Assembly: GCF_900104665.1 (NCBI RefSeq)
Contig: NZ_LT629969.1
Location: forward strand, 310,001-374,000
Source: Traorella massiliensis
Lineage (GTDB): Bacteria > Bacillota_I > Bacilli_A > Erysipelotrichales > Erysipelotrichaceae
Length of the DNA: 64,000 bases
Direction of reading: 5' to 3'
Numbering within the stretch: position 1 is the stretch's first letter; the number at the start of each line of letters is the position of its first letter. The notes under the pieces are model-generated. The model did not search any database and was not told where the DNA came from. It saw nothing but the letters and a program-made list of their open reading frames with translations. Position numbers and translations under genes: made by a program. Shown here piece by piece: positions 1 through 64,000 of this stretch.

Positions 1-20
1 CCTTTGATATCTACCAAAGG
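1..20. other. Small hairpin at window edge
   Basis: Arms CCTTTG and CAAAGG enclose an 8-nt loop at positions 1-6 and 15-20. No T-run follows, so it is not a clear terminator. A related CTTTGG/CCAAAG hairpin occurs at 4127-4156 in front of the third surface gene, so the two may be a shared element preceding each unit. Confidence 0.35.
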
Positions 21-55
21 ATAAGCAATTTTATTTGACAAGGAGGAAAAATACA

Positions 56-2113
56 ATGCAAGCAAAAAGGAAACTGACGGCGTTGCTGCTTTCCCTGTGT
101 ATGGTGTTGGGAGTGCTGCCCATGACCGCTTTTGCGGCGGGTGCGCCGGCTGCTCCGGGAGATTTAAAGCGGGAGTGGACAAACAGCGGTTTGAAAGTCA
201 GCTGGAGCCAGCCGGAACCCATCGGAGAGCTGGAGATCTTTGAGTATGAAGTGTCCCTTTTCGTCGATGAGAATCTAAAGGAGAAAGAAACGGTTCGCCA
301 GGCTACTGACTATACCTTTAAAACGTTTGGGGATTTAACAGAACCCACAAACTTTCGCGTGGAGGTGAAAGCGCGGGAGGCTATTTCCGGCACCGGCGAT
401 CGGGGCAATCCGGCGAGCTTTGATGTGACGGAATGGACTGAGTGGAGCAGCGCGAGCAAAGAGACATTCGTTGAAGACGACTCACCTAAAGTCAACACGG
501 AGATCATTAAGCATTATACGGGAGTTGTAGATGTGGCTTTGCCCGGCAGCGACCAGAAGCTATACAAGGAGGGCATAGAAGCTGCAGATGATGCTGATAT
601 AGAAGCCATAATGGATCTGCTCTATGCCTATTTCGAGGAGAATAAGGCAACGATTCCTGAGCTGGCGGATGTCGCAAAAGCAGACCTGACGACGGAAATG
701 GTTTTGACCAGGATCAAATCGTCGAGAACAGTAGGGTCTATAAACACTGAGGGAAGACCTGTGGTAGTGGTACATGAGGTGGTGGATAAATATTACGATC
801 TCAGGCTGGTATACAAAGAGCAGCACGAGCATGTCTGGGCGGAAGACTGGACCAGCGACGGCACACATCACTGGAAAGCCTGCACGGCAGAGGGCTGCGC
901 CGAAAAAGACCAGTACGGAGTGCATCAGATAGCAAACGGGGTTTGTACGGTGTGCAAGGCTGAAGTAGAAACATCCGGGGTACAGACGTATGCGGTAAAG
1001 GTGAACGGCATCACCGTCACCAGCGCCAACGCCAGCGACATTCTGGGTGATGCCGACGGTGACGGCGCCACGGCGTACTATGATCCGGCGGCCAACACCT
1101 TGACACTGGATAACGCCCAGCTGACATCCAGCGGCTTCGGCGCTGTATGGGCGCAGGAAGAGAACTTTACCCTTGTGCTGAAAGGTGAGAATCAGATTAC
1201 CGGAGAAGGGGACTTCCCTCACTCCGCGGTTTATTCCCACGGGGCTATGACGGTCAAAGGAAACGGAAGCCTGACCACCAGCGGCACCTATTTCGGCCTG
1301 TTTGGCAACAATACCATTACCATTGAAGACGGGGCGTCTGTAGATCTTACCGTTGACTTTTCCAGCGACGAGCAGGATCAGCCATATGCCGCAGTCAGAG
1401 CAATCGGCGGACTGACGGTGGACGGCGCGACGCTGAATGCGAAGAACAATGCAACTCAGGATGCCGGTTTCGGCACTCCGGGCATTAATACTGACCTTAC
1501 GGCGATTAACGGAGCGAAGGTGAATATTTCTTCCGTAAACGATCACGGCATCTGCGGTGATGTCATCGTCAGCGGAGCCGGAACCGTAGTAAATGCCTCT
1601 TCTGCAAGCGGCGAGCACTATGGTATCTTTGCTGGCCAGGAAGATATCTTTGGTGAATTGGGCGGCGATCAGAAGGGGATCTTCACCATCTCCGACGGAG
1701 CGGTTGTCACTGCCAGCGGCGGAAAGGGCGCCATGCGCTGGAAACCTGACTTATCTGGCTACACCGATCCTGTTGTAGCGGCCGGTGATTCTGCTGCGGC
1801 TGAGGAAATTATTGGCGATCCTGCCGGCACAGAGTATCAGAACGAAAAATATGTGCAGGTTCGTTCCTCTTTGGAGCCGGTTGAACCCACTGAGCCAACG
1901 GATCCTACTGACCCGACCACTCCTACCGACCCGACTGAGCCAACCGATCCAGCCAAGCCCGAACAGCAGGGCAAGCCTTCTGGGCAAACAGAAAGCCCGC
2001 AGACCGGCGACAGCAGCGATATGGCGCTGTGGATCGGCCTGATGCTGGCCTCCTGCGGCGGCGTGCTGGGAATGCTGCTTTACAGGCGGAAAAAGGCGGC
2101 GGCCGGGAAATAG
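56..2113 (+). CDS. Cell-wall-anchored surface protein with Fn3-like domain
   Basis: The product is an exported protein of 685 residues. The ATG at 56 is chosen because AAGGAGG at 40-46 precedes it; an in-frame TTG at 35 lies upstream of that site. Residues 1-28 form a Sec signal peptide ending AFAAG. A fibronectin-III-like segment covers about residues 30-130. A His/Cys-rich motif (HEHVWAEDWTSDG, then a CTAEGC and CTVC pair) lies near residues 257-300. It is followed by a beta-rich region of the carbohydrate-binding type common in clostridial surface proteins. The tail has a Pro/Thr/Asp-rich spacer, then SPQTGD, a hydrophobic helix and RRKK, which is a sortase signal variant. No sortase lies in the window. 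Base composition is far richer in GC than the DNA after 7.8 kb. The ligand is unknown. Confidence 0.85.
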   Translation: MQAKRKLTALLLSLCMVLGVLPMTAFAAGAPAAPGDLKREWTNSGLKVSWSQPEPIGELEIFEYEVSLFVDENLKEKETVRQATDYTFKTFGDLTEPTNFRVEVKAREAISGTGDRGNPASFDVTEWTEWSSASKETFVEDDSPKVNTEIIKHYTGVVDVALPGSDQKLYKEGIEAADDADIEAIMDLLYAYFEENKATIPELADVAKADLTTEMVLTRIKSSRTVGSINTEGRPVVVVHEVVDKYYDLRLVYKEQHEHVWAEDWTSDGTHHWKACTAEGCAEKDQYGVHQIANGVCTVCKAEVETSGVQTYAVKVNGITVTSANASDILGDADGDGATAYYDPAANTLTLDNAQLTSSGFGAVWAQEENFTLVLKGENQITGEGDFPHSAVYSHGAMTVKGNGSLTTSGTYFGLFGNNTITIEDGASVDLTVDFSSDEQDQPYAAVRAIGGLTVDGATLNAKNNATQDAGFGTPGINTDLTAINGAKVNISSVNDHGICGDVIVSGAGTVVNASSASGEHYGIFAGQEDIFGELGGDQKGIFTISDGAVVTASGGKGAMRWKPDLSGYTDPVVAAGDSAAAEEIIGDPAGTEYQNEKYVQVRSSLEPVEPTEPTDPTDPTTPTDPTEPTDPAKPEQQGKPSGQTESPQTGDSSDMALWIGLMLASCGGVLGMLLYRRKKAAAGK

Positions 2114-2225
2114 CCCGTCTGCCTGAAACCAAACGGAAAAGCCGGCGGGAAGCGGCGGACGGAAACGGGACTATGTGTCCTGGCCGCCCTTCCCCGGCTG
2201 GACCGGAAAGAAACGGAGGCGACTT

Positions 2226-4103
2226 ATGAAAAAACTGTTTGCGGCGCTGCTGACGCTCTGTATGGTGTTTGGGATGGCCGTCCCGGCCTTTGCGGCCGGA
2301 GATCCCCTTACCATCCGCTTTTACTACGGCGGCGCGGACTACGGCAGATATAAGGAAGGCTGGATTGACGTCGGCAATATTGATACCGGCGCCGGCCGGT
2401 TCTATGCGGCAATAAACTTCGGGGATGAGGAAATTGGAGGGGACATCAATCCTGCGGACAAAAGCATCACCGGCAGCCATGACCTCATCGGTTCAGCGTG
2501 GCTGTATTATGATGTGGAGGTTGCGGACAGCTCCAGCTTCTCCGTTGCGCTCCCCAAGGGTCCGAGCTACCACTACCCCGGCAGCGAATACAGCCCGCCC
2601 GAGACCACCGAGTTTGCCGCATGGGTGGTGAGCGACGGAAACGGCGGGTATAAGGAGCTGGATGGTTCCGTCACGGCGGAGGATGTTCAGAACGCAATCG
2701 TGACGGACGAGGAAGGAAAAAGAGTCGCCGTGATCAAGGCGGCTTTTCCGGCGGTTGTCATAGACAAAAACGCGCTGACCTATGAAGAGACCGGACATCC
2801 GAAATATGCCGTCATCCTGCGAGCCAATGGCGGAACCTTTGCGGAGGATGGCAGCGACCATTTGTATGTGTGCCCGCAGTCGCTGGAATATTCCGCTCTG
2901 AACGACTTTTTCGTGGAGGCATCCTGTCCTAAGCCGTCAAACGGCGATATGGTGTTCGCCGGCTGGTACAAGGACGAGGCCTGCACCGACGGGCCGGTCA
3001 CCTATCTGAACATTAACGATGATTTGAAGGAAGAACCCGCCTATGTCGCGCCCTATGTGCCGATGGATTTGTACGCAAGGTGGGAGCCGGCCGGCTTTGT
3101 GCCGGGCAATACCTCCACGCCGGCGGATGAGCCGGGCGGGCCTTCGGAAAACAATACCCCCGCCCCTTCGGACAACAGTGCCCCCGTCCCTTCGGACGAG
3201 GGAAACAGCAACCTCCCGTTTGCCATCGGCGCGATTGCCGCCATTCTGCTTTTGGGCCTGCTGACTCTGCTGTTCCTGCTGTGGAAGGGACCCGTTACCC
3301 TGAGCTTTTACTACGGCGGCGCGGACTACGGCAGTTACAGGGACGGCCTGGTGAATTTGGGCCGTGTGGATACAAAGGCCGGCAAGCTCCAGGCGGTTTA
3401 CCGCTACCTTGACCCCGAGACAAAAATGTGGAAAACACTGGTCGGGACGATCAATCCGGAGGATAAGAGCATTGACAACGATGACCCGCGGCTCCTGAAG
3501 GGCAAGCTCTATTACAACAGGAAGCCGTTTCTCAGGCTTAAGTTTTCTGTCCCCCTGCCGGATGGTGTGGACTATCACTTCCCTGGCGGCGAGGGCGCCG
3601 AGCCGGTCACCGTAAGCTTTGCCGCATGGATGTTAAAGGACGGAAACGGCGGCTACAAGGCCCTGGAAGATCCCGTCACATCCAAAGCGGTAAAGCCTGC
3701 CGTGGAGACGGAGAAAGTCAAGCGGCGTAAGGTTCTCATCACGGCGGCGTTCCGTTCGGAAATGGCAGATGAGTATGCCCTGAATGACGAGAACGGGAAT
3801 CCCCGGTACGCCGTCAGGCTGCATGCCAACGGCGGGGCTTTTGAAGCGGACGGGACCAATCTGCTGTATATGAAGCCGCGGTCGCTGGAATTTGCAGACC
3901 AGGAGCTTTTCTATGTGGAGGCTACCTGCCTGAAACCGACGAGCAGCGGCAAGGTATTCACCGGCTGGTACAGGGATAAAGCCTGCACCGCCGGCCCGGT
4001 AACAGGGCTTAAAATCCTTGAAGAGCTGAAAGAGCGTCCCGTCAGGGAAGCGCCCTATGCGCCGATGGATCTCTACGCCAAATGGGAGATGCAGGAAAGC
4101 TGA
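2226..4103 (+). CDS. Membrane protein with duplicated InlB-repeat halves
   Basis: The product has 625 residues. The ATG at 2226 follows a GGAGG, and the reading frame opens upstream without a site. Residues 1-24 are a signal peptide ending AFAAG. The first half begins TIRFYYGGADYG and ends with a Listeria-Bacteroides (Flg_new/InlB B) repeat marked by FAGWYKDEAC and DLYARWE. A Pro/Ser-rich linker and a strong helix (about residues 340-362, IGAIAAILLLGLLTLLFLL) follow. After the helix the whole module repeats: TLSFYYGGADYG to FTGWYRDKAC and DLYAKWE. By the positive-inside rule one copy would be outside and one inside, or the helix is a false anchor. It has no sorting signal. It lies between two sortase-substrate genes of the same GC-rich island. 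Function unknown. Confidence 0.75.
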   Translation: MKKLFAALLTLCMVFGMAVPAFAAGDPLTIRFYYGGADYGRYKEGWIDVGNIDTGAGRFYAAINFGDEEIGGDINPADKSITGSHDLIGSAWLYYDVEVADSSSFSVALPKGPSYHYPGSEYSPPETTEFAAWVVSDGNGGYKELDGSVTAEDVQNAIVTDEEGKRVAVIKAAFPAVVIDKNALTYEETGHPKYAVILRANGGTFAEDGSDHLYVCPQSLEYSALNDFFVEASCPKPSNGDMVFAGWYKDEACTDGPVTYLNINDDLKEEPAYVAPYVPMDLYARWEPAGFVPGNTSTPADEPGGPSENNTPAPSDNSAPVPSDEGNSNLPFAIGAIAAILLLGLLTLLFLLWKGPVTLSFYYGGADYGSYRDGLVNLGRVDTKAGKLQAVYRYLDPETKMWKTLVGTINPEDKSIDNDDPRLLKGKLYYNRKPFLRLKFSVPLPDGVDYHFPGGEGAEPVTVSFAAWMLKDGNGGYKALEDPVTSKAVKPAVETEKVKRRKVLITAAFRSEMADEYALNDENGNPRYAVRLHANGGAFEADGTNLLYMKPRSLEFADQELFYVEATCLKPTSSGKVFTGWYRDKACTAGPVTGLKILEELKERPVREAPYAPMDLYAKWEMQES

Positions 4104-4110
4104 AAACGCA

Positions 4111-4126
4111 GAAGGGATATCCCTTC
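4111..4126 (+). terminator. Palindromic hairpin after surface gene
   Basis: GAAGGG-ATAT-CCCTTC is a perfect palindrome eight bases after the stop at 4103, followed by TTT. It is short, and a second hairpin follows directly. Confidence 0.5.
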
Positions 4127-4156
4127 TTTATGCTTTGGTATTCACCAAAGCATAAA
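4127..4156 (+). terminator. Second hairpin, 12-bp perfect stem
   Basis: Arms TTTATGCTTTGG (4127-4138) and CCAAAGCATAAA (4145-4156) are perfectly complementary with a 6-nt loop. There is no long T-run beyond the arm. With the palindrome just before it, it probably separates the second and third surface genes. Confidence 0.45.
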
Positions 4157-4304
4157 GAACTTTAACTGCGGCAAAGAAGGTTATTCGTTCCGCCCTGGCT
4201 GCCTGAACCGGCGCACCGGGGAACGGATGGCATAGAAATACAGAAAAAAAGGCGGTGATACCCCAAAGAGAATTATCAAACCGTTTATTCACATGAATGT
4301 TATC

Positions 4305-4358
4305 TTGAAAGGAGAAAAATCAGTTATGAAATTGAAAGGAGAAAAATCAGTTATGAAA
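4305..4358 (+). repeat. Tandem 27-bp duplication of RBS and start codon
   Basis: Two exact 27-bp copies (4305-4331 and 4332-4358) each carry AAAGGAG and an ATG (4326 and 4353). Both starts are in the same frame, because 27 is a multiple of three. The third surface gene therefore has two complete initiation sites in series. Confidence 0.9.
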
Positions 4359-6182
4359 TTGAAGCGAAAACTGCTTGCAGGACTGCTGACGCTTTGTATG
4401 GCTGTTGGAATGGCTGTGCCGGCATTTGCGGCGAACGGCCCCTCGTCCGGGGACATGAGCGCCGCATGGGTGCAGCTGTATGATAGCAGTGTAGAAGAAC
4501 CCGATGGCAGCTATTTTGGTTATGTACTTTATAGCAACGGCGGCGAGGCTGACACGGTGGAGGGCGCTGTCTATGACAAGGCTACCAACACCATCACCCT
4601 GACAAACTACAACCACCCGGAAATGACCCTTGCCACCAACGAGATGGGCGACGATTTGAAGCTTCATCTGGTGGGTGACAATCATATCGCCGAACTGGTT
4701 GTATGGGGCTTCGGCTGGGGCGGCAATCTGGAAATTACCGGAGACGGCTCCCTGACCATCAATGAAAACAAAACGTCTCAGACTGCGGCGATCCGCTTTA
4801 TGGCCGAGGGAACACAGGGTCTGCTCAAGGTCGGCTCAAACGCTTCTGTGACAGCGTATAAGAGCGCAGGTGAAAACACTTATTCTGCGGCCTTTGTATC
4901 GACAACATCCTCAACCCTTCCCTTCACAGGTAATCTGGAAACAGAGCTTGTCCTGACCGCCAATTCCGGCATCGAGGGGGAGACCACCGAATGGGAAAAT
5001 GTCATATATGAAGATGGATTTGTTGCTCAAAACTGGAAGGTTCTCACCAAGGGCGAGGACGGAAAGAAATACGGCGTTAATTACGGAACAATCTACACCG
5101 GCAGCGATTTAACAAACGGCAAGCCTGTGGGCTATATCCACGAGCTGGTGAAGGTGGAAGGACTTCCTAGCCAAAATGAATATCTTGCCGTTCAAATTGC
5201 TACCGTTGACGGACTTGAAAAGGACGTTCTGCCTGAGGGATATACCGACTCAGGGGAAACCATCACCGCCAAAACAGGCGATATCAGCTCTATGACAGTG
5301 CTGATCAAGGACGGGCAGAGATTTTATTGGGGAGCAGACCCGAATCAATCCCAGTGGTTGGTCTATCAGACCGCCGTTGATGACGTAACTGCGGAGGATT
5401 GGGGTCAGACAACCTTGACAAAAATTGTAGTGCCTGTGGCTGGAGAAGGCGTCAGCGGTGCGACCAAAGAAGATATTCCGGCAGGCTATACCACCAACGT
5501 GGTAAAGACCGGCATGTATAGCTACTACTGCACCAATGATGTGATCAAAGTATCCCCGTCCGGGACTTCTACCGATCCGGGCACTGATCCTGGAACAAAA
5601 CCTGGTGAGGATACTGGCGTCAAAGATCTGACTGCTTCCGAAACCGGCGTTTCCATCTCCCTGACCGACGGCGTGCCAGAGGGAGCAGAGCTTTCTGCTG
5701 ACACCATCGCGCAGGAAAGCGTGTTGTCAAGCCGTCCGGAACTGAAGGAACAACTGCCGGGCCTGTTGTCTATTTACGACATCAGTGTTAGAAAAGACGG
5801 TAAAGCTCTGGAAATCAGGGATAACCCCATGACGGTCAAAATCCCGATGAACGACCACCTGAAGGGCTACAAATACTATCAGGCGGTATATCTGGGCGAA
5901 GAGCTGGAACGCTTTGACGCGGTGGCGGAAGGCGACTTCCTGGTGTTTGAGACTACCCATCTGAGCCAGTATGCTATCCTTGGCTCCAACACACCGTTTT
6001 CAACCAGTACGGTTCAGGACGGAGAGCAGACCGGCGCGGGCGATCAGTCTTCCGATACAACTAGTCCGCAGACCGGGGACGGCAGCAACATGATGCTGTG
6101 GATTGGTCTTCTGGCTGCATCCGGAGCCGGCGTCTATGGCATGACGCTTTACAGCAGAAAGAAAAAGGAACAGAATATATAA
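4353..6182 (+). CDS. Cell-wall-anchored surface protein
   Basis: The product is 609 residues from the ATG at 4353. In-frame starts at 4326 (also with a ribosome site) and 4293 would add 9 or 20 residues. Starting at 4353 gives a normal signal peptide: MKLKRKLL, a hydrophobic core, then AFAAN. The middle is a beta-rich region resembling the carbohydrate-binding repeats of the first protein of this island (ITGDGSLTINENK). Residues about 430-560 contain a region like those preceding stalks in clostridial surface proteins (LTASETGVSISLTDGVPEG). The end has SPQTGDGSN, a hydrophobic helix and RKKK, a sortase signal. The gene is GC-rich like its neighbours and unlike the backbone. Ligand unknown. 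Confidence 0.82.
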   Translation: MKLKRKLLAGLLTLCMAVGMAVPAFAANGPSSGDMSAAWVQLYDSSVEEPDGSYFGYVLYSNGGEADTVEGAVYDKATNTITLTNYNHPEMTLATNEMGDDLKLHLVGDNHIAELVVWGFGWGGNLEITGDGSLTINENKTSQTAAIRFMAEGTQGLLKVGSNASVTAYKSAGENTYSAAFVSTTSSTLPFTGNLETELVLTANSGIEGETTEWENVIYEDGFVAQNWKVLTKGEDGKKYGVNYGTIYTGSDLTNGKPVGYIHELVKVEGLPSQNEYLAVQIATVDGLEKDVLPEGYTDSGETITAKTGDISSMTVLIKDGQRFYWGADPNQSQWLVYQTAVDDVTAEDWGQTTLTKIVVPVAGEGVSGATKEDIPAGYTTNVVKTGMYSYYCTNDVIKVSPSGTSTDPGTDPGTKPGEDTGVKDLTASETGVSISLTDGVPEGAELSADTIAQESVLSSRPELKEQLPGLLSIYDISVRKDGKALEIRDNPMTVKIPMNDHLKGYKYYQAVYLGEELERFDAVAEGDFLVFETTHLSQYAILGSNTPFSTSTVQDGEQTGAGDQSSDTTSPQTGDGSNMMLWIGLLAASGAGVYGMTLYSRKKKEQNI

Positions 6183-6249
6183 CATTTTACGGCCGCCATC
6201 AGACAGATGGCGGCTGTTTTAGAAGGAAGGTGGGACTATCAAACGAATT

Positions 6250-6666
6250 GTGATTTTGGAACTATCAGACCAGGATAATGTTGCTTTAGAGGAAATTTCA
6301 AAGATTTTGGAGCGTCATCCTGATTTGAAGCTGATTGAAATGGTAGTTGAACCGACATTGATTTTTAACCACCTCATAATTGACACAGGAAAAAGAAAGG
6401 TATACTATAATCAGCAGGAGGTATTACTGACAACAAAAGAGTATGAACTACTTTACCGACTGGCCTTGTATGAAGGGCGGGTGTTGTCATACAGGCAGCT
6501 TTATGAGGCTGTATGGGGAGAAGATCCAATGGGAAATGAAGCCAATGCGGTAAGCTGTCATGTATACGGCCTGCGCAGAAAATTTCGTGAGATAGCACTC
6601 AGCTTACCTTCTGCTATCCGTTGTGTTCGAGAAGTTGGCTTTTGTTTTGAGGATATTACGGAATAA
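6250..6666 (+). CDS. OmpR/PhoB-type winged-helix regulator lacking a receiver
   Basis: The product is 138 residues from GTG 6250. Residues about 45-135 are a winged-helix DNA-binding domain of the response-regulator type (LLTTKEYELLYRLALYEGRVLSYRQ to the wing VREVGFCF; motif split here as LLTTKEYELL and VREVGFCF). The first 40 residues are too short for a receiver domain, so it cannot be phosphorylated in the usual way. The only good ribosome site (AAGGAAGGTGGG, about 6222-6233) is placed for an ATC codon at 6238, which would add IKRI before the GTG, so a non-ATG start is likely. It lies 67 bases after the third surface gene and may regulate the island. Confidence 0.7.
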   Translation: MILELSDQDNVALEEISKILERHPDLKLIEMVVEPTLIFNHLIIDTGKRKVYYNQQEVLLTTKEYELLYRLALYEGRVLSYRQLYEAVWGEDPMGNEANAVSCHVYGLRRKFREIALSLPSAIRCVREVGFCFEDITE

Positions 6667-6709
6667 ATAGGGGAAACGACCTGATAGCAGGTCGTTTCCC
6701 CTATTTATT
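6662..6709 (+). terminator. Terminator with 22-bp perfect stem
   Basis: Arms 6662-6683 and 6688-6709 are exact reverse complements with a 4-nt loop (ATAG). The left arm overlaps the stop codon of the winged-helix gene. The AT-rich stem base supplies A and T tracts on both sides, so it could stop transcription from either direction. It marks the right end of the GC-rich block. Confidence 0.8.
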
Positions 6710-7085
6710 TGAGCCATAAAGTCTTTTCTTACGGTGCAGTATTCAAAGGGCGGTAAAATTTGACATTATACAGCATTTTGTTGTTTGTTCTTGTCTAAAC
6801 TTGCGACCGACTACGAAAATTCTACGGAAAATCTCGGAAAAATCTACAAAATTAGACGGTATAATCCCTATATCAACAATTATGAACGGGGATAAACATA
6901 CCGGGCGGTTGTCCTATCCCCGCAGGGGGATAAAATGCCGGGGATAAAAAAGCAAACGGAAGCGTGATCTCAATTGGAGCGAATCTGAAATGAGGGCAAC
7001 GAGCGAAAAGTATCGCCTTAATTCCTATGACGGCGAAGAACTGCCGTTTGAGAACTATATGAAACTTGACAATACAAATCCGGCT
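6710..7085. other. Junction region with no intact gene
   Basis: About 375 bases between the hairpin and the TnpB remnant carry no complete gene. A GGGGATAAA motif occurs three times (near 6888, 6926 and 6940), and TATCCCC/GGGGATA form a 7-bp stem at 6915-6932. The composition is intermediate between the island and the backbone. The right part is the start of a truncated gene listed separately. Confidence 0.5.
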
Positions 7086-7106
7086 ATGAAGCCAAGGCCC
7101 TGCTAA
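6990..7106 (+). pseudogene. 5' stub of a gene cut by the IS element
   Basis: An ATG at 6990 opens a frame with protein-like composition (MRATSEKYRLNSYDGEELPF, then ENYMKLDNT). It runs into TnpB-derived sequence at 7086 and stops at 7104. The homology to the second IS copy begins exactly at 7086, so the original gene appears to have lost its 3' part there. I do not recognise the family. Confidence 0.4.
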
Positions 7107-7531
7107 AGGCTAATGCTGCCTTGAATAAAAAACTGATCCAGAAAACAGATAAAAGAATGAATAGGATCGGAATGAAGATCAGAGAAAAGGAAACGGAACT
7201 GGAAAAGGTCATCTGCGAAAAGGAAAAGATGATCCGGAAAACGAAACTGCATGGTACTACAGAAAAGGACTATCTGTATGAAGCAACTGTGATCGATCCT
7301 AAAATAAAGAATCTGAAGAATCAGATCAAACTATTAAAGTATCGGTTAACAGGAGGGCTAAGCATCCACCACAGTGCAGCGTATGTGATTGCAAGAAGGG
7401 GAGAAGGGTACCGGGAAAGGATACCGAACGAATATCATGAATACAGGGAATGGAAAGAAGTGATCAGGGATCTGGGGAAAGCGACATTGGAGGAATGTCA
7501 GAGGACCCCGTATTTATGCCTGTTCAGATAG
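7086..7531 (+). pseudogene. tnpB remnant with internal deletion
   Basis: The reading frame joins the N-terminal helical region of TnpB (AKALLKANAALNKKLIQ to IKLLKYRLTG) directly to the last 65 residues (GLSIHHSAAYVIARRGEG to the end). The first two RuvC motifs (MDINRD and IMEDLEF in the other copy) are in the deleted part, so no nuclease can be made. A start at 7121 would give 136 residues, but it has no ribosome site. The deletion also removes the point where the other copy is frameshifted. Confidence 0.85.
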
Positions 7532-7779
7532 AAAAGAAGCAGGACCCGGCAGTCATGCGATTCACTGGAAGATGGAAGCATGGCAAAGGGATGGAATCCT
7601 GCTGAAAAAAAATAATAAGCTGACACTGGAACATTTCGCCAATGCCTTACGCTTCAGAGAGGAGCAAAAGAAGGAGATGTGAAGGTGTCGGTGGAACCAC
7701 GCCGCTAGAAAGGCAGGTGGGTATGCAGATAGGGAGATGCTTATTTGCATATGATTTTGGTTACAAAATCATTTTCTTG
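7532..7779 (+). ncRNA. Candidate omega RNA (reRNA) region of IS element
   Basis: This 248-base stretch between the tnpB stop and the right-end hairpin has no gene of its own. It is nearly identical to the same stretch of the second copy, with only a few base differences seen by eye. In IS200/IS605 elements the guide RNA of TnpB overlaps the 3' end of tnpB and runs to the right end, with the guide just outside. Here the following bases (7780 on) would be the guide. Transcription is not shown. Confidence 0.4.
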
Positions 7780-7780
7780 A

Positions 7781-7833
7781 TTGACAAGAAATAATAAGAA
7801 GAGTATTATAACAGTGTTATATATCACTGTTAT
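7781..7833 (+). promoter_or_regulatory. Promoter and TetR-type operator
   Basis: TTGACA (7781-7786), 17 bases, then TATTAT (7804-7809) form a strong sigma-A promoter. An inverted repeat ATAACAGTG/CACTGTTAT (7808-7816 and 7825-7833, 8-nt spacer) overlaps the -10 box and start point. That is the expected position for a repressor encoded by the next gene. The -35 box begins two bases after the IS right end. Confidence 0.85.
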
Positions 7834-7848
7834 ATAAGGAGGGTAGAA

Positions 7849-8469
7849 ATGCAGGAATCATCAAATCTGACACTTGTTAAAATCCAGCAGGCAGCCATTG
7901 ATGAATTCCTGGAAAAAGGATTCAGAGGTGCTTCTTTACGTCAGATCGTTAAACATGCCGGTGTGACGACAGGTGCTTTTTATGGATATTTTTCCAGTAA
8001 AGAAGCGTTGTTTGCTTCAATTGTTGAGCCACACGCACAGGCATTGATGGCCAAATTTATGGAGGCTCAACTAAGATTTGCCGATTTGCCGAAAGATGAA
8101 CAGCCTTCACATATGGGAATAGAGTCGAGTTCATGTGTCAGCTGGATGGTCGATTATATCTGTGATCATCGTGATCCGTTCAAACTTTTATTGACAAAGG
8201 CAGAAGGTACAAGTTATGAAAATTTTATTCATAATATCGTTGAGGTTGAAGTCGAGTATACGCTTAAATATATAGAAGTTTTAAGAGAATTGGGGTATTT
8301 TGTACCTCAGCTTGATAAAACATTATGTCATATCATTGCAAGTGGCATGTTTGGAGGAATCTTTGAGGTTGTCATTCATGATATTCCTAAAAATCAGGCA
8401 ATTCGTGATGTTGGACAGCTTCGTGCATTTTATACAGCTGGTTGGTTAGCATTGATGGAAGAGAAATAG
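7849..8469 (+). CDS. TetR/AcrR family repressor
   Basis: The product has 206 residues with AAGGAGG nine bases before ATG 7849. The N-terminal helix-turn-helix is typical (QQAAIDEFLEKGFRGASLRQ, then TTGAFYGYFSSKEALF). The C-terminal two thirds is the variable ligand-binding, dimerising domain. It precedes two ABC exporter half-genes and sits under a promoter with a palindrome over the -10 box. Autorepression and control of the exporter by a bound compound are likely, though the inducer is not visible. Confidence 0.9.
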   Translation: MQESSNLTLVKIQQAAIDEFLEKGFRGASLRQIVKHAGVTTGAFYGYFSSKEALFASIVEPHAQALMAKFMEAQLRFADLPKDEQPSHMGIESSSCVSWMVDYICDHRDPFKLLLTKAEGTSYENFIHNIVEVEVEYTLKYIEVLRELGYFVPQLDKTLCHIIASGMFGGIFEVVIHDIPKNQAIRDVGQLRAFYTAGWLALMEEK

Positions 8470-8543
8470 AATACGCCAACTGGCAAATTTTTACCCCTAA
8501 AGTTAGCTTTATCTAACAACTGTGATATTAAATAAGGAGGGCT

Positions 8544-10349
8544 ATGATGAAAGAAAAAAAACAGAATGCAGTGACTGCTTTATTAGAGTATGCCGGTAAC
8601 TATAAGATTTTGACTTTTGCTGGTCTTACGTTATCAGCCATTTCTATGCTTTGCAGTATCGTTCCATATGTTTGTATTTGGCTTGTTGCAAGAGAACTGA
8701 TTTCTGTTCTACCAGATTTTTATAAAGTTTTGAATGTAGAAACTTATGGATGGATCGCTTTTGGTTTTGCGGTATTGGGCATCATATTTTATTTTGCTGG
8801 CTTGATATGTACGCATTTGGCAGCTTTTAGAACAGCAGAGAATATTCGAAAAATAGGGATGGCTCATATCATGAAGGCGCCTTTAGGTTATTTTGACAAC
8901 AACGCTTCCGGACTGATCAGAGGACGACTGGATAGTGCAGCGAATGATACAGAAACTTTATTAGCTCATAATCTGGCGGATATCGTTGGTACGATCGTAT
9001 TATTTGCTGGTATGGTTATCTTAATGTTTATTTTTGACTGGCGTATGGGCATTGCTTGTCTATTGTCAGCAGTTATATCGATAATTGCCATGTTTTCAAT
9101 GATGGGAGGTAAAAATGCCCAGCTTATGGCAGACTATCAGGCGGCACAAGATCGGATGACAAAAGCAGGAACGGAGTATGTCAGAGGGATTCCGGTCGTT
9201 AAGATTTTTCAACAGACGATTGATTCATTTAAAACTTTTAAAAAGGCCATTGAAGAATATAGTGATAAAGCTGAATATTATCAGGGAAAAGTTTGTCGTA
9301 TCCCACAAGCAGTTAATTTGACCTTTACAGAAGGAGCATTTATTTTCCTGGTACCGGTTGTTATCATTTTGGTTCCAGGTGCATTACAAAGCGGTGACTT
9401 CATTGATCTTGTTACAAATTTTATATTCTATGCAGTTTTTTCTGCTATTATTTCGACTGCATTAGCCAAAATAATGTTTGCGTCATCTGGTATCATGCTG
9501 GCCAGCACAGCTCTTAAGCGTATAGATTTAGTCATGAAAGCTCCAACTCTTAAAAATTGTCACGATCCTCAAATTCCTAAAGATAATAGTGTTGTTTTTA
9601 AGAATGTCAGTTTTACTTATGATGGCTCCAGCCTTCCTGCTTTGTCACATATCTCTTTTAAAGCTGAAGCAGGTCAGAGTATTGCTCTTGTAGGACCTTC
9701 AGGTGGTGGAAAGACAACGCTTGCTAGCTTAATTCCACGATTCTGGGATGTAGATGAGGGGTGCGTTGAGGTTGGCAAGGTCAATGTTAAAGATATCGAT
9801 CAGCATGTTTTGATGAAACAGATTGCATTTGTTTTTCAGAATACAAAGCTTTTCAAAACTTCAATCTTAGAAAACGTTAGGATTGCTAATCCGGATGCAT
9901 CTTATGATGATGTCATGCGTGCTTTAAAAGCGGCCCGATGTGAGGATATCATTGAGAAACTTCCAAACGGTGCAGAGACGATCCTTGGCAGTGAAGGTAC
10001 ATATCTTTCGGGTGGAGAACAGCAAAGAATTGCTTTAGCTCGTGCCATTTTAAAGGATTCACCAATCATTGTTTTAGATGAAGCCAGTGCTTTCGCTGAT
10101 CCTGAAAATGAAGTTCTGATTCAAAAAGCACTCAGTGTTTTATGCAAAAATCGAACCGTCATCATGATTGCTCACCGATTATCAACGATCGTAAATGCAG
10201 ATAAGATCATTGTTTTAGATGAGGGGCATATCGTAGAAGAAGGCACTCATCAGGAATTATTAGATAAAGGCGGTTTATATCACAAAATGTGGAATGACTA
10301 TAATCAGGCGGTAAAATGGAAGATAACAAGTGAAAAGGAGGCCTTGTAA
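8544..10349 (+). CDS. ABC exporter half-transporter (permease plus ATPase)
   Basis: The product has 601 residues: a six-helix membrane domain (about 1-330), then an ATPase domain. Walker A is GPSGGGKTT, the signature LSGGEQQR, and Walker B IIVLDEAS with the catalytic Glu present. ATG 8544 and ATG 8547 are adjacent; the spacing from AAGGAGG favours 8547. The next gene starts at the base after the stop, so the two half-transporters are coupled and probably form a heterodimer. Unlike many such pairs, both carry a canonical Glu. The pair resembles multidrug exporters, but some close relatives import siderophores, so direction and substrate are open. Confidence 0.9.
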   Translation: MMKEKKQNAVTALLEYAGNYKILTFAGLTLSAISMLCSIVPYVCIWLVARELISVLPDFYKVLNVETYGWIAFGFAVLGIIFYFAGLICTHLAAFRTAENIRKIGMAHIMKAPLGYFDNNASGLIRGRLDSAANDTETLLAHNLADIVGTIVLFAGMVILMFIFDWRMGIACLLSAVISIIAMFSMMGGKNAQLMADYQAAQDRMTKAGTEYVRGIPVVKIFQQTIDSFKTFKKAIEEYSDKAEYYQGKVCRIPQAVNLTFTEGAFIFLVPVVIILVPGALQSGDFIDLVTNFIFYAVFSAIISTALAKIMFASSGIMLASTALKRIDLVMKAPTLKNCHDPQIPKDNSVVFKNVSFTYDGSSLPALSHISFKAEAGQSIALVGPSGGGKTTLASLIPRFWDVDEGCVEVGKVNVKDIDQHVLMKQIAFVFQNTKLFKTSILENVRIANPDASYDDVMRALKAARCEDIIEKLPNGAETILGSEGTYLSGGEQQRIALARAILKDSPIIVLDEASAFADPENEVLIQKALSVLCKNRTVIMIAHRLSTIVNADKIIVLDEGHIVEEGTHQELLDKGGLYHKMWNDYNQAVKWKITSEKEAL

Positions 10350-12098
10350 ATGTTTGGGAAAAGTTTTAAACGTAAGTATGCTTTGACAGACAAAGGAGTT
10401 CAGAATGTCAAAAAAGGTACATTATGGACTGTTATTGTGAATTTGATCGTGATGGGTGGTATCAGTGTTTTATATTTACTTATGAATGATCTCATAGCAG
10501 TTTTAATAGATGATCAATTAGGGATAAATACAATAATGATCTTAATCTTGCTCATAATATTTGTACTCTTATCATTTATGACACATCTTCAACAATACCA
10601 GGCGACATATGGACTTGTTTATGGTGAGGTAAAAGATACAAGGATCGCTTTAGCAGAAAAGCTTCGTAAACTGCCGCTAGGATATTTCAATAAGAAAGAC
10701 ATTGCCGATCTTACAGAAACCCTTATGGGTGATGTAAATCGAATGGAACATGTCTGGTCACATGTACTAGGTTATTTACATGGATCGTATATTTCAACAG
10801 GAATCATTGCTATTTTTTTATTCATTTATGACTGGCGTTTAGCCATTGCCTGTCTTTGGGGTGTTCCTGTCGCATTTGCTTTATTGTTTGGTTCTCGTAA
10901 ATTTACTTCAAATGCTTCACAAAGACTCAAACATGCAGCTCTTAAAGTATCAGATGGTATTCAGGAGACATTGGAAAATGTTAGGGAAATTAGAGCAGTC
11001 AATCAAGAAGAAACATATCTTCAAGGTCTATATGAAAAAATCGATGAGCATGAAAAAGTAATGGTTAAAGGAGAACTGATATCTGGCCTTTTTGTTAATG
11101 CAGCAAGTGTTATTATGCGTTTAGGTGTTGCTACTACAATCTTAACCGGTGCTAATCTTATCGTTCATGGACAGGTTGACTTTATGATATTCTTTATGTT
11201 TTTATTAGTGATTACCCGAATTTATGCTCCATTTGATCAAAGTTTAGCTCTTATTGCTGAGATGTTTGTATCACAGGTATCAGCCAATCGTATGATGGAA
11301 ATCTATGATATTCCAGTAGCATCAGGCAAAAAGAATTTTGAACCAAAAGGCCATGATATTGAATTTGATCATGTTTCATTTGCTTATGATGATCATGATG
11401 TATTAAAGGATGTAAGTTTTATTGCTAAGGAAGGTGAAGTAACAGCTTTGGTTGGACCGTCTGGTTCAGGTAAGAGTACCTGTGCTAAATTAACTGCTCG
11501 TCTTTGGGATGTCAATAAAGGGACTATCAGAGTAGGTGGTGTTGATATTAAGACCGTTGATCCCGAGATATTATTGAGTGATTATTCAATGGTGTTTCAA
11601 GATGTCGTTTTGTTTGATGCCAGTATAAAAGAAAATATTCGTTTAGGAAAAAAAGGGGCAACAGATGAACAAGTATACAAAGCTGCCAAAGCAGCAAATT
11701 GTGATGAATTTATTAAAAAACTTTCTAACGGCTATGATACGCAAATAGGTGAGAATGGAATTAAATTATCAGGTGGTGAAAGGCAAAGGATCTCAATTGC
11801 CAGAGCACTTCTTAAAGATGCGCCAATCATCTTGCTTGATGAAGCAACAGCAAGTCTTGATGTTGAAAATGAGACAAAGGTTCAAGAAGCTATATCTCGA
11901 CTTTTAGCCAACAAGACCGTTTTAGTTATTGCACATCGTATGCGGACGGTACAAGCAGCAGATAAAATCATTGTTTTAGAAGATGGCAAGGTCAAGGAAG
12001 AAGGATCTCCAGAGAAGTTATATGAAAAAAATGGACTTTATCATCATATGGTCGAATTACAAAAAGAGAGTTCGAAATGGCAGATTGACAGTAAGTAG
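10350..12098 (+). CDS. ABC exporter half-transporter, partner subunit
   Basis: The product has 582 residues: a membrane domain of about 320 residues and an ATPase with Walker A GPSGSGKST, signature LSGGERQR and Walker B IILLDEATASLD. The ATG directly abuts the stop of the partner gene, and GGAGG lies inside that gene's end. With the TetR gene it forms a three-gene unit ended by the hairpin at 12161. The substrate cannot be told from sequence. Confidence 0.9.
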   Translation: MFGKSFKRKYALTDKGVQNVKKGTLWTVIVNLIVMGGISVLYLLMNDLIAVLIDDQLGINTIMILILLIIFVLLSFMTHLQQYQATYGLVYGEVKDTRIALAEKLRKLPLGYFNKKDIADLTETLMGDVNRMEHVWSHVLGYLHGSYISTGIIAIFLFIYDWRLAIACLWGVPVAFALLFGSRKFTSNASQRLKHAALKVSDGIQETLENVREIRAVNQEETYLQGLYEKIDEHEKVMVKGELISGLFVNAASVIMRLGVATTILTGANLIVHGQVDFMIFFMFLLVITRIYAPFDQSLALIAEMFVSQVSANRMMEIYDIPVASGKKNFEPKGHDIEFDHVSFAYDDHDVLKDVSFIAKEGEVTALVGPSGSGKSTCAKLTARLWDVNKGTIRVGGVDIKTVDPEILLSDYSMVFQDVVLFDASIKENIRLGKKGATDEQVYKAAKAANCDEFIKKLSNGYDTQIGENGIKLSGGERQRISIARALLKDAPIILLDEATASLDVENETKVQEAISRLLANKTVLVIAHRMRTVQAADKIIVLEDGKVKEEGSPEKLYEKNGLYHHMVELQKESSKWQIDSK

Positions 12099-12160
12099 TT
12101 AAAGATTGTTTAATCTTAAAATTATATTTATATAAATAATCTCACATATTGAAAGTGATT

Positions 12161-12190
12161 AAGCAGCTATGATCAATAGCTGCTTTTTCT
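12161..12190 (+). terminator. Terminator after ABC pair
   Basis: AAGCAGCTAT and ATAGCTGCTT (12161-12170 and 12176-12185) pair perfectly around GATCA, followed by a T-rich tail. Confidence 0.9.
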
Positions 12191-12224
12191 TTATGCTGAT
12201 TGTAACTATGTTAATTTTCATTGC

Positions 12225-12252
12225 TTGAAGATAATAGTTTAATTGATATAAT
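12225..12252 (+). promoter_or_regulatory. Promoter of XRE-SdpI gene
   Basis: TTGAAG (12225-12230), a 16-base spacer and TATAAT (12247-12252) lie 22 bases before the start codon of the next gene. Confidence 0.6.
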
Positions 12253-12273
12253 GATGCTTGAGGAGATAATAAT

Positions 12274-13152
12274 ATGATTGAGGATAACATCAAAAGATTA
12301 AGAAAAAATGCTCATATGAGTCAAGAAGATTTAGCGGTTCACCTTGCAGTAACCCGACAAACCATTTCTAAATGGGAGAATGGATTATCGGTACCGGATG
12401 CAGAAATGGTCATAAAAATAGCTGAGCTATTCCATACTTCGGTAAATGAAATATTAGGTGTAAATATCAATCATTCAGTTGATAACTTAGCTGAAGAATT
12501 AGCTAAAGCAAATGAGATCATTGCAGAGAAAAACAGACTTGTACGAAATATGCAACTAGCGGAGAAAAAAAGAGGATTCATTATATTTATGTGTTTTTTA
12601 GCGCTGTTTTTCGCATTACTTATAAAAAATCATATAGTTTCTATTTGCCTGATCGGATTATGTTTTTTAATTGCGTTAGCTGTTTTATATCGCAATCTCG
12701 CACTTCTTACAAGCATATCAACAAATGAAATCAAAATAAGAGCATTAAAAATAACAACCATATTTAATGTTAGTCTTTTACTGATTTGTATTTTAGCTGC
12801 AGTATTAACAGGACTTGGTATTTTAAAACTATCAGAAGATAACGAAAAAATTCTTGCCATGATATTTGTTTCTATCATCATGATTTTTACTGGAATGATT
12901 TCTCCAAAATTACCATTTAATCGACATACAGGTCTTCGTCTTCCATGGACTGTTCAGGATGAAGATACATGGAATCTGGCACACAAAATGATTGGTTTTA
13001 TTTCATTACCTATTGCAGTTCTTTATATTTTAGGAGCAATGACATTGGATCATTTTGAAACAGTGACTTTAGTGGCAATTCTTGCTTGGATCGGAGTTCC
13101 TGCAATCATATCTTTGATATATTATTTTAGGAAATCACTGGGGAAGATATAA
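12274..13152 (+). CDS. XRE regulator fused to SdpI-like membrane domain
   Basis: The product has 292 residues. Residues 1-65 are an XRE helix-turn-helix (SQEDLAVHLAVTRQTISKWE). A short coiled segment follows, then about six hydrophobic helices. The part around residues 210-260 carries the SdpI-family pattern: LPFNRHTGLRLPWTVQDEDT, then W and a further helix. SdpI of Bacillus subtilis is a membrane immunity protein that also sequesters its repressor; here regulator and membrane domain are one chain. The gene stands alone between a terminator and a minus-strand operon. Sensing of membrane-active peptides is a reasonable inference. Confidence 0.8.
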   Translation: MIEDNIKRLRKNAHMSQEDLAVHLAVTRQTISKWENGLSVPDAEMVIKIAELFHTSVNEILGVNINHSVDNLAEELAKANEIIAEKNRLVRNMQLAEKKRGFIIFMCFLALFFALLIKNHIVSICLIGLCFLIALAVLYRNLALLTSISTNEIKIRALKITTIFNVSLLLICILAAVLTGLGILKLSEDNEKILAMIFVSIIMIFTGMISPKLPFNRHTGLRLPWTVQDEDTWNLAHKMIGFISLPIAVLYILGAMTLDHFETVTLVAILAWIGVPAIISLIYYFRKSLGKI

Positions 13153-13273
13153 ATATTTATGTTATAGAAACTTATGAAACTTATTACTTATATATGTTCT
13201 TGGGTTAATGTATATCAGAAAGATAAAATACTATAGTTTGATAAATTTAAGTGTAAGGAGGAAATCATGGTAA

Positions 13274-13298
13274 AAACTCATGCGTCTTGCATGAGTTT
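13274..13298 (-). terminator. Terminator of minus-strand GntR/ABC operon
   Basis: AAACTCATGC/GCATGAGTTT form a 10-bp stem with a 5-nt loop just past the stop of the zinc-ribbon gene. On the minus strand it continues into a run of T. Confidence 0.85.
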
Positions 13299-13301
13299 AT
13301 T

Positions 13302-13523
13302 TTATCCAAAATGTTCTTTGATTTTATGTAATTCATTTTGATGATCGATCCAATTTTCTACATAGCCACAGTTACAACAAACATAGCGAATGACTGGAAT
13401 TTTTCCAAGCAGCGTAATTGATGTAGTATAAATATTATTTCCGGCCATGTATCTTTTAGGCTGATCAGGAATACGTATGATATTTGTGGATTGACATTTA
13501 GGGCATTTTCCTGAAACTTTCAT
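13302..13523 (-). CDS. Small zinc-ribbon protein
   Basis: The product has 73 residues with two Cys pairs, CPKC near the start and CCNCGY near residue 50, the usual four ligands of a zinc ribbon. No catalytic domain is attached. Its ATG lies inside the end of the upstream 41-residue frame, 26 bases overlapping, so the two are translationally coupled. It is the last gene of the GntR/ABC operon and ends just before a terminator. Role unknown. Confidence 0.7.
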   Translation of the reverse strand: MKVSGKCPKCQSTNIIRIPDQPKRYMAGNNIYTTSITLLGKIPVIRYVCCNCGYVENWIDHQNELHKIKEHFG

Positions 13524-13623
13524 CTTGAGCTCCTATTTTATTACGGATTTTTCTAATAATGGAATTTCTTGCCGGAATTCCTATTCCTATTAAAAGAATT
13601 ACAAATAAGATAGTTAGATCCAT
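13498..13623 (-). CDS. Small hydrophobic peptide, 41 residues
   Basis: An ATG at 13623 with AGAGGTG six bases upstream opens a 41-residue frame: MDLTILFVILLIGIGIP, then a basic tail. It has one likely membrane helix. It overlaps the zinc-ribbon start and lies 28 bases after the permease gene in the same direction. It is probably real because of the ribosome site and operon position, but no family is recognised. Confidence 0.5.
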   Translation of the reverse strand: MDLTILFVILLIGIGIPARNSIIRKIRNKIGAQDESFRKMP

Positions 13624-13651
13624 ATAGACACCTCTTTTAGATATAAAAATT

Positions 13652-14305
13652 TTAAAATTCTTTTTTGTTCATAATGGACATACTTATTTTTAAAGATATG
13701 AACCATAGCATACCTGCAACAATAATTAAAATACTCACCAGCATTCCCATGCTTACTACAGGAAGATGATTAAGAATGAAAATGATATCTATATTGAAGA
13801 ATGAGGCTATCTTTACGAGAACGATACCTGATAAAAGTAAAGCTCCGATTGATGCGATGATAGCAATTCTACCTTTCTCTCCGCCAAATTTTAATTGAAA
13901 TGGGATCATGATGGCTTGAATCAATAACATAAATGGTAAAATGAATAAAGCAGTCATGAGGACATCTGAGAAAGGAAGAAGATTTCTAAAAATATTAACG
14001 ATAGAAATGATACAGATAGATAAGATCCATGAACCTATACCGAGGATCATGCTTAGATAATATTTCTCAATCACATACTTAGAACGAGTAATCGGTAATG
14101 TAAATAAAAAGGCATTTCCATTATCGAATTCATCGTAACTGATAGTACTTAATGAGAATAAAGAAACAATAAATGTAAGAAAGCCTAAGGCGAATGATAA
14201 GTCATTGGTAAAAAGTGACATGCCTATAGTAATGATAAGAATAATCAGAAGGAAATTCTTTTGCTCTTTCATAAGCTTAAAATCTTTAATGAGTAATCCT
14301 TTCAT
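13652..14305 (-). CDS. ABC-2 type permease
   Basis: The product has 217 residues with six hydrophobic helices and no soluble domain. The first residues (MKGLLIKDFKLMKEQKNFLL) are typical of ABC-2 permeases of the YtrC/bacitracin-exporter type. ATG overlaps the stop of the ATPase gene (ATGA), so the two are coupled and form one transporter. With the upstream GntR gene this matches the ytr-type arrangement that responds to cell-wall antibiotics in Bacillus. The substrate is unknown. Confidence 0.85.
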   Translation of the reverse strand: MKGLLIKDFKLMKEQKNFLLIILIITIGMSLFTNDLSFALGFLTFIVSLFSLSTISYDEFDNGNAFLFTLPITRSKYVIEKYYLSMILGIGSWILSICIISIVNIFRNLLPFSDVLMTALFILPFMLLIQAIMIPFQLKFGGEKGRIAIIASIGALLLSGIVLVKIASFFNIDIIFILNHLPVVSMGMLVSILIIVAGMLWFISLKISMSIMNKKEF

Positions 14306-15153
14306 TTTTCTTTCCCCCTTACCATCATAGTTATGATTTCATCAATCGTTGATTTTTCAATTACAATTGAAGGATAGTTTTCTATATAAAACTGTTTTTG
14401 ATTGGTTAAAGCACTATATCCATAACTTTCCTTTTTAAACCGCAGAATATACTGTTGATCCAACTTCTCAAACTGATCCTCATCTAATTTTAAAAGTGCA
14501 TAATCACTTAATAAAACATCTGTTTCTTCATGCATGATGATCTTACCTTCATGAATCATATAGATATCATCACATAAACTTTCTAAATCACTGGAAATAT
14601 GAGAACTGATCAAAATAGAACGTGTTTCATCGGCTTCCATATATTCTCTTAAAATTTCTAAAAGTTCATCTCTGGCGATGACATCAAGCCCTGCAGTTGG
14701 TTCATCTAGAATCAAAAGTCGGGCATTATGTGTACAGGCAACTAATACTTTTAATTTAGCTTTCATACCAGTTGAAAAATCTTTGATTTTTTTGTCTAGT
14801 GGTAATTGAAAACGATGAACTTGTTTTAAAAAGAGAGTCTCATCAAATCTTTTATAAAGATTTCGCAAGATAGGAAGAATGTCCTGAATCGTTAAATAAC
14901 CACTAAATCCAGAATCAGAAAGAACTACACCTATATCTTCCTTATCTTGATCTGTGATATCATGAATATCTTTTTCAAAAATAGAAATATTACCACCATC
15001 CATTGAAATGAGACCTAATAGAGCCTTAAATGTAGTACTTTTTCCAGCTCCATTTTGTCCGATGAGTCCAGTGATACATCCTTCCTTAATTTCTAAGGAA
15101 CAGTCTAAAGAGAAATGATCATAATGTTTTTGTAAGTGTTCGATTTTCAACAT
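14302..15153 (-). CDS. ABC transporter ATPase (YtrB/CcmA-like)
   Basis: The product has 283 residues. Walker A GQNGAGKST lies near residue 36, a signature FSTGMKAKL near 127, and Walker B LLILDEPTAGLD near 149. The last 70 residues are the accessory tail common in drug or lantibiotic export ATPases. ATG 15153 has GGAGGAG in front and follows the GntR stop by two bases. It energises the permease encoded next. Confidence 0.92.
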   Translation of the reverse strand: MLKIEHLQKHYDHFSLDCSLEIKEGCITGLIGQNGAGKSTTFKALLGLISMDGGNISIFEKDIHDITDQDKEDIGVVLSDSGFSGYLTIQDILPILRNLYKRFDETLFLKQVHRFQLPLDKKIKDFSTGMKAKLKVLVACTHNARLLILDEPTAGLDVIARDELLEILREYMEADETRSILISSHISSDLESLCDDIYMIHEGKIIMHEETDVLLSDYALLKLDEDQFEKLDQQYILRFKKESYGYSALTNQKQFYIENYPSIVIEKSTIDEIITMMVRGKEK

Positions 15154-15155
15154 AT

Positions 15156-15527
15156 CTACTCCTCCAATAATAATTCAAATAAATTTCTGATATCTTCATC
15201 ACTGATACCACAACGCCGTCCTTTTTGAATTGCTTTTTCTAAATCGGCTTCTAATTCCTTCTTTTGTTCTTCCAATAGTAATTCAGTATTAGGTGCTGTT
15301 ACATAGGTGCCTTTACCGTGAATAGTAATTGTAAATCCTTCATTTTCTAAGATATCATAGGCTTTTTTTACTGTTAAAGCACTGATTCTAAGCTCTTTTG
15401 ATAGAGTACGAACAGAAGGAAGCTGATCATTTTCTTTAAGGTCGCCATTACGGATAAGTGTTTTAATTTGATCGATGATTTGTTCATATATGGGAACCAT
15501 TGAGCTTGTATTAATTATGATTTTCAT
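15156..15527 (-). CDS. GntR-family repressor, YtrA subfamily
   Basis: The product is 123 residues from ATG 15527, which has AAGGAGG at a good distance; an in-frame TTG at 15548 lies upstream of that site and is not used. The winged helix is typical (PIYEQIIDQIKTLIRNGDL, LPSVRTLSKELRIS, then a GKGTYV wing). The C-terminal tail is only about 45 residues of helix, as in YtrA, with no large effector domain. It is the first gene of a five-gene operon and probably represses it through the inverted repeat in its own promoter. Confidence 0.9.
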   Translation of the reverse strand: MKIIINTSSMVPIYEQIIDQIKTLIRNGDLKENDQLPSVRTLSKELRISALTVKKAYDILENEGFTITIHGKGTYVTAPNTELLLEEQKKELEADLEKAIQKGRRCGISDEDIRNLFELLLEE

Positions 15528-15550
15528 AATATCTGCCTCCTTGTGCAAAC

Positions 15551-15579
15551 AGTATATAACAGTAAATAACTGTTGTCAA
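15551..15579 (-). promoter_or_regulatory. Promoter with GntR operator in the spacer
   Basis: On the minus strand TTGACA (15579-15574), 17 bases and TATACT (15556-15551) form a near-consensus promoter. An inverted repeat AACAGT-5 nt-ACTGTT (15558-15574) fills the spacer, where a bound GntR dimer would block polymerase. Confidence 0.8.
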
Positions 15580-15712
15580 GTGTTATATGGTGTTTATTAA
15601 TATAAATATATCAGTAGATGATAAGAATCTGCTCTTGTCTTAAACACAGGATTTATTTTATAGTTTGAGAAGATGATGTTAAAATTAAATTATCATGAAT
15701 GGAGGTAAAAAC

Positions 15713-16123
15713 ATGCAGCATGAATGCAAAATAACTGTATTAGAAACGAAAGTATTCCCTGAATATCAAGAAAAATATCTTGCTGATCCTCAATCAGGTC
15801 CATGTCCTTTTTTCAAAGCAGGAGATACTTTTCTTTTAAAAAGAAATGAAGAGCAAGATGATTTCTATCATCTGATGCATGGAAAGTTTTGTGGTGAAGC
15901 ATGGGATGCGATTAGTAGATACGTTTATACAGCTTTACAGGGTGGATCTATCATGCATAAGTGGACAAATGATGAAAGAATGATGATTGCCTGCTGTAAT
16001 GATGGAACAAGACCTGTTATATTCAAAATTGAAAGAATTGATATTCCGGAAACAGAAGAAGAAAAACAATGGCTTGAGAAACAGAATTTCAAGAATAAAG
16101 CAGGTGATGCTTATACGGGTTAA
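15713..16123 (+). CDS. TIGR04076 family protein
   Basis: The product is 136 residues from ATG 15713, preceded by GGAGG; an ATG at 15695 lies in frame but before that site. The pattern CKITVLETKVFPEY, then CPFFKAGDTF, GKFCGEAWDAI and the CCNDGTRPVIFKIE end fits the TIGR04076 family, small soluble Cys-containing proteins of unknown role. It is a single gene sharing a terminator with the convergent hydrolase. Confidence 0.75.
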   Translation: MQHECKITVLETKVFPEYQEKYLADPQSGPCPFFKAGDTFLLKRNEEQDDFYHLMHGKFCGEAWDAISRYVYTALQGGSIMHKWTNDERMMIACCNDGTRPVIFKIERIDIPETEEEKQWLEKQNFKNKAGDAYTG

Positions 16124-16172
16124 TAAAATGATATAAAAAATACAAAAAATTAATAAGCTAATAGTTGTGAAA

Positions 16173-16198
16173 AAAATAGGAGCAATCACTCCTATTTT
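16173..16198. terminator. Bidirectional terminator
   Basis: AAAATAGGAG and CTCCTATTTT pair around CAATCA between two convergent genes and have A/T runs on both sides. Confidence 0.9.
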
Positions 16199-17936
16199 AT
16201 TTATGTATTTTACGAAGTACTTTTCCATTCAGCATTCCGGTATGTTTTTTATGATCCACAGTAATTTTACCATTGATGATCACATAATCGATACCATCCG
16301 GTGCTTTGCCTGGATTTACCGGATCTTCATTTGTACGTAGATGATCTTTATCAAGGATAACGATATCTGCCCATTTACCTTTTTCTAAAGTGCCTCTATC
16401 TGAAATATTGAACCAGTCGGCTGGGACTTTGGTCATTTGACGAATCTTATCTTCAAAACGCTGAGGGCCGTAATTTAATAGATAACGGATGGCAAAACAA
16501 TAGTTATTAGGGTGGGGTAAACGATTTAATGGACGAGGAAGATCCATTTCTGTTTCTAAATTAAATGAAAAACCATCAGCACATGGCATAGAACGCTCAC
16601 TATCAAGAAGGATCTTTACAGTATCTTCTCCACCAGATTCACGGAAAGTCATGGTCGTATAGGCATCTTTTGAAACGATATTTATCAGGATGTCAATCAG
16701 ATCATCATTATTTTCTTCTTCCATGATCTGACGTAAAGATTTATTTGAATATTTTAGACAGGCACATTGTTCTATATAGATCATTTCTACGATTTCTTTA
16801 TCTGCAAGCATCATGGCTTTTCCGCCTTTTACCTGTTCTTTCATCATCTCTATGAAATCATCATAGGCAAGCTTATCTATAAAATTCTCAATAGAACCAC
16901 ACATCAGTACCCATGGACGGAGAAGGGAAATTAAATAAGGAATAGTGGAACCACCCATGCTAGGATTTGCGATAACATCATACATCATAGGTAATCCTTC
17001 TTCACGCCAGCCTTTTTCTAATTCTAACACAGAAGCTCTTGCAATCTGCTTTTCTATTTCTTCATTGATTGATGGCGAGTAGCTGTACAGTGATGACATA
17101 TGAGAGATATTTGTTTTTATACCTGTTCTTCGACAGATTTCTGTAGCTTCCCGCACACCATATAATCGATTGGGTATCTGAGGATTTTCTGGGTCAAAAC
17201 CACGCACATGGGTATTGTATACGCCGTCATATTCAGCAACAACTTTCACCAGTTCAAGAATCTCTTCCATGGTGGCAAATCTTCCTGGAAGATAATCGAG
17301 ACCTGTTGAAAAACCCTGTGATCCATGTTCCATATCATCATAAAGCAGGGCCTTCATTTGTTCAATTTCTTCACGAGTTGCAGGACGCTGAGCACACCCC
17401 ATAACAGCATTGCGGATATGATTATGGCCAGATAAAGGATAATAATTACATGAAAAACCTTTTTGTTCAGCTATATCCATAAATTCTCCTAATGTTTTCC
17501 ATGTCACATCTAAATGATAATCTTCTTTCAAGGCTTCTTTCATTTTCTTTGCATCTGTTTGGAACGTATAAGGCTGAAAGATCGTTTTATGGACACGATT
17601 GACACTTTTATATTCCCAGCACCAGAATTCCCATGTTTCATCACCAATCGGACCAGCAGCTAATCCGCAATTGCCACAGATAAGTGTTGTAACACCTTGC
17701 ATGGCATAAGCTTCATTTTGCGGCCATACCAAAAGTGACATATCTGCATGACTGTGGGGATCGATAAATCCCGGTGTTACCCAATGCTTTTTCGCATCAA
17801 TAGAAGATAATGCCTGTTTCTCATCCAAAATGCCGATATCAGCGATTTTCCCATCTGTGATTGCAATATCTCCTAAAAAAGCATCTTTGCCGGTGCCATC
17901 AACGATCCTTCCATTTTTAATAATCAAATCGTACAT
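16197..17936 (-). CDS. N-acyl-D-amino-acid deacylase-like amidohydrolase
   Basis: The product has 579 residues. It begins with the composite beta-sandwich (DLIIKNGRIVDGTGK) and has the metal motif HSH at residues 61-63 (GFIDPHSHAD). ICGNCG at 86-91 includes the Cys found in D-aminoacylases, and a further metal site lies near NTHVRGFD and ISHMSS. The end carries the usual GKWADIVILD segment. The family hydrolyses N-acyl-D-amino acids or related dipeptides using zinc. It is longer than the typical 480 residues. It stands alone, convergent with the TIGR04076 gene. Substrate choice cannot be read. Confidence 0.85.
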   Translation of the reverse strand: MYDLIIKNGRIVDGTGKDAFLGDIAITDGKIADIGILDEKQALSSIDAKKHWVTPGFIDPHSHADMSLLVWPQNEAYAMQGVTTLICGNCGLAAGPIGDETWEFWCWEYKSVNRVHKTIFQPYTFQTDAKKMKEALKEDYHLDVTWKTLGEFMDIAEQKGFSCNYYPLSGHNHIRNAVMGCAQRPATREEIEQMKALLYDDMEHGSQGFSTGLDYLPGRFATMEEILELVKVVAEYDGVYNTHVRGFDPENPQIPNRLYGVREATEICRRTGIKTNISHMSSLYSYSPSINEEIEKQIARASVLELEKGWREEGLPMMYDVIANPSMGGSTIPYLISLLRPWVLMCGSIENFIDKLAYDDFIEMMKEQVKGGKAMMLADKEIVEMIYIEQCACLKYSNKSLRQIMEEENNDDLIDILINIVSKDAYTTMTFRESGGEDTVKILLDSERSMPCADGFSFNLETEMDLPRPLNRLPHPNNYCFAIRYLLNYGPQRFEDKIRQMTKVPADWFNISDRGTLEKGKWADIVILDKDHLRTNEDPVNPGKAPDGIDYVIINGKITVDHKKHTGMLNGKVLRKIHK

Positions 17937-18171
17937 TTACTATCTCCTCCTAACCATTCTTTGTAAATATTCTAGCTTTTATAAACAAAATGTCAATGAT
18001 TTAACTGTAATTAAGCATTAGTTATGAAATTTATACAGATCAGAAATGGAAAGGTCATATCAAGCATGAACAATACTTTAGTATTGACATTTTTATTTCA
18101 GAAAGTTGCCCAATAGTTGCTTGCATGTACCATAAAAAGCATCTATACTTCAATTATAGGAGGAATACTCA

Positions 18172-18765
18172 ATGGCACTAAGTGAAAATATTAAAAAAAG
18201 GCGAATAAAGTTAAAAATGTCTCAGGAATATATTGCAGATCAATTGGGAATCAGCCGGCAGGCAGTAGCCAAATGGGAAAACGGTAAAAGTGAACCTTCT
18301 GCAGCAAACTTAGCAGAATTAGCAGCTGTATTAGAAACAAGTGTTTCAGATTTAGTTGAAATAAGACAAACAAATGAAGAAATCCAAAAAAAAGATAAAA
18401 TAAAACAACGCCATCATAATTCTAAAATGCTAGCTGGACGATTTATAGCTGTGTGTCTTGTGAATGCCGGATGGGATGGCTATTCATCTGGATTGTATGC
18501 AAAACTTCCACTTTATTGGCTTGCTTTATTAGGAATAGGCATTATTTTGATGTTTATAACATCTATAGATATGAATAAAAAACATCAAATGGATAAAATA
18601 CAGATTATGACAGGAAGTATCATGATCATTTCAATATTCTTTTTACCACGGATGCTTCCGTTTCATGAAAAAGGAATGAATTATTTCTTATCAGATATCG
18701 TTACTGCAATTTGTGTAATTTACTTAGATTTAAAATATTGGCGGTATATCTGGAAGATAAAATAA
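18172..18765 (+). CDS. XRE regulator with membrane helices
   Basis: The product has 197 residues from ATG 18172 with ATAGGAGG in front. Residues 1-65 are an XRE domain (SQEYIADQLGISRQAVAKWE). After a lysine-rich linker, three or four hydrophobic helices fill residues about 95-197. It is shorter than, and different in its membrane part from, the XRE-SdpI protein at 12274. It is monocistronic, with a terminator just after. Membrane sensing is inferred only from the architecture. Confidence 0.75.
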   Translation: MALSENIKKRRIKLKMSQEYIADQLGISRQAVAKWENGKSEPSAANLAELAAVLETSVSDLVEIRQTNEEIQKKDKIKQRHHNSKMLAGRFIAVCLVNAGWDGYSSGLYAKLPLYWLALLGIGIILMFITSIDMNKKHQMDKIQIMTGSIMIISIFFLPRMLPFHEKGMNYFLSDIVTAICVIYLDLKYWRYIWKIK

Positions 18766-18776
18766 ATGATATAGAA

Positions 18777-18812
18777 AAAGTCACATGAACGCTTTGTCAA
18801 TGTGGCTTTATT
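18777..18812 (+). terminator. Terminator after XRE gene
   Basis: AAAGTCACAT pairs with ATGTGGCTTT (one G-T pair) at 18777-18786 and 18800-18809, followed by a T-rich stretch. Confidence 0.75.
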
Positions 18813-18852
18813 TATTAGAAAACATTTTTGAATGATAGGCAGATGTATGACT

Positions 18853-19134
18853 TTATTTACAGATGAAAAGAGATTTGTTCGGTGTCATCCACAAAGCATA
18901 ACACTTTCTATTACTTTTTGTGATGATCTTTTCTAAATTAGATTTTAAAAAAGAGAACTGATACCTTGCATTTAATTCAGGATCAGCTAACGGAATCAGC
19001 ACTCTGTATGTATCGTCATTTCTTAAATCCTTTGATAATGCTGAAACAGTGGCAAGAAAATTTGTAGTCAAAACATTCATACGATGAAAAACAAAAGAAA
19101 TATAACTGATATCGTAACGTTTGACCTGATACAA
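18853..19134 (-). other. Doubtful frame, possibly a gene remnant
   Basis: The 489-base gap 18766-19254 holds a minus-strand frame of 93 codons. Part of it reads like protein (TTNFLATVSALSKDLRNDDT). It starts at a TTG inside a hairpin and has no ribosome site. An internal Met near 19078 is equally unsupported. No family is recognised. It may be the end of a lost gene or chance. Confidence 0.2.
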
Positions 19135-19150
19135 GCTGTATCAGGTTTTA
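19124..19150 (+). terminator. Orphan terminator-like hairpin
   Basis: ACCTGATACA and TGTATCAGGT pair perfectly around AGC and lead into TTTT on the plus strand. No plus-strand gene ends nearby, which suggests that a gene was lost here or that it stops read-through into the redox operon. Confidence 0.6.
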
Positions 19151-19254
19151 AATAGATAATTCTATGCATAAAAGGCATGATTCAATATAGATTATAAGTA
19201 ATTTACATATTAAGTCTTCAATTTTATAATTCAAATATAAAAGGAGGTATTTTA

Positions 19255-19740
19255 ATGAAAAGATATGTCTTTACTGTATTTTCAATCCTGTTATCTTTTT
19301 CACTTGTGGCTTGTTCATCTTTATCACAGGAAGAAGTAGGAGGTGATTTGTTTTTAATAAAAGTAGAGGATCTGTATTCAAGTAATTATGACGAATGCCT
19401 GGATAGAGCTTCTGAGGAAAAGGCATCAAATGCCAGACCTGCTTTAGCGACACACGTTGAGAATATGGATGAATATGATATTATTTTTCTAGGTTTTCCT
19501 AACTGATGGTATACGATTCCGATGTCCGTTCATACATTTTTGGAAGAATATGATTTTTCTGGAAAAACGATCATTCCTTTTGTTACGCATGGTACAGGAG
19601 GATTATCTAATACGATCAATGATCTGACAAATTCGCTTGATGAAACGGTAACGATCTTAGAACCTATAGGTATCTATCGTTTGGATGTTGATGATTCACA
19701 GCCGGCAATCAAGCAGTGGCTAACAAGTCTTGATATATAA
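19255..19740 (+). pseudogene. Flavodoxin lipoprotein, broken by in-frame TGA
   Basis: The frame starts at ATG 19255 after AGGAGG, with a lipoprotein signal ending LVAC. It continues as a flavodoxin (YDECLDRASEEKASNARPAL, MDEYDIIFLGFPN) to a TGA at 19504-19506. The same frame goes on without a break from 19507 (WYTIPMSVHTFLEEYDFSGK, then the THGTGGLSN loop) to 19740. Relatives have FPNWW here, so the TGA stands where TGG is expected. The usual FMN phosphate loop (S/T-x-TGNT) between the signal and GGDLF is also missing. Two separate lesions make a non-functional gene likely. It is the first gene of a redox operon. Confidence 0.85.
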
Positions 19741-19777
19741 AAATAAAGTATGATCTATAAAAGACAGAAGGTGTAAA

Positions 19778-20449
19778 ATGAAAAAAAGTCAGATAAAAAT
19801 AGGCGTTGATATTCTCATGACAATCTTATTATTATTTTTAATGGGATATCAGTTTTGGGGAGATGCAGCTCATGAGTGGGTAGGATTTTTCTTATTTATA
19901 CTATTTATTCTCCATCATCTATTAAATATCCAATGGTATAAAAATCTTTTTCGTGGCCGATATACACCTGTGCGTATATTTCAGCTGATCATCGATATAT
20001 CATTATTTTTCATTATGATCGGACTTATGATTAGCAGTATCTTGTTATCAAGTCATGTACTTTCATTTCTGAAAATTCAAGGGATGACTTCTTTTGCGAG
20101 GATCTTGCATATGGCAACAGCTTATTGGAGCTATGTTTTGATGGCTTTGCATTTAGGTTTGAATTGGGGCGTACTAGTAGCTCTTGTACGTAAAAATATG
20201 GTTTTTGTATTAAGGTTAAAACCTCGTATTACATTATTGATTGCTGTAGTTATTGCACTTATGGGACTGGGGGTGTTTATTCAGCGTGATTTATTAACCT
20301 ATATGCTTGTACAAACAGAATTTGTATTTTTAGATTTCAATGAATCAAAAATCAGATTCTATCTTGATTATCTCGCATTAATGGGTTTCTTTATTTTTAT
20401 CGCATATTATATATCAAAATGGTTACGTTCATTAAAAGTTAACAAATAA
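19778..20449 (+). CDS. DUF4405 cytochrome-b-like membrane protein
   Basis: The product has 223 residues and five or six hydrophobic helices. Histidines sit where heme ligands are expected: ILHHLLNIQWYKNL in helix 2 and ILHMATAYWSYVLMALH in helix 4. This matches DUF4405, described as a cytochrome-like component linked to flavin-based electron transfer across the membrane. It lies 37 bases after the broken flavodoxin lipoprotein and before an FMN reductase. It may have passed electrons to that lipoprotein, whose loss would leave it without a partner. Confidence 0.75.
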   Translation: MKKSQIKIGVDILMTILLLFLMGYQFWGDAAHEWVGFFLFILFILHHLLNIQWYKNLFRGRYTPVRIFQLIIDISLFFIMIGLMISSILLSSHVLSFLKIQGMTSFARILHMATAYWSYVLMALHLGLNWGVLVALVRKNMVFVLRLKPRITLLIAVVIALMGLGVFIQRDLLTYMLVQTEFVFLDFNESKIRFYLDYLALMGFFIFIAYYISKWLRSLKVNK

Positions 20450-20473
20450 TATAATTATAAGGAAGGTGATTTT

Positions 20474-21004
20474 ATGAAAATATTGATATTAACAGGAAGT
20501 CCTCATAAGAAAGGTACTTCTAACACATTAGTAAGTGAATTTAAAAAAGGAGCTGTAGAAGCTGGACATCAGGTAGAAATCTATGACTGTGCTCATGGAA
20601 ATCTTCATCCATGCTTAGGTTGTGATGCTTGTGGGATGAATGGAAAATGTATTCAAAAAGATGAGGGTAATCAGGTATTAGCTAAGATCTTAGAAAGTGA
20701 TCTCATTGTTTTCGCAACCCCTATATATTATTTTGGTATGAGTGCGCAATTAAAAATGATGATCGATCGTTTCTATGCACAAAATGGAAATATTACTCGT
20801 AAGCATATGAAGGCCATCTTACTGACAACCGCATGGAATGATGATGAAATAGTGATGAAGGGAATTAAAACACATTTTGAAATTATTTTTGATTATCTTG
20901 ATTTTCAAAATGCAGGTATGATATTGGCTAAAGGGGCTGGAACAGTAGGGATGATGCCAAGGAAATATCTTGAAGAAGCTTATAGCTTAGGTAGAAATTT
21001 ATAA
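20474..21004 (+). CDS. Flavodoxin-fold NAD(P)H oxidoreductase (FMN reductase type)
   Basis: The product has 176 residues with AAGGAAGGTGAT before the ATG. The FMN loop is GSPHKKGTSNTL near residues 8-19, and the flavin-binding ATPIYYFGMSAQLKMMIDR segment lies near 81-99. A Cys cluster LGCDACGMNGKC at about residues 48-59 resembles the iron-sulfur flavoprotein motif. It acts in the cytoplasm and probably reduces quinones, azo or nitro compounds; the native acceptor is unknown. It lies 24 bases after the DUF4405 gene and 11 before the aldo/keto reductase gene. Confidence 0.85.
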   Translation: MKILILTGSPHKKGTSNTLVSEFKKGAVEAGHQVEIYDCAHGNLHPCLGCDACGMNGKCIQKDEGNQVLAKILESDLIVFATPIYYFGMSAQLKMMIDRFYAQNGNITRKHMKAILLTTAWNDDEIVMKGIKTHFEIIFDYLDFQNAGMILAKGAGTVGMMPRKYLEEAYSLGRNL

Positions 21005-21015
21005 AAGGAGACATT

Positions 21016-22053
21016 ATGGAATATCGTAAATTAGGAAATTCAGATTTAATGGTATCGGCTATTTGTATGGGATGTATGGGATTTGGCGATCCTCATAATG
21101 GTCAGCATTCATGGACGCTTGATGAAAAAAAGAGTCGAGAAATTATTCAAAAAGGAATTGAACTTGGTGTTAACTTCTTTGATACAGCCATTGGTTATCA
21201 AAGTGGAACGAGTGAACAGTATTTAGGACGTGCTTTGAAAGATTTTGTGAAACGAGATGAAGTTGTGGTTGCGACAAAGTTTCTTCCTCGTACACAAGAA
21301 GAAATAGATAAGGGTATCAGTGGTCAGCAGCATATCGAAAGAATGTTGAATAAGAGCTTAGAGAATTTAGGTATGGATCATGTAGATCTTTATATTTATC
21401 ATATGTGGGATTATCAGACACCTTTATATGAGATCATGGAAGGGTTGAATAATATGGTCAAAGCAGGTAAAACAAGATATATTGGTATTTCAAACTGTTT
21501 TGCTTTTCAACTGGCTCAAGCTAATGCCTTGGCTGAAAAATATGGTTTTGCGAAATTTATATCTGTACAGGGACATTATAATTTGATCTTTAGAGAAGAA
21601 GAAAGAGAAATGGCAAAACTATGTGCACAGGACAATATCGCAATGACTCCATATAGTGCTTTAGCCGGTGGGCGGTTAGCAAAACGCCCAAATGAAACGA
21701 GTAAAAGACTTGTAGAAGATAGCTATGCGAAATTAAAATATGATGCCACTGCGAAACAAGATCATCTGATTATTGAAAGAGTTATGGAACTGGCAGATAG
21801 GCATGGTGTCAGCATGACTGAAATCTCATTAGCGTGGCTTTTAAAGAAGGTCACATCTCCAATCGTTGGTACAACAAAGACGAGTCATATTGAAGGAGCT
21901 GTCAAAGCAGTCGATCTGAAATTAAGTGAGGATGAAATGATTTATCTGGAAGAATGTTATGTGCCACATGCCCTAGTGGGTGTCATGGCTCAGAATACCC
22001 CTGCAGCTGCAAAAGAAAAGCATGTATGGTCAACAGGTAATCAGAATATCTGA
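21016..22053 (+). CDS. Aldo/keto reductase
   Basis: The product has 345 residues with AAAGGAG before ATG. The catalytic tetrad can be placed: Asp in NFFDTAIGY, Tyr in the same motif, Lys in VVATKF, and His in YIYHMWD. The NADPH site includes the late IVGTTKTSHIEGAV segment. Family members reduce aldehydes and ketones in the cytoplasm. The arrangement flavodoxin, reductase, aldo/keto reductase and cyclophilin-like protein is common in clostridia, often beside a LysR gene, as here. Confidence 0.9.
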   Translation: MEYRKLGNSDLMVSAICMGCMGFGDPHNGQHSWTLDEKKSREIIQKGIELGVNFFDTAIGYQSGTSEQYLGRALKDFVKRDEVVVATKFLPRTQEEIDKGISGQQHIERMLNKSLENLGMDHVDLYIYHMWDYQTPLYEIMEGLNNMVKAGKTRYIGISNCFAFQLAQANALAEKYGFAKFISVQGHYNLIFREEEREMAKLCAQDNIAMTPYSALAGGRLAKRPNETSKRLVEDSYAKLKYDATAKQDHLIIERVMELADRHGVSMTEISLAWLLKKVTSPIVGTTKTSHIEGAVKAVDLKLSEDEMIYLEECYVPHALVGVMAQNTPAAAKEKHVWSTGNQNI

Positions 22054-22068
22054 AATGGAGGAGCAAAG

Positions 22069-22415
22069 ATGTTTATAAAGGTAAACGATACGATTTTAAA
22101 AGCAGAGCTTGTTGATAATTCTTCGACAAAAGCATTAAAGAAAAAGCTTGCGCAAGGTCCGCTTACGATTCATATGAACGATTATGCAAGAATGGAAAAA
22201 GTAGGAGATCTTGGTTTTTATCTGCCTGTAAATGACCGGTACACACAAACAGAAGCAAAAGACTTAATCTTATATCAAGGCTTTTTTTTGTGATTTATTA
22301 TGCTAAGAATTATTGGAATTTCACAAAGCTTGGAAGAATTGAGAATGTAAGCAAAGAAGAATTAAAAAAACTGTTAGGTCATCAGGATGTGACGGTTACT
22401 TTATCACTGGAATAA
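22069..22415 (+). pseudogene. Cyclophilin-like fold protein, frameshifted in a T8 run
   Basis: The frame from ATG 22069 (with GGAGG) encodes the cyclophilin-like fold: a small start, PLTIHMNDYARMEKVGDLGF, and DRYTQTEAKDLILYQG. At 22272-22279 eight T are followed by GTGATT, giving an early TGA at 22293. With one more T the frame reads FFFVIYYAKNYWNFTKLG and ends at 22415, completing the expected C-terminus. It is a pseudogene, a slippery tract or a sequencing error. It ends the redox operon. Confidence 0.85.
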
Positions 22416-22421
22416 TTATAA

Positions 22422-22450
22422 AAAATGTTCTGAATAAAATAGAACATTTT
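22422..22450. terminator. Shared terminator of convergent genes
   Basis: AAAATGTTCT and AGAACATTTT pair perfectly around a 9-nt loop between the cyclophilin-like gene and the convergent LysR gene. Confidence 0.85.
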
Positions 22451-22456
22451 CTTGTA

Positions 22457-23344
22457 TTAATGCTGTAATTCAAATAAATCATATATTTGATCTAGAAATT
22501 TTTCACTAGGTCTAGATAGTTTTTGATACTTTTTCCAAATGAGATACATGCTGATTTTAAGAGAAGGAGAAAGAGGAATGAAACAAAGGTTTGAATGACC
22601 GGATACATTTATGATCTTATCTAATCCAAGTGCATATCCCAGTCCTTCTTCAACCATTATAGAAGCATTAAAAATAAGATTATAGGTTGCAACGATATTC
22701 ATTTCATTGCGACTTTTTTTCATCCAGGAAGTTAATGGGTCTCCATCATAGATATTTCTATTGATGATCAAAGGAAGCCCTTCTAAATCTTTAGGCTCAA
22801 TCAATTTTTTACTTGATAATGGACTGTCTTTTCGCATCAAAACACCATAAGTATCCTTATAAGGTATTTCAAGATATTCATATTTTGAGGTATCAACATT
22901 GCTTAATAAAACTCCAAAATCATAGAGCCCTTTATCAAGTCTTTCAAGTACATCAGTCGTATCTCCGCTAGCGATATGAAAACGAATTTTTGGATAATCT
23001 GTTTGAAGCTGATAAACTGCCTGGGCAAGTAAACGGATCGCTTCAGTTTCTCCGGCACCGATATAAATATCGCCTTCGCTGATATCATCAGAAAGAGTAA
23101 GTTCATCTTCGCATCGTTTCACTAAATCTAATATTTCCTGTGCACGTTTGCGTAAGATCATCCCTTCTTCAGTGAGGGTTATTTTACGGTTTCCTCGAAT
23201 AAATAATTGTTTTCCTAGAGATTCTTCAAGATCTTTGATCTGTCTTGAAAGTGTTGGCTGTGAAAGATGAAGAAATTCAGCGGCAGCTGATATATTCTGT
23301 TCACGAGCGATCGCTAAAAAATATTCTAATACTCTTAATTCCAT
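22457..23344 (-). CDS. LysR-family regulator
   Basis: The product has 295 residues. The N-terminal helix-turn-helix is standard (LEYFLAIAREQNISAAAEFL, LHLSQPTLSRQIKDLEESLG). The remaining 200 residues are the periplasmic-protein-like effector domain. AGGAGGATC precedes ATG. It is divergent from a cystine uptake and C-S lyase operon and convergent with a redox operon. LysR proteins usually act on a divergent neighbour, and B. subtilis YtlI controls cystine uptake this way, so the cystine operon is the better candidate target. The effector is unknown. Confidence 0.9.
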   Translation of the reverse strand: MELRVLEYFLAIAREQNISAAAEFLHLSQPTLSRQIKDLEESLGKQLFIRGNRKITLTEEGMILRKRAQEILDLVKRCEDELTLSDDISEGDIYIGAGETEAIRLLAQAVYQLQTDYPKIRFHIASGDTTDVLERLDKGLYDFGVLLSNVDTSKYEYLEIPYKDTYGVLMRKDSPLSSKKLIEPKDLEGLPLIINRNIYDGDPLTSWMKKSRNEMNIVATYNLIFNASIMVEEGLGYALGLDKIINVSGHSNLCFIPLSPSLKISMYLIWKKYQKLSRPSEKFLDQIYDLFELQH

Positions 23345-23475
23345 GAAATGATCCTCCTATAGATATTATAATGAAGTTTTCTATTCAAATCAAGCATACC
23401 AAACTATTAAGTATAAGTATTTGTTATCTGTAGATTTAAGTGTTACGATGAATATGCAAAGGAAAGATGTGATTT

Positions 23476-23715
23476 ATGAAAAGAAAGTTAACGGAAGATT
23501 TTATTAAACAAAATCTAAAAGATGCTGGCTGTGACGGTGATACGATTGATTGCATATTAGAATGCTGTGAGAATGGCAATATAAAAAAAAGAAAAAAAGT
23601 TATTTCTCAGCATCGTAAAAAACTATTGGAACAAGTCCATGAGGGACAACGCCAGATTGATTGTCTTGATTATTTTTCATATCAAATTGAAGATGATGAA
23701 AAGGAAAAGAAATGA
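23476..23715 (+). CDS. Small Cys-containing conserved protein
   Basis: The product has 79 residues, hydrophilic and Lys-rich, with Cys in AGCDGDTIDCILECCENGN. GAAAGATGTGATTT precedes the ATG, a modest ribosome site. Proteins of this form occur in Firmicutes as unnamed partners of redox or transport genes. It is the first gene of the unit with the C-S lyase and cystine transporter, 15 bases before the next start. Function unknown. Confidence 0.6.
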   Translation: MKRKLTEDFIKQNLKDAGCDGDTIDCILECCENGNIKKRKKVISQHRKKLLEQVHEGQRQIDCLDYFSYQIEDDEKEKK

Positions 23716-23730
23716 TGAAAGGAAGGAAAT

Positions 23731-24897
23731 ATGAAGATTAATTTTGATGAAATAATTGATCGCAGAGGAAGTAATTCTTCTAAATGGAATGTGCAAGAGA
23801 ATGAATTGCCATTGTCAATGGCTGATATGGATTTTAAAGCTTCACCTGAAATTATAGAAGCTTTATCTAAAAGGATCCGGCATGGAATATTTGGATACAG
23901 TGATGTATCGGATGAATGGAAAGAAAGTATCATCCATTGGTGGCAAACAAGACATCAATTTGAAATTCAAAAGGAATGGCTGATGTTTTGTACGGGAGTA
24001 ATACCTGCTATTTCAAGTATCGTAAGAAAGATAACGACACCTGCGGAAAAAATAGTTGTGTTGACACCAATTTATAATATCTTTTTTAATTCTATCTTGA
24101 ATAATGGCAGAGTCGTTTTAGAGTGTCCGTTAGTTGAAAAAGATGGGAGATATGAGATCGATTTTATAGACTTAGAGAGCAAACTATCTGATCCTCAGAC
24201 AACGATGATGATCTTATGTAATCCTCATAATCCGATCGGGAAGATCTGGAACAGAGAAGAACTTGAAAAAATCGGTGAACTTTGTGAGAAACATCATGTG
24301 GTCGTAGTATCTGATGAGATCCATTGTGACCTGACAGATCCTGGAAAATCTTATCTTCCTTATGCTTCGATTTCAAAGAATTGTTTAAATAACAGTATCG
24401 TATGTGTTGCTCCTTCAAAAACATTTAATCTTGCAGGACTGCAAAGTGCCGCAATCATCGTTGCCAATGAAGCTTTACGAAATAAAGTAAATCGGGCGAT
24501 CAATACAGATGAGGTGGCAGAGCCAAATGCTTTTGCGATGAGCGCTACTATTGCTGCATATCACTCACAGTATTGGCTAGATGAATTACGCAATTATATA
24601 TTTGAAAATAAAAAATTAGTACGTGAGTATATCGCACTTCATATTCCAGAATTAAAAGTGCTTGATTCAGAAGCGACCTATCTGTTATGGATCGATTGTC
24701 GAGAAATCACTAATGATTCCACAGAACTTGTGAATGAGATAAGAAAGAAAACCGGTTTGATTTTATCTTCCGGTGAAATTTATAGAGGAGATGGGTTTCA
24801 TTATTTAAGAATGAATACAGCTTATCCAAGAAAAGTAATGATAGATGCTTTAAATAGATTGCATCATGCAATCGAAATGATAAAAATTGGAGGTTAA
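23731..24897 (+). CDS. MalY/PatB-type aminotransferase, cystathionine beta-lyase
   Basis: The product has 388 residues, the usual length for the PLP fold-I MalY/PatB group. The N-terminus (RRGSNSSKW, LPLSMADMDF) is diagnostic of that group. The PLP site shows NPHNPIGKIW, SDEIHCDL and the Schiff-base Lys in APSKTFNLAGLQ (about residue 230). MalY/PatB enzymes cleave C-S bonds of cystathionine or cystine, giving pyruvate, ammonia and a thiol. Directly followed by a cystine-type ABC importer, it would use the imported disulfide as a sulfur source. Confidence 0.9.
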   Translation: MKINFDEIIDRRGSNSSKWNVQENELPLSMADMDFKASPEIIEALSKRIRHGIFGYSDVSDEWKESIIHWWQTRHQFEIQKEWLMFCTGVIPAISSIVRKITTPAEKIVVLTPIYNIFFNSILNNGRVVLECPLVEKDGRYEIDFIDLESKLSDPQTTMMILCNPHNPIGKIWNREELEKIGELCEKHHVVVVSDEIHCDLTDPGKSYLPYASISKNCLNNSIVCVAPSKTFNLAGLQSAAIIVANEALRNKVNRAINTDEVAEPNAFAMSATIAAYHSQYWLDELRNYIFENKKLVREYIALHIPELKVLDSEATYLLWIDCREITNDSTELVNEIRKKTGLILSSGEIYRGDGFHYLRMNTAYPRKVMIDALNRLHHAIEMIKIGG

Positions 24898-24898
24898 T

Positions 24899-25690
24899 AT
24901 GAAAAAGAATTGGATCAAGATGATTCTGTTGTCAGCCATGGTCTTAACAGGATGTGCCAATCAAAAGAGTGAGCAGGATCAATTAACAGAAATTCAAGAA
25001 GAGGGAGTTTTAGTAGTGGGTACAGAGGGAACCTATTCTCCAAATAGCTATCATGATGAAGAGGGAAATCTTGTAGGATTTGATGTAGAAGTGGCAAAAG
25101 CCGTTGGTGAACATTTAGGTGTTGAAGTAGAATTCTTTGAAGCTGAGTGGGATTCTTTGTTTGCGGCAATGGATTCTGGAAGAGTGGATACGGTGATCAA
25201 TGAAGTTGAATATTCTGAAGATAGAGCTGAAAAATATGATTTTTCAGAAGCTTATACTTATGTACATGGAGCTTTATTGGTTGCTGATGATAATACAGAT
25301 ATCACCTCTTTTGAAGATCTTGAAGGCAAGCGTGCTGCTCAGAATTTAACGAGCAGCTGGGGCAGAATGGCTGAAGAATATGGAGCTGAGCTTGTAAGTG
25401 TGGATACACTGAATCAGGTAATGGATCTTTTAAGCAGTGATCGTGCAGATGCGACATTAAATGCGGAAACAGCTTTTGGTGATTATATGCGAAATCATCC
25501 AGAAGAACCGGTAAAAATCGTAGCACTGACAGAAACGACTTCTTCTTCACTTATTCCTGTAAGAAAAGGTGAACAGAATTTATTAGAAGCTATCAATCAG
25601 GCACTTGAAGAAATGCGTCAATCAGGAGAATTAAAAGCAATCTCAGAAAAGTATTTTGGTATGGATGTGACGAGCAATGAGGTAAGATAA
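24899..25690 (+). CDS. Amino-acid (cystine-type) ABC substrate-binding lipoprotein
   Basis: The product is 263 residues from ATG 24899, which follows GGAGG; an earlier in-frame ATG at 24887 lies inside the lyase gene and before that site. The lipobox is VLTGC. The fold is SBP family 3: VLVVGTEGTYSPNSYHDEEG, LVGFDVEVAKAVGEHLG and the ligand Arg/Asp regions typical of FliY/TcyA proteins. The match in gene order (binding protein, permease, ATPase) and the adjacent C-S lyase argue for cystine, but this is inference. Confidence 0.88.
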   Translation: MKKNWIKMILLSAMVLTGCANQKSEQDQLTEIQEEGVLVVGTEGTYSPNSYHDEEGNLVGFDVEVAKAVGEHLGVEVEFFEAEWDSLFAAMDSGRVDTVINEVEYSEDRAEKYDFSEAYTYVHGALLVADDNTDITSFEDLEGKRAAQNLTSSWGRMAEEYGAELVSVDTLNQVMDLLSSDRADATLNAETAFGDYMRNHPEEPVKIVALTETTSSSLIPVRKGEQNLLEAINQALEEMRQSGELKAISEKYFGMDVTSNEVR

Positions 25691-25694
25691 GGTC

Positions 25695-26354
25695 ATGAAT
25701 GAAAGATTGTTTGATTTGCTGATAAGTTCTTTTGGAGAAATTTTTATACAAGGTATCAAAGTGACGATTCCTTTAACGATTATTTCATTTTTATTGGCAA
25801 TGATCATTGCCTTAATTACAGCAATCGTTCAGGTGGCAAATATAAAAGTATTCAAACAGCTGGCTCGATTTTATGTGTGGATCATTCGTGGAACCCCGCT
25901 TTTAGTACAGTTATTTGTTATTTTTTATGGACTGCCCAGTTTAGGAATCGTTTTAGATGCTTTTCCATCAGCAATCCTTGTTTTCTCATTTAATACCGGA
26001 GCTTATGCATCAGAAACGATAAGAGCCGCTATTGAAGCTGTACCAAAAGGACAGATGGAAGCAGGGTATTGTGTAGGTATGAACTATATTCAGATCATGA
26101 GACGGATCATTCTTCCACAAGCTTTGAAAACAGCTTTTCCACCTTTAAGTAATTCACTGATTGGTTTACTGAAAGATACTTCACTGGCAGCCAGCATTAC
26201 GATTTACGATATGTTTTTAGCTTCACAAAGAATTGCTGCGAGAACTTATGAAACATTTGCTTTATATTTAGAGGTAGCTGTGATTTATTTGATTTTCTGT
26301 ACAGTGCTGACAAAATTACAGATGCTCTGTGAGAAAAAGCTACAGATAGAATAG
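25695..26354 (+). CDS. Amino-acid (cystine-type) ABC permease
   Basis: The product has 219 residues with the HisM/GlnP pattern: five helices, WIIRGTPLLVQLF and the cytoplasmic EAA loop (EAGYCVGMNYIQIMRRIILP). It starts five bases after the binding-protein stop. It forms the membrane channel of the importer, probably as a homodimer, because only one permease gene is present. Confidence 0.92.
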   Translation: MNERLFDLLISSFGEIFIQGIKVTIPLTIISFLLAMIIALITAIVQVANIKVFKQLARFYVWIIRGTPLLVQLFVIFYGLPSLGIVLDAFPSAILVFSFNTGAYASETIRAAIEAVPKGQMEAGYCVGMNYIQIMRRIILPQALKTAFPPLSNSLIGLLKDTSLAASITIYDMFLASQRIAARTYETFALYLEVAVIYLIFCTVLTKLQMLCEKKLQIE

Positions 26355-26363
26355 GAGGAAAAT

Positions 26364-27116
26364 ATGCTTGAAGTAAAAAATGTTGAAAAGTCATTTGGTG
26401 ATTTAAAAGTATTAAATGGCATAAGTCTTCAGGTGAATCAAAAAGATGTCATTTCTATCATAGGGCCTAGCGGATCAGGCAAGACAACGCTTTTACGTTG
26501 TATCAATTTTCTAACAATTGCTGATTCGGGAGAAATGATTTTTGATGATGAACATTTTGATATGAATAAAGTAAGCAAGAAAGATATGGCTCGCATACGA
26601 AAAAAGACAGCTTTTGTTTTCCAAAATTATAATCTTTTCACGAATAAAACAGCGTTGGAAAATGTGACCGAAGGACTTATCATAGGTAGAAAAATGCCTA
26701 AGAAAGAAGCTGAGGAAAGAGGGATGAAAGCCTTGGCTAAAGTAGGCATGGAGGAGCGTTATAACTATTATCCCCATCAGCTTTCTGGAGGACAGCAGCA
26801 GCGAGTAGGCATCGCTCGAGCCATTGTTAGTGATCCTGAAGTAATCTTATTTGATGAACCTACTTCAGCTCTTGATCCTGAATTAATTGGTGAAGTGTTA
26901 GAAGTTATTCGGACATTGGCAAAAGAAGGCATGACGATGATCATCGTGACTCATGAAATGAATTTTGCGAAAAATGTCAGTACAAAGGTAATTTTTATGG
27001 ATAAAGGGATGATTGTTGAAGAAGGAAAGCCAGAAGAGATTTTTGATTTTCCTGTCAATGAAAGAACACGTCAATTTTTAAGTTCTTTTAGAATGAGAAC
27101 TGAATCAGATAAATAA
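26364..27116 (+). CDS. Amino-acid (cystine-type) ABC ATPase
   Basis: The product has 250 residues, standard for the polar amino-acid uptake ATPases. Walker A is GPSGSGKTT, the Q-loop FQNYNLF, the signature LSGGQQQR and Walker [21 protein letters not shown] precedes ATG 26364. It is the last gene of the operon and is followed by a clear terminator. Confidence 0.95.
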
Positions 27117-27125
27117 GAGCATAAA

Positions 27126-27164
27126 TAAAAGTCTTGGAATGTCATCCCAAGACTTTTATTATTA
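27126..27164. terminator. Terminator between convergent operons
   Basis: TAAAAGTCTTGG and CCAAGACTTTTA (27126-27137 and 27147-27158) pair perfectly, with a T-rich tail on each strand. Confidence 0.9.
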
Positions 27165-27167
27165 TTA

Positions 27168-29105
27168 TTATTCGTAATCTCCGTTAATTTTCTTAACAGC
27201 TAACCAGGCTTCACTTGTACAATTGAATAGCTTGCGTCCTTTCTTAGCATCGCCGATCACATAAGTTTCAAGACCATCAATCTTTAAAGAATCGACGACA
27301 TTACTGCGTGAAGTAAGACCTAAAGCCGCAATAACAGTATCACAAGCTAATTCATGCGTAATTCCTTGACTTTCATAAACGATTCCGGAATCTGTAACTT
27401 CTTTTACTTTGGCATTTACTAAAATTTCTGTATTCACTTTAGAAAGTTCAGTATTCAAGGCTATCTGAGAAAGAGGTTCATCTTCAAGAGCAATACCTTC
27501 TCTCATTTCAACGATAGTTACTTCTTTACCGGCTTGTCCAAGCATTAAAGCTGTTTCTGTTCCAACCAGACCACCACCGATAATTGCTACTTTGCCAACA
27601 GCTTTATCAGGGTCCATGATAACTTCTTCTGCAGTATAAGCTTTTTCGATGCCTAAAATATTAGGAACGATATATTCAGAACCCACGGCAATGATCAGTG
27701 CATCTGGTTTTAATTCTTCAATCATTTCTTTTGTCGCAGCTGTGTTCATGCGAACATCTACCTTAGACTTTTCAAGCTGAACTTTTTCCCAGTTTAAGAC
27801 ACCACGAGCGGCTTTTTTAAAATGAGCTTCTGTTGCCTCAATGAAATGTCCGCCTAATTCATTGCCAGCTTCTAAGAGGGTTACTTTATGACCATGCAAG
27901 TCAGCTACACGGGCGGCTTCCATACCAGCCATACCGCCACCAACGACAACAACATGTTTAGGATTTTTAACCTGATAAACCTTAAATTCTCTTTCTCGTC
28001 CGGCCTGGGCATTTACTTCACAACGAATAGGATGTCCTGCAAAGAAAGAGGTAATGCAGCCTTCATGGCCTCTCATACATGGACGAACATCTTCCAAACG
28101 TCCTTCTTTTACTTTTAAAGGCAGATAAGGATCGGCAATTAAAGGACGCCCAAAAGCAACCAGATCGGCATCATCGTTTTCCAATGCTTTTTCAGCTAAT
28201 TCTGGATTTAAAGCATTGACAGTAATGACTTTTGCTTTAGTAACGGCTTTTTTCATTGCAGAAGCAAGATTAACAATGGCTCCTTCAGGGCGATACATCG
28301 GAGAAATCATCCAATTTGCCATCGTTTCATAATTACCTACAGATACATGGATGTAATCTACTTCATCTTCTACCATCTTTCCGATGGCTGTCGTATCTTC
28401 GATCGTAAGACCGCCATCAACATATTCACAACCGCTAATTCTTAAACCAACAAGAAATTCATAACCTACTTTGGCACGTACTTTCGTAATGATATTTTTT
28501 AGGAAACGAGCACGATTTTCTGGATTTCCACCATATTCATCCGTTCTTTTATTGGTATATGGACTCAAGAAGCTACAAATCAGATAACCATGTGCACCAT
28601 GGATCTCAACGCCATCAAATCCGGCACATTTAGCTCGATAAGCGGCATCTGCAAAGGCATCTTCAATTGCCACGATCTCATCAACTTCCAAAGCTCTTGG
28701 CATTCTTCCTACAAACTTGCTGGCAACAGCAGAAGGTCCAACACATTCCTGTCCAGGAACGGCATTACCATTTGCCTGAATACCGCCATGAGAAAGCTGG
28801 AGAATTGCCACAGCTCCATTTTCCTTGATTGCCTGTGCCAGATAATATTTCCCTGCTATCAAATGATCACTATTCAATCCACTTGATGAAATGGAAGATC
28901 TCGAAGCAATGGAATCTACAAATGTATTTTCAACAATGATTGCGGCTGCTCCGCCTTTGGCTCTTTCCGCATAATAATCACACATCTGTGGTGTCGTATC
29001 ACCAATCGGCGTACACAGTCTGGTTTCCATAGGAGCCATAACGATACGATTTTTAAACGTATAACTTCCTACCTGAATAGGTTCCATCAGTTTACAAGTG
29101 CTCAT
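27168..29105 (-). CDS. Old-yellow-enzyme NADH:flavin oxidoreductase (dienoyl-CoA reductase type)
   Basis: The product is 645 residues from ATG 29105; a TTG one codon upstream is less likely. Residues 1-340 are the FMN barrel ([32 protein letters not shown] with the substrate His pair). From about 385 an FAD/NAD domain follows ([20 protein letters not shown]; later [12 protein letters not shown]). BaiCD-type bile-acid and enoate reductases share this layout. The 4Fe-4S site, usually C-x2-C-x3-C-x11-C, reads CMRGHEGC then 11 residues and C: the second Cys is Gly. It is divergent from a regulator gene that probably controls it. Confidence 0.88.
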
Positions 29106-29174
29106 CAAAATCCCTCCTTAATATATAAGCCTTGTTTAAGGTTATTATAAAACAATGATATTTTATTCACAATG

Positions 29175-29205
29175 TTTTCTCATAATTCTCAACTTTATGA
29201 GAAAA
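29175..29205. promoter_or_regulatory. Operator palindrome between divergent genes
   Basis: TTTTCTCATAA (29175-29185) and TTATGAGAAAA (29195-29205) are perfect 11-bp inverted arms with a 9-nt spacer that itself contains TTCTCA. TATAAT at 29232-29237 serves the plus-strand gene. The placement fits control of both divergent genes by the regulator at 29260. Confidence 0.75.
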
Positions 29206-29259
29206 TAATCTTGAAAATTCTCAAATCATGTTATAATAAATGAAAAAGGAGAAAAAGAA

Positions 29260-31215
29260 ATGGATATTGTCAAACAAGCATGGGAAACATATGTTGCTCA
29301 TTCAAATGATATTCCTGATCATATAGAGGGGGTCCGTGATGAAATCATTCAATCATGGAAACGCTGTAAACAACAGCTTGATCCTTTTCAAAAACAGATG
29401 TCATTTGTATCAAGTGATATTTTAGAAAAGAAAATGTCGGAAAATGCTCTTTTAATCAAAATTGCTTATTCTTATCTTTTAGAGTTTTATCATTATCTTC
29501 AATCAACCGATTATCAAATTTTTCTAGTAGATAAAGAAGGATGCCAGTTAAAAAGAATTGCAGATAATAAACAGCAAGATAAATTTGCGAAAGAAAAGCA
29601 GCTTTTTGATGGCTGTCTTTATACAGAAGAAAAAGCGGGTACCAATGGTATCAGTGTCTGTCTCCAGCAAAAACGGCCTGTGATGGTCATAGGAAGTGAG
29701 CATTATTTAGAAATATATCATAATGTTGTCTGTTATAGTGCTCCTATATATGATTTTATGAATCAAATCATTGCCTGCCTTTTGATCGTGGGACCACTTT
29801 CCTCTTTTAACCCGATGATCATGGGAATGTTAAGCGCCGCTGTAGCAGGTATAGAAAAAGAATTTGAACTAACGACGACGAATCATCTTTTAAATTCAAC
29901 GATGGAGTCGTTAAACAGTGCTGTTTTAGTTTTAGATCATCAACAGAAAATCATTCATTTCAATCAGCAGATATTTAGAGTTTTACAGCTTTCTAAACAA
30001 GATCTAACGAATAAATCGATCTATGATATCATAAACTACGATTCGCTTCCTGAGGCTTTACGCTCTTTTCAGGAAGCTTACACGAATATTGAGTGTACGC
30101 TCATCAATTCAAATCAAGTTCATGTAGATGTATCTTTAACGATAAAGCCTCAATCGATGGATTCAACATTGATACTGATAGATCTGCAAAATGAAGTCCA
30201 TCGTTTGGCGAATCAATTAGCTGGAACAACGGCTATTTACACATTTGAGGATATTCAAGGTACCTCTAAGGCTATTGAAAATTTAAAGCTTCTTGGAAAA
30301 ACGATTGCTAGTTCTGATCAGCCTGCCTTGATTTTTGGAGAAGCCGGTACAGGAAAAGATATGGTAGCCCAGTCGATTCACAATGCCAGCAGTCATAAAA
30401 CAGGACCCTTTGTAAGTGTCAATTGCAGTACAGTACAAAAAGGATATCTGGAAGCTGAATTATGGGGCAGTGGTGATCTGACAGATAAAAAACCGGGAAA
30501 ACTGGAATTAGCTCAAAAAGGAACTCTTTTCTTGGTTGAAGTAAGTAACTTATCTATGGATGCTCAAGAGAAACTATATCATTTTATTAAAACAAATGAA
30601 TTTATAAATCCTTTGACAAATTACAAGAAAAAATTAAATGTCAGAATTCTGGCATCCACGAGTAAAAATCTGTATACACTTGTGGAAAAAGGTATGTTTC
30701 GTCAAGATCTTTATTATGCGTTAAATGGTCTTCATATCACCATTCCTCCTTTAAGAGAACGTATGGAAGATGTACTTGTTTTATCAAAAGTATATGTGAA
30801 ACAATATAGTGAATCTTTAGGAATAGAACAGCCTATGCTTAGTGCTGAAAGTTTAGATGCATTAATGCATTATCAATGGCCAGGAAATGTCAGACAATTA
30901 GAAAGTGTCATTGATTGTGCAGTCAATGCTTCAAATGGAAAAGAGATAGGATTAAATTCTTTGCCTTTAGATATTATCAATGATTATTATGCAGAAAAAA
31001 ATTCACTGTATTTCTATGCAAGTAACCGTTTAGAAAAAACAGATTCTTCGTTGCATCCTAAAGCACAGGAATATAATCAGATCCTATATGCAATGAAAGC
31101 AAGCCATGGAAATGTGAAAAAAGCTGCGGAGGCACTTCATATGTCATTAAGTACTTTTTATCGGAAAATTAATAAATATCACATTTATCCGAAAGATTTT
31201 GAAAAAAGAATTTAA
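29260..31215 (+). CDS. Degenerate sigma54-type (AcoR-like) transcriptional regulator
   Basis: The product has 651 residues: a GAF-like sensor (about 60-200), a PAS-like domain (about 210-310), an AAA+ domain (330-560) and a Fis-type helix-turn-helix (NVKKAAEALHMSLSTFYRKI). Walker A is intact (GEAGTGKD, 360-367). The GAFTGA loop that contacts sigma54 is absent: ELWGSGDLTDKKPGKLELA replaces it. The Walker B Asp is Val (LFLVEV, Val 426). ATP-driven activation of sigma54 polymerase is therefore unlikely; some relatives, such as DhaR and TyrR, act with sigma70. It is divergent from the oxidoreductase across an 11-bp palindrome. Confidence 0.85.
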   Translation: MDIVKQAWETYVAHSNDIPDHIEGVRDEIIQSWKRCKQQLDPFQKQMSFVSSDILEKKMSENALLIKIAYSYLLEFYHYLQSTDYQIFLVDKEGCQLKRIADNKQQDKFAKEKQLFDGCLYTEEKAGTNGISVCLQQKRPVMVIGSEHYLEIYHNVVCYSAPIYDFMNQIIACLLIVGPLSSFNPMIMGMLSAAVAGIEKEFELTTTNHLLNSTMESLNSAVLVLDHQQKIIHFNQQIFRVLQLSKQDLTNKSIYDIINYDSLPEALRSFQEAYTNIECTLINSNQVHVDVSLTIKPQSMDSTLILIDLQNEVHRLANQLAGTTAIYTFEDIQGTSKAIENLKLLGKTIASSDQPALIFGEAGTGKDMVAQSIHNASSHKTGPFVSVNCSTVQKGYLEAELWGSGDLTDKKPGKLELAQKGTLFLVEVSNLSMDAQEKLYHFIKTNEFINPLTNYKKKLNVRILASTSKNLYTLVEKGMFRQDLYYALNGLHITIPPLRERMEDVLVLSKVYVKQYSESLGIEQPMLSAESLDALMHYQWPGNVRQLESVIDCAVNASNGKEIGLNSLPLDIINDYYAEKNSLYFYASNRLEKTDSSLHPKAQEYNQILYAMKASHGNVKKAAEALHMSLSTFYRKINKYHIYPKDFEKRI

Positions 31216-31231
31216 ACAAAATGGAGGCAAT

Positions 31232-31921
31232 ATGAAAAAATTAGTAAAAGTAATTTGTGGTATATTAGTATTAGCAGGGGCATATACAGTTAAGGAAAAT
31301 AATTTTCTAGGTTTTGAAAATAATGCTGATATCATCGAACTATCATCCATTCCTTCATATGATGGAAATCCGTATGTAGAATTAAATGGCAATGCGCCGA
31401 CGTTTGATGAAAGTGAGATTACTACAGAATCATTTGAAATTTACAGTGAATTGGATGAATTAGGAAGATGCGGCACTGCTTATGCGAATCTCAGTTTTGA
31501 TTTGATGCCTATGGAAGAGCGAGGATCGATCGGTATGGTCAAACCTTCTGGATGGCAGACGATTCGTTATGATGATATCGTAGAAGGAAAGTATTTATAT
31601 AATCGATGTCATCTGATTGGTTTTCAGTTAGCAGGAGAAAATGCAAATGAATTAAACTTGATTACCGGAACCCGTTATATGAATGTTGAAGGAATGCTTC
31701 CTTTTGAGAATATGGTGGCTGAGTATATAGAAGAAACCGGTCATCATGTATTATATCGGGTAACACCAATATTTGAAGGAGAAAATCTGGTAGCATCCGG
31801 AGTACAAATGGAAGCTCGCTCAGTAGAAGATGACAAAATCAGTTTTAATGTTTTTGTTTATAATGTACAGCCGGGAATCGTAATCAATTATGCAGACGGC
31901 AGCAGCCATATTGCTGATTAA
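31232..31921 (+). CDS. Exported DNA/RNA non-specific endonuclease
   Basis: The product is 229 residues from ATG 31232, preceded by GGAGG; the frame opens at 31199 inside the preceding gene. A hydrophobic N-terminus (residues 4-22) is a signal peptide or anchor. The beta-beta-alpha-metal site reads YNRCHLIGFQLAG, with the general-base His, and ENANELNLITGTRYMN, with the metal-binding Asn. This matches streptococcal DNases, with RCH in place of the more usual RGH or RSH. It probably degrades extracellular nucleic acid. It lies 16 bases after the regulator and 67 before the phosphopantetheinyl transferase gene. Confidence 0.85.
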   Translation: MKKLVKVICGILVLAGAYTVKENNFLGFENNADIIELSSIPSYDGNPYVELNGNAPTFDESEITTESFEIYSELDELGRCGTAYANLSFDLMPMEERGSIGMVKPSGWQTIRYDDIVEGKYLYNRCHLIGFQLAGENANELNLITGTRYMNVEGMLPFENMVAEYIEETGHHVLYRVTPIFEGENLVASGVQMEARSVEDDKISFNVFVYNVQPGIVINYADGSSHIAD

Positions 31922-31988
31922 ACATCATGATACAACTGTTGTATATACATATAAAATATGATATTCTTTGAACATAATAGGAGCTATT

Positions 31989-32570
31989 ATGTGTGAAAAG
32001 GCAGTCATTTATATTATAAAAAATAATCATCAAAACAACTCATATAGAAATATTTGTCAATCATTTCTACATTATGCCAAGATGAATGGGATCAAGATTG
32101 ATAAAGACTTGGAAATGGTTAAAGACAGTTATGGAAAACCTTCTTTTGTATATTATCCAAAAATTCATTTTTCAATAAGTCATAGTGGCGATTGCTGGGC
32201 ATGTGTTTTTTTTAAAGAAAAGATAGGTCTTGATATTGAAAAAGAAAAAAAGATCGATCACTTGAAACTTGCAAAACGTTTTTTTCATCCTGATGAAGCA
32301 GCAATTGTTCATGATTCTGATTCTTTTTTTCGCTTGTGGACATTAAAAGAGAGTTATGCAAAATATATCGGAAAAGGCATTGATGAGAATTTTTCTTCAA
32401 TTTCTATTCTTCCAAATCATAAAAAAAATATCACTGGACATCAGGATCTGTCATGGAATAAAAACGGGGTTTTCTTTTATTCGCTTATATTAGAAAAAGG
32501 TTATTTTTTATCTGTTTGTTCATCTAGGGAAATGGAATTAGAGATATTAATAAAAAAAGATGAGAGGTGA
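31989..32570 (+). CDS. Sfp-type 4'-phosphopantetheinyl transferase
   Basis: The product is 193 residues from ATG 31989, which has TAGGAG in front; a start at 31968 is less likely. The Mg/CoA site shows IGLDIEKEKKID and the later LWTLKESYAKYIGKG, both diagnostic of the Sfp group. It moves phosphopantetheine from CoA to a conserved Ser of carrier proteins. The only carrier gene in the window is at 37617, in the dlt-like cassette 5 kb downstream, so activation of that carrier is the likely role. Dlt operons normally rely on a host transferase encoded elsewhere. Confidence 0.9.
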   Translation: MCEKAVIYIIKNNHQNNSYRNICQSFLHYAKMNGIKIDKDLEMVKDSYGKPSFVYYPKIHFSISHSGDCWACVFFKEKIGLDIEKEKKIDHLKLAKRFFHPDEAAIVHDSDSFFRLWTLKESYAKYIGKGIDENFSSISILPNHKKNITGHQDLSWNKNGVFFYSLILEKGYFLSVCSSREMELEILIKKDER

Positions 32571-32574
32571 TAAA

Positions 32575-33264
32575 ATGAAACAGAATATATTAATTGCGGA
32601 AGACGATGCAGATATTGTTGAATTACTGACTCTTTATTTAGACAGTGCTGATTTTTGTGTTTGCGTAGCGAACAACGGTATAGAAGCTTTAGAAATCATG
32701 AAACATGATAAAATATCGTTGGCATTAGTGGATATTATGATGCCTGAAATGAATGGTTATGAATTCATCAAAGAAGTCCGCCAGATCAGTGATATACCGA
32801 TCGTCATCATATCGGCACGAAATCAGGATGCGGATAAGATCATGGGACTGGATATCGGTGCAGATGCCTATATCTCTAAGCCTTTTAATCCTTTAGAAGT
32901 TATTGCCTATATCAAAGCGCTATTAAGACGCTGTGTTAAGAATACAGAGGAAAAAGAAGTCTTAAAGCTTGGTGAACTTGAATTAGATATGGAGAAGTTT
33001 ATTCTTCGAAAAAATGGCTTAGTCCTCCCTTTAACATTAACTGAATTAAAAATCGTTGCTAAGATGATGAAAACTCCTGAGCGGGTATATACGAAAGCCC
33101 AGCTATATGAATGTATCAATGGAGAACTCTATGAAAGTGATGATAATACAATGATGGTTCATATTTCTAATATTCGTTCTAAGATCGAGGAGGATCCTGC
33201 CAATCCGCAATATATCAAGACAGTGAGGGGGTTAGGTTATAAAATTGAAAACAAAAAGAAATAA
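32575..33264 (+). CDS. OmpR/PhoB-family response regulator
   Basis: The product is 229 residues from ATG 32575 (GAGGTGATA in front). The receiver has the acidic pair ED at residues 9-10, phosphoacceptor Asp 53 in ALVDIMMPEM and Lys in YISKPF. The winged-helix domain follows (LTLTELKIVAKMMKTPERVY, VRGLGYKI). It starts five bases after the transferase gene and overlaps the kinase gene by 20 bases, so all three are one unit. The adjacent dlt-like cassette is the likely target. Confidence 0.93.
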   Translation: MKQNILIAEDDADIVELLTLYLDSADFCVCVANNGIEALEIMKHDKISLALVDIMMPEMNGYEFIKEVRQISDIPIVIISARNQDADKIMGLDIGADAYISKPFNPLEVIAYIKALLRRCVKNTEEKEVLKLGELELDMEKFILRKNGLVLPLTLTELKIVAKMMKTPERVYTKAQLYECINGELYESDDNTMMVHISNIRSKIEEDPANPQYIKTVRGLGYKIENKKK

Positions 33265-34828
33265 AAGTATCAGCTTTGTAACGATCTGTGTTTTTCATTT
33301 CTTCTTATTTTCATTTGTTCTGTTGCTTTTATATATGCTGACGAATTATTCAATAAACAAGCGTCTGGAAAATGCGTTTCCTTCTATAGATTCTCTTTTA
33401 GAATATCAGGATGATCTGATGCATGATGCATATTATCAGATACCGATTCACAAATATCAGGACTGTGATTTTATTATCTATGATGAGAAAGGAAATGACC
33501 TATATTCTACTAGTAAAAATATTAGGAATCAGCTTAGCAGCAATGATTTGATGCTGATTCATGGATATGATGCAGATACGTTTTACTCTTTGTCAATTGG
33601 TTTTGATCAAATAGAACAAAAGAAAAGATATTATATTTCATTTTATCAGTATGGAGAAGATGCTTCGCTTTCTCTGCTTGATGATTGTGTATTAGATGAG
33701 AATTATCAAATCATTGATGGGAATTTATTTTCAGACAGAAGCTATCTTACAAAACAAGAGTTAAATCTAATTCAAGGCCGTTTTGATTCAGAAAGAGATA
33801 TTGAAAAGTATGAATATGTAAGTGTAAACGATGAAAAAAGGATCCTTGTCTTTATATCGCCTCATATCAATGAAAACTCTTATGAAAGGGTACTGAATGA
33901 AGCCAATCAGCTTTGGTTATTTGCAGTACCGCTTATTTTTCTGATGATTATAGTTCAAAGCTATTTCTTTTCAAGAAGAGTTAAAAATTCAATGAAACAA
34001 TTAGATGAATCAATTGTTTCATATCAGAGCGGTAATATCGTTGATGCAGATGAAAAAAAGATGCCTCTTGAATTTAAAAGGACATTAGATAAATTTTCAG
34101 ATTTAAGAGATCACCTTGAAGAAGCAAAAAAACAGAAAGATCAATTATATAAAGAAAAACAACAACTAATCGTAGATATTTCTCATGACTTGAAAACTCC
34201 TTTGACCGTAATTCAAGGATATGCGAAAGCATTCATAGATGGAAAAATTGATAAAAAAGATACGGATAAGTATATGAATGCCATTATGAATAAAGCTCAG
34301 CTGGCAACAGATTTACTCAATACTTTGTTTGAATATGTGCAAATGGAACATCCTGGATACCAGGCAAATTTAGAAGAAGGCGATCTGGGAGAATTCATAA
34401 AGGCTTTTCTGGCAAAAAAATATAGTGAAATTGAAGATAAAGAATTTGTTCTCAATGTAGAAATTGAAGATAAGAAAATAATGACTTTATTTGATAAAAA
34501 GCTGATGACACGTCTTTTAGATAATCTGCTCAGCAATGCCCTTCGTTATAATCCTAGAGGAACTGCCATTGATGTCTCTTTAACAGAATTAGAAAAAGAA
34601 ATGATTCTGATAGTTGCGGATGATGGAGTTGGAATCCCTCAAGAAATTGTTCATAAGGTATTCGAACCATTTGTTACAGGAAGTGTGGCCCGTACAAGCG
34701 GCAGCGGCAGCGGATTAGGATTATCAATCGTTAAGAAAATCGTTGAGCTTCATCATGGTCACATTGAACTGCTTTCAGGAAATAAAACTTCTTATGCGAC
34801 TGAGATAAGAATTACTTTATCTAAATAA
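33245..34828 (+). CDS. Sensor histidine kinase
   Basis: The product is 527 residues from a TTG start at 33245 inside the regulator gene; no ATG is available before the first membrane helix. Helices at about 11-33 and 222-241 enclose an extracellular domain of about 190 residues that I do not recognise. A HAMP-like linker, the phosphoacceptor His 314 (DISHDLKTPLT), the N box (LLDNLLSNALRYNPRG) and G boxes (DDGVGIP, GSGLGLSIVKK) follow. It is a complete kinase, paired with the regulator just before it and ended by a terminator. Confidence 0.92.
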   Translation: MKTKRNKSISFVTICVFHFFLFSFVLLLLYMLTNYSINKRLENAFPSIDSLLEYQDDLMHDAYYQIPIHKYQDCDFIIYDEKGNDLYSTSKNIRNQLSSNDLMLIHGYDADTFYSLSIGFDQIEQKKRYYISFYQYGEDASLSLLDDCVLDENYQIIDGNLFSDRSYLTKQELNLIQGRFDSERDIEKYEYVSVNDEKRILVFISPHINENSYERVLNEANQLWLFAVPLIFLMIIVQSYFFSRRVKNSMKQLDESIVSYQSGNIVDADEKKMPLEFKRTLDKFSDLRDHLEEAKKQKDQLYKEKQQLIVDISHDLKTPLTVIQGYAKAFIDGKIDKKDTDKYMNAIMNKAQLATDLLNTLFEYVQMEHPGYQANLEEGDLGEFIKAFLAKKYSEIEDKEFVLNVEIEDKKIMTLFDKKLMTRLLDNLLSNALRYNPRGTAIDVSLTELEKEMILIVADDGVGIPQEIVHKVFEPFVTGSVARTSGSGSGLGLSIVKKIVELHHGHIELLSGNKTSYATEIRITLSK

Positions 34829-34831
34829 TAT

Positions 34832-34860
34832 GCCATGCGATTTATATGCATGGCTTTTTC
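34832..34860 (+). terminator. Terminator after histidine kinase
   Basis: GCCATGC and GCATGGC (34832-34838 and 34848-34854) pair perfectly and run into TTTTTC. It separates the regulatory genes from the dlt-like cassette. Confidence 0.88.
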
Positions 34861-34936
34861 TTTACAAAAATTAAGGTTAGCTGAATATTATATGAAGATA
34901 AACCAGATAAGATAGTGGTATGAAAAGGAGGAACCT

Positions 34937-36442
34937 ATGCAAAATGTATTAAAATATTTAGAAAATAGTACTCGAAAATATCCTTATAAGATAGCTGTCA
35001 TTGATGAAAAGCAATCTTATACTTATACAAAGCTTTCAAAGATAAGCAAGCAGATAGGAAGCGTATTGGCAAATTTAAAGAAGCATAACGAACCGGTCGC
35101 CGTCGTTATGGAAAAAAATGCAGATACCTTAGCAGCCTTTTTAGGAATTGTTTATTCAGGAAATTTTTACTGTTTGTTGAATCCTAAGTTACCATTATAT
35201 CGCTTAAACCAGATCCAAGAAATATTACAGGCATCGGTTGTCATTACAGATCATGAAAATGAGGAATTGGCAAAAAATATCTTTCCTCAAGCGCTTATCT
35301 TAAAAATGGAAGATTTAAAAGAAGCGGCTATTCAAGAAAAGCGATTGCAAGAAATCCAAAATCTGTCTTTAGATACGGATCCTTTATATGTTAATTTTAC
35401 TTCAGGATCAACAGGAAATCCTAAAGGAGTTGTTGTCAGTCATGGCAATGTCATTGATTTTATTGATGAATTTTGTGAAATCTTTCAGTTTAAAAATGAT
35501 GAGATCTTTGGAAATCAGGCTCCTTTTGACTTTGATGTATCAGTCAAAGATATTTACTCTTCTTTGAAAATGGGAGCTACGATTCTAGTGATTCCTAAAC
35601 ATCTGTTTTCACAGCCTTCAGCTCTGCTGGATTTCATATGTGAACATCAAGTAACCGTAATGGTATGGGCCGTATCTGCTTTATGTCTATTAACATCTTT
35701 CCATGCCTTGGATTATAAGGTACCTCATACAGTAACAAAAGTTCTTTTCAGTGGGGAAACAATGCCTTTAAAACATCTTCAGATATGGATGGAACATCTT
35801 CAGAAAGCTACATTTGTAAATTTATATGGGCCTACTGAAATTACTTGTAACTGTACGTATCATATCATTGATCGCAGGAATTGTTATGACCAAGGTCTTC
35901 CTATTGGACGAGCCTTTCCTAATGAAAAAGTTTTTTTATTAGATGATCAAGGTAAAGAAGTGAAAGAAGCTATGAAAACAGGTGAAATCTGTGTGGCTGG
36001 AAGAGCTTTGGCATTAGGTTATTATAATGATGAAAAACAAAGTGCTGAAAAGTTTATTCAAAACCCACTGCATCATCATTATCATGAACGTGTTTATCTG
36101 ACGGGTGATTTAGGAAAATATGGTGAGGATGGAAATCTATATTTTTGTGGACGTAAAGATTTTCAAATTAAACATATGGGACATCGTATCGAATTAGAAG
36201 AAATAGAAAAAAATATGGATTCGATCGCAGGAGTCGATAGATGTATTTGTGTTTATGATGAAAAGAAAAAAAGACTATATGCTTACTATACGGGAAGCTG
36301 TGACAAAAAGAAGCTCATGATTCAGATGAGAGAAAAACTTCCTGCCTATATGATACCGAATACGATAAAAAAGGTAGAGGAATTGAAATTAAATAAGAAT
36401 GGTAAAATAGATCGTAAAATTTATAGAAAGGATTTGTCATGA
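34937..36442 (+). CDS. DltA-like amino-acid:carrier protein ligase
   Basis: The product has 501 residues, as in DltA. The AMP site is TSGSTGNPKG (155-164), the later motif NLYGPTEITC (295-304), and the C-terminal Lys 490 in NKNGKIDRK. The Asp that holds the substrate amine in DltA has a match in NQAPFDFDVSVKDIY (Asp 200). The Cys that favours D-alanine in DltA (FLFCGE) is Ser 272 here (VLFSGE). The enzyme should adenylate an amino acid or related amine and load it onto the carrier encoded at 37617, but probably not D-alanine. AAAGGAGG precedes the start, and the next gene overlaps by four bases. Confidence 0.85.
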   Translation: MQNVLKYLENSTRKYPYKIAVIDEKQSYTYTKLSKISKQIGSVLANLKKHNEPVAVVMEKNADTLAAFLGIVYSGNFYCLLNPKLPLYRLNQIQEILQASVVITDHENEELAKNIFPQALILKMEDLKEAAIQEKRLQEIQNLSLDTDPLYVNFTSGSTGNPKGVVVSHGNVIDFIDEFCEIFQFKNDEIFGNQAPFDFDVSVKDIYSSLKMGATILVIPKHLFSQPSALLDFICEHQVTVMVWAVSALCLLTSFHALDYKVPHTVTKVLFSGETMPLKHLQIWMEHLQKATFVNLYGPTEITCNCTYHIIDRRNCYDQGLPIGRAFPNEKVFLLDDQGKEVKEAMKTGEICVAGRALALGYYNDEKQSAEKFIQNPLHHHYHERVYLTGDLGKYGEDGNLYFCGRKDFQIKHMGHRIELEEIEKNMDSIAGVDRCICVYDEKKKRLYAYYTGSCDKKKLMIQMREKLPAYMIPNTIKKVEELKLNKNGKIDRKIYRKDLS

Positions 36443-37620
36443 AAGAAAAAGTAATACAAGAACTTCTTCAAAATTATAAGACACCTCTTTATGTATTTGA
36501 TATTCATATTCTTAAAGAAAGAATCGCCTATTTACGCAGATGTTTAAATGCAGACCTGTGTTATGCCGTTAAGGCAAATACTTTTATCTTAAAAGAGATA
36601 TGCGATGATATCGATCGTTTCGAAGTCTGTTCAGAAGGTGAGTTAAGAATCTGTGAAAGCATGCAACTGCCAATGTCAAAGATCGTTCTTTCAGGTGTAT
36701 ATAAAAATGTCAAGGTCATACGTGAACTTATAAAAAAGAAAAAGGGAATGGGTATTTTTACTATAGAGTCGATGAGACAGTATGAGCTGTTAAAAGAAGC
36801 GGCCCAACAAAATCATGTTTCAATAAGTCTTTTATTAAGGCTTACCAGTGGAAATCAATTTGGATTAAATGAAGAAGAAATATTTGAATTGATCCAGGAT
36901 GCATCAAACATTCCGTATATTGAAATCAAAGGCATCCAGTATTTTTCGGGAACGCAAAAAAAATCATTAAAGAAACTGGCAAGAGAAATCAGCTATTTGG
37001 ATAACTTTCTTCTTTCTTTAAGCGATAAGACAGGATTTGTGATTCAAGAACTGGAATTTGGTCCTGGTTTTCCGATTTCATATTTTGAGTCAGATGATTA
37101 TGATGAAGAAGCATTTTTAAAAGGTTTTTCAGATATATTGGAAAGCATGACTTATAAAACTGTAATAACTTTAGAACTAGGCCGAAGCATTGCTGCTTCG
37201 TGTGGCTATTATCTAACCAGAGTCGTTGATATGAAAATGAATAAAAACCAGCGATATGCTATTGTAGACGGAGGCATTCATCATCTTGTCTATTATGGTC
37301 AATCCATGGCGATGAAGCTTCCAAAGTATGAGATGTATCCGTCTAGAAATAGTTCAAAGGGTCATTCCTGGAATATTTGCGGTTCACTTTGTACAATTAA
37401 TGATATTTTAGTAAAACAGCTCACGGTTGCAGATTTAACGTATGGCGATGTGCTTATCTTTAAGAATACCGGAGCTTACTGTATGACAGAGGGAATTTCT
37501 CTATTTTTAAGCAGAGATTTACCGGCAGTGATTAAAATAGATGAAGATGGCAGCTTCAGCTGCATACGTGAAGTTATTCGTACAGATTTAATAAATATGC
37601 CATCTAAGAAAGGAGAATGA
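36439..37620 (+). CDS. PLP fold-III amino-acid decarboxylase-like enzyme
   Basis: The product has 393 residues with the barrel-plus-beta layout of LysA, ornithine decarboxylase and BtrK. PLP Lys 45 lies in YAVKAN. The phosphate site is FGPGFPISY, and ELGRS (246-250) replaces the usual EPGRS. The cross-dimer catalytic Cys is probably Cys 318 (CGSLCTIND), and GAYCM matches the GAY motif. It overlaps the ligand-activating gene before it and the carrier gene after it (ATGA each side). Standard dlt operons have no such enzyme. BtrK of butirosin synthesis decarboxylates an amino acid while it is bound to a carrier protein, a possible precedent. It could instead make the free monomer or be a racemase. 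Confidence 0.8.
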   Translation: MKEKVIQELLQNYKTPLYVFDIHILKERIAYLRRCLNADLCYAVKANTFILKEICDDIDRFEVCSEGELRICESMQLPMSKIVLSGVYKNVKVIRELIKKKKGMGIFTIESMRQYELLKEAAQQNHVSISLLLRLTSGNQFGLNEEEIFELIQDASNIPYIEIKGIQYFSGTQKKSLKKLAREISYLDNFLLSLSDKTGFVIQELEFGPGFPISYFESDDYDEEAFLKGFSDILESMTYKTVITLELGRSIAASCGYYLTRVVDMKMNKNQRYAIVDGGIHHLVYYGQSMAMKLPKYEMYPSRNSSKGHSWNICGSLCTINDILVKQLTVADLTYGDVLIFKNTGAYCMTEGISLFLSRDLPAVIKIDEDGSFSCIREVIRTDLINMPSKKGE

Positions 37621-37850
37621 ACATGGAAAGATTATATGCAATTTTAGAAGATATCCAACCTGATGTAGATTATAAAACTTGTGTCACGCTAGTAAAGGAT
37701 CATATATTAGATTCTTTGTCGATTCTATCACTTGTGGCGGAAATTGAGGATGAATTTGATATTACCGTTCCTGCTGTTGAGATCATACCCGATAATTTCA
37801 ATTCAGCTGATGCTATCTGGGCGATGATTTTGCGTCTTGAGGAAAATTAA
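37617..37850 (+). CDS. DltC-like carrier protein
   Basis: The product has 77 residues, as in DltC (about 78). The phosphopantetheine Ser is Ser 33 in ILDSLSILSLVAEIEDEF, and the next helix FDITVPAVEIIPDNF is typical. The start ATGA overlaps the stop of the PLP enzyme; an ATG at 37623 is possible too. It should carry the activated amino group as a thioester from the ligase to the membrane acyltransferase. The transferase gene at 31989 would convert it to the holo form. Confidence 0.9.
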   Translation: MNMERLYAILEDIQPDVDYKTCVTLVKDHILDSLSILSLVAEIEDEFDITVPAVEIIPDNFNSADAIWAMILRLEEN

Positions 37851-37851
37851 G

Positions 37852-39444
37852 ATGTCATCTTATTTTTCAATTGAATATCTTGCTTTATTTTTACCGGCGG
37901 TATTTATCTTTTACAATTTGATGCCAAAGAAATATCGCTGGCTTCTTTTATTACTTGCAAGCTACTTGTTTTTTTGGCTGATCAGCGGCAAACTGATTCT
38001 TTATCTGATATCCGCAACATGTATCGTTTATATTATAGCTTTACATTTAGAAAAGATACAGTCGCAGCGGAATCAATTGTTAGAAAAGAAAGAGCGTTCA
38101 GAACGTAAAGCTATCCGTATATTTTATCAGAAAAAGCAACGAAAGCTTGTTACAGCAGGAGTTTTGATCCTGATTGGCATATTGGCAGTTTTGAAGTATT
38201 CAGGTTTTATAGGAATCAATATTCAATCTATATTCTCTTTATTACATCTTCCTATAACCATTCAAATTCCTTCATTTGTTTTACCCATCGGTATTTCTTT
38301 TTATACCTTACAGGCAGTATCTTATCTTTTAGATGTTTATCGGGAAAAGATCAAGCCGGAATGGAATTTTGGAAAGCTGGCACTTTATATGAGTTTTTTC
38401 TTAACAATTATTGAAGGCCCTATTTGCCGATATTCTGATATGTCTATTCAGTTGTATGAAGGTAGGAAAGTATCGTGGAATCAGTTTCTTTATGGAATGC
38501 AGCGTATTCTTTATGGGCTGATGAAAAAAATCGTTATTGCTGACCGTTTAAATCTTTTTATTAAAACGATTTTTCATGACTATAACAGTTATGATGGCGG
38601 TATGATTGCTTTTGGGGCTTTACTTTATACTTGTCAGCTATATATGGAATTTTCAGGTACGATGGATATTGTCATTGGAAGTGGCGAGATATTCTCTTTT
38701 AAAATTTTGGAGAATTTCAGACAGCCTTTTTTCTCAAAAACAATTTCCGAATTCTGGCAGAGATGGCATATTTCTTTAGGCCTTTGGTTTAAAGATTATA
38801 TCTTTTATCCATTATCCATGTCTGATCCTTTGAAAAAAATGACTTCATGGGCCAGAAAGAAATTTGGAAATCATTATGGTCCCCTTATGAGTGGTTCAAT
38901 TGCCTTATTTTGTGTTTGGCTGGCGAATGGTTTCTGGCATGGTTCAGGATGGAATTATATTTTCTTTGGTTTATATCATTTCACGCTGATCTTAGGCGGT
39001 AATTTGATAGAACCTGTTTCTAATCGATTATGTTCTTATTTTAAAATAAAAAGAGAAAGTATTCTATATCACTTTTTTCAAATCGTTAGGACAGGCATCC
39101 TGGTTGTTATTGGAGAATTGTTTTTTAGAGCGCAAGGGCTACGTGCTGGTATTCATATGTTTATAAAAATATGCACCAATTTCTCACTGGTTTCATTTAC
39201 TGATTCGACTGTTTTTTCAATTGGCATGGATCGCCAGGATTTTATTATCGTAGTAATTGCAGTTATGACGGTATTTGTGATTAGTATCATAAAAGAAAAG
39301 GGCTTATCGGTCAGAGAACATATTTCTAAAGAGCCTATTGTCTTAAGATGGAGCTTGTATTATATGCTGATTTTATTTATTGTCGTTTTTGGTGCCTATG
39401 GAACGGGATATGTTCCAGTAGATCCAATATATGCTAATTTTTAG
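37852..39444 (+). CDS. MBOAT acyltransferase (DltB/AlgI type)
   Basis: The product is 530 residues from ATG 37852, two bases after the carrier stop; the frame opens at a TTG at 37837. About ten membrane helices are visible. The MBOAT catalytic region reads EFWQRWHISLGLWFKDYIFY, and the second His is in ANGFWHGSGWNY. It is longer than DltB (about 400) and nearer the size of AlgI. It should take the thioester from the carrier and pass the group across the membrane to an envelope polymer. The gene position equals that of dltB. Confidence 0.88.
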   Translation: MSSYFSIEYLALFLPAVFIFYNLMPKKYRWLLLLLASYLFFWLISGKLILYLISATCIVYIIALHLEKIQSQRNQLLEKKERSERKAIRIFYQKKQRKLVTAGVLILIGILAVLKYSGFIGINIQSIFSLLHLPITIQIPSFVLPIGISFYTLQAVSYLLDVYREKIKPEWNFGKLALYMSFFLTIIEGPICRYSDMSIQLYEGRKVSWNQFLYGMQRILYGLMKKIVIADRLNLFIKTIFHDYNSYDGGMIAFGALLYTCQLYMEFSGTMDIVIGSGEIFSFKILENFRQPFFSKTISEFWQRWHISLGLWFKDYIFYPLSMSDPLKKMTSWARKKFGNHYGPLMSGSIALFCVWLANGFWHGSGWNYIFFGLYHFTLILGGNLIEPVSNRLCSYFKIKRESILYHFFQIVRTGILVVIGELFFRAQGLRAGIHMFIKICTNFSLVSFTDSTVFSIGMDRQDFIIVVIAVMTVFVISIIKEKGLSVREHISKEPIVLRWSLYYMLILFIVVFGAYGTGYVPVDPIYANF

Positions 39445-39453
39445 GAGGAAATC

Positions 39454-40404
39454 ATGAAAGTAAAATATATTGTGCGTTCCTTTCTTTTTATGACAGGATT
39501 ATTGATATGTTTGGGCACTGCTTCTATAGTAGTATTTCCTAAGAATAATACGATGGAATTTGGAATGAGGGATGTGAATGCCAATGGAATATTAGGAGAG
39601 AATGATAATACGATTGATGTTTTAGTGCTTGGTGACAGTGAGTCGTATTCTTCTATTTCTCCAATGACAATATGGAATGAAACAGGTATCACTTCTTATG
39701 TTTGTGGTACTTCAGCTCAACAATTGTATGAATCTATGAATTTTTTGAAACAGGCTTTACAAAATCAAAAACCTAAGATCGTTATTTTAGAAACAAATGC
39801 TATTTATAGAAATTTTTCACCAGTTAAAATGATTGAAAATGGTTTTAATCAGCTATTTCCAATTTTTCAGTATCATAATCGCTGGAAATCAATCTTGCCT
39901 GTAGATTTTGGCGGTTCGATTGAATATACATGGCGTGATGATTTAAAAGGTTTCAAATATAGTAATAAGATTGAAGGAACGAATGCCCAGGATTATATGA
40001 GCAAAACTGATAAGATTGCAGAAATTTCAGAACTAAATCGTCAGTATGTAAAAGAAATGGCGAAGCTTTGTGAAGAAAATGATGCGAAATTTATTCTTGT
40101 AAGTACACCTAGTACAGTAAATTGGAATTATGCACGTCATAACGGCATTTGTTTATTGGCAGATGAATATGAGTTAGATTATTATGACTTAAATCTTTTA
40201 AGTAAGGAGATTTTGATTGATTGGAGTCAAGATACCCGTGATAAAGGAGATCATTTGAATTATTATGGTGCTTTTAAAGTGTCAAAATATCTGGCCCACT
40301 TTTTAAAAGAAAAATATGCTTTATCGGATCATCGCCAAGAAAAAGAATATCAAAGCTGGAATGAATCTTATCAAAGATATCAAACGATCATCGCTCAAAA
40401 TTAG
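39454..40404 (+). CDS. SGNH-type protein in DltD position
   Basis: The product has 316 residues: one N-terminal membrane helix (about 7-27), then an extracellular domain. The nucleophile motif is VLVLGDSESYSSISP (Ser 62), and the Asp/His pair is in DKGDHLNYYGAFK. This matches SGNH proteins such as DltD and AlgX, which help transfer acyl groups to polymers outside the cell. It is shorter than DltD (about 420). AGGAGG precedes ATG, nine bases after the MBOAT stop. It is the last gene of the cassette. Confidence 0.82.
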   Translation: MKVKYIVRSFLFMTGLLICLGTASIVVFPKNNTMEFGMRDVNANGILGENDNTIDVLVLGDSESYSSISPMTIWNETGITSYVCGTSAQQLYESMNFLKQALQNQKPKIVILETNAIYRNFSPVKMIENGFNQLFPIFQYHNRWKSILPVDFGGSIEYTWRDDLKGFKYSNKIEGTNAQDYMSKTDKIAEISELNRQYVKEMAKLCEENDAKFILVSTPSTVNWNYARHNGICLLADEYELDYYDLNLLSKEILIDWSQDTRDKGDHLNYYGAFKVSKYLAHFLKEKYALSDHRQEKEYQSWNESYQRYQTIIAQN

Positions 40405-40439
40405 TAAAATATGATATAATAAGTCTAATGGAGGAAATT

Positions 40440-40916
40440 ATGATCTATATTTATAATGCAGGTCCGATGTTTACAGAAGCGGATATTCATCAAAGAAGAA
40501 TTGAAGGAAGAAAAATGAAAGAACTGCTGGAAAATAATCATCAGGAATATTTTCTGGCGAATCCGATTGATTTGCCATTAGACAATACGAAACCATTGAC
40601 ATCTGAAAAAATATTCTTAACGGATTATGAGCATGTCAGTAAAGCAAATGTTTTCTTTTTTGAGCTGGCTAGCGGTGATGCAGGAACTTATGTAGAATTA
40701 GGAAATGCGATTGAAAAGCTGATGAGCGGAAAAGAAATTCGTATGTATCCTGTATTTAACGATATTCGTTTACAGCGTAATGGAATGAGCGGTGTTGATT
40801 GTCCGATAGGCTTTAACTCTTATCTGGTTGGCTGTTTAAGAGCTAATAAAATTGATATTTATATGAGCTTTGATGAAGCTTTAAAAGCATTTAAAAATGA
40901 TTTTGATTTGAAGTAA
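40440..40916 (+). CDS. Nucleoside 2-deoxyribosyltransferase
   Basis: The product is 158 residues from ATG 40440 with TGGAGG in front; the frame also has an ATG at 40428. Motifs are YNAGPMFTEADIHQR, FLANPIDLP, ELASGDAGTYVELGNAIE (catalytic Glu) and the late GFNSYLVGCL. The enzyme exchanges bases on deoxyribonucleosides in purine and pyrimidine salvage. It follows the cassette by 35 bases with its own likely TATAAT (40415-40420), so it may be separate. It fits scavenging of DNA released by the exported nuclease, though that link is only inferred. Confidence 0.85.
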   Translation: MIYIYNAGPMFTEADIHQRRIEGRKMKELLENNHQEYFLANPIDLPLDNTKPLTSEKIFLTDYEHVSKANVFFFELASGDAGTYVELGNAIEKLMSGKEIRMYPVFNDIRLQRNGMSGVDCPIGFNSYLVGCLRANKIDIYMSFDEALKAFKNDFDLK

Positions 40917-40919
40917 TTG

Positions 40920-40955
40920 AAAAATATCTATTGACTTTGTTCTTTAGATATTTTT
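40920..40955 (+). terminator. Terminator after deoxyribosyltransferase
   Basis: AAAAATATCTA (40920-40930) and TAGATATTTTT (40945-40955) pair perfectly with a 14-nt loop. The rest of the gap to 41213 is AT-rich with no gene or clear signal seen. Confidence 0.75.
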
Positions 40956-41213
40956 ACCCTGCTCTACAAGTGAGTTGCTAAATATATAAAAAAATTTATC
41001 CTTATATTTCAACATTTTTGAAGATTGAATAGTATTTTATATTTTAAAACATTACATTTCATTTAAAGCCTTGTGGACATATATGTTCATATGTCTAAGT
41101 GTTAATTGGTCAATATTAGAGATGAGATTATAATAAAAGAGATTAAGTATGTATAATGTAAATAAAAAACATTTTAAATTTGAGTAATAAGTAGATACTA
41201 TAGTATAATATTA

Positions 41214-41780
41214 GTGGAACTTATAAAATTAAAGGAGGGTATCTATATAAAGAAAAAACAGATTATAATTTTTATCATTTCTTTTGTTTTAATAGTAGGT
41301 GTTGTTGCAATTATATCTATCAATAATACCAATTGGGTTGAAGGTGAAGAGTATTTATATACCAAAGCCATTAATTATGTTGTTAATGATGTAGAAAAGG
41401 TAAGTGATTATAAAGATAAACAAGATTATCAAGTTTTTACGGACTATTTAATGTATGGAATAGAAAAACAAGATACAAAAAGATATGTTTATATGTGGAT
41501 ACTTTATGAAGAATACTATGTTCAAGATAACAAGCTTATATTGGGGTCTGGAGCATCAATGCCTTATAAGTTTACTTTTGAGAATGAAAATGTAATTAAA
41601 TGTGTAACTGCTGAGGATGGAAGTAGATTTGAACCATCAATCAGAGAAATGTTTCCTGATGATATTGAAAATTTGCCACTTGAAGATTCATTATCTCCTT
41701 TATCACTAACACCCCAAATAGAATCATATTATTCATATCTTCCGTCAACGGAAATTCATTATGCAGATAATGAAGAATAA
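41214..41780 (+). CDS. Anchored extracellular protein, unknown
   Basis: The reading frame gives up to 188 residues from GTG 41214. One membrane helix (about residues 17-35, IIIFIISFVLIVGVVAIIS) is followed by a 150-residue acidic outside domain (KDKQDYQVFTDYLMYGIEKQ) that I do not recognise. The only ribosome site, AAAGGAGGG (41231-41239), lies inside the frame. The codon at the right distance is ATA at 41247, with ATC at 41241 as a second choice. A rare start or a mutated ATG is likely, which would lower expression. It is monocistronic with a terminator. Confidence 0.55.
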   Translation: MELIKLKEGIYIKKKQIIIFIISFVLIVGVVAIISINNTNWVEGEEYLYTKAINYVVNDVEKVSDYKDKQDYQVFTDYLMYGIEKQDTKRYVYMWILYEEYYVQDNKLILGSGASMPYKFTFENENVIKCVTAEDGSRFEPSIREMFPDDIENLPLEDSLSPLSLTPQIESYYSYLPSTEIHYADNEE

Positions 41781-41791
41781 TTTATAAAATG

Positions 41792-41828
41792 AAAAATCAT
41801 CATTACTTCTCATGTAGTGGTGATTTTT
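41792..41828 (+). terminator. Terminator after 41780
   Basis: A 15-bp stem (41792-41806 with 41814-41828, two G-T pairs) ends in six T. Beyond it, to 42015, the only structure seen is a repeated TTTAATCATGGT near 41833 and 41913. Confidence 0.85.
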
Positions 41829-42015
41829 TACTTTAATCATGGTTAGAATTTGTTTAAATTATCAGCCAATATTATTACTTTATTGCTGGCAATAAAACCA
41901 TATTTTGTTTTTGATTTAATCATGGTAAAATTTAAGAAGTAAAGCAATTGTTATTTGCACAAAGAGTTACATATTAACTATGTAAACTTAAATAATTTAA
42001 GAAAGGAGTAAAACT

Positions 42016-42102
42016 ATGAGAAAGAAATTAAGTAAAGAACAAAAACAAATAGCTTTTAGTGCAAGTGAAGTCTATAACAAGACTCTTGAAGATAATGGAT
42101 AG
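42016..42102 (+). CDS. 28-residue peptide or truncated gene
   Basis: An ATG at 42016 with AAAGGAG eight bases before it opens MRKKLSKEQKQIAFSASEVY and eight more residues, ending at TAG 42100. The sequence is hydrophilic and looks like the start of a longer protein. No continuation was found in the next 110 bases. It may be a small peptide or a remnant. Confidence 0.35.
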   Translation: MRKKLSKEQKQIAFSASEVYNKTLEDNG

Positions 42103-42220
42103 AAAATAAGTATTAGACATTGACAGCAATCTCGTTTATACTATTAACTAACGAATGAAAAGATTCTGAAATGAATGAAGACTGCTCATTTTCATGTAAT
42201 ATGTAAATTAAAGGAGGAAG

Positions 42221-42973
42221 ATGATGCTGAATCGAAATAAATTATTATTCTCTCAGAAACTTGAAATTTCAATCATTGCTGTTTTAGTGGTTTTAAGTCA
42301 TGCGTGGATACCGGATACGGATGCAAAGATGGAATCTAATGAAGTGATTGAAGAAACCCAAATCCAGACGGCAACGGCGTATGTAAGGAAAACAGAGCCA
42401 GAAATATCTGAAATTATCGTATTAGATGCCGGTCATGGCGGTGTTGATTCCGGAAGCGTGGGGGAAGATGGCTCCTATGAAAAAGATATCAATCTTGCTG
42501 TTACGTTAGAGCTTGGTGAATACCTTAGCAAAAAAGGGGTTCAGGTAGTTTATACGAGAACAGATGATAATGTTGAATGGATTGATACAACAGCGGATCT
42601 TCAAAAAAGAATTGATACAGGCATCAATGCCTCAGCTTCTTATTTCTTTTCTATTCACTTGAATTCGAGTGAATATAATGATGGTGCCCGAGGCTTTGAA
42701 ATATATACAGATGGCCAAAACGATGATATTCTATCACTCGCTGCTTCTATTCAGAATGCTTTAAATGAATTAGATTATACCCAGGATCGTGGTATAAAAA
42801 ATACGCATGAAATGGGTTCGCTTTATGTCGTTGATCGTAACCCGATTTCTTCGCTATTACTTGAATTAGGCTTTATTAGTGATTGTTATGATCTTGTATA
42901 TCTTAATAGTGCTTATGGACAATACGAGATAGCAAAAGCATTAGGAGAAGCCATTCTGGCACATCTTGTCTAG
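42221..42973 (+). CDS. N-acetylmuramoyl-L-alanine amidase (Amidase_3)
   Basis: The product has 250 residues; AAGGAGG precedes a double ATG (42221 and 42224). Residues about 15-30 are a hydrophobic export segment. The catalytic domain starts at IIVLDAGHGGVDSGSVGEDG, with the first zinc His. The acidic ligand follows in SYEKDINLAV, the second His in FFSIHLNS, and the catalytic Glu in SSLLLELGFISD. This is a complete Amidase_3 domain without extra wall-binding repeats. It cuts the sugar-peptide bond of peptidoglycan outside the membrane. Confidence 0.92.
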   Translation: MMLNRNKLLFSQKLEISIIAVLVVLSHAWIPDTDAKMESNEVIEETQIQTATAYVRKTEPEISEIIVLDAGHGGVDSGSVGEDGSYEKDINLAVTLELGEYLSKKGVQVVYTRTDDNVEWIDTTADLQKRIDTGINASASYFFSIHLNSSEYNDGARGFEIYTDGQNDDILSLAASIQNALNELDYTQDRGIKNTHEMGSLYVVDRNPISSLLLELGFISDCYDLVYLNSAYGQYEIAKALGEAILAHLV

Positions 42974-43030
42974 ATCGATAGATCAAAATAAGGCTGATAA
43001 AATACATATGAATAAACTTCAAATAAAATA

Positions 43031-43060
43031 GAATCCCAGTGTTAACATTGGGGTTCTTTT
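43031..43060 (+). terminator. Terminator after amidase
   Basis: GAATCCCAGTG pairs with CATTGGGGTTC (two G-T pairs, TTAA loop), followed by TTTT. Confidence 0.85.
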
Positions 43061-43115
43061 AATGTATTTACACAAAATTTAATAATCCTATATGATAAAA
43101 AAATAAAGAATATAG

Positions 43116-43592
43116 ATGTATTATTTGGCTTTTAATGCACTTTTCTTAATAGCCGGTAATAATTCTTTAGGAGGTGCAGGAAATATATTATCTCTTGTGT
43201 TGATGGGAATTCGTTCAAAATCCAAGACACTTAAAACAGTATCAAAAGCAGCTCTTCCGGCAGCAATCTTCAACATTAATGAACCAGTCACCTTTGGATT
43301 TCTAATTATGTATAATCCAATCATGCTGATTCCGTTTGTATTATGTCCGGTTGTATGTGCGTTATTATATTGGGCAGCATATAGTACTGGTCTGATTGCC
43401 TTGCCATCTGTAATGATTTTAACGAGTCTGCCAGTATTTATGTTACAATTTATGACTACTTTAGATTGGAAAAATGTTGTTTTTGCCATTGCGTTGCTCC
43501 CTGTTTGCTGGATCATTTGGTATCCTTTCTTTAAAATTTATGAAAAACAGATGGTTGAGCAAGAAACTGATGATGAAGATAATAAATATTGA
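43116..43592 (+). pseudogene. C-terminal fragment of PTS EIIC (lactose/cellobiose type)
   Basis: About 158 codons encode the last third of a PTS EIIC. The diagnostic segment is AIFNINEPVTFGFLIMYNP, with four or so helices around it. A full EIIC has about 430 residues. No N-terminal part is found upstream, where a terminator stands, and the putative ATG lacks a ribosome site. It lies 27 bases before a frameshifted GH1 gene, so the whole sugar locus is decayed. Confidence 0.85.
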
Positions 43593-43619
43593 ATTTAATA
43601 GGGGGGGTAATCGCTGATT

Positions 43620-45091
<1,472 letters not shown>

Positions 45092-45101
45092 GACCTCACA
45101 C

Positions 45102-45135
45102 GAAAATGGGACCCATTGGTTCCATTTTCATCTTT
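45102..45135 (+). terminator. Terminator after GH1 gene
   Basis: GAAAATGGGACC pairs with GGTTCCATTTTC (one G-T pair, CATT loop), followed by ATCTTTAT. Confidence 0.75.
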
Positions 45136-45299
45136 ATAGTAGATGTTTCATCGTTTGATTGTAACTTTTTTGGATATGTATAGTGGTTATATCAAAGATT
45201 AATTAAATCATATGTTAATAGTAAAATAAGATAAAATTTTAATAGGAATTGGGAAAAATGAAGATTGAATGCATATAAAAGAGTAGGAGGTACTCTTTT

Positions 45300-46247
45300 A
45301 TGAAGCAGAAAATCTTACTTGATCAGCATTTTAAGAATATCTTAAGGAACAAGCTGATCCTTGCTTATATCATGAAGGACAATCTTGATGAATATGCAAA
45401 TTCCTCTATCGGTGAAATCATGAAATGCATCGAGCCTCAAGGAGATGTCCCTTTACATACGCATCTTATTTCTGGACATCGCAATGAGAACAATGAAGAT
45501 GATGTCAGTGTTGTCTTCGATTCGCTTGTCTATGCATCCCTGCCCCATAATAAAGGAAGGATCGCCATGATCATCAATCTGGAAGCACAGGGTGAACTGA
45601 AAGGAAGAAGCCATGTCTTAAGCAGAGCCAACTACTACAATTCCCGCAATGTATCGATGCAGGTGAATGAGTTCTTCGACCATGCGCAGTATGACGATAT
45701 CGTGAAGGTGGTATCGATCTGGATCGTGTTCAATGCCCCCAAGCATAAGCAAAACTGCATCAACCGCTACCGGATGGTGGAGGAGCATATTATCGGGAAT
45801 GCGTGCGAGGAGGAAAAATATTTTGATAAGCAGCAGATCCTTGTGCTATACTTAGGGTATAAGGAAAGCGAATATATTTCGATGAACATCCTAAGGATAT
45901 TGGCAGATAATGGGATGGACTATGAAACAAAGAATGAGGCATTAGAGAAGTACGATATAAGGCTTAAGGGCGGACTGGCAAAGGAGGTAAGAAGCATGTG
46001 CGACTATGGAGATTATGTAGAGAAGATGGGCACAGAGAAAGGCTTGCAGAAAGGGATTGCTCAGGGATTACAGAGAGGAATATTACAAGGCAAGGAAGAA
46101 GAAAGGATCAATAGTACTTTAAATGCTATTCAAAGCTTAATGAAGACCTTGAAGCTGGGTGTTGATGAAGCGATGGATGCTTTGCAGATACCTGCTGATA
46201 AGAAGACTTATTATTTAGAATTGTTGAAAAATGATAGGGTTCAATAA
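45300..46247 (+). CDS. Rpn-family PD-(D/E)XK nuclease / transposase-like
   Basis: The product has 315 residues with TAGGAGG before ATG 45300. The N-terminal half has the PD-(D/E)XK pattern: an Asp in VVFDSLVYAS and the ExQ core in MIINLEAQGEL. The C-terminal half is helical with a KGLQKGIAQGLQRGILQGKE repeat and an EAMDALQIP end, common in Rpn proteins. E. coli Rpn proteins are nucleases that promote RecA-independent recombination. The gene stands alone, and its codon use is slightly richer in GC than its neighbours. Its role here is unknown. Confidence 0.85.
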   Translation: MKQKILLDQHFKNILRNKLILAYIMKDNLDEYANSSIGEIMKCIEPQGDVPLHTHLISGHRNENNEDDVSVVFDSLVYASLPHNKGRIAMIINLEAQGELKGRSHVLSRANYYNSRNVSMQVNEFFDHAQYDDIVKVVSIWIVFNAPKHKQNCINRYRMVEEHIIGNACEEEKYFDKQQILVLYLGYKESEYISMNILRILADNGMDYETKNEALEKYDIRLKGGLAKEVRSMCDYGDYVEKMGTEKGLQKGIAQGLQRGILQGKEEERINSTLNAIQSLMKTLKLGVDEAMDALQIPADKKTYYLELLKNDRVQ

Positions 46248-46556
46248 ATAGATATCGTGGAGTTAGAACGGACTAAAAGAGATAGAAAAATATGCAAATA
46301 AATTTGAACTTGTTGAATCAAATTGCTATGAAGTTTCAGTGATGAATAGGAAAATTAAAAAAGTTTAAGGGCTAGTCAATAGCCCTTTTTGTAATTTATT
46401 TTCAAATTATTGATAAAAAATTTCACAAAATGACAATATTTTCCAATTTGTATCCTGATTTTATGTAAAAAAAGTGATGTAAAATAAATAAATTTTGAAT
46501 AACATCATTTTATGGGTGATTTTTTTTACTAAATAAGGTAAAATAGATATAGTTAT
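46248..46556 (+). other. Gap with a gene-tail remnant and terminator
   Basis: A plus-strand frame about 46273-46368 reads LKEIEKYANKFELVESNCYE and ends VMNRKIKKV. It has no start codon and follows a stop, so it looks like the end of a lost gene. At 46367-46390, AAGGGCTA and TAGCCCTT pair around a 5-nt loop, followed by TTT, a good terminator. Nothing else was seen before 46557. Confidence 0.45.
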
Positions 46557-46583
46557 GTGAATTATCAAACTGGAGGAAGTAAT

Positions 46584-47738
46584 ATGGTAAACGAACGAGA
46601 TGAAGTGATGGAAGAAAAGGATTTTGATGCTGATATCAAGCTGCGTGAGGCTTTGATCGAAGAAGTGAAAAATCTTGATGTTTCTTCAGACTGGAATGCT
46701 GTTGTCCGTGAAATCTCTAATTTGAAGAGAAGATGGAAGCGCATTTCATATTGGGAATCTGTATATGAAGATCAGCTGGAAGAAAACTTTGAAAAAGCAA
46801 TCGATGATCTTTATGTGAAACGCAGTGAAGTTTTTGAAAATGTAAAAAAAGTGAAAGAGGATTTAATAGAAAAAGCCCGTCAGCTAGCTGTTACGGAAAA
46901 CTGGAATCAAACAACAGAACAGATGAATGAGCTGATGCGTCAGTGGAAGGCTGCAGGGTCTGCAGGCAAAGAAGATGATGCTTTATGGGAAACTTTTAAT
47001 GGTATTCGTCAGAAATTTTTTGAAGATAAGCACCAGTATTTTGAAGATATGAAGAGTCGCTTTGAAGATGCTCGTAAAGTGAAGCAGGAACTTATTGAAA
47101 AGGCTGCTGCTTTGGCAGATTCTGTGGAATGGCAGAAAGCAAGCAATCAGTTTAAAGAATTGATGGATCAGTGGAAAGCTGCTGGAAGTGCAGGCAGAGG
47201 CCATGAAGATCGTCTTTGGAATGAATTTAATGAAAGCCGCCAAAAATTTTATGAAAGAAGAAATCAGCATTATACGGAACTTCATGCTCAACAAAAAGAA
47301 AGTTATGCTGCTAAAAAAGCTTTAATTGCAAAAGCACAAGAGATTCTGGCAGAAAATGATTTCTCAAAGGAAAATACGGATAAGATGAAAGAATTAAATC
47401 AGCAGTGGAAAGCAGCTGGATTCTGTGGAAAAGATCGTGAAGATCAGATCTGGAGCGAATTTAGAGCTGTGATGGATGAATACTTTGCTGGTTTGAAGGA
47501 GTTGAATGAGCAGAAACATCAGCAATGGCGTCAGAGAATGATGGAAAACCGCAGACGTAAACAAGATTTGATTGCTAATCAGAAAAGACAAGTAAAACGT
47601 ATGCAGGATGAGTTAGTGGGTCTGTTAAGTCAGCGTGAGTATGATGACATGGTAGAGCGTATTGAAGATAAAAAAGATTTTATTGCTGAGCTGGAAGAAC
47701 AGCTATCAGAAATGGATCAGGCTTTAAATGAAGAATAA
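46584..47738 (+). CDS. DUF349 repeat protein
   Basis: The product is 384 residues from ATG 46584 with TGGAGG in front; the frame opens at 46557. Four DUF349 units are visible, three of them with the motif LMRQWKAAGSAGKEDD, LMDQWKAAGSAGRGHED or LNQQWKAAGFCGKDRED followed by LW or IW and a helix. The rest is charged coiled coil. There is no signal peptide, so it is cytoplasmic. DUF349 proteins are of unknown biochemical role and may bind nucleic acid. It is monocistronic. Confidence 0.85.
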   Translation: MVNERDEVMEEKDFDADIKLREALIEEVKNLDVSSDWNAVVREISNLKRRWKRISYWESVYEDQLEENFEKAIDDLYVKRSEVFENVKKVKEDLIEKARQLAVTENWNQTTEQMNELMRQWKAAGSAGKEDDALWETFNGIRQKFFEDKHQYFEDMKSRFEDARKVKQELIEKAAALADSVEWQKASNQFKELMDQWKAAGSAGRGHEDRLWNEFNESRQKFYERRNQHYTELHAQQKESYAAKKALIAKAQEILAENDFSKENTDKMKELNQQWKAAGFCGKDREDQIWSEFRAVMDEYFAGLKELNEQKHQQWRQRMMENRRRKQDLIANQKRQVKRMQDELVGLLSQREYDDMVERIEDKKDFIAELEEQLSEMDQALNEE

Positions 47739-47743
47739 TTAAG

Positions 47744-47766
47744 GCAGTCTTAGACTGCTTTTCTTA
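47744..47766 (+). terminator. Terminator after DUF349 gene
   Basis: GCAGTC-TTA-GACTGC followed by TTTTCTT. Confidence 0.85.
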
Positions 47767-47789
47767 TGAATTGAAAGGAATTGAAAACT

Positions 47790-48347
47790 ATGAGTGAAGA
47801 AGAAAAGATGAATCAAGGTGAATGGTATGATGCCAATAATGATGCAGTTTTAATAAAAAAAAGAGAAAAAGCAATGGATTTGTGTTTTATATATAATCAA
47901 ATAAAACCAAGTGATCTTCAACAAAGAAATAAAATATTATATGAATTATTGGGGTATGAACCACAAAATTTAACACTTTTGAGTCCTTTTATGTGTGATT
48001 ATGGTCAGCATATTCGTTTTGGAAAAGATGTTTTTGTCAATATCAATAGTTATTTTATGGATGGTGCAGAAATCGTGATTGGTGATCATGTATTCATAGG
48101 TCCTTCTTGTGGGTTTTATACAGCGATGCATCCGCTAGATGCTTCATCAAGAAATCAGGGGTTAGAAAAAGCTTTACCGATTCATATTGAAGATGATGTT
48201 TGGATCGGTGCAAATGTGGTCATATTGCCAGGCGTTACGATTGGCAAAGGTAGCGTAATTGCGGCAGGAAGCGTCATTACTCATGATGTAGAAGCCTACT
48301 CGTTGGCAGCAGGTGTGCCAGCAAAAATTATGAAAAAACTTTTATAA
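47790..48347 (+). CDS. Maltose/galactoside O-acetyltransferase-like
   Basis: The product is 185 residues from ATG 47790; a TTG at 47781 is in frame. The N-terminal cap is that of Maa/NodL proteins (SEEEKMNQGEWYDANNDAVL). The left-handed beta helix hexapeptides follow, with the catalytic His in FYTAMHPLDA and the CoA site IEDDVWIGANVVILPGVTIG. The family moves acetyl from acetyl-CoA to sugars, perhaps for detoxification. A MarR promoter begins four bases after its stop. Confidence 0.88.
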   Translation: MSEEEKMNQGEWYDANNDAVLIKKREKAMDLCFIYNQIKPSDLQQRNKILYELLGYEPQNLTLLSPFMCDYGQHIRFGKDVFVNINSYFMDGAEIVIGDHVFIGPSCGFYTAMHPLDASSRNQGLEKALPIHIEDDVWIGANVVILPGVTIGKGSVIAAGSVITHDVEAYSLAAGVPAKIMKKLL

Positions 48348-48350
48348 ATA

Positions 48351-48406
48351 TTGACAAAGAAAATTTACAGGATTATAGTTAGTATGCTAATTATTAGTAT
48401 GCTAAT
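48351..48406 (+). promoter_or_regulatory. Promoter with two MarR-type operators
   Basis: TTGACA (48351-48356), 17 bases and TATAGT (48374-48379). Two near-palindromes of 14 bases, GTTAGTATGCTAAT (48378-48391) and ATTAGTATGCTAAT (48393-48406), lie in tandem 15 bases apart, over the start point and up to the ribosome site. This fits autorepression by two MarR dimers. Confidence 0.85.
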
Positions 48407-48418
48407 GGAGGAGAAAAA

Positions 48419-48847
48419 ATGAGATTACCTTTTTATATGCTCATGTTTAAGGTGTTTCATGCTCAACGTAATCGGATGCGAAAGGACATGCTTCAATTTC
48501 AGCTTGCTCCAGGACAGCCAAAAGTTTTACGATACATCTCGGCTCATAGCGAGTGTATGCTGAAAGAAATTGCGGAAGAGTGTGATGTATCAGCAGCTAC
48601 GGTCAGTAAGATCTTGAATTCGCTAGAAGAAAAAAAGATGCTTCATCGGCGGATCGATCCGGAAAATAAGCGAGCTTATCAGCTGCGGATTACAGAAAAA
48701 GGTCAGCAGGCTTTAGATTTATGGAATGAACACTGTATAAAAGTGGATAACATATCATTAAAAGGATTTAGTGATGAAGAAAAAAAACTATTTTGGGATT
48801 TTTTAGAGCGGATGTATGAGAATCTGACTGGAAAAGATATACGATAA
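48419..48847 (+). CDS. MarR-family repressor
   Basis: The product has 142 residues with GGAGGAG before ATG. The winged helix is clear: MLKEIAEECDVSAATVSKIL, NSLEEKKMLHRRIDPENKR and the wing AYQLRITEKG. Flanking helices make the dimer. It leads an operon with two ABC half-transporters and has two operator copies in its own promoter. Release by a drug-like ligand is the usual mode. Confidence 0.92.
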   Translation: MRLPFYMLMFKVFHAQRNRMRKDMLQFQLAPGQPKVLRYISAHSECMLKEIAEECDVSAATVSKILNSLEEKKMLHRRIDPENKRAYQLRITEKGQQALDLWNEHCIKVDNISLKGFSDEEKKLFWDFLERMYENLTGKDIR

Positions 48848-48862
48848 GGGGGAGTTTAGCGA

Positions 48863-50593
48863 ATGTTGAAAAGTCTTATACCTTATATGGATAAATATCG
48901 AAAGTATTTATTCATTAGTTGTTTTTGTGTTATTGCAGAAACGATCTTTGAACTGATCATTCCACTTCTGATGGCTGATATCATTGATATCGGTGTTGCG
49001 AATGGTGATACAGCTTATATTATCAATCGAGGAATCATCATGATTGTTTGTGCACTTATTGCTTTAGTATTAGGGAATATGTATGCCAAGTATGCTGCAA
49101 TGGCTGGGCAGGGCTTTGGCAGTGAACTGAGAAGAGCGGAATTTATGAAAGTTCAGAATTTTTCTTTCAAGAATACCGATCATTTTTCAGGATCATCACT
49201 CATTACCCGATTAACAAGTGATATTACGATCCTGCAAAATGCGATTTGTAATAGTATTCGTCCGATCGTTCGTTCACCTGTCATGCTTTTAATGGCATTA
49301 TTTTTAACGTTTACCATTAATGCAAAGCTGGCAGCTGTATTTTTGATTGCTACACCGATTCTTGGTATTGGCCTTTTTTTCATTGTAAATAAGGTAGGAC
49401 CTCTTTATCGTTTGATGCAATCAAGCATTGATCAGGTAAATACGGTCGTGCAAGAAAATATGAATGCTATTCGAGCTGTAAAAGCTTATGTGCGAGAAGA
49501 ATATGAAGAAGATAAATTTTCTAAGATCAATGAAACATTAAAAGTAAATAGTGAAAAGTCATTCCGTACATCTGTTTGGAATATGCCATTATTTCAGTTT
49601 GTCATGTATGGAACGATTGTCTGCATCATTTATTTTGGCGGTCAGATGATTTTTTCCAATGAAATGAAAGTAGGAGAACTGACGGGCTTTTTAAGCTATG
49701 TCTTACAGATCTTAAATTCTTTGATGCTTATTTCAAATGTATTTTTAATGATAACAAGATCAATTGCCAGTGCTGAACGTATCATCGAAGTTTTAGATGA
49801 AGTGCCTGATATCCAGGATTCATCCAATCTTTCATTGAAAGTTCAAAGCGGGCGTGTAGAATTTAAAAATGTATATTTTAAATATAAAGAAGAAGCAGAG
49901 GAATATGTTTTAAGCGATATTAATTTGACGATTCCTGCAGGATCTACGATTGGTATACTCGGAGGAACGGGGGCTGCTAAGACTTCATTGGTACAACTGA
50001 TACCTCGTCTGTATGATGTCAGCAAGGGAGAGGTTTTGGTTGATGGTCATAATGTAAAAGATTATTCAGTGGAACATATTCGTGATGCAGTGGGCATGGT
50101 CTTACAGAAGAATACACTTTTCAGTGGTACGATTCGGGAAAACCTTTGCTGGGGAAATGAAAATGCCAGTGATGATGAAATTAAATGGGCGTGTCGTATT
50201 GCCTGTGCCGATGAATTTGTTCAACAGTTTCCTGATGGTTATGAAACGATGATCGATCAGGGTGGTGTCAATGTATCCGGAGGACAGAAACAGCGTTTGT
50301 GTATTGCCAGAGCTCTTTTAAAAAAGCCGAAGGTTCTTATTCTGGATGATTCAACAAGTGCAGTAGATACCGCAACAGAAGCAAGTATTCAAGAAGGATT
50401 AGCTTCTTTAAAAGATACGACAAAGATCATTATTGCACAAAGGGTTACTTCGGTTCAAAATGCAGATCAGATCGTAATCATCGATGATGGCAGGATTCAT
50501 GCGATAGGAACTCATGAACAATTATTGAAAGAAGATTCTATCTATCAGGATATTTACTATTCACAAATGGAAGGAGCTGGTTTCCATGGCTAG
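48863..50593 (+). CDS. ABC multidrug exporter half-transporter, degenerate ATPase site
   Basis: The product has 576 residues: a six-helix membrane domain, then an ATPase. Walker A is GGTGAAKTS, the signature VSGGQKQR, and Walker B VLILDDSTSAVD with Asp in place of the catalytic Glu. This is the degenerate half of heterodimeric exporters such as TM287/TM288 and BmrCD. The start lies 15 bases after the MarR stop, and the end overlaps the partner by eight bases. Confidence 0.92.
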   Translation: MLKSLIPYMDKYRKYLFISCFCVIAETIFELIIPLLMADIIDIGVANGDTAYIINRGIIMIVCALIALVLGNMYAKYAAMAGQGFGSELRRAEFMKVQNFSFKNTDHFSGSSLITRLTSDITILQNAICNSIRPIVRSPVMLLMALFLTFTINAKLAAVFLIATPILGIGLFFIVNKVGPLYRLMQSSIDQVNTVVQENMNAIRAVKAYVREEYEEDKFSKINETLKVNSEKSFRTSVWNMPLFQFVMYGTIVCIIYFGGQMIFSNEMKVGELTGFLSYVLQILNSLMLISNVFLMITRSIASAERIIEVLDEVPDIQDSSNLSLKVQSGRVEFKNVYFKYKEEAEEYVLSDINLTIPAGSTIGILGGTGAAKTSLVQLIPRLYDVSKGEVLVDGHNVKDYSVEHIRDAVGMVLQKNTLFSGTIRENLCWGNENASDDEIKWACRIACADEFVQQFPDGYETMIDQGGVNVSGGQKQRLCIARALLKKPKVLILDDSTSAVDTATEASIQEGLASLKDTTKIIIAQRVTSVQNADQIVIIDDGRIHAIGTHEQLLKEDSIYQDIYYSQMEGAGFHG

Positions 50594-52442
50594 ACAGATA
50601 ACAACCGCTAAACCTAAAGATATGAAAAAGACTTTGCTCTCTTTCCTGCAATATATGGGACACTATAAGTATTCTTTATTTGTTGTGGGTATATTTGTCA
50701 TTATCAGTACAGGGGTGAATCTTTGGGGAACATTTCAAATCAGAACGGTAGTCAATGATTATATTTTAGCCTTAGATGCTCAAGGTTTTATTCGTTTTGT
50801 GATGTTAATGGCAATTGTTTATGCATTAGGGGCATTGTCAACAGCCATTTATAAACAGCTGATGGTTCATACAGCTCAGAAAATTGTTAAGGATATCCGC
50901 CAGGATCTGTTCAATAAGATGCAGAAACTGCCATTAAAATATTTTGATTCAAATGCGCATGGTGATCTGATGAGCCGTTTTACCAATGATTTGGATACCG
51001 TTCAGGATGCTATGAATAACTGCTTTGATAACCTGATTCAAAGCTTTATGATGATCACCGGAACACTGATCCTGATCTTTGTATTAAACTGGCAGTTATC
51101 AGTCATTGTTTTGATCAGTATGATTTTCATGTATTTCTTAATTCAATATTTTAGCCGTCGTAGTCGTTATTACTTTAAACGTCAACAAAAGGCATTAGGA
51201 AATCTCAATGGTTTTATTGAAGAAATGGTCAATGGTGTCAAGGTAGTAAAAGTCTTTAATCATGAAGAAAAGAATTTAGAAGAGTTTGATAAACGAAACC
51301 ACGTTCTTTTAGATGCAGCCGTAAAAGCTTTGCGTTATTCAGGCAAGACAATTCCAACCGTTGTCAGTATTTCCTATATCAATTATGCGATCGTTGCCTG
51401 TGTAGGTGGCTTTATGGCCATTGGCGGTTTGATCGATTTAGGAAGTCTTTCTTCTTATTTAGTATTTGTAAGACAGACAGCTCTGCCAATCAATCAGTTT
51501 ACGCAGCAATTAAATTTCTTGCTGGCTGCCATGGCCGGAGCTGAAAGAATTTTTGAGATGATGGCCGAAAAAGAAGAAATTGATGAAGGCAAAGTAACCT
51601 TGACCTGTGTTGAAGAAAAAGAAGGGCAGTTAAGTGCCTGCTCCTATTATACGGGCAAATGGGCCTGGAAACACCCACGTCCTGACAATACGTATGAATT
51701 GATTCCTTTGCGTGGAGATGTGCGTTTCCATGATGTGGAATTTGGCTACGACAGTGATCATATGATCTTAAAAAAGATATCCTTATTTGCGAAACCAGGA
51801 CAAAAAATTGCTTTTGTCGGCAGTACAGGCGCAGGTAAGACAACAATTACAAATCTGATCAATCGTTTCTATGATGTTCAAAAGGGAAGCATTACCTATG
51901 ATGGTATTGATGTACGATTGATAAAGAAAGCAGATTTGCGAAAATCCATTTCTATCGTTTTACAGGATACGCATTTATTTACAGGAACGATTGCCGATAA
52001 TATTCGTTACGGAAAATTAGATGCTTCGATGGATGAAGTCATTGCAGCTGCAAAACTGGCGAATGCACACAGCTTTATCAAACGATTGCCGAATGGCTAT
52101 AATACGATGTTAACAAGCGATGGTGCAAATCTTTCACAAGGACAGCGGCAGTTATTGGCGATTGCTCGTGCTGCGATTGCTAATCCTCCGGTTTTGATCT
52201 TAGATGAAGCAACAAGTTCGATTGATACTCGAACAGAAAAACTGATTGAAAAAGGTATGGATCGTTTGATGGAGAATCGAACCGTGTTTGTTATTGCCCA
52301 CCGTTTGTCGACTGTTCGAAATTCAGCGGCCATTATGGTACTAGATCATGGTAAAATCATAGAAAGAGGCAGTCATGAAGAACTGCTTGAACAAAAAGGA
52401 AGATATTATCAGCTTTATACCGGACAGTTTGAATTGGAATAA
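50586..52442 (+). CDS. ABC multidrug exporter half-transporter, catalytic partner
   Basis: The product has 618 residues with the membrane domain and an ATPase with Walker A GSTGAGKTT, signature LSQGQRQ and Walker B VLILDEATSSIDTRTE, the catalytic Glu present. An extra stretch of about 45 residues (ACSYYTGKWAWKHPRPDN) lies between the two domains, as in relatives of BmrD type. With the MarR gene and the degenerate half it forms a complete drug exporter operon. The stop is only 35 bases from the right end of the IS element, which may have displaced the native terminator. Confidence 0.92.
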   Translation: MARQITTAKPKDMKKTLLSFLQYMGHYKYSLFVVGIFVIISTGVNLWGTFQIRTVVNDYILALDAQGFIRFVMLMAIVYALGALSTAIYKQLMVHTAQKIVKDIRQDLFNKMQKLPLKYFDSNAHGDLMSRFTNDLDTVQDAMNNCFDNLIQSFMMITGTLILIFVLNWQLSVIVLISMIFMYFLIQYFSRRSRYYFKRQQKALGNLNGFIEEMVNGVKVVKVFNHEEKNLEEFDKRNHVLLDAAVKALRYSGKTIPTVVSISYINYAIVACVGGFMAIGGLIDLGSLSSYLVFVRQTALPINQFTQQLNFLLAAMAGAERIFEMMAEKEEIDEGKVTLTCVEEKEGQLSACSYYTGKWAWKHPRPDNTYELIPLRGDVRFHDVEFGYDSDHMILKKISLFAKPGQKIAFVGSTGAGKTTITNLINRFYDVQKGSITYDGIDVRLIKKADLRKSISIVLQDTHLFTGTIADNIRYGKLDASMDEVIAAAKLANAHSFIKRLPNGYNTMLTSDGANLSQGQRQLLAIARAAIANPPVLILDEATSSIDTRTEKLIEKGMDRLMENRTVFVIAHRLSTVRNSAAIMVLDHGKIIERGSHEELLEQKGRYYQLYTGQFELE

Positions 52443-52477
52443 AAAAAGATTTATTAGTTCGGGTCTACCGGTTTTTA

Positions 52478-52725
52478 CAAGAAAATGATTTTGTAACCAA
52501 AATCATATGCAAATAAGCGACTCCCTATCTGCATACCCACCTGCCTTTCTAGCGGCGTGGTTCCACCGGCACCTTCACATCTCCTTCTTTTGCTCCTCTC
52601 TGAAGCGTAAGGCATTGGCGAAATGTTCCAGTGTCAGCTTATTATTTTTTTCTGGCAGGATTCCATCCCTTTGCCATGCTTCCATCTTCCAGTGAATCGC
52701 ATGACTGCCGGGTCCTGCTTCTTTT
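52478..52725 (-). ncRNA. Candidate omega RNA (reRNA) of the IS element
   Basis: The 248 bases between the tnpB stop and the right end hold no gene but are almost unchanged between the two copies, including the region kept in the deleted copy. This is where TnpB guide RNAs of IS200/IS605 elements lie. The guide would be read from the bases just beyond 52478 on the minus strand. No transcript evidence is available. Confidence 0.45.
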
Positions 52726-54073
52726 CTATCTGAACAGGCATAAATAGGGAGTTCTCTGACATTCCTCCAATGTCGCTTTCCCCAGATCCCTGATCACTTC
52801 TTTCCATTCCCTGTATTCATGATATTCGTTCGGTATCCTTTCCCGGTACCCTTCTCCCCTCCTTGCAATCACATACGCTGCACTGTGGTGGATGCTTAGC
52901 CCTAGCCGCTTCGCATATTTCAGCTTCCCGATCTGCGTTGTGTGCCTTGGATCCACCTTCCTTAAATATACTCCTTTTTCCATGCATTTCCTTTCGATCT
53001 TCTCCTCCAGCCTCTTATATGCAAATGTTCCCAGCATCCGGTTATAGTTCCTGTCCCTGTACAGGCTCTCTTCTTTCTTCCTCTCGAATTCTAAATCTTC
53101 CATGATCAGATTCTTTTTCTTGCCCGCACATTCCTCTACGATCCGTTTCACTGCCACATACCTTTCATATTCCCTCTGGTTCCTTGTTCCTCTTTCTTTC
53201 AATGGAATCCTCCATGCCTTTACCAGATTCCCTTTTCTGTCGGTTTCTGCCAGCGCTATATGATCCCTGTTGATATCCATTCCGATACTTCCTCTGCCGG
53301 ATGGTAATACCGGCTCGCCAGGATATTCAGCAATTGCTTTGATGATAAAATATTCTCCATGATCATACAGCTCATACGCAATGGCCTTCCCGGGAGTATT
53401 GTGCTTCATTCTTACTGCTCTTTCTATATGCTCCCTGTGCTGATGAAAAACAACCGGCATCCTTATTTCCTGTCTGATTCCCCGGTAGACAAGAATCCCT
53501 TCATCGATATGATATTTGAAAAGATTATTGCCGTACTTTCCCTGCCTTCTTCCGCAGATCAGCATCCTTTTTCTGCTTTTCTCCTGTTAACCGATACTTT
53601 AATAGTTTGATCTGATTCTTCAGATTCTTTATTTTAGGATCGATCACAGTTGCTTCATACAGATCGTCCTTTTCTGCAGTACCATGCAGTTTCGTTTTCC
53701 GGATCATCTTTTCCTTTTCACAGATGACCTTTTCCAGTTCCGTTTCCTTTTCTCTGATCTTCATTCCGATCCTATTCATTCTTTTATCTGTTTTCTGGAT
53801 CAGTTTTTTATTCAAGGCAGCATTAGCCTTTAGCAGGGCCTTGGCTTCATGGACAGCAGACAGAGGGATATAGTCATTGAGATGAAACTGCTTTTTAAGA
53901 AGCTGATGAAGCTCGCTGTCCTTAAACGAGGCTCCCTTATAGGCACGATCGTAAAGACATTTATAGGCCTTATGAAGGACACGGTTATAGACATCAAGAT
54001 CATGAAGAACGGTGTTCTTCAGATCAGGGAATTCTCGGTAATAGAAACGGTTGGAAAGAGAAAAGACTTTCAT
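52726..54073 (-). pseudogene. tnpB: tnpB-like gene, split by a frameshift
   Basis: ATG 54073 (AAGGAGG in front) opens about 180 codons of the helical N-terminus (MKVFSLSNRFYYREFPDL), which stop at 53525. A second frame overlapping at 53525-53565 continues to 52726 with the RuvC part: GMDINRDHIAL (first Asp) and LIMEDLEFERKK (Glu). A one-base change near an AAAAA run at about 53563-53568 would join them. The third motif reads GLSIHHSAAYVIARRG: the Asp of the usual DxNAA is replaced by His, as in one known TnpB-like subgroup. The zinc-ribbon Cys pairs are absent. Either the gene is dead or it is read by frameshifting. Confidence 0.82.
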
Positions 54074-54252
54074 GATGCCTCCTTGACAGAAATGAGATGT
54101 TTTGTACATATATTATATCATATTAATAACTATAATGATACTATAATTTCAAATTGATGATATATATTATCATAACATAAATCACACTTAACTTTTTTTA
54201 TTTTCTTTCATCATCTTTCTATCAATCAAAAATGAAATTTCCTAATATATAA

Positions 54253-54290
54253 AAAAAGAGTCATCTTAGATATCTAAAATGACTCTTTTT
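54253..54290 (-). terminator. Terminator of the peptidase/amidohydrolase operon
   Basis: A 12-bp stem (54253-54264 with 54279-54290) extends inward through TTAGATATCTAA with one mismatch, and has T5 on both strands. It lies directly after the amidohydrolase stop at 54292. The rest of the gap from 54110 is AT-rich with nothing else seen. Confidence 0.9.
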
Positions 54291-54291
54291 G

Positions 54292-55446
54292 TTATTTGGA
54301 CTGATAAACGATCTCACCATCGATCATGGTCATTTCTACCTTTGCATCAGTGTCTAAAGCAGGTGTTTTATCAAAAACGACCAGATCAGCATCTTTACCT
54401 GCTTCAATTGAACCAATGCGATCATCAGCTCGGGCAATCTTAGCAGGATTTAATGTGATCATTTTCAATACGCTTTCAACGTCGCCGCCATGGCGAACGA
54501 CCTCTCCTGCCTGCGTAATGATAAGATATGGATGGAGTACCGGTCCATCAGTCATGATAGCACAGGTAACACCACGTTTATCTAATTCAATCACACACTC
54601 AGGATCGACTTTGCAGCCTTCACCTCCAAACAAAGGTCCAGAGAGCGGTCCCCAGATCACATCGGCTCCGCTGGCTGCAATTTCATCATAGAAATCACTG
54701 GCACCAAAAGCATGATCCAATGTCAGATCAAAACCATATTCTTCTTTCCAGCGTAAAAGTGACATCATATCATGCTGATAAGCATGAACCTTTAAAGGAA
54801 TCTTTCTTTCCAATACCCATTGGCCGTGCTCATAACCTTCATTATAAGGAGGCATCTTTTCAGGATCGCCTTTAGCCTCTTCTTTCTTTTTCATATATTC
54901 TTTGACATTTTCAAAGTAATCAATAAAAAGCTGAGAAATACCTAAACGAGAAACCGGCAGCTGATCACGGGGACCATAGACACCCTTAGGATTGACACCC
55001 ATGGCTGCTTTTAATGCGCATGGACGTTTGACGATTCGCTGGTCATAGGTTTTACCAGCTGATTTCATTGCCAGCACGAGTCCACAGATGGCATTACCGC
55101 TTCCGGGAGCAATGATACTGGTCGTGATTCCGTCACGGCAGCAATCTTTAAAAGATTTTGAATCAGGATCAATTCCATAATAGATATCCAGTTGACTTGA
55201 ATTAGGTCCTGTCAGATCATTGGCATTCTGATCATTGGTAGTGACATTAAAGGTACCAACATGTGAATGGGCATCGACGATTCCCGGAATGATGATCTTT
55301 CCGCTGACATCGATGATCTCTGCATCCTTTGAATGAAGGGAACGGCCGACTTCTTTGATTTTGCCATTTTCAATCAGAATATCGCAATGATCGATAACAT
55401 GAGCATCGCTCATCGTATACACTTTCGCATTTTTTAAATGAAGCAT
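54292..55446 (-). CDS. Metal-dependent amidohydrolase, active-type subunit
   Basis: The product has 384 residues. The metal motif His60-Ser-His62 (PGIVDAHSHVGTF) follows a composite beta-sandwich start. Later ligands are visible as LKVHAYQHDM, LTLDHAFGA and IMTDGPVLHP, and the end is IGSIEAGKDADLVVFD. It belongs to the imidazolonepropionase-like amidohydrolases. The start overlaps the end of the preceding paralog by 13 bases. That paralog lacks the metal ligands, so this is probably the catalytic half of a heteromer. In a peptidase operon it may act on dipeptides or modified amino acids. Confidence 0.85.
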   Translation of the reverse strand: MLHLKNAKVYTMSDAHVIDHCDILIENGKIKEVGRSLHSKDAEIIDVSGKIIIPGIVDAHSHVGTFNVTTNDQNANDLTGPNSSQLDIYYGIDPDSKSFKDCCRDGITTSIIAPGSGNAICGLVLAMKSAGKTYDQRIVKRPCALKAAMGVNPKGVYGPRDQLPVSRLGISQLFIDYFENVKEYMKKKEEAKGDPEKMPPYNEGYEHGQWVLERKIPLKVHAYQHDMMSLLRWKEEYGFDLTLDHAFGASDFYDEIAASGADVIWGPLSGPLFGGEGCKVDPECVIELDKRGVTCAIMTDGPVLHPYLIITQAGEVVRHGGDVESVLKMITLNPAKIARADDRIGSIEAGKDADLVVFDKTPALDTDAKVEMTMIDGEIVYQSK

Positions 55447-56585
55447 TTCATCTCATCTCCTTTGCGATATACAGCTTTTCCATTGCTTAAGGTCAAAAGG
55501 ACCTCAGCTTTATATGTTTTCAATGGGTGATCGCTGTAAATGACCAGATCAGCACGTTTTCCTTCTTCAATTGAACCGGTGACATCATCAACCCCCAAGG
55601 CTTTCGCATTATTGAAAGTCATCATCGTAATGACTGCTTCACTGTCATGACATGCCTTATACATGTCGATGCCATTCCACAGCATCTCTTCACGAGAACA
55701 CATCCGTCCATCAACATTGCTTGCCAAAGATACCTGAATGCCTTTCTTATATAACTGATATAAAAATTCATTATCACCATCAGCAGCATCGGTATTAAAG
55801 CCATCAACACGGACCGAAGAAATAATTGCCGGACGATATTCCAAAATTTCTTCTTCACAATCCTGAAGACCAAATCCGCTCGCTAAAACAAGATCGACAT
55901 CATAATCTTTTAAGATATGCAAGAGGGAATGAACTTCCATCGGTTTTTTAGCGACTACAAACAAAGGCATTTTCTTATCCAGCATTTCCCGGATTGCTTC
56001 CTTTTTAGGATCACGTCCTTTAGAAGAATCATATTCTTTCGCATTGCGCAATTGTTCGCTAAACATCTGAAAGATACCCATGTGAGTGCTAGGCATCATG
56101 TTTTTCGCACCCCAGAATTTTGTGACATCACTGGTCACACAGGCTTTTAAACCTGCTTTTTCTTTGATGCACATTTTGAATGGATTGATGCCATCGACAT
56201 CAAAGACACCCATCATGCCGCCAAACAGATTATTATTGCTTGGGGCCACGCCAACGGCAGTAATACCAAAAGCCCCAAGCTGCTGGATACGGATACCACG
56301 TCCGTTAAATGCATAGATGATATTCATCTCTGGGGTACAAACATGGGTGTGTTCGTCATTATCTTCCGCATTGCCACGAATCTCACGTCCGGGACCTAAG
56401 ATGCCCCAGTTGCTCATCGGATCGATAAATCCGGGGAAGACATGCATGCCCTGTGCATCAAAATATTCACTTTCTGTATCAATGTGTTCACTGACGGAAA
56501 CAATTGTATGTCCATCAATAAGGATGTCTTTTTTAAAAACATGTTCCTTGCCATCATGAATGGTTGCATTTTTTATACAAAACAT
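55434..56585 (-). CDS. Amidohydrolase-fold protein lacking metal ligands
   Basis: The product has 383 residues, nearly the length of the next gene's product, with the same start (FCIKNATIHDGKEHVFKKDI) and end (VTGSIEEGKRADLVIYSDHP). The HxH metal motif is replaced by Met57-Ser-Asn59 (PGFIDPMSNWG). The later His and Asp ligands are also not found where expected (LVLASGFGLQD, SLASNVDGRM). It is unlikely to be an enzyme by itself and may be a structural partner of the overlapping paralog. Confidence 0.82.
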   Translation of the reverse strand: MFCIKNATIHDGKEHVFKKDILIDGHTIVSVSEHIDTESEYFDAQGMHVFPGFIDPMSNWGILGPGREIRGNAEDNDEHTHVCTPEMNIIYAFNGRGIRIQQLGAFGITAVGVAPSNNNLFGGMMGVFDVDGINPFKMCIKEKAGLKACVTSDVTKFWGAKNMMPSTHMGIFQMFSEQLRNAKEYDSSKGRDPKKEAIREMLDKKMPLFVVAKKPMEVHSLLHILKDYDVDLVLASGFGLQDCEEEILEYRPAIISSVRVDGFNTDAADGDNEFLYQLYKKGIQVSLASNVDGRMCSREEMLWNGIDMYKACHDSEAVITMMTFNNAKALGVDDVTGSIEEGKRADLVIYSDHPLKTYKAEVLLTLSNGKAVYRKGDEMKCFI

Positions 56586-56597
56586 AAATACTCCTTT

Positions 56598-57968
56598 CTA
56601 TTCTATACCTAAAGCAATCAAAGCACTTTCCATCTGTACGCTGACAAGCTTACGCACTTCGATTGGCTGACATGGTACCTTTTCATTGATCTTATCACAT
56701 TCTTCTTTGACGTACTGTTCACACTCGTCAATCAATGTTTCTAATTCCTTCTTGATAGGTTCATCGTCATTTTTTTCTAATGTCCGTTTTGCTTCTGTGA
56801 TTACCATGCCAAAGGCAATCAGCGTGTACCATGGCGTGCCGATCAGATTATCAAACTTGCTGGCTTTGGTGCAAGGCACTTCATATTCATCATGTTGTGT
56901 TTCCATAAGGGCAATCTGGGCCTGACGATGATCCTGATTGTTTTCGCATCTTTCCAATAAGGCACACATGCAGTTGGAATCAGCATCGGCATATTTTTTG
57001 AGAATTGCGACAGCGCTTTTCAGCTTATCCAGATATTGATCAGAAATTTCAAAACCTTTTAAGATTGCTTCTTTACGTGTCATATCGTCACATAGTTCAA
57101 GATTATTGCTTTGTGGACAATAGAAATAAGGCATTTCACAGACTAGACCATAAGCATCGGGACGTACAGTATCCAAATAATCAACGCTACATCCGCCGCC
57201 TTTCATCACCTCTGCAGGGTCTTTATCAAGGTTCGCTTCCAGATAGTCATAACTTGCTCCGCTTTGCGGCAGTTCATAGATTGCTTCTTTATAAACCTTG
57301 CAGTAAGGAACTTCTGGCTCGCCAAGGTTCAATGGCAGGTCGACACGTTTAGCGGCATCGCCAAGACGCTCGATGATCTCTTTTTTTTCTTTGGTAATGT
57401 ACCAGTAAACACCGCCAAAACTTGAATTATGCAGACTGTATAAAAAGTCCGGCTTTACTTCGTCGATTACTTTCATGATGGCTTTTGTTTCTGGCAGGGC
57501 ATCGTCAAAGGAATAGTTTTTATAATGGAATGGGAAGGTCCATTCGACCTGCCGGATCGATGCTGGGCGATAGAAATGAGTAGCGTAATTATAATAGCTG
57601 AAAGGGCCTTTCAGCCATCCTTTATTCAAATTCAAACCATCAGGATCGACACATTTGATGAAATGAAAGGTCGTATCAAGCTCTTCGAGCAGTGAGGGAT
57701 GTTCACACAAGATACGTGAGAGATGTTCGATCATCATGGCACCGATCGGTTCATTGGGATGCGGACATCCAAAAATGAGTGCTTTTTTGCTGCCTTCACC
57801 AATTTTTAAACGATAGATAGGATGATGCTCACTGCTTTCACCTATCTGATCGATACTTACGAGCTGAGGATATTTTTCAGCCAGTGCAAAGGTACTGGCA
57901 TCCATTTCATCAACGCTCATGAATTCATTGATTTCAGGAATCAGATTTAATACTTCTTCAATTTTCAT
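56598..57968 (-). CDS. M14-type zinc carboxypeptidase-like protein
   Basis: The product has 456 residues. The zinc site HxxE is in FGCPHPNEPIG (about residue 72), and the third ligand His is in YSLHNSSFGGVYW. A catalytic Glu is probably in VCEMPYFY. The C-terminal 150 residues are helical. It has no signal peptide, so it acts in the cytoplasm. It overlaps the upstream paralog by 11 bases. Such proteins remove C-terminal residues from peptides or cut related amide bonds; specificity is unknown. Confidence 0.83.
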   Translation of the reverse strand: MKIEEVLNLIPEINEFMSVDEMDASTFALAEKYPQLVSIDQIGESSEHHPIYRLKIGEGSKKALIFGCPHPNEPIGAMMIEHLSRILCEHPSLLEELDTTFHFIKCVDPDGLNLNKGWLKGPFSYYNYATHFYRPASIRQVEWTFPFHYKNYSFDDALPETKAIMKVIDEVKPDFLYSLHNSSFGGVYWYITKEKKEIIERLGDAAKRVDLPLNLGEPEVPYCKVYKEAIYELPQSGASYDYLEANLDKDPAEVMKGGGCSVDYLDTVRPDAYGLVCEMPYFYCPQSNNLELCDDMTRKEAILKGFEISDQYLDKLKSAVAILKKYADADSNCMCALLERCENNQDHRQAQIALMETQHDEYEVPCTKASKFDNLIGTPWYTLIAFGMVITEAKRTLEKNDDEPIKKELETLIDECEQYVKEECDKINEKVPCQPIEVRKLVSVQMESALIALGIE

Positions 57969-59349
57969 AATTGACCTCCAAATTTTCTAAGACTATGATG
58001 GCACTTTCCATCTGTACGCTGACTAATTTACGTATTTCAATAGGTTGACACGGCATTTGAGCTTCAATCCGGGCACATTTTTCATCAATATAAGATTGTG
58101 CACTTGTCATCAGATCCTGTAGTTCCTTTTTTTCTTCTTCATTCCAATCGTGTTCATTCATTGTTTCTAAGACACATCCTTTGACCATACCGAAAGCTAA
58201 TAACGGATACCAGCCTCTGGCAATAAGAGAATCAAAGCGGCTCGCTTTGGTCGCTAATTGTTCATATGCTTCAGGATGCTGGTCCATAAGAGATCGCTGG
58301 GCATTTTCTTCCTGTTCATGACTTTCTGTATACATATGTAAAGAACGCATATAAAAAGAGGAAGAAGAAGCATATTTCTGTAAGACGGAAACAAGTTCAC
58401 GCAATTTATCAGTAACTTCACGTTGAATTTCAAATCCTTTTAAAATAGCTTCTTTTCGTGTCATGTTTTCACACAGGCTTGCATCAGCGCTATCCGGACA
58501 GTAGAAATATGGCTCCTCACACATTAAGATAAACGCATTCGGATTGACTTTGTTCATATAATCCAAAGAACTGCCGCCACAGATCATTGCTTCACAGGGA
58601 TCACCAGGCAATGTTTTTTCATAATAATCATAATATTGGACAGCACTTAAAATTTCATAGATAGCAGGTGCGAATATTTTGGAAAAAGCACATTCCGGTT
58701 CACCTAGATTTAAGGGCAGGGAAGCCCGTTTTGCTGCCAGAGGAAGCTTGGAAAGAATCATTTGATCATTTTTGCTGACATAGAAATAAACGCCGCCAAA
58801 ACTTGAATTATGCAGTGAATAAACAAAGTCCGGCTTGATTTCATCCATTAGTTTCATCAGGACCTTTGTTTCATTGATGGGTGCATGGAATGAATAATTT
58901 TTATAGTCAATCGGGAATGTCCATTCTACCTGGGCATCCGATACGGGACGATAGAAATTTGAAGCGTAGCTGGCATAGGTAAAGGGTCCTTTCAGCCAGC
59001 CTTTATTCATATTCAAACCATCAGGATCGATTGCCTTGATCATATAAAAAGTTGTGTCCAGTTCTTCTAAAACTTCTTTGTGTTCGCATAAGATCCAGCT
59101 GAAATGTTCCAGCATCATGCAGCCAATAGGCTCATTTGGATGGGGACAACCGTACATCAAAGCTTTTTTTCGACCATTTCCTATTTTTAAACAATACAAA
59201 GGATGTCCCTGACGGCTTTCACCGGCTTTTTCTATAGTAACGACATCTGGGTATTTTTCTTTCAATTCAAAAGTGCTTTTATCCATTTCGTCTACTGTCA
59301 TGAAAACATCGATCTTTGGAATATATGATAAGATTTTTTCAATGTCCAT
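57958..59349 (-). CDS. M14-type zinc carboxypeptidase-like protein, paralog
   Basis: The product has 463 residues, alignable along its whole length with the next gene: YGCPHPNEPIGCMMLEHFSW, then NMNKGWLKGPF, YSLHNSSFGGVYF and CEEPYFYCPDSAD, and the shared end MPCQPIEIRKLVSVQMESA. The zinc ligands are kept in both, so the copies probably differ in specificity rather than activity. It starts nine bases after the prolyl oligopeptidase stop in the same operon. The pair looks like a tandem duplication. Confidence 0.83.
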   Translation of the reverse strand: MDIEKILSYIPKIDVFMTVDEMDKSTFELKEKYPDVVTIEKAGESRQGHPLYCLKIGNGRKKALMYGCPHPNEPIGCMMLEHFSWILCEHKEVLEELDTTFYMIKAIDPDGLNMNKGWLKGPFTYASYASNFYRPVSDAQVEWTFPIDYKNYSFHAPINETKVLMKLMDEIKPDFVYSLHNSSFGGVYFYVSKNDQMILSKLPLAAKRASLPLNLGEPECAFSKIFAPAIYEILSAVQYYDYYEKTLPGDPCEAMICGGSSLDYMNKVNPNAFILMCEEPYFYCPDSADASLCENMTRKEAILKGFEIQREVTDKLRELVSVLQKYASSSSFYMRSLHMYTESHEQEENAQRSLMDQHPEAYEQLATKASRFDSLIARGWYPLLAFGMVKGCVLETMNEHDWNEEEKKELQDLMTSAQSYIDEKCARIEAQMPCQPIEIRKLVSVQMESAIIVLENLEVNYEN

Positions 59350-59357
59350 CTTTCACC

Positions 59358-61334
59358 TCAATCATTTTGTCTTAAGGCTATTTCTATGAAAGCCTGCATT
59401 TCAGAAACTGTTTTTAAATAGGTTTCACCCTTGCCCCGATCATGACTTCCTTTGGCCAATACTCTTAACAGGATTGGCTGATCTGATGTATTATACTGCT
59501 GGAGACGGGCAGCCATTTTTTTGCCATGATATGGCGGAACGTTGTTGTCACATTCACCTGTTTGTATATATACTGCCGGATAGGCTGTTTTTTGAATATT
59601 GTGGAATGGTGAATATGTAAGAAAATAATTGAATTGTTCTTCATCATGAGGATCGCCATATTCTGTAATATACATCGGTCCACGATCGTCAAAAACAAAG
59701 CTGATCATATCGGTATGTGGTACCGATGCCACGACACAGCCCCACAGATCCGGACGCATCGTCAGCAGGGCACACATCAGCAGTCCGCCATTGCTTCCGC
59801 CGTTGATCGCAATATGTTTCTTAGAAGTCCAGCCATCACGGATAATTCCTTCAGCAATACCGATAAAATCATAGAAACAGTTTTTCTTTTTCATCCGATA
59901 ACCGTCAATATGCCATTTTTCACCATATTCATTTCCACCACGGATACAGCATTGAACATAGAGACCGCCATCATTGACCCAGTCAACGACATCAATGCCA
60001 CAGAAAGGATTATGATAAGAAGGAGGCATAGCAAGATTATAGCCTCCATATCCATACATCAATGTAGGCATCTTACCGTTCTTTACGGCATCTTTCCGGT
60101 ATACCAGATAGGCTGGTATCATCGTTTGATCCTTGGATGGATAGAAGACCTTATCGATCTGAATCATTGGATCTGCCGGATTATTTTCTTTGAATACCGG
60201 CTTACATGTATCATCTTTTAAGGCGTAAAGCTGAGGAATGAGATTGAATGATTCGATCATGACAAAGACCTTGCCATCTTCTTTGCTTTGCCCGGCAACA
60301 CTAACATTACATTCTTCAGGAAGAGAAATCTCACTGATTTTATCATTGCTGATCACATAAGCGACGCTGCTGACATCTTTGGCAGCCAATACATAAATGT
60401 TTTCATTGATGACAACAGCTTCTTTGATATAAATGCCTTCCTGTTCAAATATCACTTCTTCTGTTTTTCCTTGAGGATCATAGACGATGATCTGTCCATA
60501 TTCAGAATGAATAAAGCTGCATAAGATCTGTCCTTTTGCGACTTTGCCACAGTAATTGATGACTTGTGCTTGCATACTGTAAGGCTGCATGCCCTTTTCG
60601 GTTTGAAAATAAATCAGATTATTCGAATAGTCTCTCATCACAACTGCCACAGCTTCTTTTTTCTCATTCGAAGAATAGCCTTCGATCATGATCGCATTTT
60701 CAGGATAGGCAAAAAGGCATTCTTCTTCACCTTTTTCAATATCATAGCGTTTCAGATAGGTATGAGTCGTTTTATTAGCGACATCTGCCTGAGCATCTCC
60801 ATATAACAGACATTTGCCACTCTCTTCGAAAACATAGGAAAAGATGCCATCGGCACGATAAAGCAGCTTCTTTTTTTCTAAATCAAAAACAAACAGGCTC
60901 GGACGGTCATATCCATCACAAAGACCATGGAAAACAGCGATATTTTCATCATTCGGACAAATGGCACCACTAAAAAAGGTTGTGTTTTCAATAGTTGAAA
61001 GAAGTGTTTCAAAGCTTCTTTTTTCGTTGAATTGAAAATCGGTTTCAATGATCTGATAGCTATCCAGGATCTGTTTGGTCATGACATAGCCATGGGGACT
61101 TTTGGTGATATGGCTGTAGGCAGGAAAAGATTTTCGCTCACGATTGCGTTTAAGATATTTTTGATATACTTTTTGATGTTTAGAAAAAAAGTTATCAGTG
61201 AGGGTATTTTCTTTTGCTACCCACTGCAATAGCTCATTGTTTTTGCCATCTCTCATCCATTGATAGGGATCATCAAGTTTTTTATTGTCAAAAACAAATG
61301 GCTCATTGCATTCTTTTGCTTTTGGATAATTCAT
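59358..61334 (-). CDS. Prolyl oligopeptidase family serine peptidase (S9)
   Basis: The product has 658 residues. An N-terminal beta-propeller (about 70-390) covers an alpha/beta hydrolase domain. The nucleophile Ser is in NGGSNGGLLM, the Asp in TGECDNNVPPYHG, and the His in LAKGSHDRGKG. PTLMYGYGGYNLAMPPSY is the typical start of the hydrolase part. The propeller limits substrates to short peptides, cut after Pro or, in some members, other residues. It is cytoplasmic and leads an operon of two carboxypeptidases and two amidohydrolases, divergent from a peptide importer. Confidence 0.93.
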   Translation of the reverse strand: MNYPKAKECNEPFVFDNKKLDDPYQWMRDGKNNELLQWVAKENTLTDNFFSKHQKVYQKYLKRNRERKSFPAYSHITKSPHGYVMTKQILDSYQIIETDFQFNEKRSFETLLSTIENTTFFSGAICPNDENIAVFHGLCDGYDRPSLFVFDLEKKKLLYRADGIFSYVFEESGKCLLYGDAQADVANKTTHTYLKRYDIEKGEEECLFAYPENAIMIEGYSSNEKKEAVAVVMRDYSNNLIYFQTEKGMQPYSMQAQVINYCGKVAKGQILCSFIHSEYGQIIVYDPQGKTEEVIFEQEGIYIKEAVVINENIYVLAAKDVSSVAYVISNDKISEISLPEECNVSVAGQSKEDGKVFVMIESFNLIPQLYALKDDTCKPVFKENNPADPMIQIDKVFYPSKDQTMIPAYLVYRKDAVKNGKMPTLMYGYGGYNLAMPPSYHNPFCGIDVVDWVNDGGLYVQCCIRGGNEYGEKWHIDGYRMKKKNCFYDFIGIAEGIIRDGWTSKKHIAINGGSNGGLLMCALLTMRPDLWGCVVASVPHTDMISFVFDDRGPMYITEYGDPHDEEQFNYFLTYSPFHNIQKTAYPAVYIQTGECDNNVPPYHGKKMAARLQQYNTSDQPILLRVLAKGSHDRGKGETYLKTVSEMQAFIEIALRQND

Positions 61335-61457
61335 CTTAGATTCCTCCTTATTTCCATATTATAGCACAGGAGAATGAAAAATAAAGAAAACAATGTAAGA
61401 AAATTGCGGTATATATGGAAGTGAATGTAAGATATTGAAATAAAATGTAAAAAGGGA

Positions 61458-61486
61458 TTGAAAATATATCAGAATTACAATATAAT
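61458..61486 (+). promoter_or_regulatory. Promoter of the peptide importer
   Basis: TTGAAA (61458-61463), 17 bases and TATAAT (61481-61486), 30 bases before the permease start. AATGTAA occurs three times in the divergent region before it, near 61392, 61424 and 61444, possibly a regulator site. Confidence 0.75.
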
Positions 61487-61516
61487 AATTTTAAATTTTA
61501 CCAGGAGGGGTTTTAC

Positions 61517-62482
61517 ATGAAGAAGTTTGTAGCAAAACGTCTGGGATCGGGTGCTTTAACAGTTCTTTGTTCCATTATCTTTAACTTTGTTATCATACGT
61601 CTTGCACCTGGTGATCCAGCGACGCTTTTAGCTGGAAAAGATAACCCGAATCCGGCTACGATTGCGGCCATTCGTACTCGCTATGGTCTAGATAAGTCAA
61701 TTTTTGAACAGCTGATTGCTTATTTACAGCAGCTTTTACAGGGTGATTTGGGTTTTTCTTATGTGAATAACCGGGATGTCAGTTCATTGATCTTAGAACG
61801 TGTGGGACCAACCTTGCTTGTTGCATTGACGGGCGCTTTGATTGCTGTTGTCATTGGTACGCTGCTAGGGGTTTATGCCGCTCGAAAAAAAGGAACGTGG
61901 ATCGATCAGATCTGTTGCGGTTTTTCTTATTTGTTTGATTCGACGCCAAGCTTTTGGCTGGGGCTGATCATGATATTGATCTTTGCCAATTTTTTAGGAT
62001 GGCTGCCGACTTCTGGAATGTATAGCTTACGTAATAACTATACGGGTTTAAGGTATTATCTGGATGTTGCCCGGCATATGATCCTGCCGGTTACCACACT
62101 GGTATTATTGAATATTCCTTATTACTTTAGAATTGCCCGAAGCAGTGTGCTTCAGGTCATGAGCGAGGATTTTATTACGACGCTGCGTGCTACTGGAATG
62201 TCAGAGAAGAAGATCTTTAATAAATATGTATTGCGCAATGCGATCATCCCGACGGTAACGGTTTTTGGAATAACGCTTGCTTACATGATTACCGGTGTCG
62301 CTTTGATCGAGATTACGTTTGCATGGCCGGGCATGGGACGACTGGTACTGGATTCTGTTACGAAACGTGACTATCCGGTCGTATCCGGTGTTTATCTGAT
62401 TTTATCGATCTGTGTAGCTATAGGAATGATTATCGTGGATCTGGTCTATGCATTAGTCGATCCTCGTATTCGTATTGAGTAA
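61517..62482 (+). CDS. Oligopeptide/dipeptide ABC permease DppB-like
   Basis: The product has 321 residues and six helices with the DppB/OppB pattern: FVIIRLAPGDPATLLAGKDN near the start, RYGLDKSIFEQ, and the EAA loop TTLRATGMSEKKIFNKYVLR. AGGAGGGG precedes ATG 61517. It forms the channel with the DppC-like protein encoded next. No binding-protein gene precedes it; one may lie beyond the window. Confidence 0.92.
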   Translation: MKKFVAKRLGSGALTVLCSIIFNFVIIRLAPGDPATLLAGKDNPNPATIAAIRTRYGLDKSIFEQLIAYLQQLLQGDLGFSYVNNRDVSSLILERVGPTLLVALTGALIAVVIGTLLGVYAARKKGTWIDQICCGFSYLFDSTPSFWLGLIMILIFANFLGWLPTSGMYSLRNNYTGLRYYLDVARHMILPVTTLVLLNIPYYFRIARSSVLQVMSEDFITTLRATGMSEKKIFNKYVLRNAIIPTVTVFGITLAYMITGVALIEITFAWPGMGRLVLDSVTKRDYPVVSGVYLILSICVAIGMIIVDLVYALVDPRIRIE

Positions 62483-62492
62483 GGAGGACACC

Positions 62493-63335
62493 ATGAAAAA
62501 AAGCATTCAACAATTCTTTCATCGATTAAAGGGAAATAAACAAATGATTATTGGTTTGAGTCTTTTGACTATTTTGATCATTCTGGCAGTTTTTGGAGAA
62601 CAGCTGGCACCTTATGATCCAAAATATTTAAATGATGACCTTTTGGCAGCACCTTCTTCTACATATCTTTTAGGTACGGATAATCTGGGGCGTGATGTCT
62701 TATCGATGATCTTATATGGAATTCGTACCTCACTGATCATTGGTTTCATTGCTGCAATGATCTCGGCCGTGATTGGTGTGCTTGTCGGAGGAATTGCCGG
62801 TTATTTTGGCGGTATCTTAGATAAGATCTTAAATGAGATCATGAATATCTTTATGATGCTGCCAACGTTCTTTCTGATCCTGCTGATTGTTGCTTTATTT
62901 GGAAGCAGCATGACAAATGTCATGATCGTTATCGGAGTTACTTCATGGGTCAGCAATGCACGTCTGATGCGTGCTCAGGCTATTTCAATCAAAGAGCGTA
63001 CCTTTGTAAAAAGTGCAATCACCATGGGTGAAAGCAAATGGCATATTCTTATTCATCATGTCATTCCAAATGGGATCTTTCCGATCATTGCACAGACGAC
63101 CATGAATATTTCAGGAGCCATCCTGACAGAAGCATCCCTGTCTTTTTTAGGTCTTGGTGATGCCAATGTATTCTCTTTGGGTCAGATCATCAATACCGGT
63201 AAGCTGGTCATGCCACGCTGCTGGTGGGTCTCTGTCTTTTCAGGCTTGAGCGTTGTGATCATCGTCTTAACTTTCTTTTTGATCGGTGATGGTATCAATC
63301 GTGTATTAAGTCCAAAGATGGATGCCAATAAGTAG
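62493..63335 (+). CDS. Oligopeptide/dipeptide ABC permease DppC-like
   Basis: The product is 280 residues from ATG 62493 with AAGGAGG in front; the frame opens at 62475. DppC features are LAPYDPKYLNDDLLAAPSST, LLGTDNLGRDVLSMILYG and ASLSFLGLGD. It is the second channel subunit. Confidence 0.93.
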   Translation: MKKSIQQFFHRLKGNKQMIIGLSLLTILIILAVFGEQLAPYDPKYLNDDLLAAPSSTYLLGTDNLGRDVLSMILYGIRTSLIIGFIAAMISAVIGVLVGGIAGYFGGILDKILNEIMNIFMMLPTFFLILLIVALFGSSMTNVMIVIGVTSWVSNARLMRAQAISIKERTFVKSAITMGESKWHILIHHVIPNGIFPIIAQTTMNISGAILTEASLSFLGLGDANVFSLGQIINTGKLVMPRCWWVSVFSGLSVVIIVLTFFLIGDGINRVLSPKMDANK

Positions 63336-63345
63336 GAGGTGTCTT

Positions 63346-64000
63346 ATGTCTCTTTTGGAAATAAAAAATGTCAATATTGCTTATAATACCGGAGAAAAAA
63401 AGGTATGGGCCTGCCGTAATATCTCGTTGGATATCAATGAAGAAGAATCAGTTGGTATCGTTGGTGAAAGCGGCAGCGGCAAATCGACCTTGGCAATGGG
63501 CATCCTTCGTCTTTTGCCGGAAAATATCATTGAAGTATCAGGCGAAGCTTTGCTTGAAGGAAAAGATATTTTTAAGATGACCCCTGATGAATTGCGTGAA
63601 TATCGCTGGAAAACGATGTCTGTTATCTTTCAGAAGTCAATGAATTCGCTCTCTCCGGTCCATCGGATCGGAAAGCAGATGGAAGATATCTATCGTGTTC
63701 ATTATCCAAATGAAAGTGATGAAAATATAAAAAAGCGGATTTATGATCTTTTAAAGATCGTTAATCTTTCGGATCGTGTATATATGTCTTATCCGCATGA
63801 ACTCAGTGGTGGAATGATGCAGCGTGTGGCTATTGCGCTGGCGCTGATTTTCTCGCCAAAGCTATTGATCATGGATGAAGCTACAACGGCCTTGGATGTC
63901 GTAACCCAGAGCCAGATTCTTAATGAGATCATGGAATTGGAAAAGAAGATGAAGATTGCACGTGTCATGATCACCCATGATGTTTCGGTTGTTGCCTCGA
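63346..64000 (+). CDS. Oligopeptide/dipeptide ABC ATPase DppD-like (cut by window end)
   Basis: The gene starts at ATG 63346 after AGGAGG and is open at the window end, with 218 codons seen. Walker A is VGESGSGKSTLA, the Q-loop FQKSMNSLSPVHRIG, the signature LSGGMMQRVAIALAL and Walker B LLIMDEATTALDV. This is the first of the two ATPases usual in such importers. The C-terminal third with the oligopeptide-specific tail is outside. Confidence 0.95.
   Translation, partial: MSLLEIKNVNIAYNTGEKKVWACRNISLDINEEESVGIVGESGSGKSTLAMGILRLLPENIIEVSGEALLEGKDIFKMTPDELREYRWKTMSVIFQKSMNSLSPVHRIGKQMEDIYRVHYPNESDENIKKRIYDLLKIVNLSDRVYMSYPHELSGGMMQRVAIALALIFSPKLLIMDEATTALDVVTQSQILNEIMELEKKMKIARVMITHDVSVVAS

Follow-up and report, generated by a model that had tools for sequence, protein, structure and literature searches.

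A Dlt-like gene cassette of Traorella massiliensis with a built-in PLP decarboxylase, predicted to modify an envelope polymer

In many Gram-positive bacteria, D-alanylation determines the charge of the cell surface and how well the cell resists cationic peptides. The Dlt system for D-alanylation of teichoic acids (DltA, DltB, DltC, DltD and DltX) has a ligase, a carrier, an MBOAT acyltransferase and an SGNH protein in one operon, and works by a Ser-Tyr-Ser acyl relay. MBOAT-SGNH pairs of the PatA-PatB type share the catalytic His, a C-terminal Y-x-x-F tail and a partner SGNH enzyme, with acetyl-CoA as the donor; an acyl-shuttle tyrosine tail on an MBOAT protein with a paired SGNH protein has been described (PMC12148441). 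There are also precedents for loading an amino acid on a carrier and then decarboxylating it. VinN, from the vicenistatin pathway, and FlvN, from that of fluvirucin B2, attach an acidic amino acid to a free-standing carrier for delivery to a polyketide synthase; in the vicenistatin system (VinN-VinO-VinL; PMC11284099) a PLP enzyme decarboxylates the loaded acid. With BtrK-BtrI, a glutamyl carrier becomes a 4-aminobutyryl carrier and the product goes to the aminoglycoside butirosin (PMC7857480). Finally, the exosortase A-associated trio (TIGR03098, TIGR03099) has the gene order ligase-PLP-carrier; in Sinorhizobium meliloti (L132) glycosyltransferase genes adjoin it and no MBOAT-SGNH pair was seen.

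We analysed a window of 64,000 nt from Traorella massiliensis (NZ_LT629969.1, positions 310,001-374,000, forward strand), in which a Dlt-like cassette lies at 34937-40404:

34925..34931, + strand: ribosome-binding site AAGGAGG, 5' of the ligase gene, read from the sequence
34937..36442, + strand: adenylation ligase, DltA-like but not DltA (501 aa; Pfam AMP-binding, 219 bits)
36439..37620, + strand: fold-III PLP decarboxylase (393 aa; Pfam Orn_Arg_deC_N and Orn_DAP_Arg_deC; PLP Lys45, catalytic Cys318)
37617..37850, + strand: carrier protein (77 aa; Pfam PP-binding, 23 bits, cut-off 20.8; Ser33 in a DSL motif)
37852..39444, + strand: MBOAT acyltransferase (530 aa; Pfam MBOAT; His363; C-terminal PIYANF with Tyr527)
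39454..40404, + strand: SGNH transferase (316 aa; N-terminal membrane helix; Ser62, Asp263, His267; AlphaFold2 model)

As the initial annotation had read it, the five genes overlap or lie a few bases apart on the + strand. The ligase and PLP genes share a 4-base ATGA overlap, the PLP and carrier genes also overlap by 4 bases, the MBOAT ATG at 37852 is one base past the carrier stop, and the SGNH gene starts 9 bases past the MBOAT gene. All catalytic residues are intact across the five genes. A nucleoside-deoxyribosyltransferase-like gene (40428-40916) lies close 3' of the cassette but was not counted as part of it; only the nearest relative (L032) has the same neighbour.

The arrangement is widely conserved. 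A search for the same five-gene order, proposed in the initial annotation, found all five genes in 94/94 loci with room for them (Erysipelotrichales, Clostridia and Coriobacteriia); 5 of 99 loci are incomplete, and each of these stops at a contig edge. Carrier genes missed at first in 15 loci (an artefact of ORF picking, or a carrier-last gene order) were recovered by a six-frame search. A genome scan gave 569 relatives of the PLP enzyme. Among 146 relatives searched, 19 genomes have a PLP homologue of at least 41% identity, and in every one the ligase, PLP and carrier genes are contiguous, with MBOAT and SGNH genes beside the trio wherever the contig reaches; the next PLP matches had at most 28% identity, the range of LysA proteins. 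The five-gene arrangement is not due to chance, and the cassette occurs in many gut bacteria and is inherited as a unit. Cultured strains with the cassette include Catenibacillus scindens DSM 106146 and Acetobacterium wieringae. A search of plasmids for near-matches gave none, and a protein search of plasmids gave only far relatives. We found no description of the cassette in the open-access literature, which is weak evidence of absence as subscription papers lay mostly outside the search.

The likeness to Dlt is real but partial, in line with the dlt-like but different character first proposed. The cassette has an extra PLP enzyme and a different ligase pocket, and all tested scores fall under the Dlt cut-offs: 297.5 bits for the ligase against TIGR01734 (DltA; cut-off 559.85), 22.2 bits for the carrier against DltC (52.35) and 125.3 bits for the MBOAT protein against DltB (375). 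The pocket of the window's ligase (D200 V201 K204 V243 L270 S272 L296 C304 N305 K490; DVKVLSLCNK) differs from that of DltA (DLMVLCTVAK) at 6 of 10 positions and is not a D-Ala pocket, and in the tree the cassette ligases stand apart from the DltA clade. These scores and the pocket rule out a canonical dlt operon. There is no room for a DltX microprotein gene within 34937-40404, where the longest gap is 9 bases; the MBOAT protein carries a shuttle tyrosine tail instead. The exosortase trio is also distant, with cassette scores of 207 (cut-off 592, TIGR03098) and 157 bits (478, TIGR03099).

The PLP enzyme has all the traits of an AR-fold decarboxylase (PLP Lys, catalytic Cys and fold). K45, C318, D322 and Y347 are kept in 99/99 cassette enzymes, and the catalytic Cys, here Cys318, is conserved in all AR-fold decarboxylases (PMC7857480). 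The nearest solved structure is BtrK (7ru7, Z 38.2; 23-24% identity), although LysA ties in Z; the motifs CTxND and FLSRxLP are common to the cassette enzyme, BtrK, VinO and SbnH and absent from LysA, and the lid loop is lost. L135 has a VinO-like enzyme, also of fold III and related at ~27% identity. Cassette enzymes form a clade of their own (support 100/100) on a long branch, for which the tree fixes no sister group. LysA, the diaminopimelate decarboxylase, was rejected on its TIGR01048 score (170.9 bits, cut-off 297.9), on CTxND in place of CESGD, on the lack of an RP motif (RPS/P) and on the tree. Sequence comparison gives good support for placing the enzyme with the BtrK/VinO-type decarboxylases, which act on amino acids that are conjugated or bound to a carrier, and gene order and motifs agree with action on an aminoacyl carrier protein.

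The ligase pocket suggests what might be loaded. Seven positions of the code, which has no known match, are invariant in 95/95 PLP cassettes, as is K490. A lysine of the kind that would suit a free, second carboxylate (Lys239 in the cross-cassette counts, Lys204 in the window's ligase) is present in 95/95 PLP cassettes and in sister cassettes with an aspartate-racemase gene, and is missing from cassettes with neither PLP nor racemase gene. In a search made independently of the PLP gene, pocket class agreed with partner gene in 23/23 cassette ligases, a covariation that may reflect few events since the PLP-cassette ligases are one clade. VinN and FlvN fall in another clade, and VinN binds the carboxylate via an Arg near position 330, not via this Lys. 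Because the pocket tracks the partner gene and Lys239 suits a free carboxylate, the probable substrate of the ligase is a dicarboxylic amino acid, which the PLP enzyme would decarboxylate once it is loaded on the carrier. Lys239 would also fit the ordinary alpha-carboxyl activation of Glu; the activated carboxyl is not readable from sequence.

In the sister cassettes the aspartate-racemase-family gene adjoins the ligase gene, and two of three of these racemases also score above the cysteate racemase cut-off; in racemase-type cassettes the acid is usable without decarboxylation. A SerRS gene lies upstream of SM-type cassettes, and we regard it as neighbourhood, not as a clue to substrate.

The idea of transfer to the envelope is backed, as far as the enzymes go, by acyl-relay residues in both the MBOAT and SGNH proteins. 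The traits of an MBOAT-SGNH envelope acyltransferase are present: the MBOAT His (96/97), the C-terminal Y-x-x-F tail (108/111) and the SGNH Ser-Asp-His, of which Ser62, Asp263 and His267 are conserved. The window's tail, PIYANF, has Pro, not Phe, at the first position of FxYxxF. The carrier Ser is kept in 98/98. No Pfam or NCBIfam family matches the SGNH gene; its AlphaFold2 model (pLDDT 95) has an SGNH fold, with Z up to 13.9 (PatB, Z 12.3). No DltD chain stands among the best VIA-align rows, which is no sign of its absence, and the Foldseek list includes DltD (6o93, 1.2e-4). The difference from PatA-PatB pairs would be the donor, predicted here to be a carrier-bound amino acyl group.

The following features lie upstream of the cassette:

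31968..32570, + strand: Sfp-like phosphopantetheinyl transferase (PPTase; Pfam ACPS, 57.6 bits)
32560..33264, + strand: response regulator (Pfam)
33245..34828, + strand: histidine kinase, paired with the response regulator (Pfam HisKA and HATPase)
34832..34860, + strand: terminator-like hairpin (34832-34854; 8 pairs, 5 G-C) with a T-run to 34860

The PPTase and two-component pair had gone unmentioned in the initial annotation. The hairpin, from a consensus scan whose sites are only about as frequent as in shuffles, stands between the kinase and ligase genes and separates these neighbours from the cassette. An Sfp-like PPTase also adjoins the cassette in L032, L033 and L124 and is probably the primer of the carrier. 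A two-component pair is found near 31 of 59 cassettes, and control of the cassette by the response regulator is possible. Teichoic-acid genes adjoin cassettes at L037 and L040; the host genome has four elsewhere and none beside the window's own cassette.

In the pathway we propose, the PPTase would prime the carrier. The ligase would activate a dicarboxylic amino acid, most likely Asp or Glu, at its side-chain carboxyl and load it, while Lys204 binds the free alpha-carboxylate. On the carrier, the PLP enzyme would then remove that alpha-carboxylate, so that a beta-alanyl or 4-aminobutyryl group stays attached as a thioester. The MBOAT protein would move the group to its own Tyr527 at the outer face, from where the SGNH enzyme would transfer it to a polyol-phosphate (teichoic-type) polymer, at one of its hydroxyls. 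The product would be a positively charged ester like that of D-alanine, but its amine would lie at a greater distance from the ester bond. That the cassette makes an amino-acyl group and attaches it to an envelope polymer, with both on-carrier decarboxylation and a teichoic-type acceptor, is a scheme we hold with moderate confidence. Points against it are the carboxylate-binding residue, which differs from that of VinN, the single clade of PLP-cassette ligases, the fit of Lys239 to alpha-carboxyl activation of Glu, the position of the window's cassette away from teichoic-acid genes, and the use of an acid without decarboxylation in racemase-type cassettes. The original reading stands in part: its core is well supported by the dlt-like set, the pocket, the type of PLP enzyme, the relay residues and some teichoic-acid neighbours, while we infer which acid is used, the timing of decarboxylation and the acceptor polymer.

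The PLP enzyme might instead decarboxylate a free amino acid (e.g. making beta-alanine from Asp or GABA from Glu) with the ligase then activating the free product. LysA and other relatives do use free amino acids and the operon fits equally well; yet a product with a single carboxylate leaves no clear role for the invariant Lys239, common to the racemase cassettes, and the enzyme lacks both the lid loop and the LysA-type motifs for small free substrates. We consider this unlikely; since the invariant lysine fits a second carboxylate, decarboxylation on the carrier is favoured over prior decarboxylation. Rather less probable is that the same logic operates on another acidic amino acid (2-aminoadipate, diaminopimelate or cysteate), giving a longer or different attached group. 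The unmatched pocket code and the cysteate racemase scores in the sister cassettes would allow this, but Asp and Glu are the simplest choices, with FlvN/VinN and BtrK as direct precedents. It is very unlikely that the PLP enzyme racemizes or epimerizes a loaded or free acid, leading to attachment of a D-acidic amino acid: fold III includes racemases and sister cassettes have a racemase-family gene beside the ligase, but Cys318, present in 99/99, speaks against a racemase and the nearest relatives are all decarboxylases. An ordinary D-alanylation operon with a bystander PLP gene such as LysA is hardly credible, for although Dlt families are among the best matches of the ligase, carrier and MBOAT proteins, the trio is fixed across many genera, the ligase has its own pocket and clade, and the PLP enzyme lacks LysA motifs.

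Canonical DltA was not found in any relative or cassette-carrying genome searched. An evenly balanced proposal is that a modular Dlt-like family, widespread in gut Clostridia, Erysipelotrichia and Coriobacteriia without canonical DltA, decorates teichoic-type polymers with groups other than D-Ala, one branch making beta-alanyl or 4-aminobutyryl esters via on-carrier decarboxylation of a side-chain-loaded dicarboxylic acid and the sister branch, with its Asp-family racemase, attaching a D-acidic amino acid. With the pocket codes it is possible to sort hundreds of loci whose present labels may read D-alanine ligase or diaminopimelate decarboxylase. If the scheme is true, the cassette would be an undescribed wall modification and a second chemistry for the job of D-alanylation, with an amino acid tailored on its carrier, which would be new to envelope biology.

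The five genes that the initial annotation had grouped together are consecutive on the + strand, in a 2.6 Mb genome where the window occupies bases 310001-374000 of contig 9. The features are as follows.

34937-40404, + strand: cassette of adenylation ligase, fold-III PLP enzyme, carrier, MBOAT and SGNH genes, each overlapping the next or lying no more than 9 bases from it
5' of the cassette: Sfp-like PPTase gene and two-component pair, both separated from it by a terminator-like hairpin (34832-34854)

Neither a second DltA-like ligase nor a second fold-III PLP enzyme was found in the window's own genome; apart from the cassette's own enzyme the search showed no fold-III PLP decarboxylase-like protein, and therefore no LysA was detected. 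LysA is apparently absent from this organism, whose lysine may have to come from outside. Within the window, G+C is 56% in the first 4 kb, 47% in the next 4 kb and 31-41% in the remainder; positions 1-6200, which encode large secreted surface proteins, may reflect either recent acquisition or an assembly join.

Among 146 related genomes, 19 (including the window's own) encode a PLP homologue with at least 41% identity; the next matches have 28% or less. The PLP gene lies between the ligase and carrier genes in all 19, and MBOAT and SGNH genes adjoin this trio, in either order, where the contig is long enough. In 84,980 scanned species genomes there were 569 stretches encoding PLP relatives. 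The best 80, an uneven sample since they were chosen by similarity, cover among others Agathobaculum, Scybalocola, Catenibacillus, Pseudoflavonifractor, Acetobacterium, Enorma and Collinsella. The closest named relative among the scan matches is an uncultured Traorella (L050), a genus of the Erysipelotrichales. All five genes were present in 94 of 94 loci with enough sequence; the other 5 of 99 stop at a contig edge, and the 99 include a few repeats of one genome and one record filed as phage. That record (L131; MT836540.1, 11231-12409; Bacteriophage sp., human faeces; marked unverified) encodes a 51% identical PLP enzyme and is probably a bacterial fragment. Conserved residues were PLP Lys45, Cys318, Asp322 and Tyr347 (99/99), the carrier Ser (98/98), ligase Asp200 and Lys204 (98/99), the MBOAT His (96/97) and SGNH Ser and His (93/94), each shortfall being a gap. 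Of 59 well-flanked loci, 31 have a two-component pair no more than 5.5 kb from the cassette. Some Clostridia (L117, L120, L121) have a doubled form, A-PLP-MBOAT-SGNH-CP-MBOAT-SGNH, with one carrier and two transferase pairs.

A canonical dlt operon was rejected: the scores of its ligase, carrier and MBOAT fall well short of the curated Dlt cut-offs, the ligase tree places canonical DltA apart from a clade (100/99) of PLP cassettes and two sister types, and the operon has no room for a DltX gene. No ligase exceeded the DltA cut-off in 146 relatives, 60 class members (overlapping sets) or 20 further carriers; the controls, B. subtilis and Lactococcus, each did. The last six residues of the MBOAT are PIYANF (Y-x-x-F kept in 108/111 MBOATs), similar to the acyl-shuttle motif FxYxxF, through whose Tyr DltX and PatA carry their acyl group (PMC12148441).

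The PLP enzyme has the AR fold, the PLP lysine and the decarboxylase Cys common to all AR-fold decarboxylases (PMC7857480). Its AlphaFold2 model (pLDDT 86) best matched BtrK (Foldseek 1.5e-30), with a Z of 38.2 that ties with LysA structures at 38.1. The CESGD and IRPS/P motifs, with which LysA grips the far end of diaminopimelate, are both absent from the cassette enzymes. Instead these carry CTxND and FLSRxLP, resembling the CTPxD and FLxxxxP of BtrK, SbnH, a VinO-like enzyme (L135, vicenistatin-type cluster) and an exosortase-type enzyme. A loop of ~15 residues before QFG is also missing, which may open the active site to the carrier arm. In the tree a single clade (100/100) with a long branch takes in all cassette enzymes.

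With anchors set by hand on conserved motifs, the ligase pocket in GrsA numbering reads D235 V236 K239 V278 L299 S301 L322 C330 N331 K517, in contrast to DLMVLCTVAK in canonical DltA; K239 is Lys204 of the ligase itself. Only positions 278 and 299 vary across 95 PLP cassettes. Lys239 is found among NRPS codes for glutamate, and Gln239 among those for glutamine. For Glu/Gln and Asp/Asn, a review gives DAQDLGVVDK and DLTKVGHVGK, respectively (PMC12283262). When 392 genomes were searched separately, with a sister ligase rather than the PLP gene as query, there were three pocket classes, each matching its partner gene: DVK..[S]LCNK in 14 ligases adjoining a PLP gene, DAKCAGLGMK in 3 adjoining an aspartate-racemase-family gene and SMxYxALDIK in 6 with neither, although these are not independent events because the PLP ligases form one clade (93/91). 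One further ligase (L217, DAKSFVLGVK) had no cassette around it. Two ligases from beyond this sample have Lys239 with neither racemase nor PLP gene: L148 (DAKTTSLGVK), on a short contig, and L163 (DAKLTALVDK), accompanied by a GNAT gene. Thus Lys239 probably marks an acid substrate, not the PLP gene as such.

In the racemase-type cassettes (L171:5895-6677, L172:7603-8316, L173:5619-6374 and L197; pocket DAKCAGLGMK), the racemase gene replaces the PLP gene and lies directly 5' of the ligase gene; these are candidates for a system in which a D-acidic amino acid is attached. The type with neither gene (L159-L162, L164, L165-L168, L169, L170, L210) is often preceded by a seryl-tRNA synthetase gene. 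Its pocket lacks Asp235, the normal binder of the amino group, and its substrate may be other than an alpha-amino acid. A ligase-PLP-carrier trio in Sinorhizobium meliloti (L132:4313-7442) adjoins glycosyltransferase genes and may use load-then-decarboxylate chemistry for an exopolysaccharide.

A PLP decarboxylase requires a free carboxylate adjacent to the amine. The ligase would activate Asp or Glu through its side-chain carboxyl, leaving the alpha-carboxylate free on the carrier, where decarboxylation would give a beta-alanyl or 4-aminobutyryl thioester. The same chemistry occurs with VinN/VinO/VinL and BtrK, and VinN loads the acid rather than the decarboxylated product (PMC11284099). The initial annotation had allowed decarboxylation either on the carrier or beforehand. 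In the latter, less favoured, order the PLP enzyme would act on the free acid and the ligase would take a product with only one carboxylate; the invariant Lys239 would then be hard to explain, which favours decarboxylation on the carrier.

The acceptor is likely a teichoic-type polymer, with peptidoglycan or capsule as possible alternatives. At L040 the cassette is preceded by an acyltransferase gene as well as three genes of the CDP-glycerol glycerophosphotransferase family, and at L037 its neighbours are one such transferase gene, an epimerase gene and an IspD/TarI-like cytidylyltransferase gene; the remaining loci whose neighbours were scanned showed no genes of these kinds. Four genes of the transferase family lie at C9:37570-43218 in the window's own genome, ~300 kb from the cassette. 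From sequence, the idea of the initial annotation is the best-supported explanation: the cassette would join a Dlt-like envelope modification to the carrier-bound decarboxylation known from antibiotic pathways.
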